A DNA stretch of 64,000 bases from Daejeonella lutea (GTDB lineage Bacteria > Bacteroidota > Bacteroidia > Sphingobacteriales > Sphingobacteriaceae), in assembly GCF_900168015.1 (NCBI RefSeq), contig NZ_FUYR01000003.1, forward strand, positions 124,001 through 188,000, given 5' to 3'. This document shows positions 1 to 64,000 of this stretch, piece by piece (within the stretch, counting starts at the first letter, position 1; each line of letters opens with the position of its first letter). The notes beneath the pieces are model-generated. The model was not told where the DNA came from and ran no database searches. It saw only the letters and a program-made list of their open reading frames with translations. A program made the translations under genes and the position numbers.

Positions 1-2
1 CA

Positions 3-1361
3 AGGAGCGACGCTAGTGCTATTAATTTAACTGAGACAAGTAATGCTGTTTCAGAAGTTATTCGGGACGCGAAATCTAATTCAAAAAAAGCTATTTGTTT
101 TGTTACAGGCGTTCCGGGGGCTGGTAAGACTTTAGTGGGGCTAGATATTGCGACACAAAACTTGAGCAAAAATGACAATTCCACTTCAGTATTTTTATCT
201 GGAAACGGCCCCCTAGTAGCTGTACTCAGGGAAGCATTAACAAGAGACAAGGTTCGAAGGGAAAAACTAAACGGTAATAAAATAACGAAGGGAGAAGCCT
301 TGCGGGGTGTGAAGACATTTATCCAAAATATACATCATTTCAGAGATGAATGTTTAGTTGATGAGAGTAGGGCTCCCTTTGATCATGTGGCTATTTTTGA
401 TGAAGCTCAACGAGCATGGGATCAAGTCCAAACGGCAAATTTCATGCAAAGGAAAAAAGGCAAGCCAGGCTTTACTTTTTCCGAGCCAGAATTTTTGATC
501 TCATGTTTAGACCGTCATAAAGATTGGGCTGTTATTGTTTGCTTGGTTGGCGGAGGCCAAGAAATTCACACTGGGGAGGGAGGCATAGCCGAGTGGATCG
601 CATCATTAAATCGATCGTTCCCTCATTGGGAAGTGAATATTTCCTCGAGATTGATGGATAGCGAATACGCTGCTGGAAAAGCATTGCAGTTATTCACAAA
701 CAAGTCGTCTGTTTCCGTGACGGATGAGTTGCATCTTGCAGTTTCGATGAGATCTTTCCGTGCAGAAAATGTATCCCATTTGGTAAAAAGCATATTGGAT
801 TTTGAAATTACAGAAGCTCAAAAGAACTTAGCATTAATTAAAGACAAATACCCTTTGGTACTTACCAGAGATCTAGCAAAGGCCAAAGCATGGTTAAAGT
901 CGAACGCTCGTGGAACAGAGCGGTATGGTATTGTTGCTTCGTCGCAAGCTCAAAGGTTGAAACCATATGCGATCGATATTAGAGTTCCCATCGATCCAGT
1001 ACATTGGTTTTTGGATCCGAAAGAAGATGTAAGGTCTTCGTATTATCTCGAAGATGCGGCAACAGAATTCCAAGTGCAAGGTTTAGAATTGGATTGGGCT
1101 TGCGTCACTTGGGACGGTGATTTCCGTTACTCCGATGATGGTTGGGCTCCCTTTTCGTTCGTTGGAGACAAATGGCAAAACATTAAAAAAGAAGCACGAC
1201 AACAATATATCAAAAACGCATACAGAGTCCTTTTGACGAGGGCTAGACAAGGTATGGTGATCGTCGTGCCTTTCGGGAGTAGTGAAGACAACACGAGAAG
1301 GCCGGAATATTATGATGGGACATTTAATTATCTTCAGAGTATCGATTTGGAAATGATTTAG
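3..1361 (+). CDS. DUF2075 P-loop helicase-like protein, 5' end outside window
   Basis: The reading frame is already open at base 3, so the true start lies upstream of the window; the GTG at 135 is internal because the Walker A motif GVPGAGKT is encoded just before it, at about bases 108-131. A Walker B-like segment ([12 protein letters not shown]) follows at about bases 388-423, and a late [14 protein letters not shown] segment resembles the C-terminal helicase motif of superfamily 1-type enzymes. This order is typical of DUF2075 (COG3410) proteins, predicted nucleic-acid-dependent ATPases, some found in defence islands. Neighbours on the left are unseen. The gene is followed by 1.4 kb of repeat-rich DNA, which fits the edge of an accessory region. 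The exact function is unknown. Confidence 0.8.
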
Positions 1362-1581
1362 TTGAGGTCTATTTCAAGATTCAACCTGCCGAAAATACTT
1401 ATTGAACATTTTCGTTTTTAAAAGGGTGTCAAAGAACTACTAGATGTTACACTTCATCTGATGCACACACCCAAATATCCCCAACTTCCATCCCAACTCT
1501 CAAATTTTGACCGAAAATGACCGAAAATGACCGCCTGACCAGTCAAAATTTAGTCAAAACAGGGGTCAAATCTGTGTTTTG

Positions 1582-1690
1582 TTCGTACCTCCTTCGTACC
1601 TTGTTCGTCTAACATGCCGTTTAGACTACCGCCAGCGCAATATGAGACGAACATGGTACGAACTTGGACACTACTTGGTACGAAGGAGGT
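1582..1690. repeat. Inverted array of TTCGTACC units with 11-bp spacing
   Basis: TTCGTACC begins at 1582 and 1593, and TTCGTCT at 1604, exactly 11 bp apart. After about 35 bp the reverse-complement core ACGAA appears at 1647, 1658 and 1680, again on multiples of 11 bp (the 1669 slot is degenerate). The two halves are reverse complements, so the whole could fold as a long interrupted hairpin or present two sets of half-sites on one helical face. Confidence 0.75.
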
Positions 1691-2131
1691 ATGGGGAGGT
1701 GGGAGCCTTGATACTTAATACTTGATATTCAATACCACTCCCATTCGCAAACCTCATCGTCCCTTTCCCGTAATCACAGCTTTTAAAAAGAGTACTTTCA
1801 GACCTTTGTGTAAACCCCTTAGTGTAAAAAGAGCTTCAGTGTGTTTTATATTTCCGGCAGTCCGGACAAAAAAATTTCAAACAGAGAAACTTGGAACTTT
1901 TTTCGACCTGTCTCTTACAAATTTAACTTTGATGATCACGTCGCGTGTTTACCTCCTTTTTTGCTAAATTTTAACCGTTCTGGGGAAGTTTCTGGCAGTT
2001 GGTGATAACTTGTGTGGTTGGGCTTCCAAATTTGCTTAAAGAGCTTTATTTAAGGTCGAGATTAAAAATCTGTTAAAATCGCCCATTAATGGGCTTTTAA
2101 GGCCGTTTTTCTTCAAAAGCTGAAATATTCC

Positions 2132-2280
2132 TTCGACAAAATGACGATTTCTTCGACTGTTCTTCGACTGCGCTTCGACTCGGCTTCGACTGCTGTTCGA
2201 CTCGCGTTCGAGACAGATTCGAGACAGGTTCGAGACAGATTCGGGAAGGCTTCGTGTATTCTTCGCTTGTTCATCGACCC
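2132..2280. repeat. Array of TTCGA motifs at an exact 11-bp period
   Basis: A TTCG core (usually TTCGACT or TTCGAGA) starts at 2152, 2163, 2174, 2185, 2196, 2207, 2218, 2229, 2240, 2251 and 2262, with a degenerate ATCGA at 2273 and an out-of-phase outlier at 2132. The spacing is exactly 11 bp throughout while the bases between cores vary. Because 11 is not a multiple of three the pattern does not reflect a coding repeat, and apparent frames across it are by-products. Confidence 0.85.
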
Positions 2281-2465
2281 GGCTTTTGGAGGGCTTTGTG
2301 TATTTTAGTGAGTTTGTTTTGGCCTCGATCAGGGGAGCTTCGACGGCATCCGAAAAGATTCCGAAAGGGAGTTGAAGAATTGGGGGAGGTGGGGCGAATT
2401 TGTGTGGTATCTGTCTTCCCTCTGTCCCGTATTTGGGTTGGAAGATGGTGTAAAAGATCAAAAAA

Positions 2466-2530
2466 GCCCCTCAGTCAGGCGAAGAGCCTGACAGCTCCCC
2501 TTGGCAGGGGAGCACTAACGTACACACCGT
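2466..2530 (+). repeat. Dispersed double-hairpin element, copy 1
   Basis: Two consecutive stem-loops are visible: TCAGGC/GCCTGA, then GCTCCCC/GGGGAGC, followed by a conserved tail ACTAACGTACACACCG. Related copies lie at 6389-6440 (degenerate) and, inverted, at 14798-14868. It resembles the REP-like elements scattered in intergenic DNA of Sphingobacteriaceae. Confidence 0.75.
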
Positions 2531-2680
2531 AATCCTATTAATCCTAGTTCAGTTTTAAGCATCAGTAATCCTTTAAATCCTATCATCCTATAAATCCTAA
2601 TCCAAACAATTAATCCTATTCCAGACAATTAAATCCTATCATCCAATAAATCCTAATCATCCTAATCACCGTTCCCTAAA
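2530..2680 (+). repeat. AATCCT-rich degenerate tandem tract
   Basis: About a dozen AATCCT or ATCCTA words recur with irregular 5-13-bp spacing just upstream of the sensor kinase gene. It looks like a decayed simple-sequence array. Confidence 0.6.
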
Positions 2681-2771
2681 TTCACAAAACTAAATCCAAC
2701 AAAAATTCGTAGTACCTATTGGAAGTGGTTGAGATTTACACTCTTAAGCAGAATATTGCGGAAATATATAA

Positions 2772-4130
2772 ATGAAAATATATACATTCGCACCCTGCTT
2801 TTACCAAAAGAAAAACATCTTAATGAGATCAGATAATCGCTTAAAAAGAGTCTGGGTCGAATTAGTGGGCGAGAGTGCCGAGTTTCGTAATGTCAATATA
2901 GCTGTCAATTCAATATGCGTAATAACCTGCGGGTTATTATTTATAATGATGGTCTCGGATCTCATGTTGGGATTGTATGAGGTCTCAGCAATTGTTGGAG
3001 GACTGATACTGATCAACGCAATACTGTTTTACTTCTCGCGATACAAGAAGAAGTACAATCCAGTTATCCTGATCTACACTATCGTAAGTTACATTGCGCT
3101 TGGGCTTAGTTTCGTATTTAACTTTGGGATAAATGGTCCTACCGTCCTTGGATTTTTTCTTACTTTTTTGCTGCTGGTAGCAATAGTAAAAAGGAAATAC
3201 CATTTATCTATTGCTATCGTTCATACGGCCTTTCTGGTAGCATTGTATTTTGCGGAGTATGTACTGCCGCACTGGTTTATTGGAGGGTATTCGTCGGATC
3301 TTATCCGGATTGCCGACTGGTCTATTGCTTATATGATCTGCCTGGCATTTACTTATTTTATAGTGATGTTTCTGAGGGATAGTTATAAGCGAGAGCGGAT
3401 CCTGGCACAGCAGCAAGCCATGGATATCACCGAGCAAAATGAGAGGTTGAAGAATCTGATCGCAGAAAAGGATAAGCTGTTTTCCCTGATCTCTCATGAT
3501 ATTGCATCTCCGCTGACCCTCATTCAGGGCTACCTGGAGATGCTGGGCGATGATATTCCAGCTGATCAGCAAAGGGAGGTCCGGGAAGGTCTTTTATCAC
3601 TTACCCGGCGTACTTCTGATATGCTCGTCAATATGCTTACCTGGTCTAAAAGCCAGATGAAAGGTGTAAAGATCAACACGCAGTCTTTTAACGTGAACGA
3701 GCTCTTGCAAAAAAACCTGCCTCTTTATCATTCAATCGCCGAGGCGAAAGATATACGGATCGACACATCAGCGTGTAATGATGTGATTATACATGCGGAC
3801 GAGGAGATGACCAAAGCCATTTTTAGAAATTTACTCAGCAACGCCATAAAATTCACCCCTTCTGATGGAGAAATAAGGCTGGCAATAGAAAGGAACGGAT
3901 CGCTGTGCTACATCCATGTATCGGATAACGGAATCGGCATGTCGCCCGAAAAGCAGAAAGAGCTTTTTACCCTTAATTCCAAAGCGACATACGGAACCCA
4001 CAACGAGACTGGTGTAGGACTAGGCCTGGTGCTGTGCAAGGAATTCGCAGAATTGCAAAAGGGAATTATAAGAGTGGAGAGTGCCGAGAATGAGGGGTCG
4101 AGGTTTACGGTGGGACTACCATTAGGTTAG
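2772..4130 (+). CDS. Membrane sensor histidine kinase
   Basis: A hydrophobic N-terminal half (about residues 40-205, probably six membrane spans) is followed by a short coiled linker and a complete kinase core. The H-box SLISHDIASPLTLIQG holds the phospho-accepting His near residue 240; the N-box is FRNLLSNAIKFTPSDGE, the G1 box DNGIGMSPEKQ and the G2 box GVGLGLVLCKEF. There is no separate periplasmic domain, so it probably senses through its membrane part. No response regulator gene is adjacent, making it an orphan kinase. An ATG at 2823 (MRSDNRLK) is an equally plausible start, since the first 17 residues look atypical. The 3' end runs straight into a heptanucleotide array. The signal and partner cannot be inferred. 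Confidence 0.92.
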   Translation: MKIYTFAPCFYQKKNILMRSDNRLKRVWVELVGESAEFRNVNIAVNSICVITCGLLFIMMVSDLMLGLYEVSAIVGGLILINAILFYFSRYKKKYNPVILIYTIVSYIALGLSFVFNFGINGPTVLGFFLTFLLLVAIVKRKYHLSIAIVHTAFLVALYFAEYVLPHWFIGGYSSDLIRIADWSIAYMICLAFTYFIVMFLRDSYKRERILAQQQAMDITEQNERLKNLIAEKDKLFSLISHDIASPLTLIQGYLEMLGDDIPADQQREVREGLLSLTRRTSDMLVNMLTWSKSQMKGVKINTQSFNVNELLQKNLPLYHSIAEAKDIRIDTSACNDVIIHADEEMTKAIFRNLLSNAIKFTPSDGEIRLAIERNGSLCYIHVSDNGIGMSPEKQKELFTLNSKATYGTHNETGVGLGLVLCKEFAELQKGIIRVESAENEGSRFTVGLPLG

Positions 4131-4133
4131 AGC

Positions 4134-4440
4134 CAAGTATCAAGAATCAAGAATCAAGACTTGGGGGAGGTGGTTTTGGGGTTTGCCGAAACTATTATTA
4201 CGAATTGAGAATTGAGAATTGAGAATTGCGGCGGGGAGCTGGCTTTGTCGATTGTCTTAGTGGAGAACTAAGGCGATGAATAAAAATTACAAATTACCAA
4301 TGAACGAGCATGTGGCCTGTGAATGCATCGTTTAAGTGGTCAGGATGACTTTAATATTTAATAACACTTCTTCTAATTGAATGTCCTCGTCACGGGTCCC
4401 TAACCACGAATCTTGATACTTGATACTTGCTACCTAATAC
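4134..4440. repeat. Heptanucleotide arrays in inverted pair between convergent genes
   Basis: Directly after the kinase stop, ATCAAGA/T-type units recur every 7 bp (4134-4160). A second array of GAATTGA units lies at 4202-4228. The reverse complement of the first type (CTTGATA units) occupies 4409-4440 and runs into the stop codon of the next gene. The outer arrays could pair as a long stem. The 180 bp between the second and third arrays shows nothing else. Confidence 0.8.
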
Positions 4441-5039
4441 TAAACAGCCACGTGCTGCAATATCGCCACCACCTTATCAGACAATATCTCGACATCGTGA
4501 TGCTCGTACAACGGGATTGCCATAAAATCACCTTCTTCCATATAGCGTACCTGATTTCCCACGGTACATTTACATCGCCCTTTCAGGATCAGGAAGCTTT
4601 CGTGTGATTCTTCGTGAACTTCATCCGGAATATGAGTATTGGTAACAACCAGCATCTGTACAACATTCTCAGATTGCTGCAGCACTGATGTGAAAACAGT
4701 GTTTTGTTCAATCTGCTCCGGGATCATATCTTTTACAAGATCGAGCCATTTGCCGTGATCAGAAAAAGAATTGATTAGCGGTAGGTCCTGCAAATTCATT
4801 TCCTTCTCTTTTTCCAGATTAGTGATACTTTCACTGATCTTATCCTTTACATGAGGGGGTGGCGCTATGCTCTGACTGTGTGCATATCTCTCCAGCGCCG
4901 ACTGAATCTGGTCGAGTTCAGCGCGAATCTCCGGAAACACTGATAGCATGCGCTCCACCTCTTCCCGCTCATTAGGGTCGAGCTGGTCGAGGGCATAGAG
5001 TTCAAGGATGCCGCTTTCTATGTAAGACTGGAGGTTCAT
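4440..5039 (-). CDS. ChrR-like cupin anti-sigma factor
   Basis: The 199-residue protein has two parts. Residues 1-70 (DQLDPNEREEVERMLSVFPE and following helices) resemble the anti-sigma domain of RskA/ChrR-type proteins, without an obvious zinc-binding HxxxCxxC. Residues about 110-199 form a cupin domain with metal-ligand-like HEESHESFLILKG and GDFMAIPLYEHHD motifs. No membrane segment is present, so it should be cytoplasmic like ChrR, which releases its sigma factor under oxidative stress. No sigma factor gene lies next to it, unusual for this class. The anti-sigma role is inferred from architecture; a stand-alone cupin sensor is the alternative. Confidence 0.75.
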   Translation of the reverse strand: MNLQSYIESGILELYALDQLDPNEREEVERMLSVFPEIRAELDQIQSALERYAHSQSIAPPPHVKDKISESITNLEKEKEMNLQDLPLINSFSDHGKWLDLVKDMIPEQIEQNTVFTSVLQQSENVVQMLVVTNTHIPDEVHEESHESFLILKGRCKCTVGNQVRYMEEGDFMAIPLYEHHDVEILSDKVVAILQHVAV

Positions 5040-5073
5040 GGATTAGTGGCTGCAAAGGTAGGAATAAATTGGG

Positions 5074-5231
5074 ATACGAGATACGAGCTGCGAGATATGA
5101 GTTTTTGCTTTTCGGTGAAAGAACGAGAGATTGCTTCGCTACGCACGCAATGACAAATTATACGTGGTGGTGTGGATTGTGCAGGTTAAAACTAGGCTCT
5201 CCTTCACGGAGACGCGACGGAGCAATCTCTT
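5074..5231. repeat. Heptad array plus inverted GAGATTGCTTCG-type element
   Basis: Four ATACGAG-like heptads stand at 5074-5101. Further on, GAGATTGCTTCG with trailing GCAATGAC (about 5127-5152) is matched by an inverted, imperfect copy at about 5207-5231 (GACGGAGCAATCTC). This is the pattern of a small dispersed palindromic element common in bacterial intergenic DNA. Confidence 0.6.
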
Positions 5232-5281
5232 AATCCTGCATTTCGGAACTTTTCCTAAATTCGCCTTTATATAAAAACCTC

Positions 5282-6316
5282 GTGTCAAAACCTATACTCG
5301 TATTAAAATTCGGAACAGCATCCATTACCACCAGCAAGGGTGAGCTTGATGAAATTGTTATTGCTGACATTGCCCGTCAGGTTAATGAAATTCATAGTAA
5401 ATACAACCTGGTCATCGTTTCATCCGGTGCAGTGGGTGCCGGCAAAAGATTCCTTAAAAATTACAGTGGTACCTTGAATGAAAAGAAAGCGGCAGCCTCA
5501 ATTGGCAACCCCCTTTTAATGAATACTTATTCGCGGTACTTTTCCCCTTACGGGATATCTATAGCTCAAAGTTTATGCGAGCGTCATCACTTTTCAAATC
5601 GTGATCAATTTCTGCAGTTGAAGAAAACTTACGAAAAGTTATGGGCGAGCAATATTATTCCTATCGCCAATGAGAATGATGTGGTGAGTAATCTTGAATT
5701 GAAGTTTTCAGATAATGATGAACTTGCTACACTTATAGCTGCGGGATTTGGAGCTGAGCAGGTGCTGTTTAGTACATCTGTTCCCGGAGTTCTGGATGCT
5801 GAGGGGAACGTAATTCCCGAACTGGATACATCTGACAAGAAAGTACTCCTGCTTGCCAACAAAGAAAAGTCTTCTGCTGGCCTGGGGGGCATGACTTCCA
5901 AGCTAAACTTTGCACGACTGGCTAACCTGATGGGAATCGGCGTGGTAATATTTGGGGTCCGTACAGAAAATGGTATTCTGAAAGCGCTTGAAGCGAAGAC
6001 GGGAACCTTATGCCATGCTCAGAAGATCAACCTGCCTGCACGTAAAAAATGGCTTGCCAGTGGAAGCCTCGTCAGCGGTCGCATTCAAATTGATGCCGGC
6101 GCATGTAAAGCTTTGCTAAAACGCCATAGCCTGCTCGCTGTTGGTATTAAAAAGATCCTGACCGGCTTCGAGAACGGGGAGATCATTGAGATTTTGGACG
6201 AGGATAATAATGCGGTTGCCGTAGCGAAAGCCAAAATCGCCTCATCGTCGCTGGGCAAAGATTTTAATGTGAAGAATTTGGAGGTAGCGCATGCGGATAA
6301 TATTGTGCTGCTATAG
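5282..6316 (+). CDS. proB: Glutamate 5-kinase
   Basis: ProB phosphorylates L-glutamate to gamma-glutamyl phosphate, the first step of proline synthesis. The N-terminal amino-acid-kinase fold is clear: LVLKFGTASITT at the start, VIVSSGAVGAGK at about residues 45-56, and NENDVVSNLEL with FSDNDELATLIA for substrate and metal binding. Residues about 255-335 (LVSGRIQIDAGACKALL onward) form the PUA domain present in many ProB proteins; the 344-residue length fits that form. Translation starts at GTG. The proA gene lies 199 bp downstream on the same strand, separated by repeats, so the two may be co-transcribed or use separate promoters. Confidence 0.95.
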   Translation: MSKPILVLKFGTASITTSKGELDEIVIADIARQVNEIHSKYNLVIVSSGAVGAGKRFLKNYSGTLNEKKAAASIGNPLLMNTYSRYFSPYGISIAQSLCERHHFSNRDQFLQLKKTYEKLWASNIIPIANENDVVSNLELKFSDNDELATLIAAGFGAEQVLFSTSVPGVLDAEGNVIPELDTSDKKVLLLANKEKSSAGLGGMTSKLNFARLANLMGIGVVIFGVRTENGILKALEAKTGTLCHAQKINLPARKKWLASGSLVSGRIQIDAGACKALLKRHSLLAVGIKKILTGFENGEIIEILDEDNNAVAVAKAKIASSSLGKDFNVKNLEVAHADNIVLL

Positions 6317-6320
6317 GGGA

Positions 6321-6440
6321 GAATTAAGAATTAAGAATTACGATCCGATAGCTATCGGATTGAGAATGGCTGGGTGGAGATGGAGGGGACCCCTCAGTCC
6401 GCCGAGAGCGGACAGCTCTCGCCCCCAATTGGGAATTCGT
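6321..6440. repeat. Heptad array, 18-bp palindrome and dispersed element copy 2
   Basis: Between proB and proA lie three GAATTAA-type heptads (6321-6341), a perfect 18-bp palindrome ATCCGATAGCTATCGGAT (6343-6360), and a degenerate copy of the CCCCTCAG double-hairpin element (6389-6440, stem GTCCGC/GCGGAC). The palindrome core CCGATAGCTATCGG recurs at 21010-21023. Confidence 0.75.
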
Positions 6441-6515
6441 ACTTCATATTTCGTAATTTGCCGTCGTTTAACAACAGACGTCCCGTTGTTCAGACACGAT
6501 TAATTTTATATACAA

Positions 6516-7763
6516 ATGGAAAGCATAATTTCTCTTCTCGAACAGGCATCCCTTGCTACGACTGCTGCGCGTAGGCTTAGCGATGAGAAGAAAGTGTCGA
6601 TTTTAAATACCCTCGCCGTCAAGCTTAGAGATAACGTAGTTGCGATAGTATCGGAGAATAGAAAAGATCTGGATAAAATGCCGGATACAGACCCTAAAAA
6701 AGACCGGCTGCTGCTTTCGGAATCAAGGATCAATGATCTTTCTATAAGTGTTGAGGAGATCAGCTCTTTGGCTGATCCATCGGATCATTTGCAGTATGAA
6801 AGTACATTGGCTAATGGATTGTCGGTGAAGAAGATTACGGTGCCACTGGGTGTTGTGGGGATCATTTACGAGTCGCGGCCAAACGTGACAGTTGATGTTG
6901 CCGCTTTGTGTATCAGATCGGGTAACGTTTGTGTGCTGCGGGGCGGGACTGATGCATTTTTCACCAATAGTGTTCTTGTTTCCCTGATCAGGGAAGTGCT
7001 TTCTGAATTCGACGTTGATGAAAACATGGTGCAGCTCTTGCCTGCCGACAGAAAGTTTATGCCTGAGTTATTAACCGCAACAAAATATGTAGATATATTA
7101 ATACCGCGCGGATCCCAGCAGCTGATTGATTATGTCCGTGAGCATGCATCTGTACCGGTTATCGAAACCGGTGCCGGAGTCTGTCACACCTATGTTGAAA
7201 GTACCGCTGATCTGGGGAAGGCTGCTGATATAGTAACCAATGCAAAGGTAAGCCGGCCCTCAGTTTGTAATTCGCTTGATACGGTAATTGCGGACAAAAA
7301 GATTGCAGCGGATTTGCTAAAATTACTGGCTCCGAAATTACTGGATTATAATGTGGAGATATTTGCGGATGATTTCAGCTATGAGATTCTCAAAGACTTA
7401 CAGTATCCGCACCTGGTGCAAGCGGTGGAGGAAGACTTTGGACGTGAGTTTCTTGATTTCAAATGCTCGGTAAAGACGGTCGATAATCCTGATGAAGCAC
7501 TGAAACATATTCGCACGTTTTCTTCTAAACATTCGGAAGCGATCATCTCCGAAGACAAGGATCTTTGCGAGCGTTTTCTACGCGAAGTTGATGCGGCAGC
7601 AGTTTTCGCTAATGCTTCAACACGTTTCACCGACGGCGGCGTATTCGGCCTCGGAGCTGAGATCGGTATCTCAACCCAAAAACTTCATGCTCGCGGTCCT
7701 TTCGCGCTTGAAAAACTGGTGACCGAGAAATGGGTTGTTAGGGGGAGCGGACAAATTCGTTAG
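6516..7763 (+). CDS. proA: Gamma-glutamyl phosphate reductase
   Basis: ProA reduces gamma-glutamyl phosphate with NADPH to glutamate-5-semialdehyde, the second step of proline synthesis. The 415-residue length is normal. Family landmarks are PLGVVGIIYESRPNVTVD (about residues 109-126), the catalytic cysteine in SRPSVCNSLDTVI (Cys near residue 251), and the C-terminal FGLGAEIGISTQKLHARGP segment. It follows proB on the same strand, which completes the module apart from proC, not seen here. Confidence 0.97.
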   Translation: MESIISLLEQASLATTAARRLSDEKKVSILNTLAVKLRDNVVAIVSENRKDLDKMPDTDPKKDRLLLSESRINDLSISVEEISSLADPSDHLQYESTLANGLSVKKITVPLGVVGIIYESRPNVTVDVAALCIRSGNVCVLRGGTDAFFTNSVLVSLIREVLSEFDVDENMVQLLPADRKFMPELLTATKYVDILIPRGSQQLIDYVREHASVPVIETGAGVCHTYVESTADLGKAADIVTNAKVSRPSVCNSLDTVIADKKIAADLLKLLAPKLLDYNVEIFADDFSYEILKDLQYPHLVQAVEEDFGREFLDFKCSVKTVDNPDEALKHIRTFSSKHSEAIISEDKDLCERFLREVDAAAVFANASTRFTDGGVFGLGAEIGISTQKLHARGPFALEKLVTEKWVVRGSGQIR

Positions 7764-7766
7764 CTT

Positions 7767-7877
7767 AAACTGAAAGTGGAAAACTGAAAGTTGAAGAGCA
7801 CGTACCGAGTGTCCCAACGCGTGGGCAAAAATAAACATAGGTACGCCGGGTCAATTTCAGTTTTCAGTTTTCAGATT
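7767..7877. repeat. Inverted heptad arrays at convergent gene ends
   Basis: ACTGAAA-type units follow the proA stop (7767-7796). Their reverse complement (TTTTCAG units) stands at 7852-7877, overlapping the last codons of the convergent gene. The pair could form a stem around a 55-bp loop region and serve as a two-way terminator. Confidence 0.7.
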
Positions 7878-10649
7878 TCCGTTTACTACAATTTTTCGGC
7901 TAAAAAACCCCAAGCCTCCAGCCATATCCACCCCTTCCAAAATAACCGTATAAGTTCCCGGCTGATCTGCGGAGTAGAAGGATACGCGGGCTCGGCCATC
8001 TGTGCCAGTGATGATATTGGGTTCCCAGTGTATGGTTGAACGCAGGTCGGCCAAGGCGGGTTTGGTTTCCTTAACAAGATATCTCGGGCGGTAGAAAGTA
8101 GCCGGAAAACTATATGGCAATGGTTTGTACAAATAAACTCCTGGAGTTTTCTTCAGGAAAGCTCCATTGCCTGAGCGGGTAGTGAGCTCAATATAAATTG
8201 GAGGCGGGCCTTTCGCTGTTAATTTACGTATGAATTCTGGATCATACGAAAGGCCGTATTTTGAGGATTTCATGATCTCAGCACCAGTAATATCTTCTGC
8301 AGTTAGATATTTCATGTAAGCATCTTCTCCAACGCCCATACTGCGAACAAAAACTCCATCAATTACCAGGTTTATTTCCGCACTCAGCATATAGTATTTT
8401 AGAGTGTCCTGTTCCTCCATGCTCGCTGCCCTTTTTACGATAGTTCGAACATTGCCGAATCGCTTCTCCAGTACTTCCAGCAGGGTTAGTTTACGTGCTG
8501 CCTCCATATCTTTTTCGTCAAGTATATAATCTGCGTTGCCTGCCCCGTTCCTGTTTTTGGAATCTTTGATGATCTTCTTCGCTGTTACCACAACCTCCCC
8601 CAGCACATTTACTCCGGCTGGTGCATCATAACGATGCTGTTCCTCAATCACACTTTTGGTGGCTTTTAGAAATATCGTGTCGGTATTAATATACCAGGGG
8701 GTGAAACGCTCTTTGGCAGGACTAAATACCGGAGGAATAAATTCGTCGACCTCAATTCCCACGTTAAAGCTCGCTCCCCGTTTATTCCTGCTCTGAATAA
8801 CATATACGGCAGTATCAGCAAGTGGCATGTTGTCGAATCGAAAGCGTCCGTTCGCATCTGTAAGTGTATCAATAACAAGCAAGGGTTTTTTAGATAAAAG
8901 CACAAGCTGGGAATTGCCTATTCCCTTATTAAACATGTTCGTCACTTTACCGGTAATCGCAAATTGGAGTTCAGGGACGTAGAGCAGCGGTTTTTTTGGC
9001 GCGAAGACTTCCGGCCAGTTAAATCCGGTCCATCCCTGCGTCATTAACAGCAAATCAAGATTTGCCCAGGCCTGGGATGGTTCACTGGAACTCAGGTAAT
9101 ATCCGGGATCCTCAACAGAGCCCTTCAATCCTGAAGTGATGAGCATACTGCTTAGTATGTTGGCTGAATTTACACTGTCATTCTTTACATGATTATCATC
9201 TGTTACAGCAAGTGCAAAGCTTCCAACGACAGGGTTTCCAGCCTGATCATTAACCTGGATCTCAAGTGAAATGCTATCGCGACTTGAATATGATGGTTTG
9301 TTAGTATTAAGCTTTATGTTGAATTGATCTTCACGGTTGATAAAGATCATCCGCTCATTTCGGGGAGCATTTAATTCATTAAGGAGGGTTATTTTTGATA
9401 CCCCGCTTGCGAATAAATTCTTCTCCATCCTGACCCGGGTAAGCGGCTGCTTAAGCAAAACCGATGCGGCATAATACAGGGCTCCATTGTTTTGCGCAAT
9501 CAGTTTATAGAAACTGTTTTCTCCGATGAGATCAGGACTTGCCTGGATCAAGACATCAATAATTTCAGAATTAACCCGGTTTACGACTTTAACGACTGTT
9601 CCGGAAGTTTTAACTGCTGGCAGTGGATAGTCCTTTTTGCTCCCGTCAGACATTATGACCTGTGCTGTATAGGTCTCGGCAGGCGCCGGGGTAAAAACCA
9701 AGCTGCCCATTCCTTTGTGGGTGGAGCTGAAATTTGCTACTTCATGCATCTTGCTGTCGCGAATAACTCCGCTTATATCAACGCCTTTTCCATCTTCAGC
9801 GATAGCTTTAAAGCCCACATCGGAAGCAAGCCCGGCGACAAGCTGGCCGCCCTCTGGCATAAACTGAAGGTCAATGTTCTTCGGCCTGTTTAAGGGAAGA
9901 GGAATAGCAAGTTTTCGGTTTCCCTGACCTTTTCGCATGTCCTCCGCGATAATTGATAGCGAGTTGGGATCGGTTCGTTCAGGCAGGTTAAACTGAAGAT
10001 CCATGTCGCCATAAAGTGAAGTTTCTTTGTCTGCTCGATAGATGGTTCTTTTGCCATCCATTACCCGCACACGCATCGGTCGAAGTCCCACAGCCGCCTT
10101 TTCAAGATCTCGGAACTGCATGGAAACGCCGAGTATGTCTTTGCCTTCTGCGCTTGAAAGGTTCATTTTAGAATTCACCAGCCAGCTATTCTGCCCAGGC
10201 TCACTGATCAAAAAGGCTTTGCTGAAGAGATATTCCTCACCAAAATTTCGCATCCAGTTCGTGTATGCCCGAAAGGTGTAGGTACCTTCAGCAAATTCGT
10301 CAGCATTTAACGCAATGTTGCCCCAGGTAACGCCTACCACAAGAGGCAGCATCATTCTCTTTACAACCTTATTGCTATCCGTCGCGATCTCGATATACAT
10401 GAGTCCGCTTTTCGTGGAGTTGGTTAGCTGGGCCGCATCAAACGCATAAGCCTTAAACCAAATGGTATCAGTACTCAGGTAATGGGGCTTGTCGAACTGG
10501 ACATAGATTTTCTCTATGCTGCGTGCAATGTTGTAGGAACGGATAGAATCTACCAGGGTGTTTAGCTGGGACTGGCGGAGATCCTGGGCGGAAGTACTTG
10601 TCCGACAAAGAACGATGAAAACTAATAGCCAGTAACGAGTATAAACCAC
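7857..10649 (-). CDS. Secreted MG2-domain protein with regulatory and TonB-plug domains
   Basis: The 930-residue protein starts at GTG and has a signal peptide ending near TSTSAQD. Residues about 40-150 (YVQFDKPHYLSTDTIWFKAY, then GTYTFRAYTNWM) are a macroglobulin MG2-like domain. Residues about 560-640 resemble a carboxypeptidase-like regulatory domain (GKVTNMFNKGIGNSQLVLLS). A plug-like part follows at about 680-830 (LGEVVVTAKK, then LNLVIDGVFVRSMG), and a last Ig-like domain ends the chain. It lacks the thioester of alpha-2-macroglobulins and no barrel follows the plug. It is the third gene of a tight three-gene operon, so it probably acts at the outer membrane with the barrel and GLPGLI proteins. 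Substrate unknown. Confidence 0.8.
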   Translation of the reverse strand: MVYTRYWLLVFIVLCRTSTSAQDLRQSQLNTLVDSIRSYNIARSIEKIYVQFDKPHYLSTDTIWFKAYAFDAAQLTNSTKSGLMYIEIATDSNKVVKRMMLPLVVGVTWGNIALNADEFAEGTYTFRAYTNWMRNFGEEYLFSKAFLISEPGQNSWLVNSKMNLSSAEGKDILGVSMQFRDLEKAAVGLRPMRVRVMDGKRTIYRADKETSLYGDMDLQFNLPERTDPNSLSIIAEDMRKGQGNRKLAIPLPLNRPKNIDLQFMPEGGQLVAGLASDVGFKAIAEDGKGVDISGVIRDSKMHEVANFSSTHKGMGSLVFTPAPAETYTAQVIMSDGSKKDYPLPAVKTSGTVVKVVNRVNSEIIDVLIQASPDLIGENSFYKLIAQNNGALYYAASVLLKQPLTRVRMEKNLFASGVSKITLLNELNAPRNERMIFINREDQFNIKLNTNKPSYSSRDSISLEIQVNDQAGNPVVGSFALAVTDDNHVKNDSVNSANILSSMLITSGLKGSVEDPGYYLSSSEPSQAWANLDLLLMTQGWTGFNWPEVFAPKKPLLYVPELQFAITGKVTNMFNKGIGNSQLVLLSKKPLLVIDTLTDANGRFRFDNMPLADTAVYVIQSRNKRGASFNVGIEVDEFIPPVFSPAKERFTPWYINTDTIFLKATKSVIEEQHRYDAPAGVNVLGEVVVTAKKIIKDSKNRNGAGNADYILDEKDMEAARKLTLLEVLEKRFGNVRTIVKRAASMEEQDTLKYYMLSAEINLVIDGVFVRSMGVGEDAYMKYLTAEDITGAEIMKSSKYGLSYDPEFIRKLTAKGPPPIYIELTTRSGNGAFLKKTPGVYLYKPLPYSFPATFYRPRYLVKETKPALADLRSTIHWEPNIITGTDGRARVSFYSADQPGTYTVILEGVDMAGGLGFFSRKIVVNGNLKTEN

Positions 10650-10658
10650 GTATAAAGG

Positions 10659-11438
10659 TTAAAGTAAATAGTTTTTGACTTGCATTTGTGCATATTCTCC
10701 CCAATTTTTTAAAGCATTCTTAAGCGTACTAAGGAGACCAGCACTGGTAGTAACTTTTCCCTTTTTTGGAGGGACTATTGTTCCTGCAGGAAGTGCTTTA
10801 TCATTAACTATTTTTGCGAACCAAGTTATGTTTTCATGCGGCAGTGCCACACCTAGGATCATCCCCGGCAAACCTGTAAATGATTCAGGACCTCCGGATA
10901 CCGGTATCTCATCAGTATAAAAGGCAACAACATAAACGGAATCCATCACTAATGCGTTTGCTCTCCGGCAATTGTAGCCGGCGATATCACGAGTCTCGGA
11001 AGTCAGTTTCCACTTGATTTTGCGTGTGCTATCGGTTACAAGAAAAAGCTCTTCAAAGATATTTTTTTGAGCGGTGCTTTGGTTAGTTGCAAGGTCAGTA
11101 TAAATGATGTTGTTTTGATTGGCGGCAGGAAGCTCGCTAAACATCGTCCTTGTTGGTGTTTGCTCGATGATGGGCGTATAGAGGGTTTTGGTTTTAGAAA
11201 AAGACAAAACACTTTTCATTACCTTGAACTGGGGCTGGCTTTTTTTGTATTGGTCAAGTGCCGGTAAATAGTAACTTTCGTTGTTCTTATTGATTTGTTT
11301 TTTTATCTGAGCATGCATGTTCACACTCTTCTCAAATTCTATTGTCCCTTCTGTAGCGAAGCGAGCATGCTGGGCCAAAGTGATTTGGCTGTTTAGCAAG
11401 AATATAAACAGAAAAAATTTATTAGCGATTTTTTTCAT
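10659..11438 (-). CDS. GLPGLI family secreted protein
   Basis: The name motif appears as FTGLPGMILGV at about residues 183-193 of 259, preceded by a signal peptide ending near LNSQITLAQ. GLPGLI proteins are a Bacteroidota-specific exported family of unknown function. The gene starts 4 bp after the stop of the upstream barrel gene and ends 9 bp before the MG2/plug gene, so all three are almost certainly one transcript. The family is often encoded beside TonB-type barrels, which agrees with this context. Confidence 0.88.
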   Translation of the reverse strand: MKKIANKFFLFIFLLNSQITLAQHARFATEGTIEFEKSVNMHAQIKKQINKNNESYYLPALDQYKKSQPQFKVMKSVLSFSKTKTLYTPIIEQTPTRTMFSELPAANQNNIIYTDLATNQSTAQKNIFEELFLVTDSTRKIKWKLTSETRDIAGYNCRRANALVMDSVYVVAFYTDEIPVSGGPESFTGLPGMILGVALPHENITWFAKIVNDKALPAGTIVPPKKGKVTTSAGLLSTLKNALKNWGEYAQMQVKNYLL

Positions 11439-11442
11439 AGGA

Positions 11443-14253
11443 TTAAGGTTTCGGTGCTGCTGCTGTTGGTCCGCCCATCTTACTGAGATCGTAGATCACT
11501 GAGAACATACCATAGCGTTTAATAGTTGTATAACTGTTTTGAACGATCATATTGTTTGTCGCTCTACGGGTAAAGCCAACGTTTTGGTTGAACAAATCAT
11601 TCCCTGAAAGCTGAAATTTTAAGTTTTCCGCTTTGAAGAAGCTTTTTGTAAGTGTCGTACTTACCAGCAACCTGTCGAAATCTTCTGCGAATGATTGTGT
11701 TTTCTGCTGATACAAGTATGTGCCATTAACTCCAATGACGATTTTGTGAGGGAGTGTGACGTTAGCATTAAAACGGACATTATATATCCAGCCATTATTA
11801 TTCATTTGTTTTTGAAGACTTGCCTGGTTAGTATTATAGGCCGGGTTGAAAGTCAGGTTGAAACTATGTTTTTTCACAACATATTTTGAGAAGTTTATCG
11901 ATACGCCGTAATTGTTAGATGCAGTTTTGTTCAGTTCATTATTGATCATGTTGTAGTAAGTGCTCGAATTGAGGTCGGTCCCTAAAGAAATTCTATACTC
12001 GGTGGTTGGAATTTTCAATCCATATGAGCCGTAGAAATAGACACTTTGAGGTGTTTTTCCGCTGAGATTAATAGATTGATAAGTGCTCTTTCCGGCAGCA
12101 TCTGTCACTGTATTATTCACAATCGCGTTCGAGGTAAAACTATAAGACAAATATCCCTGGATGGCCCTGTCAGCTATAACCTTATATGAATAATAATTTG
12201 CGCTGACGCTGCTACGGAAAGAAGGATCCAGATTTGTGTTGCCTAAAGTAATATTTAGGGGATCTGTATTCACTCTGACAGGCTGAATCTGATTTAGCGT
12301 AGGCTGAGTTGAATTGCCATTATAGCGAACGCTGAACGTCTTTTGCGTTGAAAAATTGTAAGAATAACTTGCCTGAGGCTGCCAATTGGTGAATGAACGT
12401 TCGTATTTTACCTGACGATCCAGATCAGTTTGGTTAAAGTCGACGAAGTTAGTCCTGTTGCCGAAATTTATAACAGTTTTCCCTTTTCTATAGTTGAAAA
12501 TTGCACCTACCTGGCTATTTATTTGCTCTAGGTCGAAATTATTGCTGAACTGATTATCCAGAATATTGTATTCGCCAGAGGCAGACTGGTTGAATGATTT
12601 GCGATCGGAATTATTTTTGGTCAAGCCCAAGCCATAATTAACGACTACAGAAAAAGTCTTAGATAAAGGCTCCGTGTAAGCAAGGTTTGCGTTCGACAAT
12701 GAACTCGTCGATATGTCGGTTTTTAGCTGGTTGATATTTTGAATACTGTCAAGCGTTCCTGTGGAATTGAAGAAGGAGTTTTTTGAATTTAGGAATCCAT
12801 TTGCATCATCTTTATTAATGCGTTGTACAAGGTTAAGTGATAAGGAACGTCCTTTCTTTTTCAACTTTTTATTCCAAAGCGCTGTGGCGTTGAACGCACT
12901 TTGGTCGCTTTCATTTGTTAATGACCGTGTACTGCTGTTTAATGCGATACCATTCCCACGCGCGCTGTTTGAAAGAAAGTTTGTTTCGGTATTACTTTGC
13001 TTTAAAGTTCCATCCACAGATATCTTCAACTCCGACGTGCTGTCGACCTTTACAAGGTATGTTGCATCAAGTTTATGACGAAACATATAATTATCAAAGT
13101 TACGGTTTGAATTGCTGTTAATAATACCGGTTGGAAGATTGTTCTGGTTCAGTGAATTGTTTATGCCACCGACATTGATCGAACCAATTTTATAGTTAAG
13201 ATTTATGGAATGTTTATCAGTAGCCCACTTTGTGTCATAATGGACTCCGCCACTCCTAGTCTCAGGTATGCCCTCTCCATTATAACGACCATCATAAGAA
13301 TCAAGTTCACTGTCACCTGAACTGCTGATATAAAAATAACCTTCGTCTGAGTACGTGAGGTTCTGACCACCATATTTACTGTTGTCATTCCATGCAAGCC
13401 CCGTTTTTGCTGTATTAGCTATTGTGCCATATGCGGAGAATTTCTTTTTCCCTTTAAAAACGTTAAACATCGCTTGCCCATCATAAAACTCGTCGTTGCC
13501 ACCTCCGGCTTCTACTTTCCCAAAGTATCCGCTTTTGCTGTTTTCCTTAAGTTTGATGTTCACTGTTTTCGTTCGTTCTCCGTCATCAATTCCTGTGAAC
13601 GTCGCCTGATCACTCTTTTTATCGTAAACTTGTACTTTGTCTACCATATCGGCACGTATATTCTTCGTCACTAAAGTAGGATCATCACCGAAGAATTCTT
13701 CACCATCGACCAAAACCTTATTTACGGTTTGTCCCTGAGCGGTGATCTTCCCATCCTTATCTATTGACATTCCAGGTATTTGCTTTAACAGATCTTCTAC
13801 TTTTGCGTTGGCTTCAGTTTTGAATGCCGCAGCGTTAAATTCAGTGGTATCACCCTTGATCACCATTTCTGCAACCGTACCTTTTACGATAACTTCCTGA
13901 AGCAGACGAGCGGTCAGCATCATGCGAATACGGCCGAAATTGGCGGTTGGCTTTGCAGCATTAAGAGAAAAGCGCTCAGTATAATCTGCATAATCGGGAT
14001 AGGACACCATTAGAATAAAGTTACCTTCTTTCAGATTGTTCAAAGAAAAATTGCCGTCGCCATCAGCCCGGGTGTATTTCACAAGGGTAGAGTCTTTGGA
14101 ATTTAGTACGACAATTGTGGAATTAACCAATGATACATTAGAAATTGTATCACGTACTGAACCTTTTACTGAAAAAGGATTTTGGCCGTATGAAAAGGCC
14201 GTAGAAAGGCAAACAAGTATGGCTGCCAGGAAAGATGTCCTCATTTTGAACAA
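11443..14253 (-). CDS. Outer-membrane beta-barrel protein with regulatory and plug domains
   Basis: This 936-residue protein has a signal peptide ending near AFSYGQ, a carboxypeptidase-like regulatory domain (residues about 28-110, VKGSVRDTISNVSLVNSTIV), a TonB plug-like region (about 120-230, with LLKQIPGMSIDKDGKITAQG and KVLVDGEEFFGDDP) and a long beta-barrel of the OMP_b-brl_3 type. It is the first gene of the operon with the GLPGLI and MG2/plug genes. A role as an outer-membrane receptor or transporter is inferred from the fold; the ligand is unknown. ATG at 14244 is an alternative start. Confidence 0.88.
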   Translation of the reverse strand: MFKMRTSFLAAILVCLSTAFSYGQNPFSVKGSVRDTISNVSLVNSTIVVLNSKDSTLVKYTRADGDGNFSLNNLKEGNFILMVSYPDYADYTERFSLNAAKPTANFGRIRMMLTARLLQEVIVKGTVAEMVIKGDTTEFNAAAFKTEANAKVEDLLKQIPGMSIDKDGKITAQGQTVNKVLVDGEEFFGDDPTLVTKNIRADMVDKVQVYDKKSDQATFTGIDDGERTKTVNIKLKENSKSGYFGKVEAGGGNDEFYDGQAMFNVFKGKKKFSAYGTIANTAKTGLAWNDNSKYGGQNLTYSDEGYFYISSSGDSELDSYDGRYNGEGIPETRSGGVHYDTKWATDKHSINLNYKIGSINVGGINNSLNQNNLPTGIINSNSNRNFDNYMFRHKLDATYLVKVDSTSELKISVDGTLKQSNTETNFLSNSARGNGIALNSSTRSLTNESDQSAFNATALWNKKLKKKGRSLSLNLVQRINKDDANGFLNSKNSFFNSTGTLDSIQNINQLKTDISTSSLSNANLAYTEPLSKTFSVVVNYGLGLTKNNSDRKSFNQSASGEYNILDNQFSNNFDLEQINSQVGAIFNYRKGKTVINFGNRTNFVDFNQTDLDRQVKYERSFTNWQPQASYSYNFSTQKTFSVRYNGNSTQPTLNQIQPVRVNTDPLNITLGNTNLDPSFRSSVSANYYSYKVIADRAIQGYLSYSFTSNAIVNNTVTDAAGKSTYQSINLSGKTPQSVYFYGSYGLKIPTTEYRISLGTDLNSSTYYNMINNELNKTASNNYGVSINFSKYVVKKHSFNLTFNPAYNTNQASLQKQMNNNGWIYNVRFNANVTLPHKIVIGVNGTYLYQQKTQSFAEDFDRLLVSTTLTKSFFKAENLKFQLSGNDLFNQNVGFTRRATNNMIVQNSYTTIKRYGMFSVIYDLSKMGGPTAAAPKP

Positions 14254-14527
14254 CAGGTTAGATGAATAATAATACCTCAGTTATTTCTGTCTTGGCTCTT
14301 TCACATAAGCAAGGTAACTAATCCTTTAGTTTTAATAGTCACCGTAATTGGGGATTTTTGGTTAAAAAATGTTAAAAATTAAGATGTTATGTTAAAATAT
14401 GTCCTAATGAAATTTTTGATCGTTAAAACGTTAGGAGGAAATATTTATTGTTTGAAGGAGTATTTTTTTTCTTTTGAGTTATAATTATATGTTACATGAG
14501 AATGGGATTCTCTAGTAGTACCCTTTC

Positions 14528-15261
14528 CCCGCTCATAGCCCGGAGGGCCTAGTACTTTTCCTGCAGCAGAAAAGTACCATGCCGACCAAAGGAAGACCAC
14601 GAATTCCATTGAAACAATAAGCAAAAAATGAGTAAACGCCGCCGCTGCGCCTGGTGCTATTGAAGCGACTGCTAGGGCTTGGCCTGAAGTTGACGCACCA
14701 GCCAATGCGGAATGACGGTGAACGGAGATTCAGTGCTTGGGCTTAAGAAGCGTACACATAGTTTAGCTAATGTAGAAATGGTGGCCTGCGGCCCGCGGTG
14801 TGTACGCTAGTGCTCCCTTTTTGCAAGGGGAGCTGACCCGCATATTGCGGGGCTGAGGAGTCGATCCCCTTATAATTACATCTCACTCGTTTTCGTGCTT
14901 CTCGTTAGGTACGCTTGGTAGCTAACATTAATAGCTCTTCTGACCCTGCAAGTCGCAGAACTCGCCCTCCTGAGATTTCGCAGGAAAGGCGCGTTTTAGC
15001 CCCAAAAACTATTTGTCAAAATTTACGCGCCTTCAAGCAATGCAGAAGTGTTGCAGATTCTCTCAAATCCGCAGTCCCGAGGACACGGCTTGGATTGCGT
15101 ATTGGGGCTAAAATGTGGATTTACAAGAAATATCAGGCAGGCGCGGCTCTTTGCCTACTTTCCAGCTGAAGGGAAAGTAGGTGCCAGTCTGCCGGCATAA
15201 GGCAGATAAAATTTGGCTTGACCTAAAGCAAAAGGACTAGGCCATCCCGGCTATGAGCGGG
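14528..15261. mobile_element. Possible decayed mobile element bounded by 35-bp inverted repeats
   Basis: Bases 14528-14562 match the reverse complement of 15227-15261 with about five mismatches (core CCCGCTCATAGCC, then GGCCTAGT, then CTTTT). Each side also has a short hairpin of the GTACTTTTCC/GGAAAAGTAC type (14550-14580; similar at 15157-15182). No transposase frame or clear target duplication remains. It could be a non-autonomous element, a transposon fossil, or two inverted copies of a dispersed repeat. Confidence 0.45.
14798..14868 (-). repeat. Dispersed double-hairpin element, copy 3 (inverted)
   Basis: On the minus strand the order is the same as in copy 1: CTCAGCCCCGC/GCGGG stem, then GCTCCCC/GGGAGC stem, then the tail ACTAGCGTACACACCG. 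The tail differs from copy 1 at a single base. Confidence 0.75.
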
Positions 15262-15356
15262 TGGGATATCAATGCTTCGATAAATTTGCTTCACTATGTG
15301 TAAAGTAGAATTTTTAAACAATTTCCATATCTTGTATAAATACTAACCAGTATGCC

Positions 15357-15944
15357 ATGTCAAAATCTACTAACACCCGCGCAACTATTCTCCAGAAAGC
15401 ATTTGACCTGATCTACATCAGAGGTTATCAGGCTACAAGCATCGACGATATAATCGCTACCACTCAGGTGACTAAGGGCGCTTTTTATTATCACTTCGCT
15501 AATAAGGACCAGATGGGACTGGCGGTTATTAACGAGATCATCCTGCCTGAAATGTACCAGGGATTTATTCAGCCTTTGAAAGGGAGTGAGAAACCTGCAA
15601 AGGACATTTATAGAATGATCCGGCATATTTTATTTGATATTCCTTTTTTCAAGGTGGAATACGGTTGCCCCTTGGCTAATTTGATAAGTGAAATGGCTCC
15701 CTTGAATCAGGATTTTAAACTTGCGCTAAATAAGATCTCGGATAAGTGTATCGATGCTTTAAAGGATTCTTTTAAGCATGGTAGAAAAGCCGGTAAAATT
15801 CGGTCAGGGATAAATGAAGAAGAAACGGCATATTTTATACTTTCCGGATATTGGGGTATACGGAATATTGGTAAGACCCAAAATACGGCGGCTTGTTATG
15901 AAGCATATCTTGGGGAATTGAAGAGGTATTTGAAGGGGTTGTAA
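15357..15944 (+). CDS. TetR/AcrR family transcriptional regulator
   Basis: The N-terminal helix-turn-helix is plain: ATILQKAFDLIYIRGYQATS followed by IDDIIATTQVTKGAFYYHFANKDQM (about residues 10-53), the classic TetR signature with YYHF. The remaining 140 residues are a helical ligand-binding part (GCPLANLISEMAP resembles the AcrR/NemR C-terminal type). Length of 195 is normal. No efflux or target gene is beside it: upstream is a relic region and downstream a convergent kduI. Its inducer and target are unknown. Confidence 0.92.
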   Translation: MSKSTNTRATILQKAFDLIYIRGYQATSIDDIIATTQVTKGAFYYHFANKDQMGLAVINEIILPEMYQGFIQPLKGSEKPAKDIYRMIRHILFDIPFFKVEYGCPLANLISEMAPLNQDFKLALNKISDKCIDALKDSFKHGRKAGKIRSGINEEETAYFILSGYWGIRNIGKTQNTAACYEAYLGELKRYLKGL

Positions 15945-15953
15945 GGGATTGTT

Positions 15954-15982
15954 CCCCGACTGTATCCCCGATCTAGTCGGGG
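15954..15982. terminator. Possible hairpin terminator after the TetR gene
   Basis: CCCCGACT (15954-15961) pairs with AGTCGGGG (15975-15982). No T-tract follows, so it is a weak candidate. The right arm CGATCTAGTCGGGG is repeated at 16137-16150 near the kduI stop. Confidence 0.4.
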
Positions 15983-16171
15983 ACGGATCTCCTGCCAACG
16001 CGGCGTAGCTTGCGTTCTCTATGAATTTCAATTTGCTGCGGTTAAAGCTACAGCGGAGCTACATGTACAGACTTTTAGCAGATGTAAAGGCTGACTGACA
16101 AGAGCGGCTGGCGGCCGCGTGTCGTGACGAGATCCGCGATCTAGTCGGGGAACGGTAGGTGTGGGAAACGG

Positions 16172-17002
16172 TTACCGCAAATCTTTAACCAGCACCGGAT
16201 CCATATCCGCATAGTCCTGATTCTCCCCTGCCATAGCCCAGATAAAGCCATAATTAGAAGTACCGCAACCTGAATGTATCGACCATGGAGGTGATAGTAT
16301 CGCCTGGTCGTTTTGAACCACAAGGTGCCTTGTTTCCTGGGGTTGCCCCATATAGTGAAATACCACCTGGTCTGACGGGAGGTCAAAGTAGAAGTATGCT
16401 TCCATGCGCCTGTCGTGGGTATGCGATGGCATAGTATTCCAAACACTCCCAGGGTGGAGGAGGGTGAGGCCCATTACCAGTTGGCAGCTTCTTTTCCCCT
16501 GCAGGTAAATGTATTTATAGATCGATCGCTCATTAGCAGTTTCCTTGCTTCCAATATTTACGGGAGCAGCTTCTTCCTTTTTAATCAGGGCGGAGGGATA
16601 GGATTGATGCGCTGGAGTTGAAAAGAGGTACAGTTTAGCAGGATCATCTTGGGAAACACTTTTAAAGGTTATGCTTTTGGTGCCCATTCCAACGTAGACT
16701 GCATCCAGCTTATTTATTTTGAAAGATTCATCGTCGGCAACAATTTCACCCGGACCACCCACATTGATTATTCCCAGTTCTCTTCGTTCCAGGAAATACT
16801 CTGATCGCAGGTTGTCGAAATTAGGCAGCTCCAGGATCTTGCTTGCAGGAACTACGGATCCAACAATTGCCCGATCATAATGAGAATAGGTAAAGCTGAA
16901 TTTATCATGCCACATCAGATCCTCAATCAGGAAATTGTTTCTGATCTCTTCGGTATTCATCTTTGCCACTTCCTGAGGGCTGTTTGCGTAACGTTGGTTC
17001 AT
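16172..17002 (-). CDS. kduI: 5-dehydro-4-deoxy-D-glucuronate isomerase
   Basis: KduI converts 5-keto-4-deoxyuronate, made from unsaturated uronates, to 3-deoxy-D-glycero-2,5-hexodiulosonate. The 276-residue length and the whole pattern fit: early RYANSPQEVAKMNTEEIR, cupin metal region MPSHTHDRRMEAYFYFDL (about residues 195-212), PPWSIHSGCGTSNYGFIW near 240-257 and C-terminal AMAGENQDYADMDPV. It shares the neighbourhood with a DUF4861 gene and a GH88 hydrolase, together a small uronate-catabolism locus. It is cytoplasmic. A long heptad array lies just upstream of its start. Confidence 0.96.
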   Translation of the reverse strand: MNQRYANSPQEVAKMNTEEIRNNFLIEDLMWHDKFSFTYSHYDRAIVGSVVPASKILELPNFDNLRSEYFLERRELGIINVGGPGEIVADDESFKINKLDAVYVGMGTKSITFKSVSQDDPAKLYLFSTPAHQSYPSALIKKEEAAPVNIGSKETANERSIYKYIYLQGKRSCQLVMGLTLLHPGSVWNTMPSHTHDRRMEAYFYFDLPSDQVVFHYMGQPQETRHLVVQNDQAILSPPWSIHSGCGTSNYGFIWAMAGENQDYADMDPVLVKDLR

Positions 17003-17023
17003 TTTTTTGGTGGGTTTATTGGG

Positions 17024-17150
17024 TAATTAGGTATTAGGTGTTAGGTATTAGGTATTAGGTATTAGGTATTAGGTATTAGGTATCAGGTATCGGGTATCAG
17101 GTTTCGGGTATCAGGTTTCAGGTATTGGGTATCAGGTTTCAGGTATCAGC
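17024..17150. repeat. Heptanucleotide array of about 18 AGGTATT-like units
   Basis: The unit TTAGGTA or TCAGGTA repeats every 7 bp with almost no slippage; the left units are nearly identical and the right ones carry more substitutions (ATC, GTT, CGG variants). A second short array of TCAACTG units stands at 17187-17216 and ends at the DUF4861 stop codon. The array sits between two co-directional minus-strand genes and so lies in the kduI leader or promoter region. Confidence 0.9.
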
Positions 17151-17213
17151 CGGTCAAGCTACAAGTTTTCAGATGAGGTACGTTTCCAACTGTCAACTGT
17201 CAACTGTCCACTG

Positions 17214-18350
17214 TCATTTAACTTTAACCTCTAAAGGCTTATCAATCTTATTTTTATAATTACGTAAGTAGGTAAACCATTCATCAGCAGTTGTGATCTT
17301 TCCAGCCCGGTTCCATGCTCCCCCGTTGTAGTAAACAAGTGGAGTATTGTTTTTTATAGTCAACCGGCTCAGGTAATGCCCATTTGCTGCTTTAACTTCT
17401 TTGGGTTTGCTCGTTAAAAGCCCGATCCCCATTATTCCTTTGTCCTTTACTTCCGGCTCCCAGTAGCCGATGATTCCGTTCTTTTGATCAAGAATTACCG
17501 GGCTTTCCTGCGGACGTTTTACAATTCCGGCAACAACATCTGCCTCTTCGGCTCCAGCAATGTTGTATTTCACTTCAACACGGTTAAGCTGCGAGCCGGC
17601 ATCCAGTGAGATTGTCTTAGTCGCCAATATATCCATGTCGCCAACTTTCCACGGATCGTATCCCAATTGGAAGGTAGAGCGTAATGGTCCGTTATCCAGC
17701 ACCTTGAAATGATGGTAATTTTTAGAAAGGATGATAGAATCTTTGTAATAGGGAGCGATATCACCTGCCCCGAGTGTTATCCCTACCTGGTAGTAGTCCA
17801 TACCTTCGCCCTTGTCTGTGTGATAGTCATTGCCCTTGTACCATGCGTCCAAAACTAGCTTGTCTGTTCGTTTAGACCAAATATCGGTGCCCGTGGCATT
17901 ATCACTCGCGGTTTCCAATGCCTTACCATACATCCTAAAGGCGATAAGATCGTTCTCCCATGCGAAATCATCCTTTCTTTCCGGTACATATCGCGCGTAG
18001 GTTTTCGATACAGTTCTCGCAGCCTGGCCAGCTACGATATCGTAATTAAGAGTTTGCTTAGGCAAGAGCTTATTTACAGCTACCAAAAGGTTGACAGGTT
18101 TGTCGCCGCCTTTGTATTCCAACTGATAGGGCACCTCCATTTTGCTGGCGGTTTCAATCACTTTAAAGGATGCTTGCTGAACTTTCGCTTCAAGTCTTGA
18201 GAATTCAATTTCAACAATCTCGTTTTCCCTTGTCATCGAGGTAGGATTACTTATCTGAAGTCTGGCGAGCGGCTTTTGCTGCGCCGTTACCGTAATCGCC
18301 GAAAATATCGGTCCGATGCAGAACAAAATATGCTGTGTAATTCGTTTCAT
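17214..18350 (-). CDS. DUF4861 family secreted protein
   Basis: A 378-residue protein with a signal peptide ending near TVTAQQ. The body (ARYVPERKDDFAWENDLIAF, DNGPLRSTFQLGYDPW, GIVKRPQESPV) matches DUF4861, a Bacteroidota family found in polysaccharide utilization loci for uronic-acid polymers. Function is not established; a carbohydrate-binding or lyase-like role is possible. It is divergent from the GH88 gene and upstream of kduI on the same strand, which supports a job in uronate breakdown, probably in the periplasm. Confidence 0.8.
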   Translation of the reverse strand: MKRITQHILFCIGPIFSAITVTAQQKPLARLQISNPTSMTRENEIVEIEFSRLEAKVQQASFKVIETASKMEVPYQLEYKGGDKPVNLLVAVNKLLPKQTLNYDIVAGQAARTVSKTYARYVPERKDDFAWENDLIAFRMYGKALETASDNATGTDIWSKRTDKLVLDAWYKGNDYHTDKGEGMDYYQVGITLGAGDIAPYYKDSIILSKNYHHFKVLDNGPLRSTFQLGYDPWKVGDMDILATKTISLDAGSQLNRVEVKYNIAGAEEADVVAGIVKRPQESPVILDQKNGIIGYWEPEVKDKGIMGIGLLTSKPKEVKAANGHYLSRLTIKNNTPLVYYNGGAWNRAGKITTADEWFTYLRNYKNKIDKPLEVKVK

Positions 18351-18511
18351 ATACTCAATATCTTAAAATAAATTTAAAGTGTATAAAATACACGAGTAAG
18401 CTTTTTATATCTTAGTCTTCCGGAAACGTTCTGGCACTGACAAAAATATCATAAAATTCATTCAGGGGTGTTCATTTCCATTGTTTATTATCATTCATTA
18501 TTCTGTTTCTT

Positions 18512-19702
18512 ATGAAGACTCAAAAATATAGGTTTCTGCTTCTGGTCATTGTTGGTATGGCTTTCTCCGCGCAATTGATTGCACAGCCAAAAATTAATGT
18601 CAAAGAACAGTTTGCACTCGCAGAAAAGCAGTATGCGCTGATGCTGAAAACACATCCGGATACGGATAAAACTCCGCAATCAGTGAATCCGGATGGTACA
18701 CTTAGGGACATGCCCACCGAGTGGTGGTGCAGCGGTTTCTTTGGAGGATCATTATGGAAATTGTATGAGTATACAAGAAAGCCAGAATGGAAAGACGCTG
18801 CTCATTTATGGACTATGGCTGTTCAAAAAGAACAGTATAATACGGGCACCCATGATCTGGGTTTCATGGTATACATCCCATTCGGCACTGGTTTCCGCCT
18901 GACAAAGAATCCTGTTTACAAGAAGGCTATGTTAAACGGGGCTGAATCACTTTCAACCCGTTTCGATCCGAAGAGGGGAGTTATTAAATCATGGAACGAC
19001 TTTCGCGGACATAAATATCCGGTGATCATCGACAACCTGATGAATCTCGACTTCCTGTTCTGGGCGACCCGCGAAACAGGCAATAAGAAATATCATGATA
19101 TCGCAGTTACTCACGCTAACAGCACGATAAAAAATCATTTTCGGCCGGATAACAGCAGCTACCACGTATTGCTTTATGGACCGGATGGAACGGTGGAAGG
19201 ACGCAAGACAGCTCAGGGTGCTGCCGATGAATCGGCATGGGCAAGGGGTCAGGCGTGGTCGTTATATGGTTATACTTCAATCTATCGCGATACCAGGGAC
19301 AAGAAATATTTAGATCAGGCAATCAAAATCGCAGACTTTTATATCAATCACCCAAACTTGCCAGCGGATAAAGTGCCCTACTGGGATTTTAATGCACCAA
19401 AAATTCCTAATGAAGAAAGAGATGCCTCCGCAGCCGCGATAACATCTTCCGGGTTGTTTGAATTAGCCGGATATGTTGATGCATCCCGCAAAAAACAATA
19501 TACAAACGCTGCTATAAAAATGCTGGAAAGCCTTTCCTCGCCGCAATACCGCGCCAAACTGGGAGAGAACAATAATTTTCTGCTTAAACACTCTACAGGC
19601 CATAAGCCGGGTAATAGCGAGATCGATGTTCCTTTAATTTATGCCGACTATTACTATTTGGAGGCGTTGATGAGGTATGACGGCCTTCGGCCAAGGCAAT
19701 AG
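18512..19702 (+). CDS. Glycoside hydrolase family 88 unsaturated uronyl hydrolase
   Basis: GH88 enzymes remove the 4,5-unsaturated uronic acid from the non-reducing end of oligosaccharides left by polysaccharide lyases, by hydrating the double bond. The 396-residue protein has a signal peptide (ending near SAQLIAQ), so it is periplasmic. The two catalytic-type aspartates lie in THDLGFMVY (Asp115) and IDNLMNLDFLFW (first Asp, 174), and ADESAWARGQAWSLYGYT is the usual substrate-groove segment. Its product feeds KduI, encoded nearby. Confidence 0.93.
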   Translation: MKTQKYRFLLLVIVGMAFSAQLIAQPKINVKEQFALAEKQYALMLKTHPDTDKTPQSVNPDGTLRDMPTEWWCSGFFGGSLWKLYEYTRKPEWKDAAHLWTMAVQKEQYNTGTHDLGFMVYIPFGTGFRLTKNPVYKKAMLNGAESLSTRFDPKRGVIKSWNDFRGHKYPVIIDNLMNLDFLFWATRETGNKKYHDIAVTHANSTIKNHFRPDNSSYHVLLYGPDGTVEGRKTAQGAADESAWARGQAWSLYGYTSIYRDTRDKKYLDQAIKIADFYINHPNLPADKVPYWDFNAPKIPNEERDASAAAITSSGLFELAGYVDASRKKQYTNAAIKMLESLSSPQYRAKLGENNNFLLKHSTGHKPGNSEIDVPLIYADYYYLEALMRYDGLRPRQ

Positions 19703-19703
19703 G

Positions 19704-19745
19704 TTTTAGGCATTAGGTCGGGCCTAACGTCTTATGCCTACGCCT
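19704..19745. repeat. Inverted TTAGGCA/TGCCTAA-type repeat after the GH88 gene
   Basis: TTTAGGCATTAGG is followed within a few bases by GCCTAAC and ATGCCTA, an imperfect stem-loop built from the same TTAGG words seen in the longer heptad arrays. Confidence 0.55.
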
Positions 19746-19782
19746 GATTGCTCCTTTCCAAAAATAACCCGACTTTAGCCAA

Positions 19783-20571
19783 ATGTCATCCAACTTAAGA
19801 TCAGTCACCGTCACCCGCTACGTTACGCCGCTTCGCGAGGGCGGTTCTATGCCGGCGATTGCGGAGGCGGATGACGAGTTCCTCTATGTCATTAAATTCA
19901 GGGGTGCTGGCCAGGGTCCCCGCGCGTTGATTGCTGAGCTTATCGGCGGGGAGATAGCAAGGTTACTGGGACTGCCAATACCTGAGCTGGTATTTGCTAC
20001 ACTTGACGAAGCGTTTGGTCGTACCGAAGCCGACGAAGAGATACAAGATCTATTAAAATTTAGCGTAGGCTTAAACCTGGGATTGCATTACCTGTCGGGT
20101 GCGATCACCTTTGATCCTGTGGTGAATAAAGTCGAGCCGCTGCTAGCGTCTAAAATAGTTTGGCTGGATTGCCTACTGACTAATATGGACCGTACCTGTC
20201 GTAACACCAATATGCTTATATGGCACAAGGAGTTGTGGCTGATCGATCATGGAGCATCACTGTACTTTCATCATTCATGGCAGAACTGGGAAGAACAGGC
20301 TACGAAACCATTCTTTCTGATAAAGGAGCATGTGTTGCTTCCGATGGCATCGGAGTTGGAATCTGTTGATGTAGAATTCCGGAAACTATTGACCAGTGAG
20401 AAAATTCGCACTATAGCCGCAATGATCCCTGATGACTGGCTCAATGATGAAAATACTTTTAAGACCAAGCAAGAATATCGTGATGCCTATGCCGTGTTTT
20501 TGGAAACGCGTGTAGCTCATTCAGAAAATTTTGTAAACGAAGCCCAAAATGCAAAACAAGCACTTATTTGA
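19783..20571 (+). CDS. HipA-like kinase domain protein
   Basis: The 262-residue protein resembles the compact HipA/PI3K-like kinase group. Residues about 33-40 (YVIKFRG) match the ATP-lysine strand, DCLLTNMDRTCRNTNMLIW (about 130-148) the catalytic loop with D, R and N, and LWLIDHGASL (about 150-160) the metal-binding DHG. It lacks the N-terminal part of classical HipA and is not beside a HipB gene. It overlaps the following DUF3037 gene by 23 bp, which makes the two a translationally coupled pair. Target and physiological role are unknown. Confidence 0.8.
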   Translation: MSSNLRSVTVTRYVTPLREGGSMPAIAEADDEFLYVIKFRGAGQGPRALIAELIGGEIARLLGLPIPELVFATLDEAFGRTEADEEIQDLLKFSVGLNLGLHYLSGAITFDPVVNKVEPLLASKIVWLDCLLTNMDRTCRNTNMLIWHKELWLIDHGASLYFHHSWQNWEEQATKPFFLIKEHVLLPMASELESVDVEFRKLLTSEKIRTIAAMIPDDWLNDENTFKTKQEYRDAYAVFLETRVAHSENFVNEAQNAKQALI

Positions 20572-20929
20572 GTATGCCGTGATACGCGTTGTACCCAGGG
20601 TAGAGCGCGAAGAGTTTCTGAATGTTGGAGTTATTCTTTATTGCAAGGGACTGAAATTCCTGCAGTCGAAATGTGACCTCGACGAAGCTCGTCTGGCAGC
20701 TTTTGCAAAGGATATTGACATGGAAGAGATCAGGGAAAGTCTCCGTTCTTTCGCCCAGATAAGTGCTGGTAAAGATGGCGGGCCGATTGGAAAGCTGGAT
20801 GCAGCATCACGCTTCAGATGGCTTACAGCAACACGTAGTACCGTGGTTCAGACTTCAAAAGTGCACCCGGGATTTTGCGAGGACGCTTCGGTTACTTTGA
20901 AGAGGCTTTTTAAGGAGCTCGTCGCTTAG
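20549..20929 (+). CDS. DUF3037 family protein
   Basis: A 126-residue cytoplasmic protein (FEYAVIRVVPRVEREEFLNV, GVILYCKGLKFL) matching DUF3037. The family is commonly encoded next to HipA-like kinases, as here, with 23 bp of overlap. It may be the partner, adaptor or antidote of the kinase, but that is inference. The C-terminal ASRFRWLTATRSTVVQTSKVHP segment is characteristic. Confidence 0.8.
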   Translation: MQNKHLFEYAVIRVVPRVEREEFLNVGVILYCKGLKFLQSKCDLDEARLAAFAKDIDMEEIRESLRSFAQISAGKDGGPIGKLDAASRFRWLTATRSTVVQTSKVHPGFCEDASVTLKRLFKELVA

Positions 20930-20931
20930 GA

Positions 20932-21023
20932 GTTGAGAATGGAGAATTGAGAATGGAGATTATAGCACAGCGTCTAGTAATTCTCAACTCTCAACTCTCA
21001 ACTCTCCAACCGATAGCTATCGG
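20932..21023. repeat. Inverted heptad arrays and GATAGCTATC palindrome
   Basis: GTTGAGAATGGAGAATTGAG (20932 onward) is answered by TTCTCAACTCTCAACTCTCAACTCTCC (20979-21007, 7-bp period), followed by a perfect 14-bp palindrome CCGATAGCTATCGG at 21010-21023. All lie between two convergent genes and could act as a two-way terminator. Confidence 0.75.
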
Positions 21024-21030
21024 GTCTCCA

Positions 21031-22602
21031 CTATTTCGTCGTAATCACGATCACTCCATCCTTCGCTTTCTCCCCATACTTTGACACTGCGGAGGAGCCT
21101 TTGAAAATCTCTATAGTTCCGATGGTAGTAACCTTAATATCGTCAAGACGTTCTTTCGTAATTTCCTTACCATCCAGGATGATCATTTCATTATCGATAT
21201 CGCTCAATGAAATTTTTTGATTTTGATTTAGTGAATAACCGACTACTGTAACAGGTTTCAAACTGCCATTGGATTTCCCGACACCGAAAGCTTTAGTTTC
21301 GATTTCGATTACACCATCTTTTCCTTTCTCGCCGTATAATTTAGTTGCGTTTTCACCTTTCAGGACTTTGATGGATTCAATGCGTTCTGAAGCCAGGTGT
21401 CCAATTCCATTTATCTGCGGTTTGCCGTCCAAAACATATAAAGGCCTGCCACTAACCGTAGTATCAAGTTCAATTAGCGTACGTCCCATCGAACTGTTTA
21501 GAGGCTTCCCAGTAACTACAACCACTCCCTTAACAATTTTATTGGTATCAAAAGCAGTATTTGTTATCGTGCTCGAATTTAAATTAGTTTTTAATTCGGT
21601 GTATTTTGCTTTAATTTTTCCTGCGGGTTTGCTCTGACTAACGGTAGTCTTCTGCCGTATTAGATCGATAGAAGATAACTGTGGCAGAGCTTTGAAGGTT
21701 TCTGTAACATGCCCAGTAAAATCAGCCTTTGAAATTCCTGTTATGAGTACCAGAATCATAATTGCCGGCACCAGCAACAGGTAGTTGCTTTGGTTTATCC
21801 TATTTGAAGGTTTCTTATTAATCATGGCTATTCTCTTTTTTATAGTTAAAAAATGAAAGTTGTTCACTGGCATGGAATGCTGCGGGAGCACGTGGCTTCT
21901 AAGTAAAGTGTACTGGTATTCTTTGGCATCTATTCCCGAGCGGATAACCTCCTGGTCAGTAATGAATTCAAGGTTGGCTTTTATGGCTTTTTTCATCAGC
22001 CAGACTCCTGGGTTGAACCAGTAGAATATGGTACTTAGCTCGGCCAGCATAACATCTAATGTATGCAGCTGCCTGACATGTACCTGTTCGTGTTCCAGAA
22101 TTGAATGAAGTTCACTTTCTTCATGGCATTCAGGATTCAAGTATATGGTGCGCCAGAAGGAGAAAGGGTTAATGGCTTTTGTGATCTTCCTGAATTTAAA
22201 GCTTCCCATCTCCATTGATGTTGAGCGTATGTGCAGTACAAGAAGGGATATCAGCTGAATTGTCAGGCGAAGCGACATGAATATCACACCTGTCCAGAAG
22301 ACCATTAACAGCAGCTGCCAGTAATTGCCGGCACTGTTCTCTGCGCGATTAATCACGTAAGTTACCGACCCCTGCCAGTCAGGTGTTAGCAAATTGATTT
22401 TATCTTTCAAGTGCTCATTGCGGCTCAACAAACCTGACACATTGATCAGCGGATAAAGCGCCGAATACAATAGACCGGTCAGAAGATAAAAGCGGTTTAG
22501 CGTGTGAAAGGTATAACGCTGCAGGATAAGATGATAGCCGGCGTAAAAGAAAAGGAGGGCGATGTTCACTTTGAGTAAATACAGGAGCATTTCAGGCATC
22601 AT
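21031..22602 (-). CDS. BlaR1-type M56 peptidase with two TonB-plug repeats
   Basis: The N-terminal 280 residues hold several membrane spans and the M56 zinc site HEQVH within SILEHEQVHVRQLHTLDVML (about residues 168-187), with WFNPGVWLMKKAIKANLEF after it. One more membrane span lies near residue 280. The C-terminal 200 residues, probably periplasmic, carry two plug-like repeats: YVLDGKPQ to GKDGVIEIETK, and IILDGKEI to AKDGVIVITTK. The preceding blaI-type gene overlaps the start by 4 bp. By analogy with BlaR1/MecR1 the peptidase should relay an envelope signal to the repressor. The plug repeats in place of a penicillin-binding sensor suggest a different ligand. Confidence 0.88.
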   Translation of the reverse strand: MMPEMLLYLLKVNIALLFFYAGYHLILQRYTFHTLNRFYLLTGLLYSALYPLINVSGLLSRNEHLKDKINLLTPDWQGSVTYVINRAENSAGNYWQLLLMVFWTGVIFMSLRLTIQLISLLVLHIRSTSMEMGSFKFRKITKAINPFSFWRTIYLNPECHEESELHSILEHEQVHVRQLHTLDVMLAELSTIFYWFNPGVWLMKKAIKANLEFITDQEVIRSGIDAKEYQYTLLRSHVLPQHSMPVNNFHFLTIKKRIAMINKKPSNRINQSNYLLLVPAIMILVLITGISKADFTGHVTETFKALPQLSSIDLIRQKTTVSQSKPAGKIKAKYTELKTNLNSSTITNTAFDTNKIVKGVVVVTGKPLNSSMGRTLIELDTTVSGRPLYVLDGKPQINGIGHLASERIESIKVLKGENATKLYGEKGKDGVIEIETKAFGVGKSNGSLKPVTVVGYSLNQNQKISLSDIDNEMIILDGKEITKERLDDIKVTTIGTIEIFKGSSAVSKYGEKAKDGVIVITTK

Positions 22603-22964
22603 GGCTGCTTTCCTTTCTCGATCATCTTTATGATCTCTTTTAAATCGTCTGCACTTATTTTTTCCTGATTTGCAAAGAATGTGACTAGTTCTTTATACGA
22701 GTTACTGAAGTAGTCGTTGACAAATTCGCCCATGAAGGTCTTCTTATACTCTTCTTCCTTTATTAGCGGGGTATAACAGAGCGTATTGCCAACCTTTTTT
22801 CCAAGAATAAACTTTTTCTTTTCAAGGTTCTTTACGGTAGAGGCAAGAGTTGTGTATGGAGGCTTAGGTTCCGGGATACTATCTAAGAATTCCTTGATCG
22901 TACCGGTCTCTGAATTCCAAATGGCTTGCATGGCCTCTTCTTCATTGGGTGTTAACTTCTCCAT
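22599..22964 (-). CDS. BlaI/MecI/CopY family repressor
   Basis: A 121-residue winged-helix protein: LTPNEEEAMQAIWNSETGT, then the recognition helix region PPYTTLASTVKNLEKKKFI (about residues 33-52), which is the standard BlaI pattern. Such repressors bind as dimers and are cleaved after the partner M56 protein is activated. The start codon is two bases from a long palindrome (22967-23005), the expected autoregulatory operator. Confidence 0.93.
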   Translation of the reverse strand: MEKLTPNEEEAMQAIWNSETGTIKEFLDSIPEPKPPYTTLASTVKNLEKKKFILGKKVGNTLCYTPLIKEEEYKKTFMGEFVNDYFSNSYKELVTFFANQEKISADDLKEIIKMIEKGKQP

Positions 22965-22966
22965 TT

Positions 22967-23005
22967 CTACGAACTTTTCGTAAATGTATTACGAAAAGTT
23001 CGTAG
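22967..23005. promoter_or_regulatory. BlaI-type palindromic operator
   Basis: Perfect 17-bp arms CTACGAACTTTTCGTAA (22967-22983) and its reverse complement (22989-23005) are separated by 5 bp. Position right upstream of the BlaI-type gene points to autoregulation. Two nested TACGAA-type dyads could bind two dimers. Confidence 0.8.
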
Positions 23006-23297
23006 ATGCAAGTGAAATGTAAAATTATTTTGCTTTTACGAGTTCAATGGATATTAGTAACATTCACTTTTGCGTCATGCCCCGTCGCCTTGATCCCTGA
23101 TTGGAGCATTGAAGAGGGGTCGACGGATAGGTTTTTTGATTTTATCTTTACAGTGATTGGTTCGTCTGAGCGACAGCAATATACCCGGAAGTGGAAACAA
23201 CGAAGAGCAGGACTGCGAAGAATTGTAAATATTTCATCAAGTAAATATAGAAATCGGAGTCTCTGTAATAAAAAATTACCTTTGCTGTCCTATTAAA
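23006..23297. other. Gene-free stretch upstream of the MutS-like gene
   Basis: The only open frame begins at the operator edge and gives a low-complexity, unfamily-like product; I take it as spurious. The stretch probably holds the promoter of the MutS-like gene. Nothing else is visible. Confidence 0.5.
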
Positions 23298-25127
23298 ATG
23301 TATACAACAAACACAAATTCCGAAGTAAGGGCTCGATATCAGGAGGCATTTTCCAGTGCAAATGTACGTGTTAAAGAGTTTGAAAAACTTCTGAACCGAT
23401 ATTCAATCCTGCGTTTAATTACTATCGCAGCCGGCATAATCCTTTTTTATCAATCCTTGAAATTTGAAGGCTCGTGGCTTCCGGTATTAGTGTTTTTTGC
23501 TGTGATTGTTACCTTTTCTTTTCTCGTCAGAAAGCAGAATGACTTAGAAAGAAAGCGAGATCATTACAGGGATCTGGCAATTATTTATGACAATGAAATT
23601 CAGAGCATTGCCAGCAGGCAGAATATTTATAATAATGGCTCGGAATGGGAAGATGATCTGCATCCCTACATTTCAGATCTTGACATTTTTGGAAAAGGGT
23701 CGCTATTTGCATTATTAAACCGCAGCGCAACAAGCTTGGGAAATGCCAAATTAGCCGCCTGGTTGAAAAAGCGGGCGCCGATCGCTGAGATCAGGCGTAG
23801 GCAGGATGCAGTTGAGGAAATAGCTGCAAAAGCGGAGTGGAAACACAATTTTCAGACGGTGCTGCTTTTCTCAAACAATGCAAAGGACGATCAGATCCAG
23901 GGGCTCTTCAATTATTTGAAAACCGGATCGCAACAAGAAGCGAAATGGCTCAGGCTTTACATAAAATTGAGCCCATGGATTTTTTTTGGATCCGGTATGC
24001 TGGCATGGTTCTTCCCGATTTTCATTTTACTGATCATAGGAATTGGGATTGCGAATTGGCTTATCACCCAGGCGTATAATGCCGCTGTTATGAAAACGGA
24101 TACCCTGATCGGGAAAATGAGCAAAATACTAAATCATTTTTCCGACGCGATAGGTGCAATTAGGTCTGAGCAATGGAGTTCTGAAAATTGTATACGCTTG
24201 TCTTCCGATCTTAAAGACAATAGGCAAGATAAGTTGGCGGAACAGTTACGTAGTTTATCGTCTCTCATTAACCAGCTCGCCCTAGGAATGAGCTCAATTG
24301 GCCCGGTGATTAATTTTATCATGCCCTGGAATGTTCTGTATTTCCTTGCTATTGAAGACTGGAAGAAGTCGAATAAAGAAAATGTCGAAGATGCTTTTGA
24401 TGTCATCGCCAATTTTGAGGCACTGATCAGCCTGAGCAGTATCAGGACTAATTATCCTGAGTGGACTTTTCCAGAATTGATTGAACGTGAGAAGTATACC
24501 TTAATCACTCGGTCTATTGGCCATCCCCTGATATCACCTGAGTTAAGGGTTGTGAATGATTATTCGCTGGATGATGAACTTAAGATCGACATCATTACCG
24601 GATCGAACATGGCCGGGAAAAGTACTTTTTTGCGGACTTTGGGAGTAAATGCAATACTCGCCCTGGCCGGAGCTCCGGTTTGTGCAGAAAAAATGAAGGT
24701 CAGCCCAATGCTTGTCTTCAGCTATATGCGCATCCGGGATTCGCTGAATGAAAGTACATCAACTTTTAAAGCTGAGTTGGATCGTTTACAGCGACTTCTC
24801 GAAATTCTGCAGACGGAAGACAGGGTTTTCTTTTTAATTGATGAGATGCTTAGGGGTACAAATTCTGTCGACAAGTATCTGGGATCCAAGGCTGTTATAG
24901 AAAAGCTGATCGCCCAGAATGCTGTGGGTATCATCGCCACCCATGATCTTCAGATTGCAGAGCTGGAACAAAAATATCCTGATTATATCCGCAACTTCTA
25001 TTTTGATATTCAAATAGAAGGTTCCGAAATGAAATTTGACTATAAGTTGAAAGAAGGGGAGTGCAAAACGTTTAATGCATCGTTGTTGTTGAAGAGGCTG
25101 GGGATCGGTGGAGAGGACGGTGAGTAG
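23298..25127 (+). CDS. Membrane-anchored MutS-like ATPase
   Basis: The C-terminal half is a MutS ATPase: Walker A ITGSNMAGKSTFLRTLGVN (about residues 434-452), Walker B FFLIDEMLRGTNSVDK (about 513-528), and IIATHDLQIAELEQ. The N-terminal half has hydrophobic pairs at about residues 35-75 and 220-260, so the protein is membrane-bound. The mismatch-recognition and connector domains of MutS are absent; at 609 residues it is shorter than MutS1. This architecture is common in Bacteroidota and its function is not mismatch repair as far as the domains show. Confidence 0.88.
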   Translation: MYTTNTNSEVRARYQEAFSSANVRVKEFEKLLNRYSILRLITIAAGIILFYQSLKFEGSWLPVLVFFAVIVTFSFLVRKQNDLERKRDHYRDLAIIYDNEIQSIASRQNIYNNGSEWEDDLHPYISDLDIFGKGSLFALLNRSATSLGNAKLAAWLKKRAPIAEIRRRQDAVEEIAAKAEWKHNFQTVLLFSNNAKDDQIQGLFNYLKTGSQQEAKWLRLYIKLSPWIFFGSGMLAWFFPIFILLIIGIGIANWLITQAYNAAVMKTDTLIGKMSKILNHFSDAIGAIRSEQWSSENCIRLSSDLKDNRQDKLAEQLRSLSSLINQLALGMSSIGPVINFIMPWNVLYFLAIEDWKKSNKENVEDAFDVIANFEALISLSSIRTNYPEWTFPELIEREKYTLITRSIGHPLISPELRVVNDYSLDDELKIDIITGSNMAGKSTFLRTLGVNAILALAGAPVCAEKMKVSPMLVFSYMRIRDSLNESTSTFKAELDRLQRLLEILQTEDRVFFLIDEMLRGTNSVDKYLGSKAVIEKLIAQNAVGIIATHDLQIAELEQKYPDYIRNFYFDIQIEGSEMKFDYKLKEGECKTFNASLLLKRLGIGGEDGE

Positions 25128-25135
25128 TGTTCTAG

Positions 25136-25277
25136 TATTCAGTAATCAGTTATCAGTTTTGGGCGGACTAGACGCTGGCGTTTCGACATTCAAATGGTTG
25201 AATGTTTCTTCGTTCAATAGTACATTAGGTACGTTCGCACTTGATTACTGATTACTAATCACTGATTACTGATCACC
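25136..25277. repeat. Inverted heptad arrays between co-directional genes
   Basis: CAGTAAT/CAGTTAT units (25136-25160) are answered by TGATTAC units with 7-bp period (25242-25277). The pair could form a hairpin downstream of the MutS-like gene. Confidence 0.75.
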
Positions 25278-25314
25278 CATTACCTCCGCTTTCTCAAGGA
25301 TATTTTTTCAATAT

Positions 25315-26841
25315 TTGCTTTCCATAAAAAGTAGTTCGTTGCCCGTGTCAGAAACCATCCTCTCCTTCCAAAACATCAGTATCCGGAGCTTCAACAAAAT
25401 CATATTCGAAGATTTGAATTTTAACCTACGAAAGGGGGAGCATTGGGCACTTGTGGGTAAAAGCGGTTCAGGGAAAAGCATACTGCTGGATGCGTTTGCA
25501 GGAAAGAGTTCCTTTCCAAACGGAAGGGCGAAGTACCCGGCAATAGATCATTACATCAGAGAAGCTAAAACAGATGACCCTCTGTTAAACCGCTTTAAGT
25601 TAATTGCCCAGGTTTCGTCGCGGCATCATTTTACAAATCTTTCAAATACCACCGACCTGTATTATCAGCAGCGTTTTAATTCCATGGATTCAGAGGACTC
25701 GCAAACGGTTAAACAATACCTTTCAGCAGTAAGATCGTATCGTCCTGAAGGCATCTGGACCCTTGAACATACTGCGGCGAGATTAATGTTGACACCGCTG
25801 TTGGATAAGCAACTGATCAAATTATCAAATGGAGAAACCAAGCGTCTGATGATCGCAGCGGCATTGGTCAGAAATCCGATTTTGTTATTGCTGGATAATC
25901 CTTTAACCGGCCTGGATATATCCTCAAGAGCCGGCTTTGACAAACTAATGCAGGAAATTGCTGATTCAGGAATCAGTGTAATAATGTCCAGTTCGCCTAA
26001 CGAAATCCCTGAGTGTATTACTCATGTTGCTGTTGTTAAAGACGGATTTATCGAGCAGGTTCCAAAAACTTTATTTAAGCCTGAACATCACACTCGTCCG
26101 GAAACTGCAGTCGATATCGGGGAGCTGAAAGATCTTCTTTCAACGGGAACTGCCCAGGATTACAAGATCATTGTCGGTATGGATGGCGTCACCATAAGAT
26201 ACGGCGAGAAAATAATTCTCGAAAATATTAGCTGGCGGATCAACCAGGGTGAAAGGTGGATGCTTGGTGGTCCGAACGGCGCCGGAAAATCAACGCTTTT
26301 AAGTCTTATTAACGGCGACAACCCGCAGGCTTTTGCGAATAAGATAATTCTGTTTGATAAGCCCAAGGGCAAAGGTGAAAGCATCTGGGACATTAAGAAG
26401 AAAATCGGCTTCGTGTCGCCGGAACTTTTTCAATATTTCCCGGTGGAAAGTTCATGTATGCAGATCATCGAATCTGGTTTTTATGACACTATGGGCCTCT
26501 TCAGAAAATCAGGGGAGGCGAAGGCTGCCATATGTCTCCGCTGGATGCGTTTGCTTGGGATCGATCAACATTCCGGGACACTTCTGAAAAGCGTCCCGGT
26601 AAGTGTGCAGCGATTATGTCTGTTAGCGCGGGCACTGGTAAAAAATCCACCCCTGTTGATTTTTGATGAGCCCTGCCAGGGTATGGATGCTGAACAGCAG
26701 GAGCGCTTCCGAAATCTTGTAGATGAGATCTGTAAAATTAGCGCAGTGAGTCTGATTTATGTTAGCCATTATGAGTCAGAAAAGCCCAGCGCTGTAACGA
26801 AAATTCTCCGACTGGATAATGGCAAGGTTATTTCTATTTGA
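25315..26841 (+). CDS. Tandem ABC ATPase, ModF/PhrA-like
   Basis: Two ABC ATPase domains lie in one soluble 508-residue chain. Domain 1: Walker A GKSGSGKSILLDAF (about residues 49-62), signature KLSNGETKRL, Walker B ILLLLDNPLTGLD. Domain 2: Walker A GGPNGAGKSTLLSL (about 319-332), degenerate signature VPVSVQRLCLL, Walker B PLLIFDEPCQGMD. The catalytic Glu is replaced by Asn in domain 1 and the LSGGQ Gly pair is missing in domain 2, so hydrolysis is probably asymmetric. No permease gene is adjacent. Family members are called ModF or PhrA without firm function. The start is uncertain: TTG at 25315 or GTG at 25345 (VSETILSF). The 3' end overlaps a convergent gene by 8 bp. Confidence 0.85.
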   Translation: MLSIKSSSLPVSETILSFQNISIRSFNKIIFEDLNFNLRKGEHWALVGKSGSGKSILLDAFAGKSSFPNGRAKYPAIDHYIREAKTDDPLLNRFKLIAQVSSRHHFTNLSNTTDLYYQQRFNSMDSEDSQTVKQYLSAVRSYRPEGIWTLEHTAARLMLTPLLDKQLIKLSNGETKRLMIAAALVRNPILLLLDNPLTGLDISSRAGFDKLMQEIADSGISVIMSSSPNEIPECITHVAVVKDGFIEQVPKTLFKPEHHTRPETAVDIGELKDLLSTGTAQDYKIIVGMDGVTIRYGEKIILENISWRINQGERWMLGGPNGAGKSTLLSLINGDNPQAFANKIILFDKPKGKGESIWDIKKKIGFVSPELFQYFPVESSCMQIIESGFYDTMGLFRKSGEAKAAICLRWMRLLGIDQHSGTLLKSVPVSVQRLCLLARALVKNPPLLIFDEPCQGMDAEQQERFRNLVDEICKISAVSLIYVSHYESEKPSAVTKILRLDNGKVISI

Positions 26842-27538
26842 CAGCAATCATCTGAAGTGATGTCGCATGTGCCGGATCTGGCGAATCCTTCATTCCCCTG
26901 ACCCAAACTGTATAAAATTTACCGGCTTCAATGTCGAGGTTTTGCTGTGCAAGGGCGATGTTACCTCCCTTTTCATAAATACCCATTGAATATTTGCCCG
27001 GGTCAACGGCCACAAAATCACTTCCGCACTTGAATGGGATATCTGTAAAGAGAATAGCCGGGGAGACGAGCCTAAAATCCAGTGATTTAGAATCAGGGCT
27101 CATATTGAGGAATCTCAATTTGGCTTTCCCTGGCGCAGGTGCAATAAGTTCATCTTCAGTTATTACATGAGTAACAGAGTCAGGACGGCCGGTTACAAAA
27201 AACGAATAGTGCTTGTCTTTCTTAAGGATATACGCCTTCGAAACGTAGGTAATTGAGGATATCTGCTTTTTTACGGTAAAGGTTTGCGGTCCGGAATTGG
27301 TGAATTTATATGGGATGGTATCGGTGTACGAAATCATGCTGTCGCCGTTGATTCTGTTCCCATCGATGAACAGATCAATTGCTGGCAGCCCCGGAGAGGC
27401 GTGGATAAACATGATTGCGGAGCGAGCTGGTTTTAACTCATCACCTTTTCCGCAGCAAATCAGTATTAAAGAAATCAATGCCGCTATCAGGATCGATCGG
27501 CTCGAATTTTTGGAGGTTTTAGTTGGTATGATGTTCAT
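26834..27538 (-). CDS. DUF4397 lipoprotein
   Basis: The 234-residue protein has a lipoprotein signal (LISLILICCGKG, lipid Cys near residue 29). Two DUF4397 Ig-like units follow, seen as IMFIHASPGLPAIDLFIDGN (about residues 42-61) and AKLRFLNMSPDSKSLDFRLV (about 138-157). DUF4397 proteins are envelope proteins of unknown role. It is monocistronic and convergent with the ABC gene. Confidence 0.85.
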   Translation of the reverse strand: MNIIPTKTSKNSSRSILIAALISLILICCGKGDELKPARSAIMFIHASPGLPAIDLFIDGNRINGDSMISYTDTIPYKFTNSGPQTFTVKKQISSITYVSKAYILKKDKHYSFFVTGRPDSVTHVITEDELIAPAPGKAKLRFLNMSPDSKSLDFRLVSPAILFTDIPFKCGSDFVAVDPGKYSMGIYEKGGNIALAQQNLDIEAGKFYTVWVRGMKDSPDPAHATSLQMIAVK

Positions 27539-27704
27539 AGTTCAAAGGTTTGGTTGAGACTATGTACGGACAAAAAAATATTATGTAACAGAGTTTAACC
27601 TTTTTTAACTTTCCGGATCACGGATATTTTACGCCATGTAAAGAGGGTTTAGCTGGAAAATATCTAAATTTCCTTTTTGCTAATTCATCCTCAAAGACAA
27701 ACAC

Positions 27705-29081
27705 ATGAGTGCAGCTATCGCAGAACCATCCTCTCTCAATCCTGAAAAAAAGAATAATCTAAAACTTGTGATAATAGCGTCCAGTGTTGGGACCCTTATC
27801 GAATGGTACGACCTTTTTTTAGCGGTAATCCTTGCAAGCATACTTTCTAATCAGCTCTTTCCGGCCGGGGAAAATAAGTTTATTGAAACCCTGGCTATCG
27901 TGGCTACTACGTACCTGATCAGGCCTTTTGGATCCCTGCTTTTCGGGAATATGGGCGATAAATCTGGCAGGAAAAATTCCTTTTTGATTTCCCTCCTGTT
28001 AATGGGTGCTGCAACTTTTCTCATCGGGTGTATCCCGACCTTCAGTCAGGTAGGCTGGCTGGCGCCTGTATTGTTTTTAATTCTCCGTCTTTTTCAGGGA
28101 CTGGCTATCAGTGGAGAGTATTCAGGTGCGGTAATTTATGTTGCTGAGAATGCTCCGGCTAATAAACGGGGATTTTATACCGGATTTATACAAACGACTT
28201 CATCCATTGCACTAATTATGTGTTTGCTGGTTGTTTTTGCTACACGGGGACTAATGAGCGAGGCAAGTTTCAATTCGTTTGGATGGCGAATCCCATTTCT
28301 TTTCAGCTCCGTGCTGGTGATGATAAGCTATCTGATTCGCAGGAAATTGCATGAAAGCCCGGTATTTGCACAGCTCAAAAAAGAGGGTAAGACCAGCAGC
28401 GCGCCAATAAAAGAAACATTTAAATCAAGGAAAAATGTCGGGCTTATCCTGTCAGCCATATTTGGAGGTAACGCTGCACAGAGTGCGATCATGCAAACCA
28501 ATCAATTCGTCGCTTTATTCTTTCTGCAGAGAACGGTAAAGCTCACTGATACTACTTCTATTCTTATACTAGCGGTCGGGATTCTTTTAGCGGGGCCGCT
28601 GTTCCAGGTATTTGGAGCGCTGAGCGACAGAATTGGGAGAAAGAAGGTTATTCTGGCTGGCCTTTTTCTAGGCCTGTTTATTATCCCCGTAACATTTTAT
28701 ACATTTCTTGAGCTGGGGAATCCTATGCGATTGGATACGGTCCAGCATATTGACACTCAAACCACACTTATTTTTATTGGGCTTATATTTGTGCTGACAG
28801 TAGCCAGTGCGCTGGTGTATGGCCCGATGGGTGCATTCCTAATGGAGCTTTTTCCTACCAAGATCAGGTACACCAGTATGGGATTTACCTACAATGTAGG
28901 GAATGGCGCAATTGGTGGTTCAACTCCGGTTATTACCGAATTGATCCGGTCTTCTGTTGTGATCAGCTTCGCTTTCTCACCTTACACGGGCCTTATTTAT
29001 CCCCTTGTCCTTATCGTGATCGGTATTATTGTGAGCATTTTCTTCGTTAAAGAGACGAATGGAAATAGGCTGGAGGATTAA
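27705..29081 (+). CDS. MHS-family metabolite:H+ symporter
   Basis: A 12-span major facilitator of 458 residues. The MHS subfamily marks are SSVGTLIEWYDLFLA at span 1, RPFGSLLFGNMGDKSGRKN (loop 2-3 signature) and LRLFQGLAISGEYSGAVIYVAE at span 4; the second half repeats the loop signature as GALSDRIGRKKVI. Relatives (KgtP, ProP, ShiA) import dicarboxylates, betaine or shikimate with protons. The exact substrate cannot be told. Monocistronic. Confidence 0.92.
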   Translation: MSAAIAEPSSLNPEKKNNLKLVIIASSVGTLIEWYDLFLAVILASILSNQLFPAGENKFIETLAIVATTYLIRPFGSLLFGNMGDKSGRKNSFLISLLLMGAATFLIGCIPTFSQVGWLAPVLFLILRLFQGLAISGEYSGAVIYVAENAPANKRGFYTGFIQTTSSIALIMCLLVVFATRGLMSEASFNSFGWRIPFLFSSVLVMISYLIRRKLHESPVFAQLKKEGKTSSAPIKETFKSRKNVGLILSAIFGGNAAQSAIMQTNQFVALFFLQRTVKLTDTTSILILAVGILLAGPLFQVFGALSDRIGRKKVILAGLFLGLFIIPVTFYTFLELGNPMRLDTVQHIDTQTTLIFIGLIFVLTVASALVYGPMGAFLMELFPTKIRYTSMGFTYNVGNGAIGGSTPVITELIRSSVVISFAFSPYTGLIYPLVLIVIGIIVSIFFVKETNGNRLED

Positions 29082-29090
29082 AGTAGTTAG

Positions 29091-29320
29091 TAGTAAGTAT
29101 CAAGTAGCAAGTATCAAGTAGCAAGAATCAAGATATGAGGCTCTCTAGCTGAAAAGAAAGGGAGAATTGGGTCATTGGTGGCGGGCAATAGGTGTTAGGT
29201 ATTAGGCATCAGGTCTTTGAGTATCCGGCTGGCTGGAAATAATTGATAGCCGAAAGCTCGCAGTCTCTAGGTTTTCCGCAGTCGGAAAAGCCCTAATGCC
29301 TAACCCCTAAAGCCCTAACA
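29091..29320. repeat. Heptad arrays after the MHS gene
   Basis: CAAGTAT/CAAGTAG units (29091-29132), then AGGTGTTAGGTATTAGGCATCAGG (29189-29214) and its inverted counterpart CCTAATGCCTAACCCCTAA (29291-29320). The latter two can pair. They lie between convergent genes. Confidence 0.75.
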
Positions 29321-29370
29321 ATAAGATACCCTTGTAAAACTTAACCTTAACATGAAAAAGCAACTAGGCT

Positions 29371-30447
29371 CTACAGCCCCGCCTGTTCCCTGTCGTGCCC
29401 GTAAATATCGTCGCGGAAATTAAGTGTTCCACCAGCATCGACCCATGCGGTGTAATAAATGATGTCCACGGGAATTTTTGTCGTAAGCTTTACCCATTTC
29501 TCAGAACCAGCGCTCATTGCTTCCAGAATTTCCGTACCTGTCCATTGAGGTTGGTCCTTTAGCAGATACTGAGCAAGTTCATACGGCTGGCTCAGCCGAA
29601 TGCAGCCATGGCTAAATGCTCGTTTTTTCTTTTCAAACAAAGATTTTGAGGGCGTGTCATGGAAATAAATGTCATATTTATTGGGGAAGAGAAATTTAAC
29701 ATCACCTAAAGCATTATCAGGCCCTGGCTTTTGCCTGATCTTAGGCAGTCCATCAGCTTTGCCGACTATTTCCATGTTATTGTCAGCGAGATATGAACCA
29801 TTTCTGTTTATTGCGGGTAATATCTCATTTCTGACGATACTGGCTGGAACATTCCAGTAGGGGCTGAAAACTATCGTCTCAAGCGTGTCCGAGAAAACAA
29901 CTGTTGGATTCGATGTCTTGCCAACGACTATATCCATACTAAGAACTTCCCGGTTATCTTCCATCACATACAATTTAAATTCAGGGATATTTGCAATTAT
30001 TCTGGTGCCAGTGCTTTTAGTTGTATCCTCTTTGATTCTGCTCATATTTGTGCTAAGCTGCTCAATACGTTTTTCAAGTGGCATATTCAATGCCTTCATA
30101 AACGCCGGCCCGATGGCACCATCGTCTTCAAGTCCGTGGCGTAACTGGAATTGCTTAACAGCGTCTTCGAGAGCCGGACTAAAAACATTACCGTCACGTA
30201 CACGGCGGAGATCTCCAAGTAATCTTAGGCGTTCTTTTATCACCACAAGCACTGCCGATGTGTCTTTGAGCTTCAGCACAGGCTTTGGTGACGTGATAGT
30301 AGACCATTCGCCTTTCGTGCTTAGGGCCTGATACTGACTCAGTGCTTTTTCAAGTAACTGATATTGTTTGCCGCCAAGGTCTTGTGCGTAACTGTGCGCA
30401 GAAGTCAATACCAGGCAAAATATAAATGCTATAAATCGGTTTTTCAT
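29371..30447 (-). CDS. L,D-transpeptidase (YkuD family) with peptidoglycan-binding domain
   Basis: A signal peptide (ending SAHSYAQD) is followed by a peptidoglycan-binding helix bundle (about residues 80-125, FSPALEDAVKQFQLRHGLEDDG) and the YkuD domain. The catalytic region reads YFHDTPSKSLF, then FSHGCIRLSQ with Cys282 as nucleophile. It makes 3-3 crosslinks or attaches proteins to peptidoglycan in the periplasm. It is like LdtD/YcbB but lacks that enzyme's long N-terminal extension (358 versus about 600 residues). Confidence 0.92.
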   Translation of the reverse strand: MKNRFIAFIFCLVLTSAHSYAQDLGGKQYQLLEKALSQYQALSTKGEWSTITSPKPVLKLKDTSAVLVVIKERLRLLGDLRRVRDGNVFSPALEDAVKQFQLRHGLEDDGAIGPAFMKALNMPLEKRIEQLSTNMSRIKEDTTKSTGTRIIANIPEFKLYVMEDNREVLSMDIVVGKTSNPTVVFSDTLETIVFSPYWNVPASIVRNEILPAINRNGSYLADNNMEIVGKADGLPKIRQKPGPDNALGDVKFLFPNKYDIYFHDTPSKSLFEKKKRAFSHGCIRLSQPYELAQYLLKDQPQWTGTEILEAMSAGSEKWVKLTTKIPVDIIYYTAWVDAGGTLNFRDDIYGHDREQAGL

Positions 30448-30506
30448 TTCTCAGGTTTTTGACTAAGCAGGCAAAAGTCAAGCCAGTAATGCCTGGCCAG
30501 TGCGCA

Positions 30507-30662
30507 TTATTCCTGTCGATTTTCAGACAGTTTAACCTGCACCGAAGTTCCGGTTCCTAATTTTGACGTGATTTGAAGCTTCCTATCATATAAACTGAGC
30601 CGGTTTTTTATGCTGCTTAATCCTGCGCCAGATGCATAATCATTAATTGTAGAAAAGTGTTT
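30507..30662 (-). pseudogene. C-terminal remnant of a sensor histidine kinase
   Basis: Only the end of the ATPase domain survives: GAGLSSIKNRLSLYDRKLQI and TSKLGTGTSVQVKL match the last part of HisKA_3/LytS-type kinases. The upstream H-box, N-box and membrane part are missing. The frame runs back only a few residues before entering unrelated sequence. A LuxR-type response regulator gene, probably its former partner, lies 200 bp away on the same strand. Confidence 0.8.
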
Positions 30663-30807
30663 GCGCTGACGGCAGCTTAAATTCTTTCTCATACGGATCC
30701 TTCGGTACCATACCGATGTTGTTTAACATCTGTTCAGCGGATTTACGAAGGGCATTGAGGGGAGGAATGTGATGCTCCCCGGAGGGCTTTTTTGATTTTT
30801 TTGCTAG
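30643..30807 (-). pseudogene. Unidentified coding fragment joined to the kinase remnant
   Basis: One minus-strand frame stays open for 54 codons and reads like real protein (SGEHHIPPLNALRKSAEQML, then GMVPKDPYEKEFKLPSAQTL) up to a natural TAA. It begins right after a stop with no start codon at its head. I do not recognise the family. It may be the 3' end of a gene whose body was lost in the deletion that truncated the kinase, or a small gene starting at an internal Met. Confidence 0.4.
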
Positions 30808-30898
30808 TCATTGATCACGCTCATTACCAAACCTTCCGGGAAATAATCCTTACTATGTATTGGCAAGGTAATCTAACTTTCGCAGGATTCGTCAGCTT

Positions 30899-31564
30899 TT
30901 AACTAACCATTCCCCTGAGAACGGCATATCTGATGAGCGCAGCTGAATTTCTCGACTGAGTTTTGTCGATCAGGTTCTGTCGGTGCCCCTCTACAGTACG
31001 TTTGCTTGTGAATATCTTATCAGCTATTTCCTGGTTAGTGTAGCCTTCTGCGATCAGAGATAATATTTCTTTTTCACGTTTTGAGAGATCAACAACCGGC
31101 AGGTCGTCTGTTGTGGCGTAAGATCGGCCAAGTTGGCGATCCAATAGCTCTATAGACAATTCAGTGCATAAATATCTTTGTCCGTTATTGAATATATGGC
31201 GTATACCAAACAGGAGTTCTTCTGAGCTTACATTTTTTAACATATAGCCATTAGCTCCAGATTGGAATGCTTTAAGAACGTATTTTTCATGCGAGAGCAT
31301 GGACAATACAACAGTCTTTAATTTTGGGTATGCTTCAAGCAAACCAGGGATCATATCTATTCCGTTGATACCTGGCATGTTTATATCTGTTATGAGCAGT
31401 ACTTCATTAGGATTTATTGTGCCGCTTTCGAAAAGCTCTAATAATTCATTGCCATTACATGCTTCTCCTACAATTTCAATGTCTACTTCATTTTCTAAAA
31501 GCGACCTGATACCGCTCCTTACTATCTTATGATCTTCAGTTAGTACAATCTTAATCAACGACAT
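30899..31564 (-). CDS. LuxR/NarL-type response regulator
   Basis: The receiver domain (residues 1-120) has TEDHK and the phospho-accepting Asp in LLITDINMPGING. The C-terminal LuxR helix-turn-helix reads LSKREKEILSLIAEGYTNQE (about residues 153-172) and IADKIFTSKRTVEGHRQNLI. It should be a DNA-binding regulator phosphorylated by a HisKA_3-type kinase; the only neighbour kinase is a truncated remnant. It may now be an orphan or answer to a distant kinase. Confidence 0.93.
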   Translation of the reverse strand: MSLIKIVLTEDHKIVRSGIRSLLENEVDIEIVGEACNGNELLELFESGTINPNEVLLITDINMPGINGIDMIPGLLEAYPKLKTVVLSMLSHEKYVLKAFQSGANGYMLKNVSSEELLFGIRHIFNNGQRYLCTELSIELLDRQLGRSYATTDDLPVVDLSKREKEILSLIAEGYTNQEIADKIFTSKRTVEGHRQNLIDKTQSRNSAALIRYAVLRGMVS

Positions 31565-31747
31565 TCTATAGGTTTAATGGAGTAAATGTAATCCAATTGA
31601 TTTATACGCTACGAAACCCGTATTAATACCTGATTATTATAATATAACTAAAATTAATAGCGTTGATGGTAATTAATATTTCGCCTGCTTGTAGTAAATT
31701 AAGCGATAGCAAATAGTGTCAGTCGATTATATCACAGAAATTTGATT

Positions 31748-31927
31748 TTACATTGAGTCCACAATGGCCGTGTCTCTTATTGGTGTAGTATCCACGATGA
31801 CACTATCGACCGGCATAATTGAATCTACAATCGCTGAGTCTGTAATATTTTCCGTTTTGCTGTTTGAATTGCAACTCACCAGAGCCATTCCGGCAATGGT
31901 TGTGTAAAAAAGAATTTTATTTTTCAT
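31748..31927 (-). CDS. Small lipoprotein with DSxIVDS repeats
   Basis: A 59-residue frame starts MKNKILFYTTIAGMALVSCN, a complete lipoprotein signal with lipid Cys at 19. The mature part is acidic and repeats short Asp-Ser-Ile/Val-Val-Asp patterns (DSAIVDSIMPVDSVIVD, then RDTAIVDSM). The signal and full start-stop frame support a real gene; no function is known. It is divergent from the lipoprotein gene at 32070. Confidence 0.65.
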   Translation of the reverse strand: MKNKILFYTTIAGMALVSCNSNSKTENITDSAIVDSIMPVDSVIVDTTPIRDTAIVDSM

Positions 31928-32069
31928 GGGTATAGATTTTTAAAGATACTCGGCTGATTTGCAGTTCACCTAATTAAACCGCGTTCTTATGACAACAATT
32001 TGGAACCGTTTGGGTTTGGATAAGTAAACCCACATATTAAAAGCCCGGCAGAAATTAAAAAAACAAACC

Positions 32070-32978
32070 TTGAAAGGGATATCGATATTGTTAGTTCTTA
32101 TCAGCGTATTATCCGCTTGTAATATGAAAGATTCAAAACCTTCTTACGAGAGTTCTAAATTGTTAGCAAGATACCCATCGGGATCAACACTTTGTCAACT
32201 TGAAGGTAAGTTTTATATAATGGGCGACGATGCAGCTGATGTTCTGGTTCTGGATGGAAAATGGAACGAGCTGCATCGCATAGCAATTTTTCCAAAAGGC
32301 GATCAGCTCCGACTACCAAAGGCTTCAAAAGCTGATGTTGAATCATCAGTTGTATTTGATAATAATGGGAAGCCGGCTATTCTTTTTTTAGGATCAGGAT
32401 CGCATTCGCCCCATCGTGATAGCATGTTTGTGTTGGACCCGGAATTAAAGCATGTAAAGCGTGTGGATGCTAGTTCGTTCTATGATGAACTTCGTGGTGA
32501 AGTTAAGGAATTAAATATAGAAGCCGCCGCCATGCTTGATAATCAACTACTCCTTGGGCTGAGGGGCAACAATACGTTCCCAGACAATTATATGGCTCTT
32601 GCTGATCATTCCGGTGCGACATTTAAATTCCATCGGAAGATTCTGATTCAAGCGCCTGTACCGCATGCCGGTATTTCAGGAATGGACTATGATGCCAGGC
32701 AGGATATACTTTTCATAACCTTTTCATCGGAAGATACCGCAAATGCCTATGATGACGGGCAAATAGGAGAGAGCTACCTGTCAATAGTTAATAATGCAAA
32801 GCAGTTATTGAAAAAGGATAAGCTTGTACTCACTGAATTTCTAAAGCTAAGCGATCTTCATCCTGAATTTATTGAACAAAAAATTGAATCGGTGTCCTTA
32901 AGCAATGAGCCCGGTCGGTTGATGCTCATTGCTGACGATGATAAAGGCAACACTAAAATTTTCAGCCTGAGATACTAA
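32070..32978 (+). CDS. DUF6929-like beta-propeller lipoprotein
   Basis: The start is TTG; MKGISILLVLISVLSACN is a lipoprotein signal with lipid Cys at 17. The remaining 285 residues show propeller-like strands (GKFYIMGDDAADVLVLDG, PAILFLGSGS, AMLDNQLLLGLRGN) and match what I recall as DUF6929, an uncharacterised family. The C-terminus KIFSLRY is typical. Surface-anchored envelope protein of unknown role, ending one base before a convergent gene. Confidence 0.7.
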   Translation: MKGISILLVLISVLSACNMKDSKPSYESSKLLARYPSGSTLCQLEGKFYIMGDDAADVLVLDGKWNELHRIAIFPKGDQLRLPKASKADVESSVVFDNNGKPAILFLGSGSHSPHRDSMFVLDPELKHVKRVDASSFYDELRGEVKELNIEAAAMLDNQLLLGLRGNNTFPDNYMALADHSGATFKFHRKILIQAPVPHAGISGMDYDARQDILFITFSSEDTANAYDDGQIGESYLSIVNNAKQLLKKDKLVLTEFLKLSDLHPEFIEQKIESVSLSNEPGRLMLIADDDKGNTKIFSLRY

Positions 32979-32979
32979 A

Positions 32980-34086
32980 TTATTCCGGGAACTGACTTTT
33001 ATCTAAGCCGGGAATTATGCGTAATGCGTTCTTATAATAGATTTTCTTAAGAACCTGATCGCTTAAGCCGAGTCCGTACATTTTCCAATAAGCATGGTAT
33101 TTTTTATGGTACGGAAAGTATTCATCCTCGGTTTCCAGCACCCTGAAGTAGGTAGTGTACTCAGCCGGTACCCAGCTGTCTTTGCCAAAGAGTATCCTGT
33201 CCTGATATTTATCGAAGAATAGTTTTGCCCGTCGTGGCTGTCTGCCGAGCTCGGCTATGACAGCCCCAAATTCGACATTAAAATTAGGATAGGTATCGAG
33301 CAGCTTGCCAAGGTGATCCAGATCGTTTGCAAACCACCCGAAATGTGCAATAATAAAAGTAGTTTTTGAATGCTTTTTAACGAGATTATGCTGCTGTTGT
33401 ATAAGCTGTTCCCAGGAGTAACCATCTGAAGCACTCCGGTTTCTGCCAGGTTGGGTAAGCAATTCAAGCCAGCGCTCATTGCTTGCATCGGGAGTGTCCC
33501 AAAACTGCTTGGGGTCGGCAGTGTGAATTAAGACCGGTATTCCTAATTGAGCGCATTTTTGCCATATCGGATCCAGGCGTGCATCATCCACAGCGACAAC
33601 TTTCCCATCCTTATCCTTAACTGAAAATCCCAGAGTCTTGAATATTTTAAGTCCCTTTGCTCCAGCCTTAACATCATCCTCCAGCTGCTTAACAGTTTTT
33701 TGGATCCAGCCTTCCTCACCAACTCCATTAAAAGTGATGTTTGTGAATAGAACGAGGCGGTTAGGAGTTGCCTGCGCAGCATGTTTAACCGCAGAAGCAA
33801 GGTACTCGCCGCCCCTTCCACTCAGGTTCACCATTATTTTCATGTTCAGCTTATCCATTTCTGTAAGCAGCGAGCCCAGATTCTGAGAAGCCATGTTATT
33901 CTGGTGATTGTGGACATCAATAAAAGGAAATTTGGCCTTGTTAACTATATGTTCTGGTACGACTAGTGAAGAAGGGGGGTTGTAAGTTTCAAAATCAATC
34001 CGGTTTTTATCTGATTGGGCTATACTACATTGACTAAAGCCCACTAATGCGGCGATATAAAAATATTTCTTTCCAAAAATGTCCAT
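32980..34086 (-). CDS. Secreted amidohydrolase (amidohydrolase_2 family)
   Basis: A 368-residue TIM-barrel metal-dependent hydrolase with a signal-type N-terminus ending near CSIAQ. Metal-site motifs are FPFIDVHNHQ (about residues 54-63), VLIHTADP, FIIAHFGW and ILFGKDSW. The family decarboxylates or hydrolyses cyclic or aromatic acids; the HxH here has an Asn between (HNH). The substrate is unknown. Confidence 0.88.
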   Translation of the reverse strand: MDIFGKKYFYIAALVGFSQCSIAQSDKNRIDFETYNPPSSLVVPEHIVNKAKFPFIDVHNHQNNMASQNLGSLLTEMDKLNMKIMVNLSGRGGEYLASAVKHAAQATPNRLVLFTNITFNGVGEEGWIQKTVKQLEDDVKAGAKGLKIFKTLGFSVKDKDGKVVAVDDARLDPIWQKCAQLGIPVLIHTADPKQFWDTPDASNERWLELLTQPGRNRSASDGYSWEQLIQQQHNLVKKHSKTTFIIAHFGWFANDLDHLGKLLDTYPNFNVEFGAVIAELGRQPRRAKLFFDKYQDRILFGKDSWVPAEYTTYFRVLETEDEYFPYHKKYHAYWKMYGLGLSDQVLKKIYYKNALRIIPGLDKSQFPE

Positions 34087-34291
34087 GATCTACGGTTAAT
34101 CAGGCATGAATTTAATATATAGTATTGGAATAAGGCAAAGGGAATGAGAAAATTACATTCAACACAATAGGAAGAATTGAGCACCGTAATTTAATAATTA
34201 CAATGTTTGGCATTTTGTGCAGTTGAATTAAATCATTAAGAGGTAAATTTGATTGAATCTATCCCGACGGGAAAGAAATTTGAGATAATTG

Positions 34292-35284
34292 ATGCGAAGA
34301 CTGCTCACCCTTTTCCTCATTATATTTTCTCTGGATGTGTCAGGACAGACCATCAAGGGGCAAATTTTGGTCTACGGATCAGAAGAAGCCTTATCTAATG
34401 CGAATGTTTACTATGACGGGGGGTACAGAGGGGTGATATCTGATTCCACCGGACATTTTCAGTTAGAGCCTATGTCAACTGGTAAAAAGCCTATAATTAT
34501 TAGTGCGGTTGGGTATCATTCAACTTTGATTGCTGACTATACGAGCGAGGAATTTTTAAAAGTTTATCTTGAACCTAAGACGTATTCACTGGATGGGGTT
34601 GTTGTAACTTACGACGGCATGTCAAGAGAGGAAAAGGAGGCCATATTCAAAGCGGAATTTCTGGGCATTTCGGAGAATGCACGAGAATGTGAGATATTGA
34701 ATATAGATGATGTTACCCTGGTATATAATTCCAGACGAAAGACTATAGAAGCCACGGCAGAGGAGCCAATTATATTGCTCAATAAGGCTCTGGGATTTAA
34801 AATAACATATTATCTGGAAGCCTTCAAATACTCACCCGGAAATATTTATTTTTCGGGAAATTATTTCTTTGAACCCGATTCAACTTTGGAAAAGAAAGAA
34901 CTAAACCGTGTAGAAAGGAAGAGAAAACAAGCTTATTTTGGATCAAGGATGCATTTTATCAGGGCGCTTTATGAGGATCGTCTCACTAAGGAGGGGTTCA
35001 GGCTGCTGAATATGTTCGATAGGGATCAGGATTTTAGCGGGCTTGTTGTTGACGGCGAAAAAGGGAGAAGTATATTTATGAAATCCCGGCTTGTGGTAAT
35101 TTATAAGGCAAATCAGGGCGCACTTACTTTTCTCGATAAGAACAAGGATTTCACGCGAATTGATAAAAGCGGATACCATGACCCTATGGGAATTACATGG
35201 TCTGGGAGTATGGCCAATCAGCGAATGGCCGATTTATTGCCTTTTGAGTATCAGCCTGACGCTCGTAAAGAAGATAGAAATTGA
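34292..35284 (+). CDS. Carboxypeptidase-like regulatory domain protein
   Basis: After a signal peptide (ending LDVSGQ) comes a carboxypeptidase-like regulatory Ig domain (residues about 20-100, IKGQILVYGSEEALSNANVY). About 230 residues of a conserved but uncharacterised region follow (ARECEILNIDDV, FKITYYLEAFKY, YFSGNYFFEP). The ATG at 34292 is preferred over an adjacent TTG at 34289. It overlaps the next gene by 4 bases (TTGA), implying coupled translation with the glucanase. Confidence 0.8.
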   Translation: MRRLLTLFLIIFSLDVSGQTIKGQILVYGSEEALSNANVYYDGGYRGVISDSTGHFQLEPMSTGKKPIIISAVGYHSTLIADYTSEEFLKVYLEPKTYSLDGVVVTYDGMSREEKEAIFKAEFLGISENARECEILNIDDVTLVYNSRRKTIEATAEEPIILLNKALGFKITYYLEAFKYSPGNIYFSGNYFFEPDSTLEKKELNRVERKRKQAYFGSRMHFIRALYEDRLTKEGFRLLNMFDRDQDFSGLVVDGEKGRSIFMKSRLVVIYKANQGALTFLDKNKDFTRIDKSGYHDPMGITWSGSMANQRMADLLPFEYQPDARKEDRN

Positions 35285-36621
35285 AAGCCCTGACTATTTG
35301 CTTGTGCACTTTTTTCCTTGCCAGCTGTGCGATGAAACAGAACGGCCTTGCAGTGCGGGATAAGTTATCCGACGAGGAAATCCTCGACTCAGTTCAGTAT
35401 CATACTTTTCAATATTTCTGGGACGGAGCAGAGCCTGTTTCAGGGGCGGGCAGGGAGCGTTTTCATGAAGATGGTTTATACCCACAAAATGACAAAAATA
35501 CAGTAGCCACCGGGGCTGCCGGTTTTGGAATTATGGCAATCATTACCGCGATTGATCGCAAGTTTGTTCCCCGGAATGAAGGAGTCCAGCGTCTAAACAA
35601 AATCCTTGGTTACCTGGAAAAGGCAGACCGGTTCCACGGTGCCTGGCCCCATTGGATGGAAGGTGAAACTGGTAGAGTCAAGCCATTTTCTAAGAGGGAT
35701 GACGGAGGTGACTTGGTAGAAACTTCTTTCGTAGCGCAGGGCCTGATTTGCATACGCCAGTATTTCAAGGCTGGCAACTTCCAGGAGCAAGCGCTGGCGG
35801 CAAAGGCGACTCAGTTATGGGAAGAAATTGATTTTAATTTTTACCGGAATGGTAAAAATGTTCTTTACTGGCACTGGAGCCCTCAGTATCAATGGCAGAT
35901 GAATTTTGCCGTCAGGGGTTATAATGAGTGCCTGATCATGTATGTACTCGCTGCGTCATCTCCAAAATACGGAGTCCCGGCAGAAGTTTATCACGAAGGC
36001 TGGGCACAAAATGGTAAGATAAAGCGGGTAACAAATTACAAGGGAATTCCTTTGCAGCTTTTTCATCAGGGGGATGCAAAGAACGGCGGGCCTTTATTTT
36101 GGGCACACTATTCATTTTTAGGTTTGAACCCGAATGGATTGTCAGACCGGTATGCAGATTATGGTCAGGAGGTAAGGAATATGGCAAAGATCAATTACCA
36201 ATGGTCGGTGGATAATCCTGGCGGGTTCGAAGGATATTCTCCGGAAAGTTGGGGATTGACCGCAAGCTATTCAGTAACGGGATATGCCGCGCATGCACCT
36301 TCATTAAAAGAGGACCTTGGTGTTATTTCTCCTACAGCAGCATTGTCTTCCTTCCCTTACACCCCCAAAGAATCTATGGCGGCCATGCGCAACTGGTACA
36401 CGAATAAAAAGGATAAGATTTGGGGTAAGTATGGTTTTTATGACGCATTCAGCGATCAGGCGGCATGGTATCCTAAAAAATATCTTGGAATAGATCAGGG
36501 CCCGATCGTAGTTATGATTGAGAACTACCGCTCAGGTTTGCTATGGGAGCTATTTATGAAGGATAAAGACGTTCAGTCCGGGCTAAAAAAACTGGACTTT
36601 GTAAGCCCATATCTGAAATGA
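35281..36621 (+). CDS. Lipoprotein glucanase, GH144/glucoamylase-like family
   Basis: Starts at TTG and has a lipoprotein signal (TFFLASCAMK, lipid Cys at 16). The body is an alpha/alpha-barrel of the glucoamylase-like domain: YHTFQYFWDGAEP (about residues 40-52), AATGAAGFGIMAI-type segment, WHWSPQYQWQMNF and GYNECLIMYVLAASSP (about 200-230), and GPIVVMIENYRSGLLWELFM near the end. GH144 members are endo-beta-1,2-glucanases in Bacteroidota such as Chitinophaga. Activity on beta-1,2-glucan is inferred from family. Lipoprotein placement suggests the outer membrane or periplasm. Confidence 0.88.
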   Translation: MKALTICLCTFFLASCAMKQNGLAVRDKLSDEEILDSVQYHTFQYFWDGAEPVSGAGRERFHEDGLYPQNDKNTVATGAAGFGIMAIITAIDRKFVPRNEGVQRLNKILGYLEKADRFHGAWPHWMEGETGRVKPFSKRDDGGDLVETSFVAQGLICIRQYFKAGNFQEQALAAKATQLWEEIDFNFYRNGKNVLYWHWSPQYQWQMNFAVRGYNECLIMYVLAASSPKYGVPAEVYHEGWAQNGKIKRVTNYKGIPLQLFHQGDAKNGGPLFWAHYSFLGLNPNGLSDRYADYGQEVRNMAKINYQWSVDNPGGFEGYSPESWGLTASYSVTGYAAHAPSLKEDLGVISPTAALSSFPYTPKESMAAMRNWYTNKKDKIWGKYGFYDAFSDQAAWYPKKYLGIDQGPIVVMIENYRSGLLWELFMKDKDVQSGLKKLDFVSPYLK

Positions 36622-36660
36622 TTTGATTTTTAATCAGGATATCTTACGTTCGACACCCTG

Positions 36661-36709
36661 TCAACCGTCAACCGTCAACCCTCAACAGTCAACCCTCAAC
36701 CGTCAACCG
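36661..36709. repeat. Seven perfect-phase TCAACCG heptads
   Basis: TCAACCG, TCAACCC or TCAACAG repeats seven times without slippage, between two convergent genes; it ends a few bases before a stop codon. No inverted partner is visible here. Confidence 0.85.
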
Positions 36710-36713
36710 TACA

Positions 36714-37949
36714 CTAGTTTCTCCCTCTCCCATCAACCACTAGTGGTGTATTGATGCCATTAAGATTATAAACAACTTTGCCTGCCCTGATCGTTAGTTC
36801 GGTTTCCAATTTGCTTGTGGCATCCATTTTAAAGCCCGTATAATCGAAGAAGCCAAATTTACCTTCACGAATATTGAACACAGCAACATCAGCTATTGAG
36901 CCAACGGATAATGTTCCAAGGTCTTCTCTTTTAATCACTTTTGCCGCGTTCTGAGTTGTAGCTTTGACTACCGATTGAAGATCCATTCCCATCCGCATGA
37001 ATTTTGACATCACGTCGATCAGGCTTTTCATGGCTCCATTCACTGCACCTTTGTTCATGTCTGTGCTGATCGTGTTAGGATAAAAACCTTGCTGCAAAGC
37101 TGGTATCGCTTGAGAGTATGCGAAACTGATCCCTCCAAATCCCACATCGAAAATGATCCCTCTTTTTTGTGCCTCGACAATGAATGGCCGGATTTTTTTT
37201 GTTTTAGGATCTACAATGGATTCCCGGGATTCACCGAGCTCTGCAAAACAATGAGTAAATACGTCGCCCGGGCGCAGGTGTTTAAAGAATAGTTCTTCCA
37301 GAGGATGTGCCGGCCTGGTACCTCCGAAATCAACCATTACAGGAATATTACCGATTGTTCCGGCACCGACAGCGCGATCAACAGCTGTCCAGTCTGCGCC
37401 ATTGTAATGCGCGGTTTTAATGCCCACAATGTACTGTTTGTTTTTAATTGCAAACTCGCCGGTTAATTTAGAATCCATATCAGCGGTATTCTGTTCGGCC
37501 GTACCACCTGCAAAACCTTCGCCCACAATATTAAGCCATGAAAGAACGCGGGTTTCAGACTTGTCAATTGTTTCCGCTTTAAATCGCTCAAATGATTTCC
37601 ATCCTGAGCTTCCGGCATCGACAGTAGTTGTAATCCCGCCTCTGAATGTAAATCCATCGGGAACCGGGTCACCGGCACGCATTCCATGAAAGTTATGAGA
37701 ATGAATGTCTATCAGTCCTGGCGTAACATATAATCCTTTCGCATGTACGACCTGCTTTGCCAATTTAGGATCAATGTTCTTCGCAACCTGCACGATCTTG
37801 TCGCCGTTGATTGCTATATCCATCAGCTCATTTATATTGTTTTTAGGGTCAATTACATGACCGCCTTTTATAACGATGCTGTACGTCTGAGCAGATGTTG
37901 TTGAAGCATATATGCAAAGTGCAAGGAGGGTAAAGAATATTTTTCTCAT
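36714..37949 (-). CDS. Secreted amidohydrolase/deacetylase-type metallohydrolase
   Basis: The start is set at MRKIFFTLLALCIYASTTSA (37949), a good signal peptide; a longer frame would overlap the next gene and has no sensible extra sequence. The protein is 411 residues: a composite barrel hydrolase with KGGHVIDPKNNINELMDIAI, the metal motif GLIDIHSHNFHGM, and GVFN/SIADVAVFNIREGKFGF at the end. It resembles dihydroorotase or D-aminoacylase-like amidohydrolases. The start lies 28 bp after the stop of the PQQ enzyme gene, so the two are probably one operon. Confidence 0.88.
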   Translation of the reverse strand: MRKIFFTLLALCIYASTTSAQTYSIVIKGGHVIDPKNNINELMDIAINGDKIVQVAKNIDPKLAKQVVHAKGLYVTPGLIDIHSHNFHGMRAGDPVPDGFTFRGGITTTVDAGSSGWKSFERFKAETIDKSETRVLSWLNIVGEGFAGGTAEQNTADMDSKLTGEFAIKNKQYIVGIKTAHYNGADWTAVDRAVGAGTIGNIPVMVDFGGTRPAHPLEELFFKHLRPGDVFTHCFAELGESRESIVDPKTKKIRPFIVEAQKRGIIFDVGFGGISFAYSQAIPALQQGFYPNTISTDMNKGAVNGAMKSLIDVMSKFMRMGMDLQSVVKATTQNAAKVIKREDLGTLSVGSIADVAVFNIREGKFGFFDYTGFKMDATSKLETELTIRAGKVVYNLNGINTPLVVDGRGRN

Positions 37950-37977
37950 CTTTTGGTGACAGATTTTAGTTGTCAAT

Positions 37978-40197
37978 TTATTTCGGCAAGGCAAATGAAA
38001 TGATATATCCTGCCGGATTCGCTGCGTCTCCGCCCACTGAAATTGCAATATATTGTTTGCCCTTACTCCAATAGGTACTGGGGTTTGCATTTGCTATACC
38101 CGGGAGAGTGTATTCCCAAACGACTTTCCCTGTTTTTTGATCGAATGCCCGGAACTTCCTGTCACGGGTGCTTCCGATAAATAACAGTCCACCTTTAGTT
38201 ACCAGTGGCCCGGCTGAACCGCTGGCTCCGGTTTCAGGTGCCCCTGGTAGCTGACTGTCAGGGGTATTGCCCAGGGTTACTGTCCACTCAAATTCTCCAG
38301 TATTTAAATTGATAGCGTGGAGCTGGCCGAATGGAGGTTTTATTCCTTGACGTCGTTCATTATCTGTAAACTGGCCATATGCTGTCAGGTTTAAATATTG
38401 ATCATCCTGCTTAATGTCAGCAATTTTGTTTGCCGCATTATTGGCCTGGATTTCTTTAAGAAAGCTTTGCTCTCTACCCGCGCGTGGAGCTGCCGGTTCT
38501 TTATCAAAAAGATAGGAGATTATCGCTTCTTCTTTACCTGCGATGACGCTGGCGAATGAAGGCATTTTGCCACCACCTCTTTTTATTTTATTAAGGGCAT
38601 CTTCGCGGCTCATCCGTGTTTCGATTGCTACAAGCGAGGGGTTTCCGGATTCGTCACCGTTTTTGTCAGGCATGTGACAAGCAACACAATAGGTATTATA
38701 AAGTGCTTTTCCCTGGGCATACACAGTAAGGTTAGCCGTTTCGTTTTGAACAACCTTTTTCATAGTTGCGATTTCGGGAGAATCGTTAGATTTTACGTAG
38801 ATGATCCCTTTCGTAGGATCCACCGCTCCGCCACCCCAGCTTGAACCCCCACGGCTTCCAGGCATCATAAAAGTTCCTTTTATAGCTGGGGGTGTGAAAG
38901 GACCCTCATATCTGAAAGACTTAAACCGCTTCATCAGAGTGTCGTGAGATGCCTTGGAGTAATTCGCAATATCAGATTCTGTGATAATTTGACGCGAATA
39001 GGGCTTTGGTTTTGTTGGAAAGGGTTGCGTAGGAGAGGCAACCTCACCAGGGATGTCAGACGCAGGAACGGGCCGTTCTTCAATTGGCCACAGTGGTACG
39101 CCAGTATCACGATTAAAAGTGTAGATGTATCCAAGTTTTGATGTTTGCGCTACTGCATCGATTTTTTTTCCATTATGGATAACCGTGATCAGATTTGGTG
39201 CTGCGGGAAGATCGTAGTCCCACAGATCGTGATGAACGGTCTGAAAGTGCCATCTGTATTTTCCTGTCCTGGCGTCCAAGGCCACTACAGAGTTTCCGAA
39301 AAGATTATTACCAATCCTGTCTTTTCCGTAATAATCATAAGTTGGAGACCCGGTCGCAAGGAAAATCATTCCGCGTTTCTCGTCCAGCGTCATTCCACCC
39401 CAACTATTAGCTCCACCAACGTATTTCCATGCATCTTTTGGCCAGCTATCGTAACCAACTTCTCCCGGTTGTGGTACAGTATGAAAAGTCCACACCAATG
39501 CACCTGTTTTTACATTGTAAGCACGAATATGACCCGGTTCAGCACCATAGAGTTCGGATACTTCGTTACCAATGATATATAGGTCCTGGTAGATCGTACC
39601 AGGAGTAGTTGGAATGACCGAGATCTTGTCGGGTTCACCTCGCATACCCACATTCATGCTCACTTTACCGCCATTGCCAAAGCTTGTTATAAGCTGACCA
39701 GTAGCCGCATTGACTGAAAATAACTGATCTCCGCCAGTAAACATGATCCTTTTATCCGCGCCGTCTTCATAATAAGTTACACCTCTTCCAACCCCACCTC
39801 CGGCGCCACCGTTAAAAGGATCGAAGCTCCAGATCTGCTCGCCTGTTGTTGCATTTAAGGCGTAAACGCGGTGCCTCGCAGACATAGTGTACATAACACC
39901 ATCGATTATTATGGGATTACTTTCACTGCTTCCACCCCGTGAGCCCTGCGGAGCATCACTGAATTTGTGAGTCCACGCAACTTCCAACTGATTCACATTG
40001 TTCAGATTCACCTGATCAAGAACTGAATAGGCTGTACCTTCACTATCTGCCTTGTAAACACTCCAGGTCCGATTGATATCTGCTTTACTGGTCGCAACCA
40101 GGGTCGGGTAAACCTTGCACCCGGTATATATCAGGGTGCCCAAAAGTGCTGTTAAGATTGCTGATCGCTTGGTTAGCAAGGTGTTGCGTATGGTCAT
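37978..40197 (-). CDS. PQQ-dependent dehydrogenase with inserted cytochrome c
   Basis: A 739-residue lipoprotein-type exported enzyme (signal ending LIYTGCK). Propeller repeats carry the quinoprotein W-motifs such as GALVWTFHTVPQPGE and GKVVWEYTLPG; SWGGMTLDEKRGMIFLATG and HHDLWDYDLPAAPNL match PQQ glucose/alcohol dehydrogenases. A haem c site CVACH (residues 504-508) with MPSFASV as the likely distal Met lies inside the propeller, between blades, not at the chain end. It should oxidise a sugar or alcohol in the periplasm and pass electrons to the respiratory chain. Substrate unknown. Confidence 0.9.
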   Translation of the reverse strand: MTIRNTLLTKRSAILTALLGTLIYTGCKVYPTLVATSKADINRTWSVYKADSEGTAYSVLDQVNLNNVNQLEVAWTHKFSDAPQGSRGGSSESNPIIIDGVMYTMSARHRVYALNATTGEQIWSFDPFNGGAGGGVGRGVTYYEDGADKRIMFTGGDQLFSVNAATGQLITSFGNGGKVSMNVGMRGEPDKISVIPTTPGTIYQDLYIIGNEVSELYGAEPGHIRAYNVKTGALVWTFHTVPQPGEVGYDSWPKDAWKYVGGANSWGGMTLDEKRGMIFLATGSPTYDYYGKDRIGNNLFGNSVVALDARTGKYRWHFQTVHHDLWDYDLPAAPNLITVIHNGKKIDAVAQTSKLGYIYTFNRDTGVPLWPIEERPVPASDIPGEVASPTQPFPTKPKPYSRQIITESDIANYSKASHDTLMKRFKSFRYEGPFTPPAIKGTFMMPGSRGGSSWGGGAVDPTKGIIYVKSNDSPEIATMKKVVQNETANLTVYAQGKALYNTYCVACHMPDKNGDESGNPSLVAIETRMSREDALNKIKRGGGKMPSFASVIAGKEEAIISYLFDKEPAAPRAGREQSFLKEIQANNAANKIADIKQDDQYLNLTAYGQFTDNERRQGIKPPFGQLHAINLNTGEFEWTVTLGNTPDSQLPGAPETGASGSAGPLVTKGGLLFIGSTRDRKFRAFDQKTGKVVWEYTLPGIANANPSTYWSKGKQYIAISVGGDAANPAGYIISFALPK

Positions 40198-40300
40198 TTT
40201 CTGCAGTCGTATTTAAGTTAACGGTTCAATTTAGGTAACAAATCAGGATATTGCGCGGACACGAAGTAAAATTTGTCTTACAATATATAAACCGCTGGTA

Positions 40301-40325
40301 CAAAAAAGGCGGCCAAAAGCCGCCT
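40301..40325 (-). terminator. Intrinsic terminator after pafA
   Basis: Read on the minus strand, AGGCGGC and GCCGCCT pair around a short TTTTG-type loop and are followed by a T-run (plus-strand A-run at 40302-40307). It sits 23 bp downstream of the phosphatase stop. Confidence 0.85.
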
Positions 40326-40347
40326 GGTGATAATAGGATCATTGAGT

Positions 40348-42015
40348 TTATTTGTAGGCTTCATGCACGGCTACTCCAATATTACCGTTAGGCTCCTGTA
40401 TTTTTAAAAGCCCAGTAATTGTTGGTGCAATATCTGTCATATTGTGAGAAGCATTAGTTTTTCCGTGTTTGATTCCCCATCCCATTAACAGGAATGGAAT
40501 GTGGGTGTCGTCCGGACTAACTGTTCCGTGGGTGGCCCCGGTAGGTGAAGCCCCCGAACCTGAGTACCAGGCAGGTTTAAGTATTATCTGAATCACTCCG
40601 CTTCGTTCACGGTTATATCCATTAATAATACGCTCACGATAACTTGCCGGGATATTAGCAGTTTGAGCTTGTTCCATATCAACCACAAACGCAACACCTT
40701 CTTTTTTCTTCAGGAATTCAATAGTTCTTGTCTTGATTTCTGCAATATTTCCTTTTCCGGCCTCAATTGCCGCGTAGTTGAGACTTACCTGATAATTGCT
40801 AAAACTCCTGATAGCTCCTTTTACTTTAAATTCGTTCTCTAACAGAGTATTTAATTCTCTCATATTGGCTGAAGTCTGGAAGACACCGGTATTGATTCTA
40901 TTATCTGCCATGAAGCCCGAATTGTGTTGTACTGCATGGTCAGCAGTTAAAAATACTGTGTAGTTTCCTTTACCAACTTTGGTATCCAAATAGGTAAGAA
41001 ATGAAGCCAGATCGCGATCAAGGCGCAGATAGGTATCTTCAACTTCTATGGAATTTGGACCAAATTGATGACCGATATAGTCCGGAGAAGACACACTTAC
41101 TGCAAGGAAATCGGTGATATCGTCTGCTCCAAGGCTTTCATTTTCTACCGCCGCTTTAGCAAGGTCAAGTGTCAAACTGCTGCCATAAGGCGTGCTGGTA
41201 ATAAGAGTGTTCCACCTTGCGCTCATCTCTGAGGTTTTGATCGGAAAAGTTGAGCTGGTCATACCGGCGAACCTGCCTTCATACCGATTATCATCTTTCG
41301 AGCTTTGAACGTATGTGTTGATCGGGTACAATGTATTCCAGTCCTGTTTTAGATATTTTTCGTGAAGTCGCTGTGCATTAAAATTACTGACCCAGGCTGG
41401 AAGTGCATTCATATAATAGGTGCTGGTAACCCAATTGCCCGTGTCTTCATCATACCAATATGCGGCATTTGCAGCGTGACCGCCCGGAAGGATACTTCCC
41501 CGGTCTTTCGACGCTACTGCAATTACTTTAGAACGGAAATTCGTTGCCAGACGAAGCTCGTCCGTCATTGTTGTAGATAAAAGGTTGCGTGGCGACATTT
41601 GGCCAGCTACAACAGTGCTGCTGCCAACAGTAGAAACCGTTGTATCTTCCACACAATACACTGTCCTGCCAGTTGACTGCTGAATAAAGTCATTGCCAGC
41701 CATTCCATGTATTGCTGGCACAGATCCGGTGTAGACACTAGCATGTCCGATAGCAGTTACACTAGGGATATAATTAATGTAGGTATTCTCCGCAGAAAAG
41801 CCCTCATTAAGCATGCGTTTAAAGCCTCCACTTCCGTAGCGCTCGTAAAATCGGTACAAGTAATCCCAGCGCATCTGGTCTACCATAATGCCAACCATTA
41901 GCTTGGGCCTTGGTACAGTTGTCTTAGGTACAGGTGGCGAAGGCCTCTTTGGCTGAGCTGAAACAGCCAATGTTGTAATTACTAATGCCGTGATTACCAG
42001 AGTTTTAAAAGTCAT
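40348..42015 (-). CDS. pafA: PafA-type alkaline phosphatase
   Basis: The 555-residue periplasmic phosphatase has a signal peptide ending TLAVSAQ. KLMVGIMVDQMRWDYL holds a metal Asp (Asp46), and SVTAIGHASVYTG contains the Thr nucleophile (Thr87), the mark of PafA in place of Ser. DRGSILPGG and VSSPDYIGHQFGPNS carry the active-site Lys/Arg-type and metal His residues; TVFLTADHAVQHNSGF adds more ligands. PafA releases phosphate from many monoesters. No Pho box was sought; own terminator present. Confidence 0.95.
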   Translation of the reverse strand: MTFKTLVITALVITTLAVSAQPKRPSPPVPKTTVPRPKLMVGIMVDQMRWDYLYRFYERYGSGGFKRMLNEGFSAENTYINYIPSVTAIGHASVYTGSVPAIHGMAGNDFIQQSTGRTVYCVEDTTVSTVGSSTVVAGQMSPRNLLSTTMTDELRLATNFRSKVIAVASKDRGSILPGGHAANAAYWYDEDTGNWVTSTYYMNALPAWVSNFNAQRLHEKYLKQDWNTLYPINTYVQSSKDDNRYEGRFAGMTSSTFPIKTSEMSARWNTLITSTPYGSSLTLDLAKAAVENESLGADDITDFLAVSVSSPDYIGHQFGPNSIEVEDTYLRLDRDLASFLTYLDTKVGKGNYTVFLTADHAVQHNSGFMADNRINTGVFQTSANMRELNTLLENEFKVKGAIRSFSNYQVSLNYAAIEAGKGNIAEIKTRTIEFLKKKEGVAFVVDMEQAQTANIPASYRERIINGYNRERSGVIQIILKPAWYSGSGASPTGATHGTVSPDDTHIPFLLMGWGIKHGKTNASHNMTDIAPTITGLLKIQEPNGNIGVAVHEAYK

Positions 42016-42090
42016 GAGATTTGCAAGGTTAATTTGTATAAATATCTTAAAAATAAGATCACGGGATGTAAAATGTTCAATACTTATTTA

Positions 42091-42176
42091 ATTGAAAGTT
42101 GAAAGTTGAGATTAGAGTGTGGAGAGTTGAGAATTGTACAGCGTTTAGTTAATTCTCAACTCTCAACTCTCAATTG
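42091..42176. repeat. Heptad arrays forming a 14-bp hairpin
   Basis: GAAAGTT units (42093-42110), then GAGAGTTGAGAATT (42122-42135) and its exact reverse complement AATTCTCAACTCTC (42151-42164), part of a further 7-bp-period array. It lies between two minus-strand genes, after the bactofilin gene in the transcription direction, and could terminate that transcript. Confidence 0.8.
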
Positions 42177-42199
42177 AAACCAGTTACACATTGCCGTCT

Positions 42200-42574
42200 C
42201 TATTGCACCGCAACCAGGTGCTCTACAACTGCATCTTTGGCCATGCTTACCATTCCAGTGTAAACGGCTCCCCGCTCAACCTGGAAAGTCCTGGTCTGGA
42301 TTTCCCCTAATATTTTTCCGGAGCTTTTGATTTCAATGGATTCAGCCTTAACTGTTCCGTTAACAGTGCCGTAAACGACAATTTCCCTTGTGTTTATATT
42401 ACCGTCGATCAGTCCATCCTCACCAACAATGAGTCCTTCGCCTATGAACAGGTCACCTTTTATATGACCATCAATTCTGACAAAAACGTCAGATTCTATT
42501 TTTCCCGTAACGACACAGCCTTTGCTGATGAGTGTGGGAGTTGCAGAAGACTGAGCGTTTTTGGAATTTCCCAT
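42200..42574 (-). CDS. Bactofilin A
   Basis: The 124-residue protein is a bactofilin (DUF583): a right-handed beta-helix seen as glycine-rich six-residue turns ISKGCVVTGKIESDVFVRID, HIKGDLFIGEGLIVGE and GTVNGTVKAESIEIKSSGKI. Bactofilins polymerise without nucleotide into membrane-bound filaments and often recruit peptidoglycan hydrolases. Here the M23 peptidase gene lies 7 bp upstream on the same strand, and a second bactofilin lies on the other arm of the locus. Confidence 0.93.
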   Translation of the reverse strand: MGNSKNAQSSATPTLISKGCVVTGKIESDVFVRIDGHIKGDLFIGEGLIVGEDGLIDGNINTREIVVYGTVNGTVKAESIEIKSSGKILGEIQTRTFQVERGAVYTGMVSMAKDAVVEHLVAVQ

Positions 42575-42581
42575 AATATTG

Positions 42582-43430
42582 TTAGTTAAAGCTTAGGTAG
42601 CTGCCGGGATTAATAGGTTTCCCATTTTTCCGGACTTCATAATGAAGGTGATTTCCGGTTGAGTGGCCTGTGGAACCAACTTGTCCGATAACCTGACCCG
42701 TATTTACAATTTGACCTTCTTTTACATTTACCTTGGATAAATGTCCGTAAAGAGTTTCTAGATTATTTTTGTGGCGTATCTTGACGCATTTACCGTATCC
42801 CTGGAACCAACCTGCAATAATTACTTTGCCATCGGCAGTGCTTTTAACCGCATCCCCCCGACGACCTTTGAAATCTATTCCAGGATGAAATTCTACCCGG
42901 CCGCGTCTTACAGGATCGCTTCTATATCCAAAGCGGGAGTTCATCACAAAGTTTGCAGGATAGCCGATAGGTGTAAATGCTATGCCCACCAAAACCTCTT
43001 CAAGCCTGTCGTTGTACAGAGCATAAGTTTCTTCAGCAGTTAACTCAGTCGCAGATTCGTTGTTGCCGCCGACATCTTTAACTGTAAATCCTTTAATACC
43101 TCTTTTTATCAGGTACTGGTTAATTTTCTTAAGCTTGTCTTCAATATTCTGAATGTAATTACGCGCTTGCGTAGTATCCGCGGCTACAGGGATCTGGCTT
43201 TTCAAGTGTGCGATTTCCCGTGCATATGCAATACGTTCCTGCTTGATCTTGCTGATCTCAAGCGAAAGAAAAATAATTGTAACTGTTAATAGAAGAAGAG
43301 TTAAACAAATTGTAAAAGCGTATTGCTTAATGCGGTTTATGTGCTTTGTTTTGACACGGAGGGATTTAGTTTCCCCTTTTGTAGTGCCAACGACCAACAC
43401 TGTGCTGAAATCGGATTTAGAAACTATCAT
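42582..43430 (-). CDS. Membrane-anchored LytM/M23 peptidoglycan endopeptidase
   Basis: A short basic cytoplasmic tail (residues 1-35, KTKHINRIKQ) precedes a single membrane span (about 37-57), a coiled coil (about 58-105) and a LytM domain (about 165-275). Zinc ligands stand in RVEFHPGIDFKGRRGD (His and Asp) and GNHLHYEVR (HxH); TLYGHLS carries the third catalytic-type His. It resembles the M23 partners of bactofilins such as Csd1 in Helicobacter and LmdC-type proteins. It opens the operon with bactofilin A and is divergent from the actin-like gene (261 bp between starts). Confidence 0.93.
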   Translation of the reverse strand: MIVSKSDFSTVLVVGTTKGETKSLRVKTKHINRIKQYAFTICLTLLLLTVTIIFLSLEISKIKQERIAYAREIAHLKSQIPVAADTTQARNYIQNIEDKLKKINQYLIKRGIKGFTVKDVGGNNESATELTAEETYALYNDRLEEVLVGIAFTPIGYPANFVMNSRFGYRSDPVRRGRVEFHPGIDFKGRRGDAVKSTADGKVIIAGWFQGYGKCVKIRHKNNLETLYGHLSKVNVKEGQIVNTGQVIGQVGSTGHSTGNHLHYEVRKNGKPINPGSYLSFN

Positions 43431-43691
43431 CAGTCAAGTTTAAAAAAAGAGCAGGCAGATGTGCTGTTTTAATAAGTAGCTATGATACTACATTTTATTG
43501 TTTTTAAAAAACATTTTATCATTTTAATTGTATGTTTATCCCAATTAAATAATAATATCTATTTTAGGGATCGGTTGTATTTGTTTAGGTATAGAGATGG
43601 AGAAATGCGAGAGGGGAGTAGCTAAAAATACTTTCGAAAATCGCTTTCAAAATCAAATTAACGTATACATACACTTTAAACGAATCTTATA

Positions 43692-44708
43692 ATGTTTGCA
43701 ATTCAGTCGTTTTCAAGCCTAATAGAAAACAGTAACTCTAACCTTAGCAATACATCAAAAGACCTGTTAAACGGTTTGAAAATCTTCCATGAAAATCAGT
43801 GGTATATCTGTGGAAACCTGGCATTAAATGAGGGGCAGTTGCCTCATAAGTTAATAAACTCTTCGCCAGCCGATTTAGACTATCAATTGTTGGTAAAATC
43901 AGGACTCTTGCTTGTCGCTGATTCGGTAGAGCAGCCACTAACGATCACCACTGGCTTCCCGTATTCTACATACCGAATTTACAAAGACATGGCTACGGAT
44001 TTTCTGAAGAAAACCCACATTATCGAATTTGACGCATCAACCCATAGCAGCAGCGCTAAACGTTCTGTTATCCTTGATGTGAATAATGTAGAAGTTATCC
44101 CTGAAATTGTTGGCTGTACAATTGCGCTGAGGAAAGGTGAGCAGCAGGCTGATGGAAATTTTTTCGTCCTCAGTTGCGGCTTCGGAACTTTTGAGTCGGT
44201 ACTCAGTATGGATTCAGGTATTGTTGAGCAAACGATGGTTAGTACGCATGGATTAAAATATGCAGTGAACATGCTTATTAGTGAGCTTGAAAAAACCCAC
44301 TACCTTGGATTCAGGAATGCACACCTTGTTGACGAGGCCTTCCAAAAAGGTTACATTATTCTCAACAGGAAGAATGTTGATCTGAGGGAAATGAGAAGAA
44401 ATGTTCTGAGATCATACTACAATGAAGTTATCTCTCCGAATTTAAGGAATGTGATAACTGACCAGAATTTAATGAAAGCAAACAAAGTATATCTGTGCGG
44501 AGGTGCGATGTACTATCAGGATCTTGTTGATTGTTTCAAAAATGAATTTGGAGAAGTCGCAGAGTTGGAATTTGTAGCTGATCCGGCAACACTTGCCAGT
44601 AAAGGATATGCGCTCAATTCGCTTCGTGTCTCAGGCGGGAAGAAAAATTCTTCCGTAGGACTAGACATTGGTAATGCAACTACAGTAGTAACGACAATAA
44701 AAGAATGA
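43692..44708 (+). CDS. Actin/ParM-like ATPase, apparently circularly permuted
   Basis: The 338-residue protein shows ParM/StbA-like actin motifs in shifted order. Residues 37-50 (WYICGNLALNEGQ) and 83-92 (LTITTGFPYS) match subdomain I segments; phosphate-2 is NFFVLSCGFGTFESVLSMDSG (156-176); the adenosine motif is KVYLCGGAMYYQDLV (265-279); connect-2 is VADPATLASKGYALNSL (295-311). The phosphate-1 motif, normally at the N-terminus, reads SVGLDIGNATTVVTTI and lies at 321-336, the very end. The N-terminal MFAIQSFSSLIE would normally follow phosphate-1. No other phosphate-1 exists. The stop overlaps the bactofilin B start by 4 bp (ATGA). The first Asp of phosphate-2 appears changed. Nucleotide binding and filament formation are inferred. 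Confidence 0.8.
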   Translation: MFAIQSFSSLIENSNSNLSNTSKDLLNGLKIFHENQWYICGNLALNEGQLPHKLINSSPADLDYQLLVKSGLLLVADSVEQPLTITTGFPYSTYRIYKDMATDFLKKTHIIEFDASTHSSSAKRSVILDVNNVEVIPEIVGCTIALRKGEQQADGNFFVLSCGFGTFESVLSMDSGIVEQTMVSTHGLKYAVNMLISELEKTHYLGFRNAHLVDEAFQKGYIILNRKNVDLREMRRNVLRSYYNEVISPNLRNVITDQNLMKANKVYLCGGAMYYQDLVDCFKNEFGEVAELEFVADPATLASKGYALNSLRVSGGKKNSSVGLDIGNATTVVTTIKE

Positions 44709-45331
44709 CAGGGAAGGCAGTAAATTTTATTCAGAAGTTTCTAAATAAAAAGCACAGCCGGCAAGAGATTATTGCAGATTTTCATACCACAATTATTCGT
44801 GTGGATGACAATTTTATTTCATCAAGCTCAATCATCCTTGATGAAATATTAAGGGGTAATATCTACTCTTTAAAAGAAGTTATAGTAGCCGGAACAGCTG
44901 AAATTACAGGAAACGTTACATCCAGGACAGCCTCGATCAGTGGCAAGGTTTACGGTGATATCATTTCGATAGATTACGCTGATATAAAAAGTACTGCTGT
45001 GATATCCGGTCATATCCGCGCAAGTTCGATATCTATAGAGCCAGGTGCCGTAATAAACGGATCCATTCGCATCGAAGGCAATATCGATGAACGAGACCTT
45101 ATTGAAAAAGTTGAGAACAGGCTCCCTTCCCCAAAAGTGAAGGAGCCTGCTTTCCTCACTTATATTATTCCTGAGGAAGTTTCAGACCTTGAAGCCCCAG
45201 TTAAACCCGAAATAAGACCGGCTGAAATTAATAAAAGGCCTGGTGCTACCGTCTCGCTTAAAACTAAGACTGCAAAGTCCTCCGATCCTGAGCAGGAAGG
45301 AAAACATGCTGCGCCGACTAGCTGGTACTAG
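44705..45331 (+). CDS. Bactofilin B with C-terminal tail
   Basis: A bactofilin beta-helix spans about residues 30-125 (SSSIILDEILRGNIYSLKEV, AGTAEITGNVTSRTASISGK, GHIRASSISIEPGAVINGSI). An 80-residue Pro/Lys-rich disordered tail follows, ending in APTSWY, which could bind partners. The N-terminus has an amphipathic basic segment (FIQKFLNKKHSR) suited to membrane contact. Its start overlaps the actin-like gene, so both proteins should be made together in comparable amounts. Confidence 0.92.
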   Translation: MTGKAVNFIQKFLNKKHSRQEIIADFHTTIIRVDDNFISSSSIILDEILRGNIYSLKEVIVAGTAEITGNVTSRTASISGKVYGDIISIDYADIKSTAVISGHIRASSISIEPGAVINGSIRIEGNIDERDLIEKVENRLPSPKVKEPAFLTYIIPEEVSDLEAPVKPEIRPAEINKRPGATVSLKTKTAKSSDPEQEGKHAAPTSWY

Positions 45332-45338
45332 TTTTAGT

Positions 45339-45494
45339 AGTAAGAATCAAGTATCAAGAACCAAGATTCGGGGTTAGGTCATTTGTCCTTAAAATAGAAG
45401 TCAGAATTCAATCTTAACAACCCCTCTTTGTTCGCCCGCATGATATCCGCCCAGTCTTGATACTTGATACTTGATACTTGATACTTGCTACTAA
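45339..45494. repeat. Inverted heptad arrays after the bactofilin B gene
   Basis: AGAATCAAGTATCAAGAACC (45341 onward) is answered by five TTGATAC units with 7-bp period at 45455-45494. The two can pair around 90 bp of unremarkable sequence. Confidence 0.8.
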
Positions 45495-45617
45495 CTTTAC
45501 ATTCCCACGATCTTATTGTGACTTTCAAATTATACCCTCGGTAATCTTTTGCCCCCCTAAATATTAATTTTACGCCATAAGCCCTATGCAGAAATTGCGG
45601 GGTAATTGTTAAAATAT

Positions 45618-46655
45618 ATGGTAAATATTTCGGAAGAAAACACGCCGCTAGCCTTGTCCGTTTTGGATCTGGTTCCTGTGGTTTCTGGTAAAACCCCCGC
45701 AGATTCTTTTAAAAATACGCTTGATCTGGCCCAGGAGGCAGAGCGCTTTGGTTATACACGCTACTGGATGGCTGAGCATCACAATATGGCGGGAATTGCC
45801 AGCTCAGCAACGTCAATTCTGATTTCTCATGTCGCCGGCGGGACTTCAACCATTCGGGTTGGTTCCGGTGGCATCATGCTGCCCAACCATTCGCCGCTGG
45901 TGATCGCGGAACAATTTGGTACTTTGGAATCGTTATTTCCTGGCAGGATTGATCTTGGGTTGGGCCGTGCTCCGGGTACTGATCAACTGACCGCCATGGC
46001 ATTACGTCGCAATCTTGAAGGTGCGGGAGAAGATTTTGCCCAGAATCTTGCGGAACTAAGGGAGTATCTTTCTGCAGACAACGCGGGCGCGCGTGTGAGG
46101 GCGATACCCGGGGAGGGGCTTGATATCCCAATATGGCTTTTAGGATCAAGTACCTACAGTGCGCAGCTTGCCGGGTTACTTGGTTTGCCATTCTCTTTTG
46201 CCAGCCATTTTGCTCCAAATCTGCTTTTCACCGCTCTGCAAGTTTATCGAGATAGCTTTCGTCCATCGAAAGTTCTGCAAGAGCCTTATGCGATGGCCTG
46301 TGTGAACGTTATCGCAGCAGATACTGATGCGGAAGCAGAACGTCTGGCGACCTCTCTATACATGGCTTTCCTCAATGTGATCAAAGGTACCCGAACTACC
46401 CTTCAGCCACCAGTGGACAGTATGGATTCTGTGTGGAATGAAGCTGAACGTTATGCTACCCAGCAAATGTTGAGCTATACGTTTGTGGGATCTGCAGAAA
46501 CAATAAAAAATAAGATGCAGGCTTTTGCTAACGAAACCGGCGTTGACGAGATAATGGCTGCAGGGATGATCTACGACCACGATGCGCGGGTGAAGTCGTA
46601 TAAGATTCTTTCAGAATTACAGCTTCAAAAAAATGTAGCGTATATTAGATCATAA
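45618..46655 (+). CDS. LLM-class flavin-dependent oxidoreductase
   Basis: The luciferase-like fold is seen in [39 protein letters not shown] (about residues 48-67), [20 protein letters not shown] and [18 protein letters not shown]. Such FMN-linked monooxygenases or oxidoreductases (YwcH/YhbW-type) act on unknown small molecules. ATG at 45618 is preferred over TTG at 45606. The DACNV-type gene follows after 21 bp on the same strand, so they are likely one operon. Confidence 0.92.
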
Positions 46656-46676
46656 TAACTGCCTAACCAGAATCAC

Positions 46677-47834
46677 ATGGCTGAGCTAAAAACAATCTCC
46701 GGCGAATCTACTTATAAAGCTGCTGCTGCTGTAGCGGATAGGGTAGTTAATATATTTACCCAACATCTTGATGAAGCTATCGCAAAGGGAGAGACCGATC
46801 TGGCATCTGTTCCCTCTTCACAGCATGTAGAACAGATTTTAGACACTGCATTTTGGGCCAGTTTGAGAAGGGAGGAGGGTAATTCGCCTAAAATCTCCAT
46901 TGCTTTTCTTTCGCCTGATCAGGCAGAATTACCACTGCGCTTTGAACATAAGCTTACATTTAGTCCTAATGTTCTGACCAAACTTGGACCAGGGGTGGAA
47001 CGACCGGGTGTTCACTTAGGCGTATGGTATGATGATGACGGTTTATACATATGGGGCACAACCCATAAAATTCCTAATTACTGTTTTGTACTTGATGTAT
47101 CTGAGCCTGGCCTGCTCGTCATAAAACACCGGCGAGCTAATGGTTTTGGAAAATTCACCAACATTGTTGTTTTAATAGGAGACCAGATTAAGGTTGTTGA
47201 TGAGGATAGTCGTAACCTGCCAGATTGCCCGGTGCTGCTAACATCATTACTCGGATTTAGTTCAGTATCGCCGAACCATTCGGTAAATGTTTTAATACAG
47301 ATCGCTACATCGATGCGGGCTCATAAACATGGAGGGTCGCTTTTAGTAGTTCCCTCAAAAAGTAATGCCTGGCGCGAATCGATTATCCATCCGATGAAAT
47401 ATTCAATTTATCCGGCCTTTTCCGGTCTTGCCAATCTGATGAAGCAGGATGTGAAGAACTGGAGTAACGGCGTGTGGCAGGGGGAGTTAAGCAGAGAGAT
47501 TGATAGTATAGCAGGCCTTACGGCAATTGACGGTGCGACAGTTATTACTGATAAGCATGAGGTTTTGGCCTTTGGGGCAAAGATCAGCCGCACAGAAGGC
47601 AGCCCGCGCGTAGAACGGATACTTGTAACCGAACCAATAGTAGGAGGTGATGGCGTAATTGTTAATCCGGCAATGACTGGCGGGACTAGACATATGTCAG
47701 CTGCCCAATTTGTCCACGACCAAAAAGATGCGATTGCACTTGTAGCTTCTCAGGATGGTATTTTTACAATTTTTACCTGGTCGCCATGTGAGAATATTGT
47801 GCATGCGCACAGGATTGATAGCCTTTTATTGTAG
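46677..47834 (+). CDS. Putative DACNV-type sensor domain protein
   Basis: The 385-residue soluble protein has a C-terminal region resembling the diadenylate cyclase (DisA_N) fold: AIDGATVITDKHEVLAFGAK (about residues 281-300) has the DGA motif, and MTGGTRHMSAAQFVHDQKDA (about 338-357) matches the GTRH-type motif, with AIALVASQDGIFTIF after it. This corresponds to what is annotated as putative sensor domain DACNV, thought to bind nucleotides. The catalytic set differs from true cyclases (RHM in place of RHR), so synthesis of c-di-AMP is doubtful. The N-terminal 270 residues are unassigned. Confidence 0.65.
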   Translation: MAELKTISGESTYKAAAAVADRVVNIFTQHLDEAIAKGETDLASVPSSQHVEQILDTAFWASLRREEGNSPKISIAFLSPDQAELPLRFEHKLTFSPNVLTKLGPGVERPGVHLGVWYDDDGLYIWGTTHKIPNYCFVLDVSEPGLLVIKHRRANGFGKFTNIVVLIGDQIKVVDEDSRNLPDCPVLLTSLLGFSSVSPNHSVNVLIQIATSMRAHKHGGSLLVVPSKSNAWRESIIHPMKYSIYPAFSGLANLMKQDVKNWSNGVWQGELSREIDSIAGLTAIDGATVITDKHEVLAFGAKISRTEGSPRVERILVTEPIVGGDGVIVNPAMTGGTRHMSAAQFVHDQKDAIALVASQDGIFTIFTWSPCENIVHAHRIDSLLL

Positions 47835-47856
47835 TAACAACCTTCCTTCCGGCAAG

Positions 47857-48393
47857 GTATCAAGTATCAGGTATCAAGTATCAAGAAAATTGAAAGTAAA
47901 TAAGATGTATTTTCTTCATCGTGATATATGTGTCTAGATAGGAACCTTAATCGATTGTTCAAGCCCGAAAAGCATTTTCTGTATTTCAGAAATTTTAAAA
48001 ATGATCTCACTCATTATTAACTGGTCGATAAAATTTAAACGATGAGCAATTATAATTTGGGTCTCCAATTCGAAGATTGAACCTGTACTTATCGATAGGA
48101 AGTTTTTAAACTCTTTATTAGATTTTCTACCGGCACCTTCAGCAATATTCGATGGAATCGATACTGCTGCTCGCCGTATCTGACTTGTGAGGCTATACTT
48201 CTCATCAGCAGGGAATTCTCTTGTAATCGAGTATATTTCTGTAGTAAGATCAATTGATCTCTGCCAAACAGTGAGATTCTTAAAGTTGTGCATCCCACAA
48301 AATTCATAATATCCAGTTTACTGCCACTACAAAGTGTCGGAATATTTATTTAAAGGCACCGTTTCTTGATACTTGATACCTGATACTTGATAC
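47857..48393. repeat. Perfect 32-bp inverted repeat flanking the four-helix-bundle gene
   Basis: Bases 47857-47888 are the exact reverse complement of 48362-48393. Each arm is built from ATCAAGT-like heptads. The left arm begins 22 bp after the stop of the DACNV gene; the right arm ends inside the stop codon of the agmatine deiminase gene. The enclosed 473 bp hold only the four-helix-bundle gene and its leader. Confidence 0.9.
47934..48293 (-). CDS. Four-helix-bundle protein of the 23S rRNA intervening-sequence family
   Basis: The 119-residue helical protein has the family signature: FKNLTVWQRSIDLTTEIYSI (residues 4-23), SLTSQIRRAAVSIPSNIAEG (about 54-73) and AGRKSNKEFKNFLSISTGSI (about 74-93). 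These proteins were first seen encoded in intervening sequences of 23S rRNA genes and are now known as stand-alone genes; their function is not settled. Here it is stand-alone, not in rRNA, and flanked by a perfect inverted repeat. Confidence 0.93.
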   Translation of the reverse strand: MHNFKNLTVWQRSIDLTTEIYSITREFPADEKYSLTSQIRRAAVSIPSNIAEGAGRKSNKEFKNFLSISTGSIFELETQIIIAHRLNFIDQLIMSEIIFKISEIQKMLFGLEQSIKVPI

Positions 48394-49433
48394 TAGCCAG
48401 GTATTTGCTGACTCAAGCAATGTAGCGTCCCAAATCCCCAAATAAGGTCAATAGCATTTATGGGAATAACTTCACGATCTGGAAAACAATCCGCAATAAT
48501 GTTCAGCGCATGCCTGTCATTCGGGTCGTTGAAAGTAGGGACTAAAACGCAGTTATTCAGTATAAGGAAGTTTGCATAACTCGCCGGCAGGCTGAGATTC
48601 TCAAACTCCAGCTTCTGAGGCATCGGCAAAGTGACAATATTTGGTTTTTTACCGTTCTCCAGCTTCGCGTTTTCAAGCCGTTTTAAGTTATCCTGGAGTG
48701 AATCGTAATTGTTTGATTTCGGGTCAGATTCCACAACAGTAATGATTGTGTCTTCATTTACAAAACGGCACAAGTCATCAATATGACCATGCGTATCATC
48801 TCCCTCGATTCCATCTCCCAGCCAAATGACATTCGTTATGCCCAGATATTCCATGAAAACAGCTTCATAATCAGCTTTAGTGAAGCCTGGGTTACGAACC
48901 TGGATCGTGGGGTGCATCAGGCATTCTTCTGATGTCAACAGGGTGCCTTTTCCATTGACGTCGATAGCGCCTCCTTCAAGAATCACAGGTTTGCCTTTAT
49001 ATACCACCTGAGTTAAAGGAACTTTTAAGAATTCGGCAAGCTTTGCGGGAATGTGTTTGTCCAGCTGAAAGTTTTTATACTTGGCCCAGCCATTGAAGTT
49101 GAAATTAAGAGCTTCTCTTTTTGAACCATTCTGCACGATAATTGGTCCTGAGTCGCGCATCCAGCTTCTGTTCGTTCGATGGGTGATAAATGATATCTTC
49201 TTAAGGTCAATGTGGGCTGCAGTTAACATCTCCTGGACTGATTCTCTCTGTCTTGTGTCGGCCACAATTAAGAAAACCTGTTCAAAAAGAGAAACTTTCT
49301 TGATGAACTCTACGAAATCCCATTTAATGGCATCATATTTTCCCGGCCAGTCTTTTCCGCTGTGCGGAAAACATAAAAGTATACCCTCTTGCTTTTCCCA
49401 TTCAGCGGGAAACCTTCTGATAGATGTACTCAT
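48393..49433 (-). CDS. aguA: Agmatine deiminase
   Basis: AguA hydrolyses agmatine to N-carbamoylputrescine and ammonia. Marks of the family: RRFPAEWEKQEGILLCFPHS at the start, NRSWMRDSGPIIVQNG (about residues 86-101), KPVILEGGAIDVNGKGTLLT, GDDTHGHIDDLCRFV, and the catalytic Cys339 in GTLHCLSQQIPG at the C-terminus. The 346-residue length is normal. One base separates it from aguB upstream, so both act in the arginine-to-putrescine route from one transcript. Confidence 0.95.
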   Translation of the reverse strand: MSTSIRRFPAEWEKQEGILLCFPHSGKDWPGKYDAIKWDFVEFIKKVSLFEQVFLIVADTRQRESVQEMLTAAHIDLKKISFITHRTNRSWMRDSGPIIVQNGSKREALNFNFNGWAKYKNFQLDKHIPAKLAEFLKVPLTQVVYKGKPVILEGGAIDVNGKGTLLTSEECLMHPTIQVRNPGFTKADYEAVFMEYLGITNVIWLGDGIEGDDTHGHIDDLCRFVNEDTIITVVESDPKSNNYDSLQDNLKRLENAKLENGKKPNIVTLPMPQKLEFENLSLPASYANFLILNNCVLVPTFNDPNDRHALNIIADCFPDREVIPINAIDLIWGFGTLHCLSQQIPG

Positions 49434-49434
49434 T

Positions 49435-50319
49435 CTATCGTGCCCTTTTGGTGATATCCTCGTAAGAGTCTATTCTCCTGTCGCGGAAGAACGGCCAGTT
49501 TTGTCGGACGTTTTCCTGGAGATCAAGATCCACTTCGGCGATCAGAATCTCCTCTTTGTCTTCCGATGCCTGAGCAAGAATTTCTCCCTGCGGTCCGCAA
49601 ATGAACGAAGATCCCCAGAATTGGATGCCATCAGTTCCAGGGACATATTGCTCGAGCCCGATACGGTTGGCAGCAGCGACATACACGCCATTTGCTACTG
49701 CATGGCCTTTCATTACGGTCATCCAGGCATTTTGCTGCTTTTCGCCATACTCGTCTTTCTCCTTAGGATGCCAGCCAATTGCTGTTGGATAAAATAGAAC
49801 TTCTGCTCCCTGCATTGCCGTAAGTCGTGCGGCTTCCGGATACCATTGATCCCAGCAGATCAGGGTGCCGATTTTCCCTTTATTTGTCGGAAATGTTTTG
49901 AAGCCAATATCTCCCGGAGTGAAATAGAATTTTTCATAAAAATGAGGATCATCTGGAATATGCATCTTCCGGTATAACCCGGCTTCACTTCCATCAGTGT
50001 TTATTATGTAGGCACTGTTGTGATAGATCCCCGCCATCCTTTTTTCGAAGAAAGGCACTATGATAACCACACCGAGTTCTTTAGCCAGAGCGCTGAATGC
50101 GGTGAACGAGGTACTGTATAAGGGCTCCGCCAATGCGAAGGCATCGGTACTTTCATCCTGACAGAAATAGTGTGCGCTATAAAGCTCCGGAATGCAAATA
50201 ACCTCAGCGCCTTTTGCTGCAGCGTCACTCACCCATTTTAGGCATTTTTTAAGGTTATTCTCAGGAATGTCGTTAAGGCTAACCTGAACCACGGCGATCT
50301 TATATTTCTTGTTGGGCAT
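49435..50319 (-). CDS. aguB: N-carbamoylputrescine amidohydrolase
   Basis: A carbon-nitrogen hydrolase (nitrilase fold) converting N-carbamoylputrescine to putrescine, CO2 and ammonia. The Glu-Lys-Cys triad is in EVICIPELYS, YRKMHIPDDP and GTLICWDQWYPE; the C-terminal DLQENVRQNWPFFRDRRID is typical of AguB. ATG at 50319 (MPNKKYKIAVVQ) is chosen over a TTG 15 bp upstream. It is the first gene of the aguB-aguA operon. Confidence 0.95.
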   Translation of the reverse strand: MPNKKYKIAVVQVSLNDIPENNLKKCLKWVSDAAAKGAEVICIPELYSAHYFCQDESTDAFALAEPLYSTSFTAFSALAKELGVVIIVPFFEKRMAGIYHNSAYIINTDGSEAGLYRKMHIPDDPHFYEKFYFTPGDIGFKTFPTNKGKIGTLICWDQWYPEAARLTAMQGAEVLFYPTAIGWHPKEKDEYGEKQQNAWMTVMKGHAVANGVYVAAANRIGLEQYVPGTDGIQFWGSSFICGPQGEILAQASEDKEEILIAEVDLDLQENVRQNWPFFRDRRIDSYEDITKRAR

Positions 50320-50439
50320 AATTGTGTCTCTCAATAAAATACAAAATTACTGAAAATATTGTTTGGGGAAAGTAATAAGGAAGCTGAGTACGACGAAAAG
50401 GGTGGTAGTGCTAATATGTACGAGCATACGAACCCTATA

Positions 50440-50847
50440 TTACTTTTCAACTGTACTAAGCCAGTCAGTGATCACTTTTCTAAGGCTGCCTTCTTTTGCC
50501 TTAACATCGTCAGCACCTTTAAAATTCACCATCCTCCTCCCATCAGTATAGTTTCCCTCGAGCAGGCCTGTATTATTAACAATTTTAGCCCCTGTAGGAA
50601 AAACAAGCATCAGTCTCCCTCGATGAAGATTTGTGACTGCAATGTCCCGTTTGTATTCTTTGGGGTCGAATGGTTGCATTTCGCCATTATAAAAAAAGCT
50701 AGGGGAATTCCATTTAATGTGCTCTGAGATTCCATCAATGCTCAGGAAGATCTGACGGATTAGTTCCACCGCTTCAGCAATTGGTTTGTCGAGTTTTTCA
50801 ATAAACCGTGTTACTTGTTCTGAGTCGGAGAGTTTTGATTGAGCCAT
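50440..50847 (-). CDS. DUF1801 family protein
   Basis: The 135-residue protein shows the YdhG-like pattern: IAEAVELIRQIFLSIDGISE, IKWNSPSFFYNGEMQ (about residues 44-58), then NLHRGRLMLVFPTGAKI and the C-terminal VITDWLSTVEK. DUF1801 proteins are small cytoplasmic proteins of unknown role (related to the frataxin-like iron-chaperone YdhG group). It is monocistronic. Confidence 0.9.
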   Translation of the reverse strand: MAQSKLSDSEQVTRFIEKLDKPIAEAVELIRQIFLSIDGISEHIKWNSPSFFYNGEMQPFDPKEYKRDIAVTNLHRGRLMLVFPTGAKIVNNTGLLEGNYTDGRRMVNFKGADDVKAKEGSLRKVITDWLSTVEK

Positions 50848-50929
50848 TGTTGATTGATTATAAATGAGAATTCAGTTTTTTAACCTGGAGGTACGGCGTT
50901 TAGATGCGTTAGGGGGTGAAGCGAAAATC

Positions 50930-50953
50930 ATTTTATGAGCCTGCTCATAAAAT
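50930..50953. other. Palindromic hairpin ATTTTATGAGC/GCTCATAAAAT
   Basis: Perfect 11-bp arms are separated by 2 bp, between the AlkD-like and DUF1801 genes. A second GC-rich dyad GCCCCCG/CGGGGGC lies nearby at about 50971-50990. Either could act as a terminator for the AlkD-like gene or as a regulator site for DUF1801; no T-run decides it. Confidence 0.5.
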
Positions 50954-51001
50954 ATTGTAGCGGAACACCCGGCCCCCGCACCACGGGGGCAACGCCCAAA
51001 T

Positions 51002-51718
51002 TTACCCTAACTTCTTCATCTTGATATAATATTCCCTTATCGCCTTATCATACTTTTCAATAGCCCCCCGAAGCATGGTTCTTGGCATGGTCGCTGCATA
51101 ATTGTCAAGAAACTTCAACAGTCTCTCAGGCTGCTTATCGCCCGCAAACCTTAACATCCACCCTGTTGCTTTGTGAATCAGGTCTTCTTTATCACCCAGC
51201 AAAAGCTCCGCAAGTTTAAAGGTATCATCAGTTTCGCCTTTCCTTATGAAGTAACAAGTGCTTAAAATTGCTGTGCGACGTTCCCAGAGATTTTCTGATG
51301 CGGCAAGTTGATACAGAATTTCGCGCTGCTTGTCGTGCAGGTAGCATCCGGTCATGTACAGGCAACCAAGGTCTACCAGATCCCAGTTGTTAATGCGGTC
51401 ATGGCGTCTCATGTAAAGGTCGTAAAACTCCTTAAGCCTTGCCTGTGTTGTCTTTTTGTTTCTTGAAGCTTTGTCCATTATGCTGACGGCACCCGCCCGG
51501 GCCTCATGTATATCAGACTCTAAAAGCTTTTCAATTTCATCGATTTCCATATCACAGGCCTGTTTCGCAAGTTCGAAAAGCTGGCCCATTTTTACTCCAA
51601 TGAACTGGTCGCCCTCGCCATACTGGCCTTGTCCTGACTTGAAATAACGCTCAATCTTTTCCTTCTCCGGGTCTGATCGCAGGGAGTTTAATTTAAAGAG
51701 GAATTCGTCAGCAGTCAT
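51002..51718 (-). CDS. AlkD-like DNA alkylation repair protein
   Basis: A 238-residue HEAT-like helical protein. FIGVKMGQLFELAKQACDME (about residues 39-58), SDIHEARAGAVSIMD, INNWDLVDLGCLYMTGCYL (about 112-130) and ERRTAILSTCYFIRKGETDD match AlkD family DNA glycosylases, which remove 3- and 7-alkylated purines; the WDLVD region includes the catalytic-type Asp. Monocistronic; cytoplasmic. Confidence 0.92.
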   Translation of the reverse strand: MTADEFLFKLNSLRSDPEKEKIERYFKSGQGQYGEGDQFIGVKMGQLFELAKQACDMEIDEIEKLLESDIHEARAGAVSIMDKASRNKKTTQARLKEFYDLYMRRHDRINNWDLVDLGCLYMTGCYLHDKQREILYQLAASENLWERRTAILSTCYFIRKGETDDTFKLAELLLGDKEDLIHKATGWMLRFAGDKQPERLLKFLDNYAATMPRTMLRGAIEKYDKAIREYYIKMKKLG

Positions 51719-51808
51719 TAGTATAGCTGGTCAAGTCCATAAATTGGGTTAAGCCATACTAAACTAAATAAAAGGTTTGATTATGTTAAAGGGGAAATGA
51801 CCTGCTTT

Positions 51809-52183
51809 TTACTCCTTAATGGATTTGGCAAGACAATCTTTGATGACAGCCATAAAATCGTCAAGATCGAAAGGCTTGCTTATAAATGCGTCACAATCAT
51901 AAGTGCCGAGCGATTGTATAACTTTTGGATAACCTGAAAAAATTATGACCGGCAAATGCGAGGTGCTTGGTTCTGACTTAATCATGTGACAGAGTTCCCC
52001 GCCATTTATCCCGTAAAGCAGGTAATCGATGAGGATAAGATCTGGATTTTTGTCATGGATCATTTGAAATATATCTTCAACAATCGGGCTGGTTTCAACG
52101 GAATAGTTCTCCATTGTAAGAGCCGCGTTAACAGCTTCCAAGATATCCTGATCATTATCGATTACAAGAATGCGTTGTTGCAT
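51809..52183 (-). CDS. Single-domain response regulator
   Basis: A stand-alone receiver of 124 residues: acidic pair in LVIDNDQDILEA, phospho-accepting Asp in LILIDYLLYG, Thr/Ser-position in VIIFSGYP and Lys in FISKPFDLDDF. It lacks an output domain, so it probably relays phosphate or acts by protein contact. No kinase is adjacent. Confidence 0.92.
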   Translation of the reverse strand: MQQRILVIDNDQDILEAVNAALTMENYSVETSPIVEDIFQMIHDKNPDLILIDYLLYGINGGELCHMIKSEPSTSHLPVIIFSGYPKVIQSLGTYDCDAFISKPFDLDDFMAVIKDCLAKSIKE

Positions 52184-52276
52184 AGGCAGTGTTTTTCTAG
52201 CTAAACAACGTCTTCGTTATTTTGTTAGTTCGCCAACAAAAAAGATACTGAATAATGACAGTCCTGCTTTTTGCCG

Positions 52277-52819
52277 TTATTTAAACGTAATTCCCAGACC
52301 GATACGAAACGATCCAAGGTTAAAACCTTGTTGAACAAATGTTGACGGATAGTCAATTTCCTGGTAGTTGTAGCCTGTTTGAACGCCAAGATTCAGCCCA
52401 TTGTTTACCGCCACGGAATATGAGAGCCCGGCTCCGGCTGTAAGTCCCCGGTTAAGATTGTCGAATAGCTTGATTGAATAACCGCCGTATGCGTCAAGTT
52501 TAAGGCCCGTTAGTTCCGGATTAAAAAAATATGCAGCGTTAAAGGTAATTGGAAGAGTATTGTACGTTGCGCCGGTACTTCTTTTGTAGTTATCTGTGCC
52601 GAGCGCGATACCTAATCCGTAATTTTTATTTATGATACGGGTTATTCCGGTTCGGGTCCTGAAGGCATTAAATTCCGCATTGTTGCCGAACGTATTGTTG
52701 AGATGGATCAGCCCGCCCACTTCCGTATAATTTATTATTTTCCTTTCCTGAGCATAGGTGTTACAGACAGCCAGGAAAATAATCGTTAAAACGAGATATT
52801 TAAATACAGATGGTTTCAT
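52277..52819 (-). CDS. Small outer-membrane beta-barrel protein
   Basis: The start is taken at ATG 52819 (MKPSVFKYLVLTIIFLAV), giving a signal peptide ending NTYAQE. The mature 160 residues alternate strands such as YGLGIALGTDNYKRSTGATY, LNRGLTAGAGLSYSVAVNNG and end in FRIGLGITFK, an aromatic C-terminus typical of OMP barrels (eight strands likely). Function unknown. An in-frame start 27 bp upstream exists. Confidence 0.8.
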   Translation of the reverse strand: MKPSVFKYLVLTIIFLAVCNTYAQERKIINYTEVGGLIHLNNTFGNNAEFNAFRTRTGITRIINKNYGLGIALGTDNYKRSTGATYNTLPITFNAAYFFNPELTGLKLDAYGGYSIKLFDNLNRGLTAGAGLSYSVAVNNGLNLGVQTGYNYQEIDYPSTFVQQGFNLGSFRIGLGITFK

Positions 52820-52944
52820 ATTAAGGATAATGGGTAATTTAAACATGGATAATTGCGAATATAAGTACTGCTAGCTAATTTATTTAGTAGTTTTTATATA
52901 ATTTTACGGTTCAATAATATACGAAATTTATCCGCTTCTGATTC

Positions 52945-53814
52945 ATGTCATTATACATCACATCGTTAAATTCTGGAAGCAATGGAAATTGTTATTATCT
53001 GGCCAATGAGGAGGATGCTGTTCTTGTTGATGTGGGCCTAAATTGCCGTGAAACTGAGAAGAGGATGGCCCGTCTGGGATTATCAATGAATAAAGTCAGG
53101 GCTATTTTCATATCCCATGAACATTCAGACCATATAAGCGGATTACCGGTTATTGCCCGGAAATATCAGCTTCCGGTTTATATAACTCCCGGTACTCTGA
53201 CTGGCGGTCGACTTACTTTGCAGGAAGAACTTGTCAGAACCTTTAATGCTCATGAGTGTGTCCATATTGGAGAGCTTGTGATTACTGCATTCCCGAAATT
53301 GCATGACGCATCAGAACCCCATAGCTTTATTGTTAGCTGCCGGGAAGTAACTGTCGGGGTATTTACTGATATTGGCTTTCCCTGTGAAAACCTGATTAAA
53401 TATTTTAAACGTTGTCATGCAGCTTTTCTTGAAGCGAATTATGATGATGACATGCTTGACAGAGGACGTTATCCTTATTTTTTGAAGAAGCGGATCCGTG
53501 GAGGATACGGACATTTGTCGAATAAGCAGGCATTGGAGCTGTTTAAAACTTGTAGACCTCCGCACATGAGTCATTTGCTGCTTTCCCACCTTTCAAGGGA
53601 TAATAACTCCCCGGATCTGGTTCTGGAATTATTCAGGAGTTCAGCAGGAGACACAGAAATTGTCGTTGCGTCACGCGACTGTGAAACCAATATCTATCAC
53701 ATAAAGGCTGTGCAGGGAAAAGGTATGAGAGAACATGCAAGGGTTGAGGAAGTCAGGATTCCGGCACTTAACCTCCCTGTTGCGGAACATGTTCAGTACT
53801 CGCTTTTCCAGTAA
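52945..53814 (+). CDS. Metallo-beta-lactamase fold hydrolase, YycJ/WalJ-like
   Basis: The 289-residue protein has the two-metal motif FISHEHSDHISGL (about residues 55-67), preceded by LNSGSNGNCYYLA at the N-terminus, a YycJ hallmark. FPKLHDASEP, GVFTDIGFPCENL and LLLSHLSRDNNSPDLVLEL carry further ligands. YycJ-type proteins are thought to be exonucleases linked to DNA repair or the WalRK system. It is cytoplasmic and ends two bases before the convergent LuxR regulator. Confidence 0.9.
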   Translation: MSLYITSLNSGSNGNCYYLANEEDAVLVDVGLNCRETEKRMARLGLSMNKVRAIFISHEHSDHISGLPVIARKYQLPVYITPGTLTGGRLTLQEELVRTFNAHECVHIGELVITAFPKLHDASEPHSFIVSCREVTVGVFTDIGFPCENLIKYFKRCHAAFLEANYDDDMLDRGRYPYFLKKRIRGGYGHLSNKQALELFKTCRPPHMSHLLLSHLSRDNNSPDLVLELFRSSAGDTEIVVASRDCETNIYHIKAVQGKGMREHARVEEVRIPALNLPVAEHVQYSLFQ

Positions 53815-53816
53815 GC

Positions 53817-54542
53817 TCAAACCTTTACCAATCCATTTTTTATTGCGTATAACATTACCCCGGGGCGGGAGGGGAGGTCTAGTTTACGAAAAACTGCAGC
53901 TCTGTGTTTCTCCAGCGTATTTACGCTGATGTTCATTTCAGTAGCTATTGCCGAATAACTCATAGGCGTACAGCATAATCTCAGGAACTCCAATTCTTTT
54001 GATGAAAGCGGGGGAACAGAGATGTTGCCCGTCTTAACAGATCTCATGAATTTTGCAGTTACGATATTATTCAGATAAGAACCATTGTATGCAATCTCGC
54101 GGACTGCGGTTACAAGATCTTCCGGGTTGGCGTTTTTTAGTAAATATCCGCCCGAGCCGGATTGTAGCATCCTGGTAATCGTGTCTTCTTCATCGAGCAT
54201 GCTGAGTGCAAGAATGCCAATGCCCGGATAATGCTTTTTTAACCACCTTGAACTTTCATATCCGTCCATATGAGGCATGTTAACATCCATTAAAACGATA
54301 TCCGGGATAACTTGCGAGTTCTTGAGACTGGCTTGCATTTCGACTCCGTTATCGGCTTCAAAAACCACTTCTATATCTTGCTGATTAGAGAGAAGTTCAG
54401 ATATCCCCGCCCTGAATAAACGGTGGTCATCAATTATCGCTATCGTTATTTTTGCCTTGTCCAATTCGGTAGAAATTGACCGGAATATAAGGAAAAGTTT
54501 ACGTTTTACGGTCAGATAATATGTTGCATATCGTTTGAACAA
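53817..54542 (-). CDS. LuxR/NarL-type response regulator
   Basis: The receiver (IAIIDDHRLFRAGISELL, with Asp in IVLMDVNMPHMDG) is joined to a LuxR DNA-binding domain (LSSKELEFLRLCCTPMSYSA, IATEMNISVNTLEKHRAAVF). The first 26 residues have no counterpart in the family, so TTG at 54464 (LDKAKITIAIIDDH) is a likely true start. It is encoded upstream-adjacent to a beta-barrel gene on the same strand (95 bp downstream of that gene's stop); no kinase is adjacent on its strand. Confidence 0.9.
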   Translation of the reverse strand: MFKRYATYYLTVKRKLFLIFRSISTELDKAKITIAIIDDHRLFRAGISELLSNQQDIEVVFEADNGVEMQASLKNSQVIPDIVLMDVNMPHMDGYESSRWLKKHYPGIGILALSMLDEEDTITRMLQSGSGGYLLKNANPEDLVTAVREIAYNGSYLNNIVTAKFMRSVKTGNISVPPLSSKELEFLRLCCTPMSYSAIATEMNISVNTLEKHRAAVFRKLDLPSRPGVMLYAIKNGLVKV

Positions 54543-54637
54543 CGATGAAGTTTGTACTTTATTAATTAACGCCTGAACAGCGTTTATATACTTACAGCAA
54601 ACCTGCCGCAGTCAGGGTATAACGTACAACGTATCAC

Positions 54638-57064
54638 TTATCTTTCCACGCTATCATCATTCACAATAGTTCTCTTATTCTTTGCAATCTGGCTTTTAAG
54701 TTTACCAAAGCGATAGTTTACAGAGAATGCGAAACCGCGATAAAAGTTTCGGGCGTCATTTTTCTGGTTAAAACCTGGTCCAAATCTCTCATCGATATTA
54801 TTACGATATTTATTGAAGGGATTCGTGATCAGGCTCGTCAACGTCAGTTTATCCTTAATCAGCTCCTTATTTAAACTGAATGAACTGCCGATAAATCCAT
54901 TTTTGTTTTCCTGAATCCCAACAGAACGGGTGTTTGCAGTGAGGTTAGTACTCACCCTCCAGCCTTTTTCAAATCTGTAGCCAGTATTAATGTTCAGGTA
55001 GGCCATTGGACCGCTGTTATCGACAAATTCACCATTGATGAAGGTACGAGACCAGATATACCTGACATCGGTATTAAAAGTTACATTCATACGGCTGCTA
55101 AGGGGTTGGCTGATATACACGTTTGATCGAAGAACCTTTGCTTTATTTATGTTTGCAAAACGGGCAGTAGTAACTTTGCTCACCGGATCATAGGTCGATA
55201 CCGGCATGACAAGCCCGTTCATGACCATATATGCCGCGGCGAAACTTAGGGTTGTTTTTTTTGATCGATTGTAACCCAGATATACCATATTGGTGAAGGC
55301 TGGATTGAGATCTGGATTACCGGAATTATAGTATTCGGGATTGGACCGATCCACAAAAGGGTTTAGCTGGGTTATTCCCGGGCGCTGCATCCGCGTTGTG
55401 AAAGTAAGACTCATCATACTCAAGTCTTTGAATTTCTTGCTGATGGCCACCGCAGGGATTACGTTTAGATAGTTCTGCCTAACTGATGAAGAGGTCGAAA
55501 AGAAATCAGCATTGACAATCGTATTCTCAATTCTCGCCCCGGCTTTAAATCCCCAGGTCTTAATATTGAACTGGTAGGTATTATATGCGGAAAAGATATT
55601 CTGCTTGTTCTCATATAGGTTAGAAAATGCCGGTATGTTCTCGTACGAGGCTTTTATTTCATCATATGAGTGGTAATTGAAAGCACTATTATTTGTTCTG
55701 AAGATGCCTTTTACTCCACCTTCAACATTTATTCTTCGGAATGGATGCACATAGTCAATCTGTACGGTTTGTTCTCTTGAAGATCCATCGTTTTCCTGGA
55801 TATAATTTGGAGTGTTATAACTTATTCTGTCAGTAATATTCAGATTGTTTAGCAGCTTATTGTCGTATTCCAGGAAACGGTATGATAATGTTAACAAACG
55901 CGACTTGTTAGATCTGAATCCAAGTTGATAATTTAGGCCCGCATCAGCACTGCTTCCGTTTTCATGAATATCATTTGTTAATGTATAGCCCTGTATGCTG
56001 CCTGAGCTGTTACTTAGAAGTGAACTTTGTATCGCATCTCCAAGTAATTTGTTCCTGCTTACATTAAACTGCCCGGATATCAAATTCAGGCTATCAAGTT
56101 CATAGCTTATATCAAAGCCCACATAAGCGGTTTTTACATCTGACTTTTTGATGCTGTTCTGAATAAGATTAGTTGGGTTAAGACCTGTTGTAGACCGCAC
56201 GTTAAAATTTTCTGCCGCAGGGGATAAGTATTGACTTGCACCTCCCAGAAATGAGGCACCTAATTTATCATGTTTAATGGTGAATGACCCTCCTGTCGCA
56301 GGCCCTCCAAGTGGAAAGCGTTCGCTCAAATTTATCGATCCGTTATAACCATTGTCAACCTTTTTGTCAGTAACGATATTAATTATTCCTGCAACACCTT
56401 CGACATCATATTTTGACGAAGGGCTAAATATCACCTCTACGTTTTTGATACTGGATGCAGGCATGCTTCGGAGGATATCTTTTGAATTTCGTTCCATCAT
56501 TCCGGAAGGTTTACCATTGATCAGTATTTTGTAGCTTTTATTTCCATTCATCATCAAATTATCGTCGCCGTCAACAGATAGTAAGGGCACTTTTCGCATT
56601 ATCTCCAGAACTGTACTTCCTTTGCTTTCCGGATCAGCTTTGATGTCGTAATTTATCCTATCGGTTTCCTGTTTAATTATAGCCCGGTCAGCTACCACTT
56701 TGACTTCAGACAATTTATAGGACTGCGACCCAAGACTAATCTGACCAAGATTTAGGTCTGAGTTTTTTAGTTCCAGCGAAATAGTTTTCGAATTGTAGCC
56801 AATACTGATCAGCACTACGCTATAATTTGCCGGACTGATTTTATCAAAAGAAAACGATCCGTCGGCCTTGCTTAAGGTCGTTTTTATAACTACGTTTTCC
56901 TTGTCTTTAAGGCTTATTGTTACAAAATCCAGTGGTCTTTTGTTCGTTGAATCGTTGACAAAACCTGAAATTATATATGGGCGGGAAATTGATTGTGCTT
57001 TTAAGAAGATAGGTCCTGATGTTAATAGAGTTGTCAGGATGAGTAGGACACTGCTGGCTTTCAT
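54638..57064 (-). CDS. Outer-membrane beta-barrel protein (OMP_b-brl_3) with plug
   Basis: The 808-residue protein has a signal peptide (ending IFLKAQS), a carboxypeptidase-like regulatory domain (about residues 30-110, ISGFVNDSTNKRPLDFVTIS), a plug (about 120-215, ILINGKPSGMMERNSKDILR, GVAGIINIVTDKKV) and a beta-barrel ending with the strand FAFSVNYRFGKLKSQ. It is divergent from the LytS-type kinase (223 bp apart), whose response regulator may control it. Ligand unknown. Confidence 0.88.
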   Translation of the reverse strand: MKASSVLLILTTLLTSGPIFLKAQSISRPYIISGFVNDSTNKRPLDFVTISLKDKENVVIKTTLSKADGSFSFDKISPANYSVVLISIGYNSKTISLELKNSDLNLGQISLGSQSYKLSEVKVVADRAIIKQETDRINYDIKADPESKGSTVLEIMRKVPLLSVDGDDNLMMNGNKSYKILINGKPSGMMERNSKDILRSMPASSIKNVEVIFSPSSKYDVEGVAGIINIVTDKKVDNGYNGSINLSERFPLGGPATGGSFTIKHDKLGASFLGGASQYLSPAAENFNVRSTTGLNPTNLIQNSIKKSDVKTAYVGFDISYELDSLNLISGQFNVSRNKLLGDAIQSSLLSNSSGSIQGYTLTNDIHENGSSADAGLNYQLGFRSNKSRLLTLSYRFLEYDNKLLNNLNITDRISYNTPNYIQENDGSSREQTVQIDYVHPFRRINVEGGVKGIFRTNNSAFNYHSYDEIKASYENIPAFSNLYENKQNIFSAYNTYQFNIKTWGFKAGARIENTIVNADFFSTSSSVRQNYLNVIPAVAISKKFKDLSMMSLTFTTRMQRPGITQLNPFVDRSNPEYYNSGNPDLNPAFTNMVYLGYNRSKKTTLSFAAAYMVMNGLVMPVSTYDPVSKVTTARFANINKAKVLRSNVYISQPLSSRMNVTFNTDVRYIWSRTFINGEFVDNSGPMAYLNINTGYRFEKGWRVSTNLTANTRSVGIQENKNGFIGSSFSLNKELIKDKLTLTSLITNPFNKYRNNIDERFGPGFNQKNDARNFYRGFAFSVNYRFGKLKSQIAKNKRTIVNDDSVER

Positions 57065-57287
57065 ATTGTTCGGTGTTGTTTATGATTATGAAGCAAAAGT
57101 ATCCCCTGCAAAAAAACCTCTGCAACGGGCCGGGCAGACAACTAATAATCACTGATAAAAAAGGTTATTTAAGGGATGAAACTATTCAACACTCTAAAAA
57201 GGGTTTTTGCAAGTGATTTTGAGCTGTTCGTAATATATAATTAGCTTTACAAGACGACACCCTCATATTTGTTGAAAAATCTGGAAA

Positions 57288-58286
57288 TTGAAACCATCTA
57301 AGCTTCATCTTATTATTTCGGCTACTGCCAGCGTCCCTTTTTTCTGGGTTGCGGAAAGATATATGAATGCGTTTCGGATCCGGGAGACCGAAGCTTTGGC
57401 AACTGCCGCCACAATAAGTTTTTTTGGAATCATATTTATTGGCAGATACCTTGCTATCAAGTGGGCAAGTGTAATTCCATTCCCGCTTCGGCATCAATAT
57501 ACGGTGCTCGGAGCCCTTATAGCATGGACGGGTCTTTTTCTTTTGATTTATCCAAATTTTAACCCGCTACATAGTATGCCGGGCATCAATCTTCTGATGT
57601 ACTGGATTCCATTTATCTTGCTATCCTTATCCGTAGGTTTCCTGATTAAACTGGTGCGTATGAATGAAAATGCACTTGACGATGCCAGGAAGAAAGCAAT
57701 GCAGAGTCAATCTGAATTACAGCTTCTACAGTCTCAAATAAGTCCACATTTTCTGTTTAATACACTTAACAACCTCTACGGGATATCACTTACGCGGCAT
57801 GAGAAAATTCCGCCTCTTCTTTTGAAGCTTTCGGATTTGCTTCGGTACTCAGTTTATGATGCAAAAGAACTTTTCGTGAAGTTAACTGACGAACTGAACT
57901 ACCTCAACAACTACATTGAATTTGAGAAAATCCGCATCGGCGACCGGCTTGCAATAACTACCGAGTTTGTTCGAAAGGATAATGATATTCATATAGCTCC
58001 TATGATATTAATTATTTTCGTCGAAAATGCTTTTAAGCATGCAAAAAATTCAACGGATCAAAACGTCTGCATTGATATCAGGTTAGAAACGTCAGAAAAC
58101 TCAATTCAGTTCTCCATTAAAAATTCTTATCAGGAGAACCAGGAGAAAGGAATTGATAAATACAGTGGCTTTGGACTTGCTAATGTCAGAAAAAGACTGG
58201 ATTTGCTTTATCCGAACAGATATTTTCTGAAAACCGATATGATAGATGATTTTTATAATGTTTCGCTGCAGCTCAAAGTATTGTAA
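57288..58286 (+). CDS. LytS-type sensor histidine kinase
   Basis: Translation starts at TTG (no ATG fits). Four membrane spans (about residues 5-120) precede a His_kinase domain: LLQSQISPHFLFNTLNNLYG (His near residue 163), then the ATPase part IIFVENAFKHAKNS (N-box) and GFGLANVRKRLDLLYPN. This is the usual architecture of Bacteroidota LytS/YehU kinases. It abuts the LytTR regulator gene with no gap, so the two make a two-component system. Confidence 0.93.
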   Translation: MKPSKLHLIISATASVPFFWVAERYMNAFRIRETEALATAATISFFGIIFIGRYLAIKWASVIPFPLRHQYTVLGALIAWTGLFLLIYPNFNPLHSMPGINLLMYWIPFILLSLSVGFLIKLVRMNENALDDARKKAMQSQSELQLLQSQISPHFLFNTLNNLYGISLTRHEKIPPLLLKLSDLLRYSVYDAKELFVKLTDELNYLNNYIEFEKIRIGDRLAITTEFVRKDNDIHIAPMILIIFVENAFKHAKNSTDQNVCIDIRLETSENSIQFSIKNSYQENQEKGIDKYSGFGLANVRKRLDLLYPNRYFLKTDMIDDFYNVSLQLKVL

Positions 58287-58994
58287 ATGAGGAAATATAC
58301 GTGCCTTATTGTTGATGACGAGCCGATAGCGAGAGAGATTGTGCAAACGTATTGTGCGTACCTTCCCCAACTAAAAGTTTTTGGATCGTGCGCTAACGCC
58401 CTTGAAGCCAAAATTATTTTGCAGGAGAACGATATCGATATCTTATTCCTTGACATCAATATGCCTGTGCTGGACGGTATTGCATTTCTTAAAACCCTCA
58501 AGAATCAACCTCAGGTAATTTTTACGACAGCCTACAAGGAATACGCATCAGACGCCTTTGACCTTTCAGTATGTGATTACCTGCTGAAACCTTTTTCTCT
58601 CGAAAGATTTATAGTTGCAATCGACAAGGCAATTGACAGACTCCACGAAAGGGTTCCGATTAACCAACCCCTTGGAAGAAAAGAGGAAGATTTTATTTTC
58701 ATCCGTACGAGCGGTAAAATTTATAAAATACAATTTGTAGACCTGCTATATGCAGAGGCAAGCGGGAATAATACCCGCCTTGTTACTTCTGAAGCAATTT
58801 TACTTCCTGCCATGACACTAACAAATGTTGAAGTCATGCTGCCGCCAGCTGATTTTTTAAGAACCCATCGCTCTTTTATCGTGAATAAGTCGAAAATTAC
58901 GCATATCGAAGGAAACAGGGTATACATAGGAAAAATTGAAATACCGATTGGAAGCAATTACAGGGAAGGATTTTTGAAGAACCTCGGCTTCTAA
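58287..58994 (+). CDS. LytTR-family response regulator
   Basis: The receiver (CLIVDDEPIAREIVQTYCAY, Asp in ILFLDINMPVLDGIAFL, Lys in YLLKPFSLERF) is followed by a LytTR DNA-binding domain (about residues 130-232: FIFIRTSGKIYKIQFVDLLY, FLRTHRSFIVNKSKITHIEG). It is the partner of the preceding kinase; start and stop codons abut directly. Confidence 0.95.
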   Translation: MRKYTCLIVDDEPIAREIVQTYCAYLPQLKVFGSCANALEAKIILQENDIDILFLDINMPVLDGIAFLKTLKNQPQVIFTTAYKEYASDAFDLSVCDYLLKPFSLERFIVAIDKAIDRLHERVPINQPLGRKEEDFIFIRTSGKIYKIQFVDLLYAEASGNNTRLVTSEAILLPAMTLTNVEVMLPPADFLRTHRSFIVNKSKITHIEGNRVYIGKIEIPIGSNYREGFLKNLGF

Positions 58995-59390
58995 TATAAT
59001 CCCTGTGGGCAAGCTTATTCTACGACCGTTGCTTTACTATTAGTTAGTTAAAATCGGTGTGCCTTTCTTTTGATTAAATACCGTTTAAAATAGCGGCTAA
59101 TTTTTTGATAAATAAATGAGGTTTCTGAGAATCCCCGGAATTAATGGGTACTTTCCTTTTATAACTTTCGGGACAGTTCCGGGCCAGCTTCGGTATATTT
59201 CCCGAACAGAGTTCGGATATTACCTGGAAGTTTTACAAATCTGTCCCATAACTAAAGTTAACCAGGTATGAGGAATGGTGATATTATTCCTGACCTTCTT
59301 TAAATACTGGCGTGAAAAATTTCTGATTGGAGAATTTGAATTTTCGTTTAACGAAAATTCAGACTTTGCTGGAAGGTGGTAATGGCTATG
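58995..59390. other. Gene-free stretch with phased TTCGG motifs and a hairpin
   Basis: TTCGG-like motifs recur about every 10-12 bp at 59167, 59178, 59189, 59200 and 59212. Further on, TGAATTTTCGTT (59337-59348) pairs with AACGAAAATTCA (59350-59361) around one base, a likely two-way terminator for the flanking convergent genes. The rest is AT-rich without visible signals. Confidence 0.6.
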
Positions 59391-59642
59391 CTAAGTCGCT
59401 TTACCTTTATGTTCCCAATGGTCTTTGATGATTACACCTGCGTTATCTGTTTTAAAGCGCCTTGAAAACCTTTCACCTTTGATCCGGCCGTCAAGTTCCT
59501 TTTTGCCCAAAAATAATAAAATGGGTCGACCCAGTTCATCTGTTTTGAAGGCCATATGGTACTTTTTGAAAGGCTTTTCAATCATTGAATCTGGCTCATA
59601 AATCTTGTTCAAGACTTTCCGGACGGGTTCCTTCAACTCCAT
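59391..59642 (-). CDS. Small conserved-type protein of unknown function
   Basis: An 83-residue basic protein (KVLNKIYEPDSMIEKPFKKY, GRPILLFLGKKELDGRIKGE, RRFKTDNAGVIIKDHWEHKG). No signal or membrane segment. I do not recognise the family. It lies 9 bp after the acidic-protein gene on the same strand, so the two are likely co-transcribed. Confidence 0.65.
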   Translation of the reverse strand: MELKEPVRKVLNKIYEPDSMIEKPFKKYHMAFKTDELGRPILLFLGKKELDGRIKGERFSRRFKTDNAGVIIKDHWEHKGKAT

Positions 59643-59651
59643 AAATCTGAA

Positions 59652-60050
59652 TTAGATTTGTTTATTCCTTCCGGACATCATCCAGGTTGAATTAAAGTGC
59701 TCGTCGTCGCTGTCAGGCTTAAGTTCATCGGGGTATGGATTCAGCTTATCTTCATCGGCATTTTCAATCTTATGCTCATTGCTGGCAGCTTTTGATTGAG
59801 GGTTTACTTCATCAGGCGATGGATTAATTCCGTTATCACCTGAACGTTCATCATCACCGTTACCGCTGTCTTCCCGGTATTCTTTTTCCTCAGTTTCCGG
59901 GGAATCTCGGTCAGGGTCAAAATCAGAAACGCCTGCGCCGCTTGCATGCCCGAGGCTCATATCATTGCCAATATCGAGCTTGTCATTTTGCTGTTCTGTC
60001 TGCGAAGGTTGTTTTTGGTCCTTTCCAGGATTTTTGTTGGTGTCGCTCAT
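59652..60050 (-). CDS. Acidic, low-complexity disordered protein
   Basis: The 132-residue protein is rich in Asp, Glu, Asn, Ser, Pro and Lys (SDTNKNPGKDQKQPSQ, NPSPDEVNPQSKAASNEH, KLNPYPDELKPDSDDEHFNS) with no hydrophobic core. Near-repeats NPSPDEVNP and NPYPDELKP are visible. Probably an intrinsically disordered cytoplasmic protein; function unknown. First gene of the pair with the 83-residue protein; both sit in a stress-gene neighbourhood. Confidence 0.65.
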   Translation of the reverse strand: MSDTNKNPGKDQKQPSQTEQQNDKLDIGNDMSLGHASGAGVSDFDPDRDSPETEEKEYREDSGNGDDERSGDNGINPSPDEVNPQSKAASNEHKIENADEDKLNPYPDELKPDSDDEHFNSTWMMSGRNKQI

Positions 60051-60173
60051 GGTGCCTCCATATTTTATTTATATAACAAGCATCAAGCAAACTAGTTTTA
60101 GTAATTTCATTCCGCATATCTGAACAGATCTATTGGAACTGTCTTTTTTGGGGACATCTACATGCGATGTTAA

Positions 60174-61019
60174 TTAAGTCTTATTCACTTTTGAGGCTTC
60201 CCATCCGATAATTGCGCTCTTGCGGGTGAGCCCCCACATATAGCCGCCTAGTGCGCCGCCGGACTGTATAACCCGGTGACAAGGGATAAGGAAAGCAACT
60301 GGATTACTGCCAATAGCTGTACCGACTGCACGGGATGCATTCGGGCGATCAATCCGGGTGGCAATGGTTCCATAGCTTGTCAAGTCACCCATAGGAATCT
60401 TTAGAAGTGTTTCCCAAACTTTAAGCTGAAATGATGTTCCTTTGAGATGTAGTTTTATGTGGTCAAGTTTTGTCCAGTCATGACTGAAAATGTAAAGTGC
60501 CTCTTGCTGGCGCTGGTCAAGAAAATGGGAGAATTGTGCATGTGGAAAGAGGAGTTTTAACTGCTTTAACGAGTCGAATTCATCGTCAGTAAAGGCCATA
60601 TGGCAAATTCCTTTTGGTGTTGAAGCGACTAGGATGTTGCCGAAAGGGCTTGCGGCGTAGCTATAATTAATTGAAAGTTCTGCACCGCCATTTTTATATT
60701 CCCCTGGAGTCATTCCCTCTATTTGAACGAATAAATCATGAAGTCTGCCAGTGCCTGACAGGCCCGATTCATAGGCGGCATCAAAAAGCGTTACCTGTTT
60801 ATCTTTCAAAATTCCCTTGGCATATTCAACACTGACGTATTGCAGGAATTTTTTTGGGCTCACTCCGGCCCAATCTGTAAAAAGTCGCTGGAAATGGAAG
60901 GGGCTTAAATTTATTTGTTCAGCAAGCTCCTCAAGTGAAGGCTGCTTCCTGAAATTTTTTCTTATGTAGTCAATCGCATTTGCAATTCTGGCATAATTTA
61001 TCTCTTGAGTTATAGTCAT
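60174..61019 (-). CDS. Ada-like fusion of AraC domain and methylguanine methyltransferase
   Basis: The N-terminal AraC helix-turn-helix region (IANAIDYIRKNFRKQPSLEE, NLSPFHFQRLFTDWAGVSP) is followed by the methyltransferase: FGNILVASTPKGICHMAFTD, GTSFQLKVWETLLKIP and the active site IPCHRVIQSGGALGGYMWG. It lacks the zinc Ada N-domain (Cys cluster), so it repairs O6-alkylguanine without phosphotriester sensing. Start at 61019 (MTITQEIN) is preferred over an upstream ATG at 61043. Confidence 0.92.
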   Translation of the reverse strand: MTITQEINYARIANAIDYIRKNFRKQPSLEELAEQINLSPFHFQRLFTDWAGVSPKKFLQYVSVEYAKGILKDKQVTLFDAAYESGLSGTGRLHDLFVQIEGMTPGEYKNGGAELSINYSYAASPFGNILVASTPKGICHMAFTDDEFDSLKQLKLLFPHAQFSHFLDQRQQEALYIFSHDWTKLDHIKLHLKGTSFQLKVWETLLKIPMGDLTSYGTIATRIDRPNASRAVGTAIGSNPVAFLIPCHRVIQSGGALGGYMWGLTRKSAIIGWEASKVNKT

Positions 61020-61202
61020 TTGGGAATTCTTTATATGATACAAATCTATGCTGACAGGAGCCGGTGGAAAACCCGAAACTTGCTCAAGTTAATATGAGAT
61101 GAATTTATACGTTGGCCTTTGTATTTATACTGGTTTTTTAAAACGACTAAACCTTTCAAAAAACAGGTTGTTAGACCTTTACAAATACTAAACAAAGATA
61201 TT

Positions 61203-61748
61203 ATGAAACAGCAGAGCAAAACAATGTCTAAAGAAGACAGAGAAAAAGATAAGTCAGCATTGCTGAAACTCTTTACAGATGAAATTAAGGATATTTATTG
61301 GGCTGAAAAGCATTTAGTAAAAGCCCTTCCAAAGATGGCAAAAGGTGCAACATCATCGGAGTTAACTGCTGCGATTGAAAAGCATATTGGTGAGACCGAA
61401 GTTCATATTACGAGACTCGAAGAAGTTTTTGGAATTCTTGGTATTAAACCTCAGGCAAAGAAATGCGATGCTATGGCTGGATTGATCGAAGAAGGTCAGG
61501 GCGTTTTGGAAGATACTGAAGATGGAACAATGACGCGTGATGCAGGAATTATTTCTGCGTCTCAAAAAGTAGAGCACTACGAAATAGCGACTTATGGAAC
61601 ATTGCGTGTTCTTGCAAATACGCTTGGTTTGACTGATGCGGCTGAATTGCTGGAGACTACTCTGGAAGAAGAAAAAACTACCGATGTCGGTCTCACCGTA
61701 ATTGCTGAAGGCTTTGTTAATGAAGCTGCATCTCAGGAAGTAGAATAA
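61203..61748 (+). CDS. DUF892 ferritin-like protein
   Basis: ATG at 61203 (MKQQSKTMSKED) is chosen because the earlier frame encodes an odd hydrophobic leader. The 181-residue protein has the YciE/YciF pattern: LKLFTDEIKDIYWAEKHLVK, AIEKHIGETEVHITRLEEVF, ASQKVEHYEIATYGTLRVLA and TLEEEKTTDVGLTVIAE, with the Glu and His residues of a di-iron site. These proteins are linked to general stress. A strong terminator follows. Confidence 0.93.
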   Translation: MKQQSKTMSKEDREKDKSALLKLFTDEIKDIYWAEKHLVKALPKMAKGATSSELTAAIEKHIGETEVHITRLEEVFGILGIKPQAKKCDAMAGLIEEGQGVLEDTEDGTMTRDAGIISASQKVEHYEIATYGTLRVLANTLGLTDAAELLETTLEEEKTTDVGLTVIAEGFVNEAASQEVE

Positions 61749-61772
61749 CGCTTAACCTTTATAGTGATGGAA

Positions 61773-61803
61773 AGCCATGCCACCAGGTATGGCTTTTTTT
61801 TCG
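61773..61803 (+). terminator. Intrinsic terminator after the DUF892 gene
   Basis: AGCCATGCC pairs with GGTATGGCT (one G-T pair) around ACCA and is followed by eight or more T residues, 25 bp after the stop. Confidence 0.88.
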
Positions 61804-61875
61804 CGTTATATCGTTGTTTAAAAATTCGAAATCAGGCTCATCACTCTGTTAGTTGTTACAAAAAAAACAGTTGTT

Positions 61876-62052
61876 ATGACAAAGTATTCAGAAAAGGCCT
61901 CTGAAAAAGTTGAGGAAGCCTTGCATGAAAAAAACGAGGGTACCATTAAAACCGGAAGCGGAAAAAAGGTGACCTCGAGAAAACAAGCAATAGCAATCGG
62001 TTTATCGGAAGCGCGAAAAGAAGGCGCAAAAGTTCCTAAAAAGAAAAATTAG
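61876..62052 (+). CDS. Small DUF6496-type basic protein
   Basis: A 58-residue frame MTKYSEKASEKVEEALHEKN with the conserved C-terminal core GKKVTSRKQAIAIGLSEARK and ending AKVPKKKN. This matches the small DUF6496 proteins found near stress genes. Basic, soluble, possibly DNA-binding. The stop overlaps the convergent M56 gene by 4 bp. Confidence 0.8.
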   Translation: MTKYSEKASEKVEEALHEKNEGTIKTGSGKKVTSRKQAIAIGLSEARKEGAKVPKKKN

Positions 62053-64000
62053 TTTTTTCTATACGTGAAATCTATAGTGTGATCTTTTCTTTTAAGCATT
62101 TTTGATAAGATTTGATCGCGTATTTCAGAACTCTGCTTAATTCCGTCGACAATAAGTTCATTGTTGTTAATTCTGTAGGAAAACTTCTTTGGATCTTTTA
62201 CCAAACCCTCAGTGATCAGCTCTTTTGTAATCTGGTGTGTAAGATCATTTGGGTTTACTGCCTGGTTTGTATTCAGCTGCTGCGAGGAATAATTTCTCCT
62301 GATCGGCCTGATTGGATCCGGAGAATTTAACCCTTTTCCTGTGATTTTTGCAGGCTTATATGCTGGTGTAGGTTTTATTTCGATATCAGTTTCAATTTTT
62401 GGGGTAGTATTAATACCAGGCTTCACATCCGGCGTTGCTCGAATTTCCAGTTCTGGAACTACATTGATTTTTGGAGACTTTGCAGGTCTTGCTTTGATTG
62501 CTTTTATTCCAGCACGAGGCTCCAGATTAGGCGCTGAAGGAGATTGTGGTGTGTAGGGGACTGGAGCAGTTAATGGCGATACTGACGGTGTAGGAGGTAC
62601 AGATGGTGCCGCTGGTGCTGCCGGCGCGGCGGGAGCAGTAGGCGGCAAAGTATCTGCAAATGCAGACAATGGTTCCAGATTAGAAATATCAGAAAGAGCG
62701 GTAAATTTCTCTATGGCAAAATCCTTGTTTAGCACTAATTTGCCAAGCAATTTTAATGGCTCTCCTTTAAAATGAAGTTCTTTCCGTGGATTTTCAAAAG
62801 CTTCGAATGTTGTGAAATTTCCTCTGGGAACTGATTTATTATGACTGTTTTCAGTCGCGTTAACAGCCTCGTTGAACTGGACAATTTCTATTATAGTATT
62901 GGTATAATCAGCAAGATTTTCTTTCGCAACCTTCCTGTTATTGACGTAGAGTTCGGTAACCTCATCATCCTGTATTACGATTTTATACGACTTTCCATTG
63001 TGATCGGCATTGAATGTAGTTGATCCACCATTTATGGTAATTTCATGAATTTTTGCAGCTGGAATGGTGTCAGGGATTAATGTAAAGGATTTAACGGCTG
63101 GGAATGCCTTTTCAAATGTTGAAACCACAGGGTTAAATGTTTTGCTGATGTGTTCTTTTGCTCCATCTGTAAAAGCAAGACTCAGCAGGCCGGAAAATAC
63201 CAGGCCAGATGTTAAAATAAATTTTTCCATTGGATTTAAGGTGTCGTTTTGGTTATAAATGATTCTTTTGGCTCGCTTTACCAAACTGTTTTCAGAACCG
63301 GTGAAGGCGATTGATAATTGATTGTGGTGATTACGGTATTCTTCAAATGATATCAGAGCGCGAACGTATTCTATTTTTCCGCTGCTGCTTGCAATAGCGA
63401 GGTCATCACAGCAGTTTTCACGTTCAATTCGAATACGTTTGGAGAGCCACCATATCGCCGGGTTAAAGAAGAAAACCACTTCAACCAGGCTTTGGAAGAT
63501 GTTGATAAAATAATCCTGCCGCTTAATGTGCGCCAGTTCATGGAGGATAATTGCCTCTACCTGCTCTGCAGGAATTGCAGCAAGCATACCCACAGGAACC
63601 AATATCATGGGCTTAAAATAGCCCACAGTCAGAGGTATGGCTGTTAAACCCGATTCGGCAAAAGTTACTATTGATTTAATGCCCATTCTTTTTGACCAGA
63701 TTTGGACAAGCGATGTCCATTTATCTCCCGGATTAAAAATTTCCTTGTTCTTAAGATTTGAGACACGGTAGATACCCAGCGACAATTGGACTCCATTGAA
63801 GCATATAATTATGAACCATGCCAGTACAATGCTATTTGAGTAAAGGTTTAGCGTTGAAAAAACCTGATCTAGTAAATCCGCTTGTGCAATTGTTTGAATT
63901 TGAGGTCCTTCAATAAGAAGACTTCCTTTTTCGAATGATATCTCCGCAGGAGTATCAGCAAACTTAAAAAATGTCAATAGTGAGCATAGTACAAACAGGA
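62049..64000 (-). CDS. M56 peptidase with proline-rich periplasmic part, start outside window
   Basis: The frame stays open to the right edge; the residues before the first TTG at 63977 are hydrophobic, so the true start lies beyond. Membrane spans frame the zinc site LHELAHIKRQDYFINIFQSL; FFFNPAIWWLSKRIRIEREN and CCDDLAIA follow as in BlaR1/MecR1. After one more span near 62950-63230 comes a large periplasmic part with a proline/alanine-rich stretch (PPTAPAAPAAPAAPSVPPTP) and a C-terminal domain. No BlaI gene is visible within the window; it may lie to the right. Confidence 0.88.
   Translation of the reverse strand, partial: LFVLCSLLTFFKFADTPAEISFEKGSLLIEGPQIQTIAQADLLDQVFSTLNLYSNSIVLAWFIIICFNGVQLSLGIYRVSNLKNKEIFNPGDKWTSLVQIWSKRMGIKSIVTFAESGLTAIPLTVGYFKPMILVPVGMLAAIPAEQVEAIILHELAHIKRQDYFINIFQSLVEVVFFFNPAIWWLSKRIRIERENCCDDLAIASSSGKIEYVRALISFEEYRNHHNQLSIAFTGSENSLVKRAKRIIYNQNDTLNPMEKFILTSGLVFSGLLSLAFTDGAKEHISKTFNPVVSTFEKAFPAVKSFTLIPDTIPAAKIHEITINGGSTTFNADHNGKSYKIVIQDDEVTELYVNNRKVAKENLADYTNTIIEIVQFNEAVNATENSHNKSVPRGNFTTFEAFENPRKELHFKGEPLKLLGKLVLNKDFAIEKFTALSDISNLEPLSAFADTLPPTAPAAPAAPAAPSVPPTPSVSPLTAPVPYTPQSPSAPNLEPRAGIKAIKARPAKSPKINVVPELEIRATPDVKPGINTTPKIETDIEIKPTPAYKPAKITGKGLNSPDPIRPIRRNYSSQQLNTNQAVNPNDLTHQITKELITEGLVKDPKKFSYRINNNELIVDGIKQSSEIRDQILSKMLKRKDHTIDFTYRKN

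Follow-up and report, generated by a model that had tools for sequence, protein, structure and literature searches.

Probable circular permutation of a ParM/StbA-type actin encoded beside a bactofilin gene in Daejeonella lutea

The phosphate-1 motif is located at the N-terminus in actin, MreB, FtsA and ParM. In the window analysed here, a stretch of 64,000 nucleotides of Daejeonella lutea, an actin-like protein of 338 residues is encoded (43692..44708, + strand), in which the phosphate-1-type sequence VGLDIGNATT occupies residues 322–331, after the phosphate-2-like, adenosine-type and connect-2-like segments. The next gene encodes a bactofilin. The locus raises the question of whether the protein is a natural circular permutant of an actin, and what such a protein would do together with a bactofilin. 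No description of a natural permuted actin was found in open-access titles and the beginnings of abstracts, a scope that excludes subscription papers and bioRxiv. In the accessible parts of the related papers, the term 'permut' is absent from PMC12270681 on chromosomal ParMs, and permutation is mentioned in PMC1079889 only in general terms. PMC7203096 contains both 'circularly permuted' and 'actin-like', neither of which occurs in its first 300,000 characters.

The ORF is present as a single copy in the D. lutea genome, and all the features given in this paragraph are on the + strand. The new N-terminus (residues 1–30, 43692..43781) corresponds to the ParM segment that follows the phosphate-1 hairpin (FPSV...). 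The connect-1-type glutamate Glu138 (44103..44105) is followed by the phosphate-2-like motif (residues 157–176, 44160..44219; residues 157–173 are FFVLSCGFGTFESVLSM) and by the Gly-Gly of the adenosine motif (residues 270–271, 44499..44504). The connect-2-like segment ASKGYALNS (residues 302–310, 44595..44621) was assigned by alignment to the relatives and ParM. According to the profile alignment, a short linker (residues 312–321, 44625..44654) would bridge the two original termini, and the chain closes with the phosphate-1 hairpin (residues 322–335, VGLDIGNATTVVTT, 44655..44696), as indicated by conservation, Pfam and profile alignment. The translation confirmed the motif order of the original prediction, in which phosphate-2, Gly270-Gly271 and connect-2 precede the C-terminal VGLDIGNATT. 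The phosphate-2 motif is present at the predicted place, but its usual aspartate is absent, the residue being Ser161. An in-frame stop codon is located 4 codons 5' of the start Met, and the open frame comprises 342 residues. This leaves no room for an in-frame phosphate-1 at the N-terminus. Three of the four canonical ParMs compared end no more than a dozen or so residues from the place equivalent to connect-2. In the proposed arrangement, the linker of about 10 residues would lead from the old C-terminus (the connect-2 helix) into the phosphate-1 hairpin that was formerly N-terminal. The new termini would open between this hairpin and the next strand.

The actin-like identity of the window protein was examined by several searches. 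In Pfam, only a sub-threshold match to MreB-like_C was detected, with 17.4 bits (E = 0.0071) for the encoded sequence and 22.2 bits after re-joining, compared with the cut-off of 27.8. Among 18 sequences of the family, ALP_N was matched at E ≤ 0.1 in 16 (best E = 2.8e-11) and MreB-like_C in 15, and MreB_Mbl stayed below its cut-off, the best E among the native sequences being 0.1 in one of 18. The NCBIfam matches were mostly weak, apart from PRTRC_D. A tblastn search of plasmids with the window protein gave five matches at E ≤ 1 (best E = 3e-3), and all five are annotated as ParM/StbA. Two AlphaFold runs, whose alignments were limited to seven similar sequences, resulted in mean pLDDT values of 44.2 and 40.6, with about 21–23 for the C-terminal hairpin. 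In the Foldseek search with the first, poor model, ranks 1–3 were ParM (6ixw twice and 8x1i; best 6ixw, E = 2.1e-3), rank 4 was an Hsc70 chain and rank 5 was Ta0583; no match reached E = 0.001. Because the AlphaFold models are poor, the putative actin fold is assigned by homology. Profile searches against PDB sequences gave weak matches. The re-joined profile also matched Fusion glycoprotein (E = 0.03), in each case over a pair of short stretches of weak similarity that we regard as chance.

The permutation was tested by aligning a native profile of 65 relatives against nine plasmid ParM/StbA sequences, which are not an unbiased sample because four were found with the window protein itself; the other five were found with one of those four. 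The main alignment covers positions 5–316 of the native profile and 29–328 of ParM (score 181.0, E = 5.2e-25), and a second piece aligns the C-terminus, 320–335, to ParM 5–20 (score 26.6, probability 3.9%). When the hairpin was moved to the front, a single collinear alignment of 2–327 to 7–323 was obtained, with a score of 199.8 and E = 9.7e-28. Eight controls with scrambled hairpin columns scored 180.6–182.6. The true hairpin thus adds 18.8 score units, and the scrambled hairpins add at most 1.6. A smaller test with HMMER was in agreement. On the Thermoanaerobacterium ParM, the native profile scored 55.7 bits, its hairpin being matched separately and in the wrong order (−3.5 bits alone), and the re-joined profile scored 57.7 bits in one alignment. 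The gain was 0.2 and 1.0 bits for two other ParMs, in which the hairpin was not reached, and a fourth ParM was matched by neither profile.

The Pfam coordinates are consistent with these alignments. In all four canonical plasmid ParMs, the ALP_N match starts at profile position 1, and the new N-terminus of the relatives aligns to ALP_N from about position 17 onward. Four of the five native relatives scanned match ALP_N above the gathering score from position 17–21 (L043, 39.7 bits; L049, 40.7; L028, 39.1; L052, 31.6). After the C-terminal 19 residues had been moved to the front, the matches start at position 1 with 48.0, 50.5, 48.4 and 38.9 bits, respectively. Shuffling of the moved hairpin gave 42.9, 40.2 and 40.8 bits for L043, and 41.2, 40.7 and 41.3 bits for L049. 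The fifth relative, L042, and the window protein lack an ALP_N match in either arrangement; among 11 re-joined sequences, 9 match it. In 247 sampled Bacteroidota genomes, all nine ALP_N matches start at position 16–21, and no match in the canonical order was detected at that search sensitivity. The original prediction had proposed a permuted actin akin to ParM/StbA, and had suggested checking whether the hairpin gives a continuous match when joined to the N-terminus. The nearest matches in the plasmid tblastn and Foldseek searches are ParM/StbA, and the continuous ParM match exceeds the scrambled controls. According to the profile–profile alignment, the ALP_N coordinates and the conservation described below, the window protein is almost certainly a ParM/StbA-type actin with a naturally occurring circular permutation.

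The 65 sequences are non-identical full-length relatives, that is, members of at least 200 residues for which the locus sequence was retrieved. Matches for which no locus was retrieved were left out, for example second copies in G353, G399, G123 and G133, seven rows of family f15, and two sequences with one flagged stop each, possibly the terminal one (G795 and G868). Partial matches (G252, G317, G1063 and G740) and 98-residue remnants (G008 and G012) were likewise left out. The search of Bacteroidota for the same motif order showed that phosphate-1 is C-terminal in 65/65. Homologues with a further N-terminal phosphate-1, which would speak against the permutation, were sought by pattern in the same 65 sequences, and no convincing case was found. 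A loose N-terminal match in L063, AEDVGTKPIS, was judged to be chance. The upstream stop is located 1–47 codons from the start (median 7), and fewer than 10 codons from it in 42 of the relatives. In the alignment A3 (18 sequences including 17 relatives, down to 39% identity), Gly323, Asp325, Gly327 and Asn328 are invariant. Since these residues are invariant in 18 sequences and the motif is C-terminal in every relative, the C-terminal motif is more than chance. The dN values against five relatives are 0.04–0.18, and dS is saturated; the gene is under purifying selection.

The 65 proteins fall into nine families of the phylum (numbered by the tool), and the permuted order is common to a diverse family and is not a feature of one frameshifted gene. 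The five closest relatives in named records (88–93% identity) belong to four Daejeonella and one Sphingobacteriales MAG, and a Mucilaginibacter relative shows 75% identity. The distribution across Bacteroidota is patchy. Among 399 Sphingobacteriaceae genomes sampled, 34 carry the family (four as partial matches only). It was also detected in 6 of 395 genomes of the class sample (one match weak) and in 24 of 395 genomes of the phylum sample (one a fragment); these samples overlap, and the D. lutea genome is counted in several. The weak match of the class sample, in G740, was absent at E ≤ 0.1 when the A5 profile was used. In the families f50 and f15, the permuted actin occurs in 3 of 17 and 19 of 148 genomes, respectively. 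No relatives were found in the phage collection, and none was confirmed in viral contigs. The permutation is probably old within Bacteroidota. In two genomes of the window's genus (G012 and G008; loci L007, L008 and L018), a 98-residue actin remnant matches residues 1–34 and about 275–336, so that the ends are kept and the middle is missing. The remnant still sits between bactofilins and the M23 gene, and the bactofilins of these genomes outlive the actin. Another genome, G890, has two permuted-actin paralogues (L064 and L120), each with its own downstream bactofilin.

The partner bactofilin (208 residues, 44705..45331, + strand) matches PF04519 over residues 36–121 with 60.1 bits against the cut-off of 27.9, and its start overlaps the actin stop in the sequence ATGA (44705..44708, +). 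A divergent M23 peptidase gene (282 residues, 42582..43430, − strand) is located upstream of the actin, together with a gene of a second bactofilin (124 residues, 42200..42574, −) that ends HLVAVQ, without a Trp end. These two are the only bactofilin matches in the D. lutea genome. Bactofilins are rare, with one to four matches per genome in the nine genomes checked. The original prediction had suggested a coupling with the adjacent bactofilin, and this idea is strengthened by the relatives. In 37 of 65, from several families and more than one class, the actin is followed within 1 kb by a bactofilin gene of the same strand, and in the other 28 none was found within this distance. Twelve of the 65 have an M23 gene no more than 1.3 kb upstream. 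Among 40 loci with wide flanks, searched with a model derived from the bactofilins of the window and the matches to them, the bactofilin domain begins less than 500 bases downstream in 21 and is present somewhere in the flank in 26. Bactofilin and M23 genes are also close together at L094, L100, L122, L124 and L126. At three loci of family f83, the actin is preceded by an M23 gene and separated from the bactofilin by a gene of 375–377 residues; the one intervening protein scanned, at L122, is a TPR protein. On the actin tree, the bactofilin label needs six changes, five of which are forced by well-supported branches, with some deeper forks being uncertain. The permutation itself may bring about the coupling. 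The partner bactofilin begins with a basic and hydrophobic peptide, and several partners in the relatives likewise start with hydrophobic/basic peptides when inspected by eye, such as MLNIFKKE and MLKLFKRG. In the accessible part of PMC12448750, the bactofilin BacA binds membranes through a short N-terminal peptide, and bactofilin–M23 gene pairs are known in morphogenesis according to that of PMC10945521.

Some members of the family have other neighbours. The genomes G230 (clade II) and G299 (clade III) carry the actin without any bactofilin match. Clade II (L035–L041; wide loci L095–L097) shows a recurring gene order with no bactofilin neighbour: a response-regulator-type protein with an RWW end, the actin, a HEAT-like protein of about 360 residues, a family 2 glycosyltransferase, a TPR and YaiO-type beta-barrel protein and, by eye, the start of an epimerase-like protein. 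In clade III (L042–L048), the actin chain extends further beyond the phosphate-1 motif, and no bactofilin gene is immediately downstream in the five wide loci examined.

The partner bactofilin of the window ends in SWY (45320..45328, + strand). The chain terminates in W in 31 of the 37 partner bactofilins, in WY in five and in F in one. A W or WY end was found in none of 36 complete bactofilins of actin-carrying genomes encoded elsewhere than in the 1 kb downstream of an actin, a set of 30 out of 59 listed places plus six unpaired ones, from which three partner pieces cut by the locus end were dropped and of which at least seven lie near an actin in another arrangement. None of the best 30 bactofilins listed for the class sample has such an end. 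Fisher tests of the partners against the others gave 4e-20 and 5e-27 (3e-18 with the first 30 only), values that are overstated because the 37 paired bactofilins are related by descent. Each of the seven clade II relatives that lack a bactofilin neighbour is immediately preceded by an ORF ending in RWW (a shorter ORF at L039), and the two such proteins scanned have a response-regulator receiver domain. In family f50 (L050–L052), with no bactofilin nearby, all three actins carry a Pro/Ala-rich tail of about 95 residues ending in MW or TW. These tails, which end in FLKTGMW or FLISGTW, are probably disordered. FtsA has a linker and an amphipathic end, of which the f50 tail is reminiscent. Among 414 other ORFs in the wide loci, seven end in W, WY or WF, and three of them are the RWW regulators. 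No Trp-ended neighbour was found in clade III, f85, part of f90, one f15 locus and the f83 loci. Family f88 breaks the rule: its bactofilins end in LIF at L127 and LFF at L125, the latter about 1 kb from the actin and outside the 37 pairs.

ParR docks on ParM through its C-terminal peptide. By analogy with this binding, the Trp tail of the bactofilin may contact the permuted actin, an assignment that we hold at a little under even chances; the tail might also bind a third protein or the membrane. A broader reading, that the permuted actin is a hub recognising a portable Trp tail on the bactofilin, on a response regulator or on its own C-terminus, is a tentative one. If it is true, the same filament could be connected with remodelling of the cell wall, with signalling or with itself, the permutation freeing a surface on which the tail docks.

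The phosphate-2 aspartate is replaced in all 65 relatives, by Ser in 62 (three of them read by eye from alignment rows), Gly in two and Asn in one. It is present in the four canonical ParMs compared, and Asp195 is invariant in a ParM alignment. The adenosine Gly-Gly is kept in 65/65, and Glu138 does not vary among the 18 rows of A3 or the 12 rows of A5. The phosphate-2 aspartate of actin helps to position Mg and the catalytic water; thus slow or no hydrolysis would be expected, and the missing residue could mean no ATPase activity. The permuted actin would bind nucleotide and polymerise in a nucleotide-driven manner. Because the aspartate is lost throughout, hydrolysis is probably slow, and the filaments would be stable or switch-like. 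The actin and the co-produced, membrane-tethered bactofilin would form a scaffold that places a cell-wall hydrolase or other envelope machinery, with the Trp-ended tail as the likeliest contact, as in the case of the ParR peptide on ParM. Such a bactofilin-linked cytoskeletal role is reasonably probable.

Other explanations were weighed against this one. There may be no permutation, with VGLDIGNATT as a chance motif and the true phosphate-1 lost or encoded in a missed upstream frame, as the failure of AlphaFold to place the C-terminal hairpin would allow. However, this is very improbable, considering the C-terminal position in 65/65, the stop less than 10 codons from the Met in 42/65, and the 18.8 score units of the true hairpin against at most 1.6 for scrambled ones. 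The protein may instead be an actin-fold regulator that neither polymerises nor hydrolyses nucleotide, a switch like FtsA or Hsp70 recruiting partners to the bactofilin. The closest matches of the window protein are ParMs, which form filaments, and Glu138 and the adenosine Gly-Gly are kept; we regard such a switch as rather doubtful, even though the aspartate present in four canonical ParMs is lost in 65/65 and a weak similarity to Hsp70 exists.

A segregation motor for plasmids or chromosomes, which has the role of ParM and is permuted only incidentally, would agree with ParM/StbA as the closest sequence relatives and with the existence of chromosomal ParMs described in the accessible part of PMC12270681. 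The recurrent neighbours are, however, the bactofilin and the M23 peptidase, a bactofilin is the next gene in the window, no phage or viral matches were found, and plasmids hold only distant ParMs, so that a segregation motor is unlikely. We therefore prefer, as a likely explanation of the whole, a permuted ParM/StbA-type actin that works with the bactofilin as an envelope scaffold.

The occurrence of the permutant in nine families of one phylum indicates that the actin fold tolerates new termini. In the permuted actin, nature has provided a test of which ends are important for filaments. Standard domain scans show it only as a truncated match or not at all. The gene pair suggests a concrete link from an actin-type to a bactofilin-type cytoskeleton, and the two proteins offer a new route to studying bacterial shape.

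Among the known systems, ParM/StbA (ALP_N PF17989 and MreB-like_C PF21522) shows a profile match to the permuted actins over nearly the whole length, with the adenosine Gly-Gly, the connect-1 glutamate and the phosphate-1 residues kept. The closest ParM-type structures are Dh-cParM1 (8x1i) and pCBH ParM (6ixw), and Ta0583 (2fsj) is also similar. The permuted actins differ from ParM/StbA in the C-terminal phosphate-1, in the phosphate-2 aspartate, which is mostly Ser, and in the next gene, which is often that of a bactofilin. FtsA and MreB belong to the same actin superfamily, whereas their motif order differs and their matches are below the Pfam cut-offs; the C-terminus of L049 matches the start of PF14450 (FtsA) at E = 0.005, also below the cut-off. 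PRTRC system protein D (TIGR03739), which we take to be StbA-like, matches 2 of 12 native relatives (best E = 5e-8) and 3 of 11 re-joined ones (best E = 1.9e-8), and its motif order also differs from that of the permuted actins. FcmB, a cyanobacterial actin-like family tied to cell morphology in the accessible part of PMC12645912, matches 1 of 12 relatives (E = 5.5e-4); 'permut', 'bactofilin' and 'Bacteroid' are absent from the main text of that paper as far as it was accessible. In BacA–LmdC of Hyphomonas neptunium, bactofilin and M23 genes are close together, as at 42200–43430 of the window, and the 'actin' passages in the accessible part of PMC10945521 deal with MreB or with the cytoskeleton in general, or are instances of the word 'acting'. 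Compared with BacA–LmdC, the D. lutea locus adds an actin-like gene.
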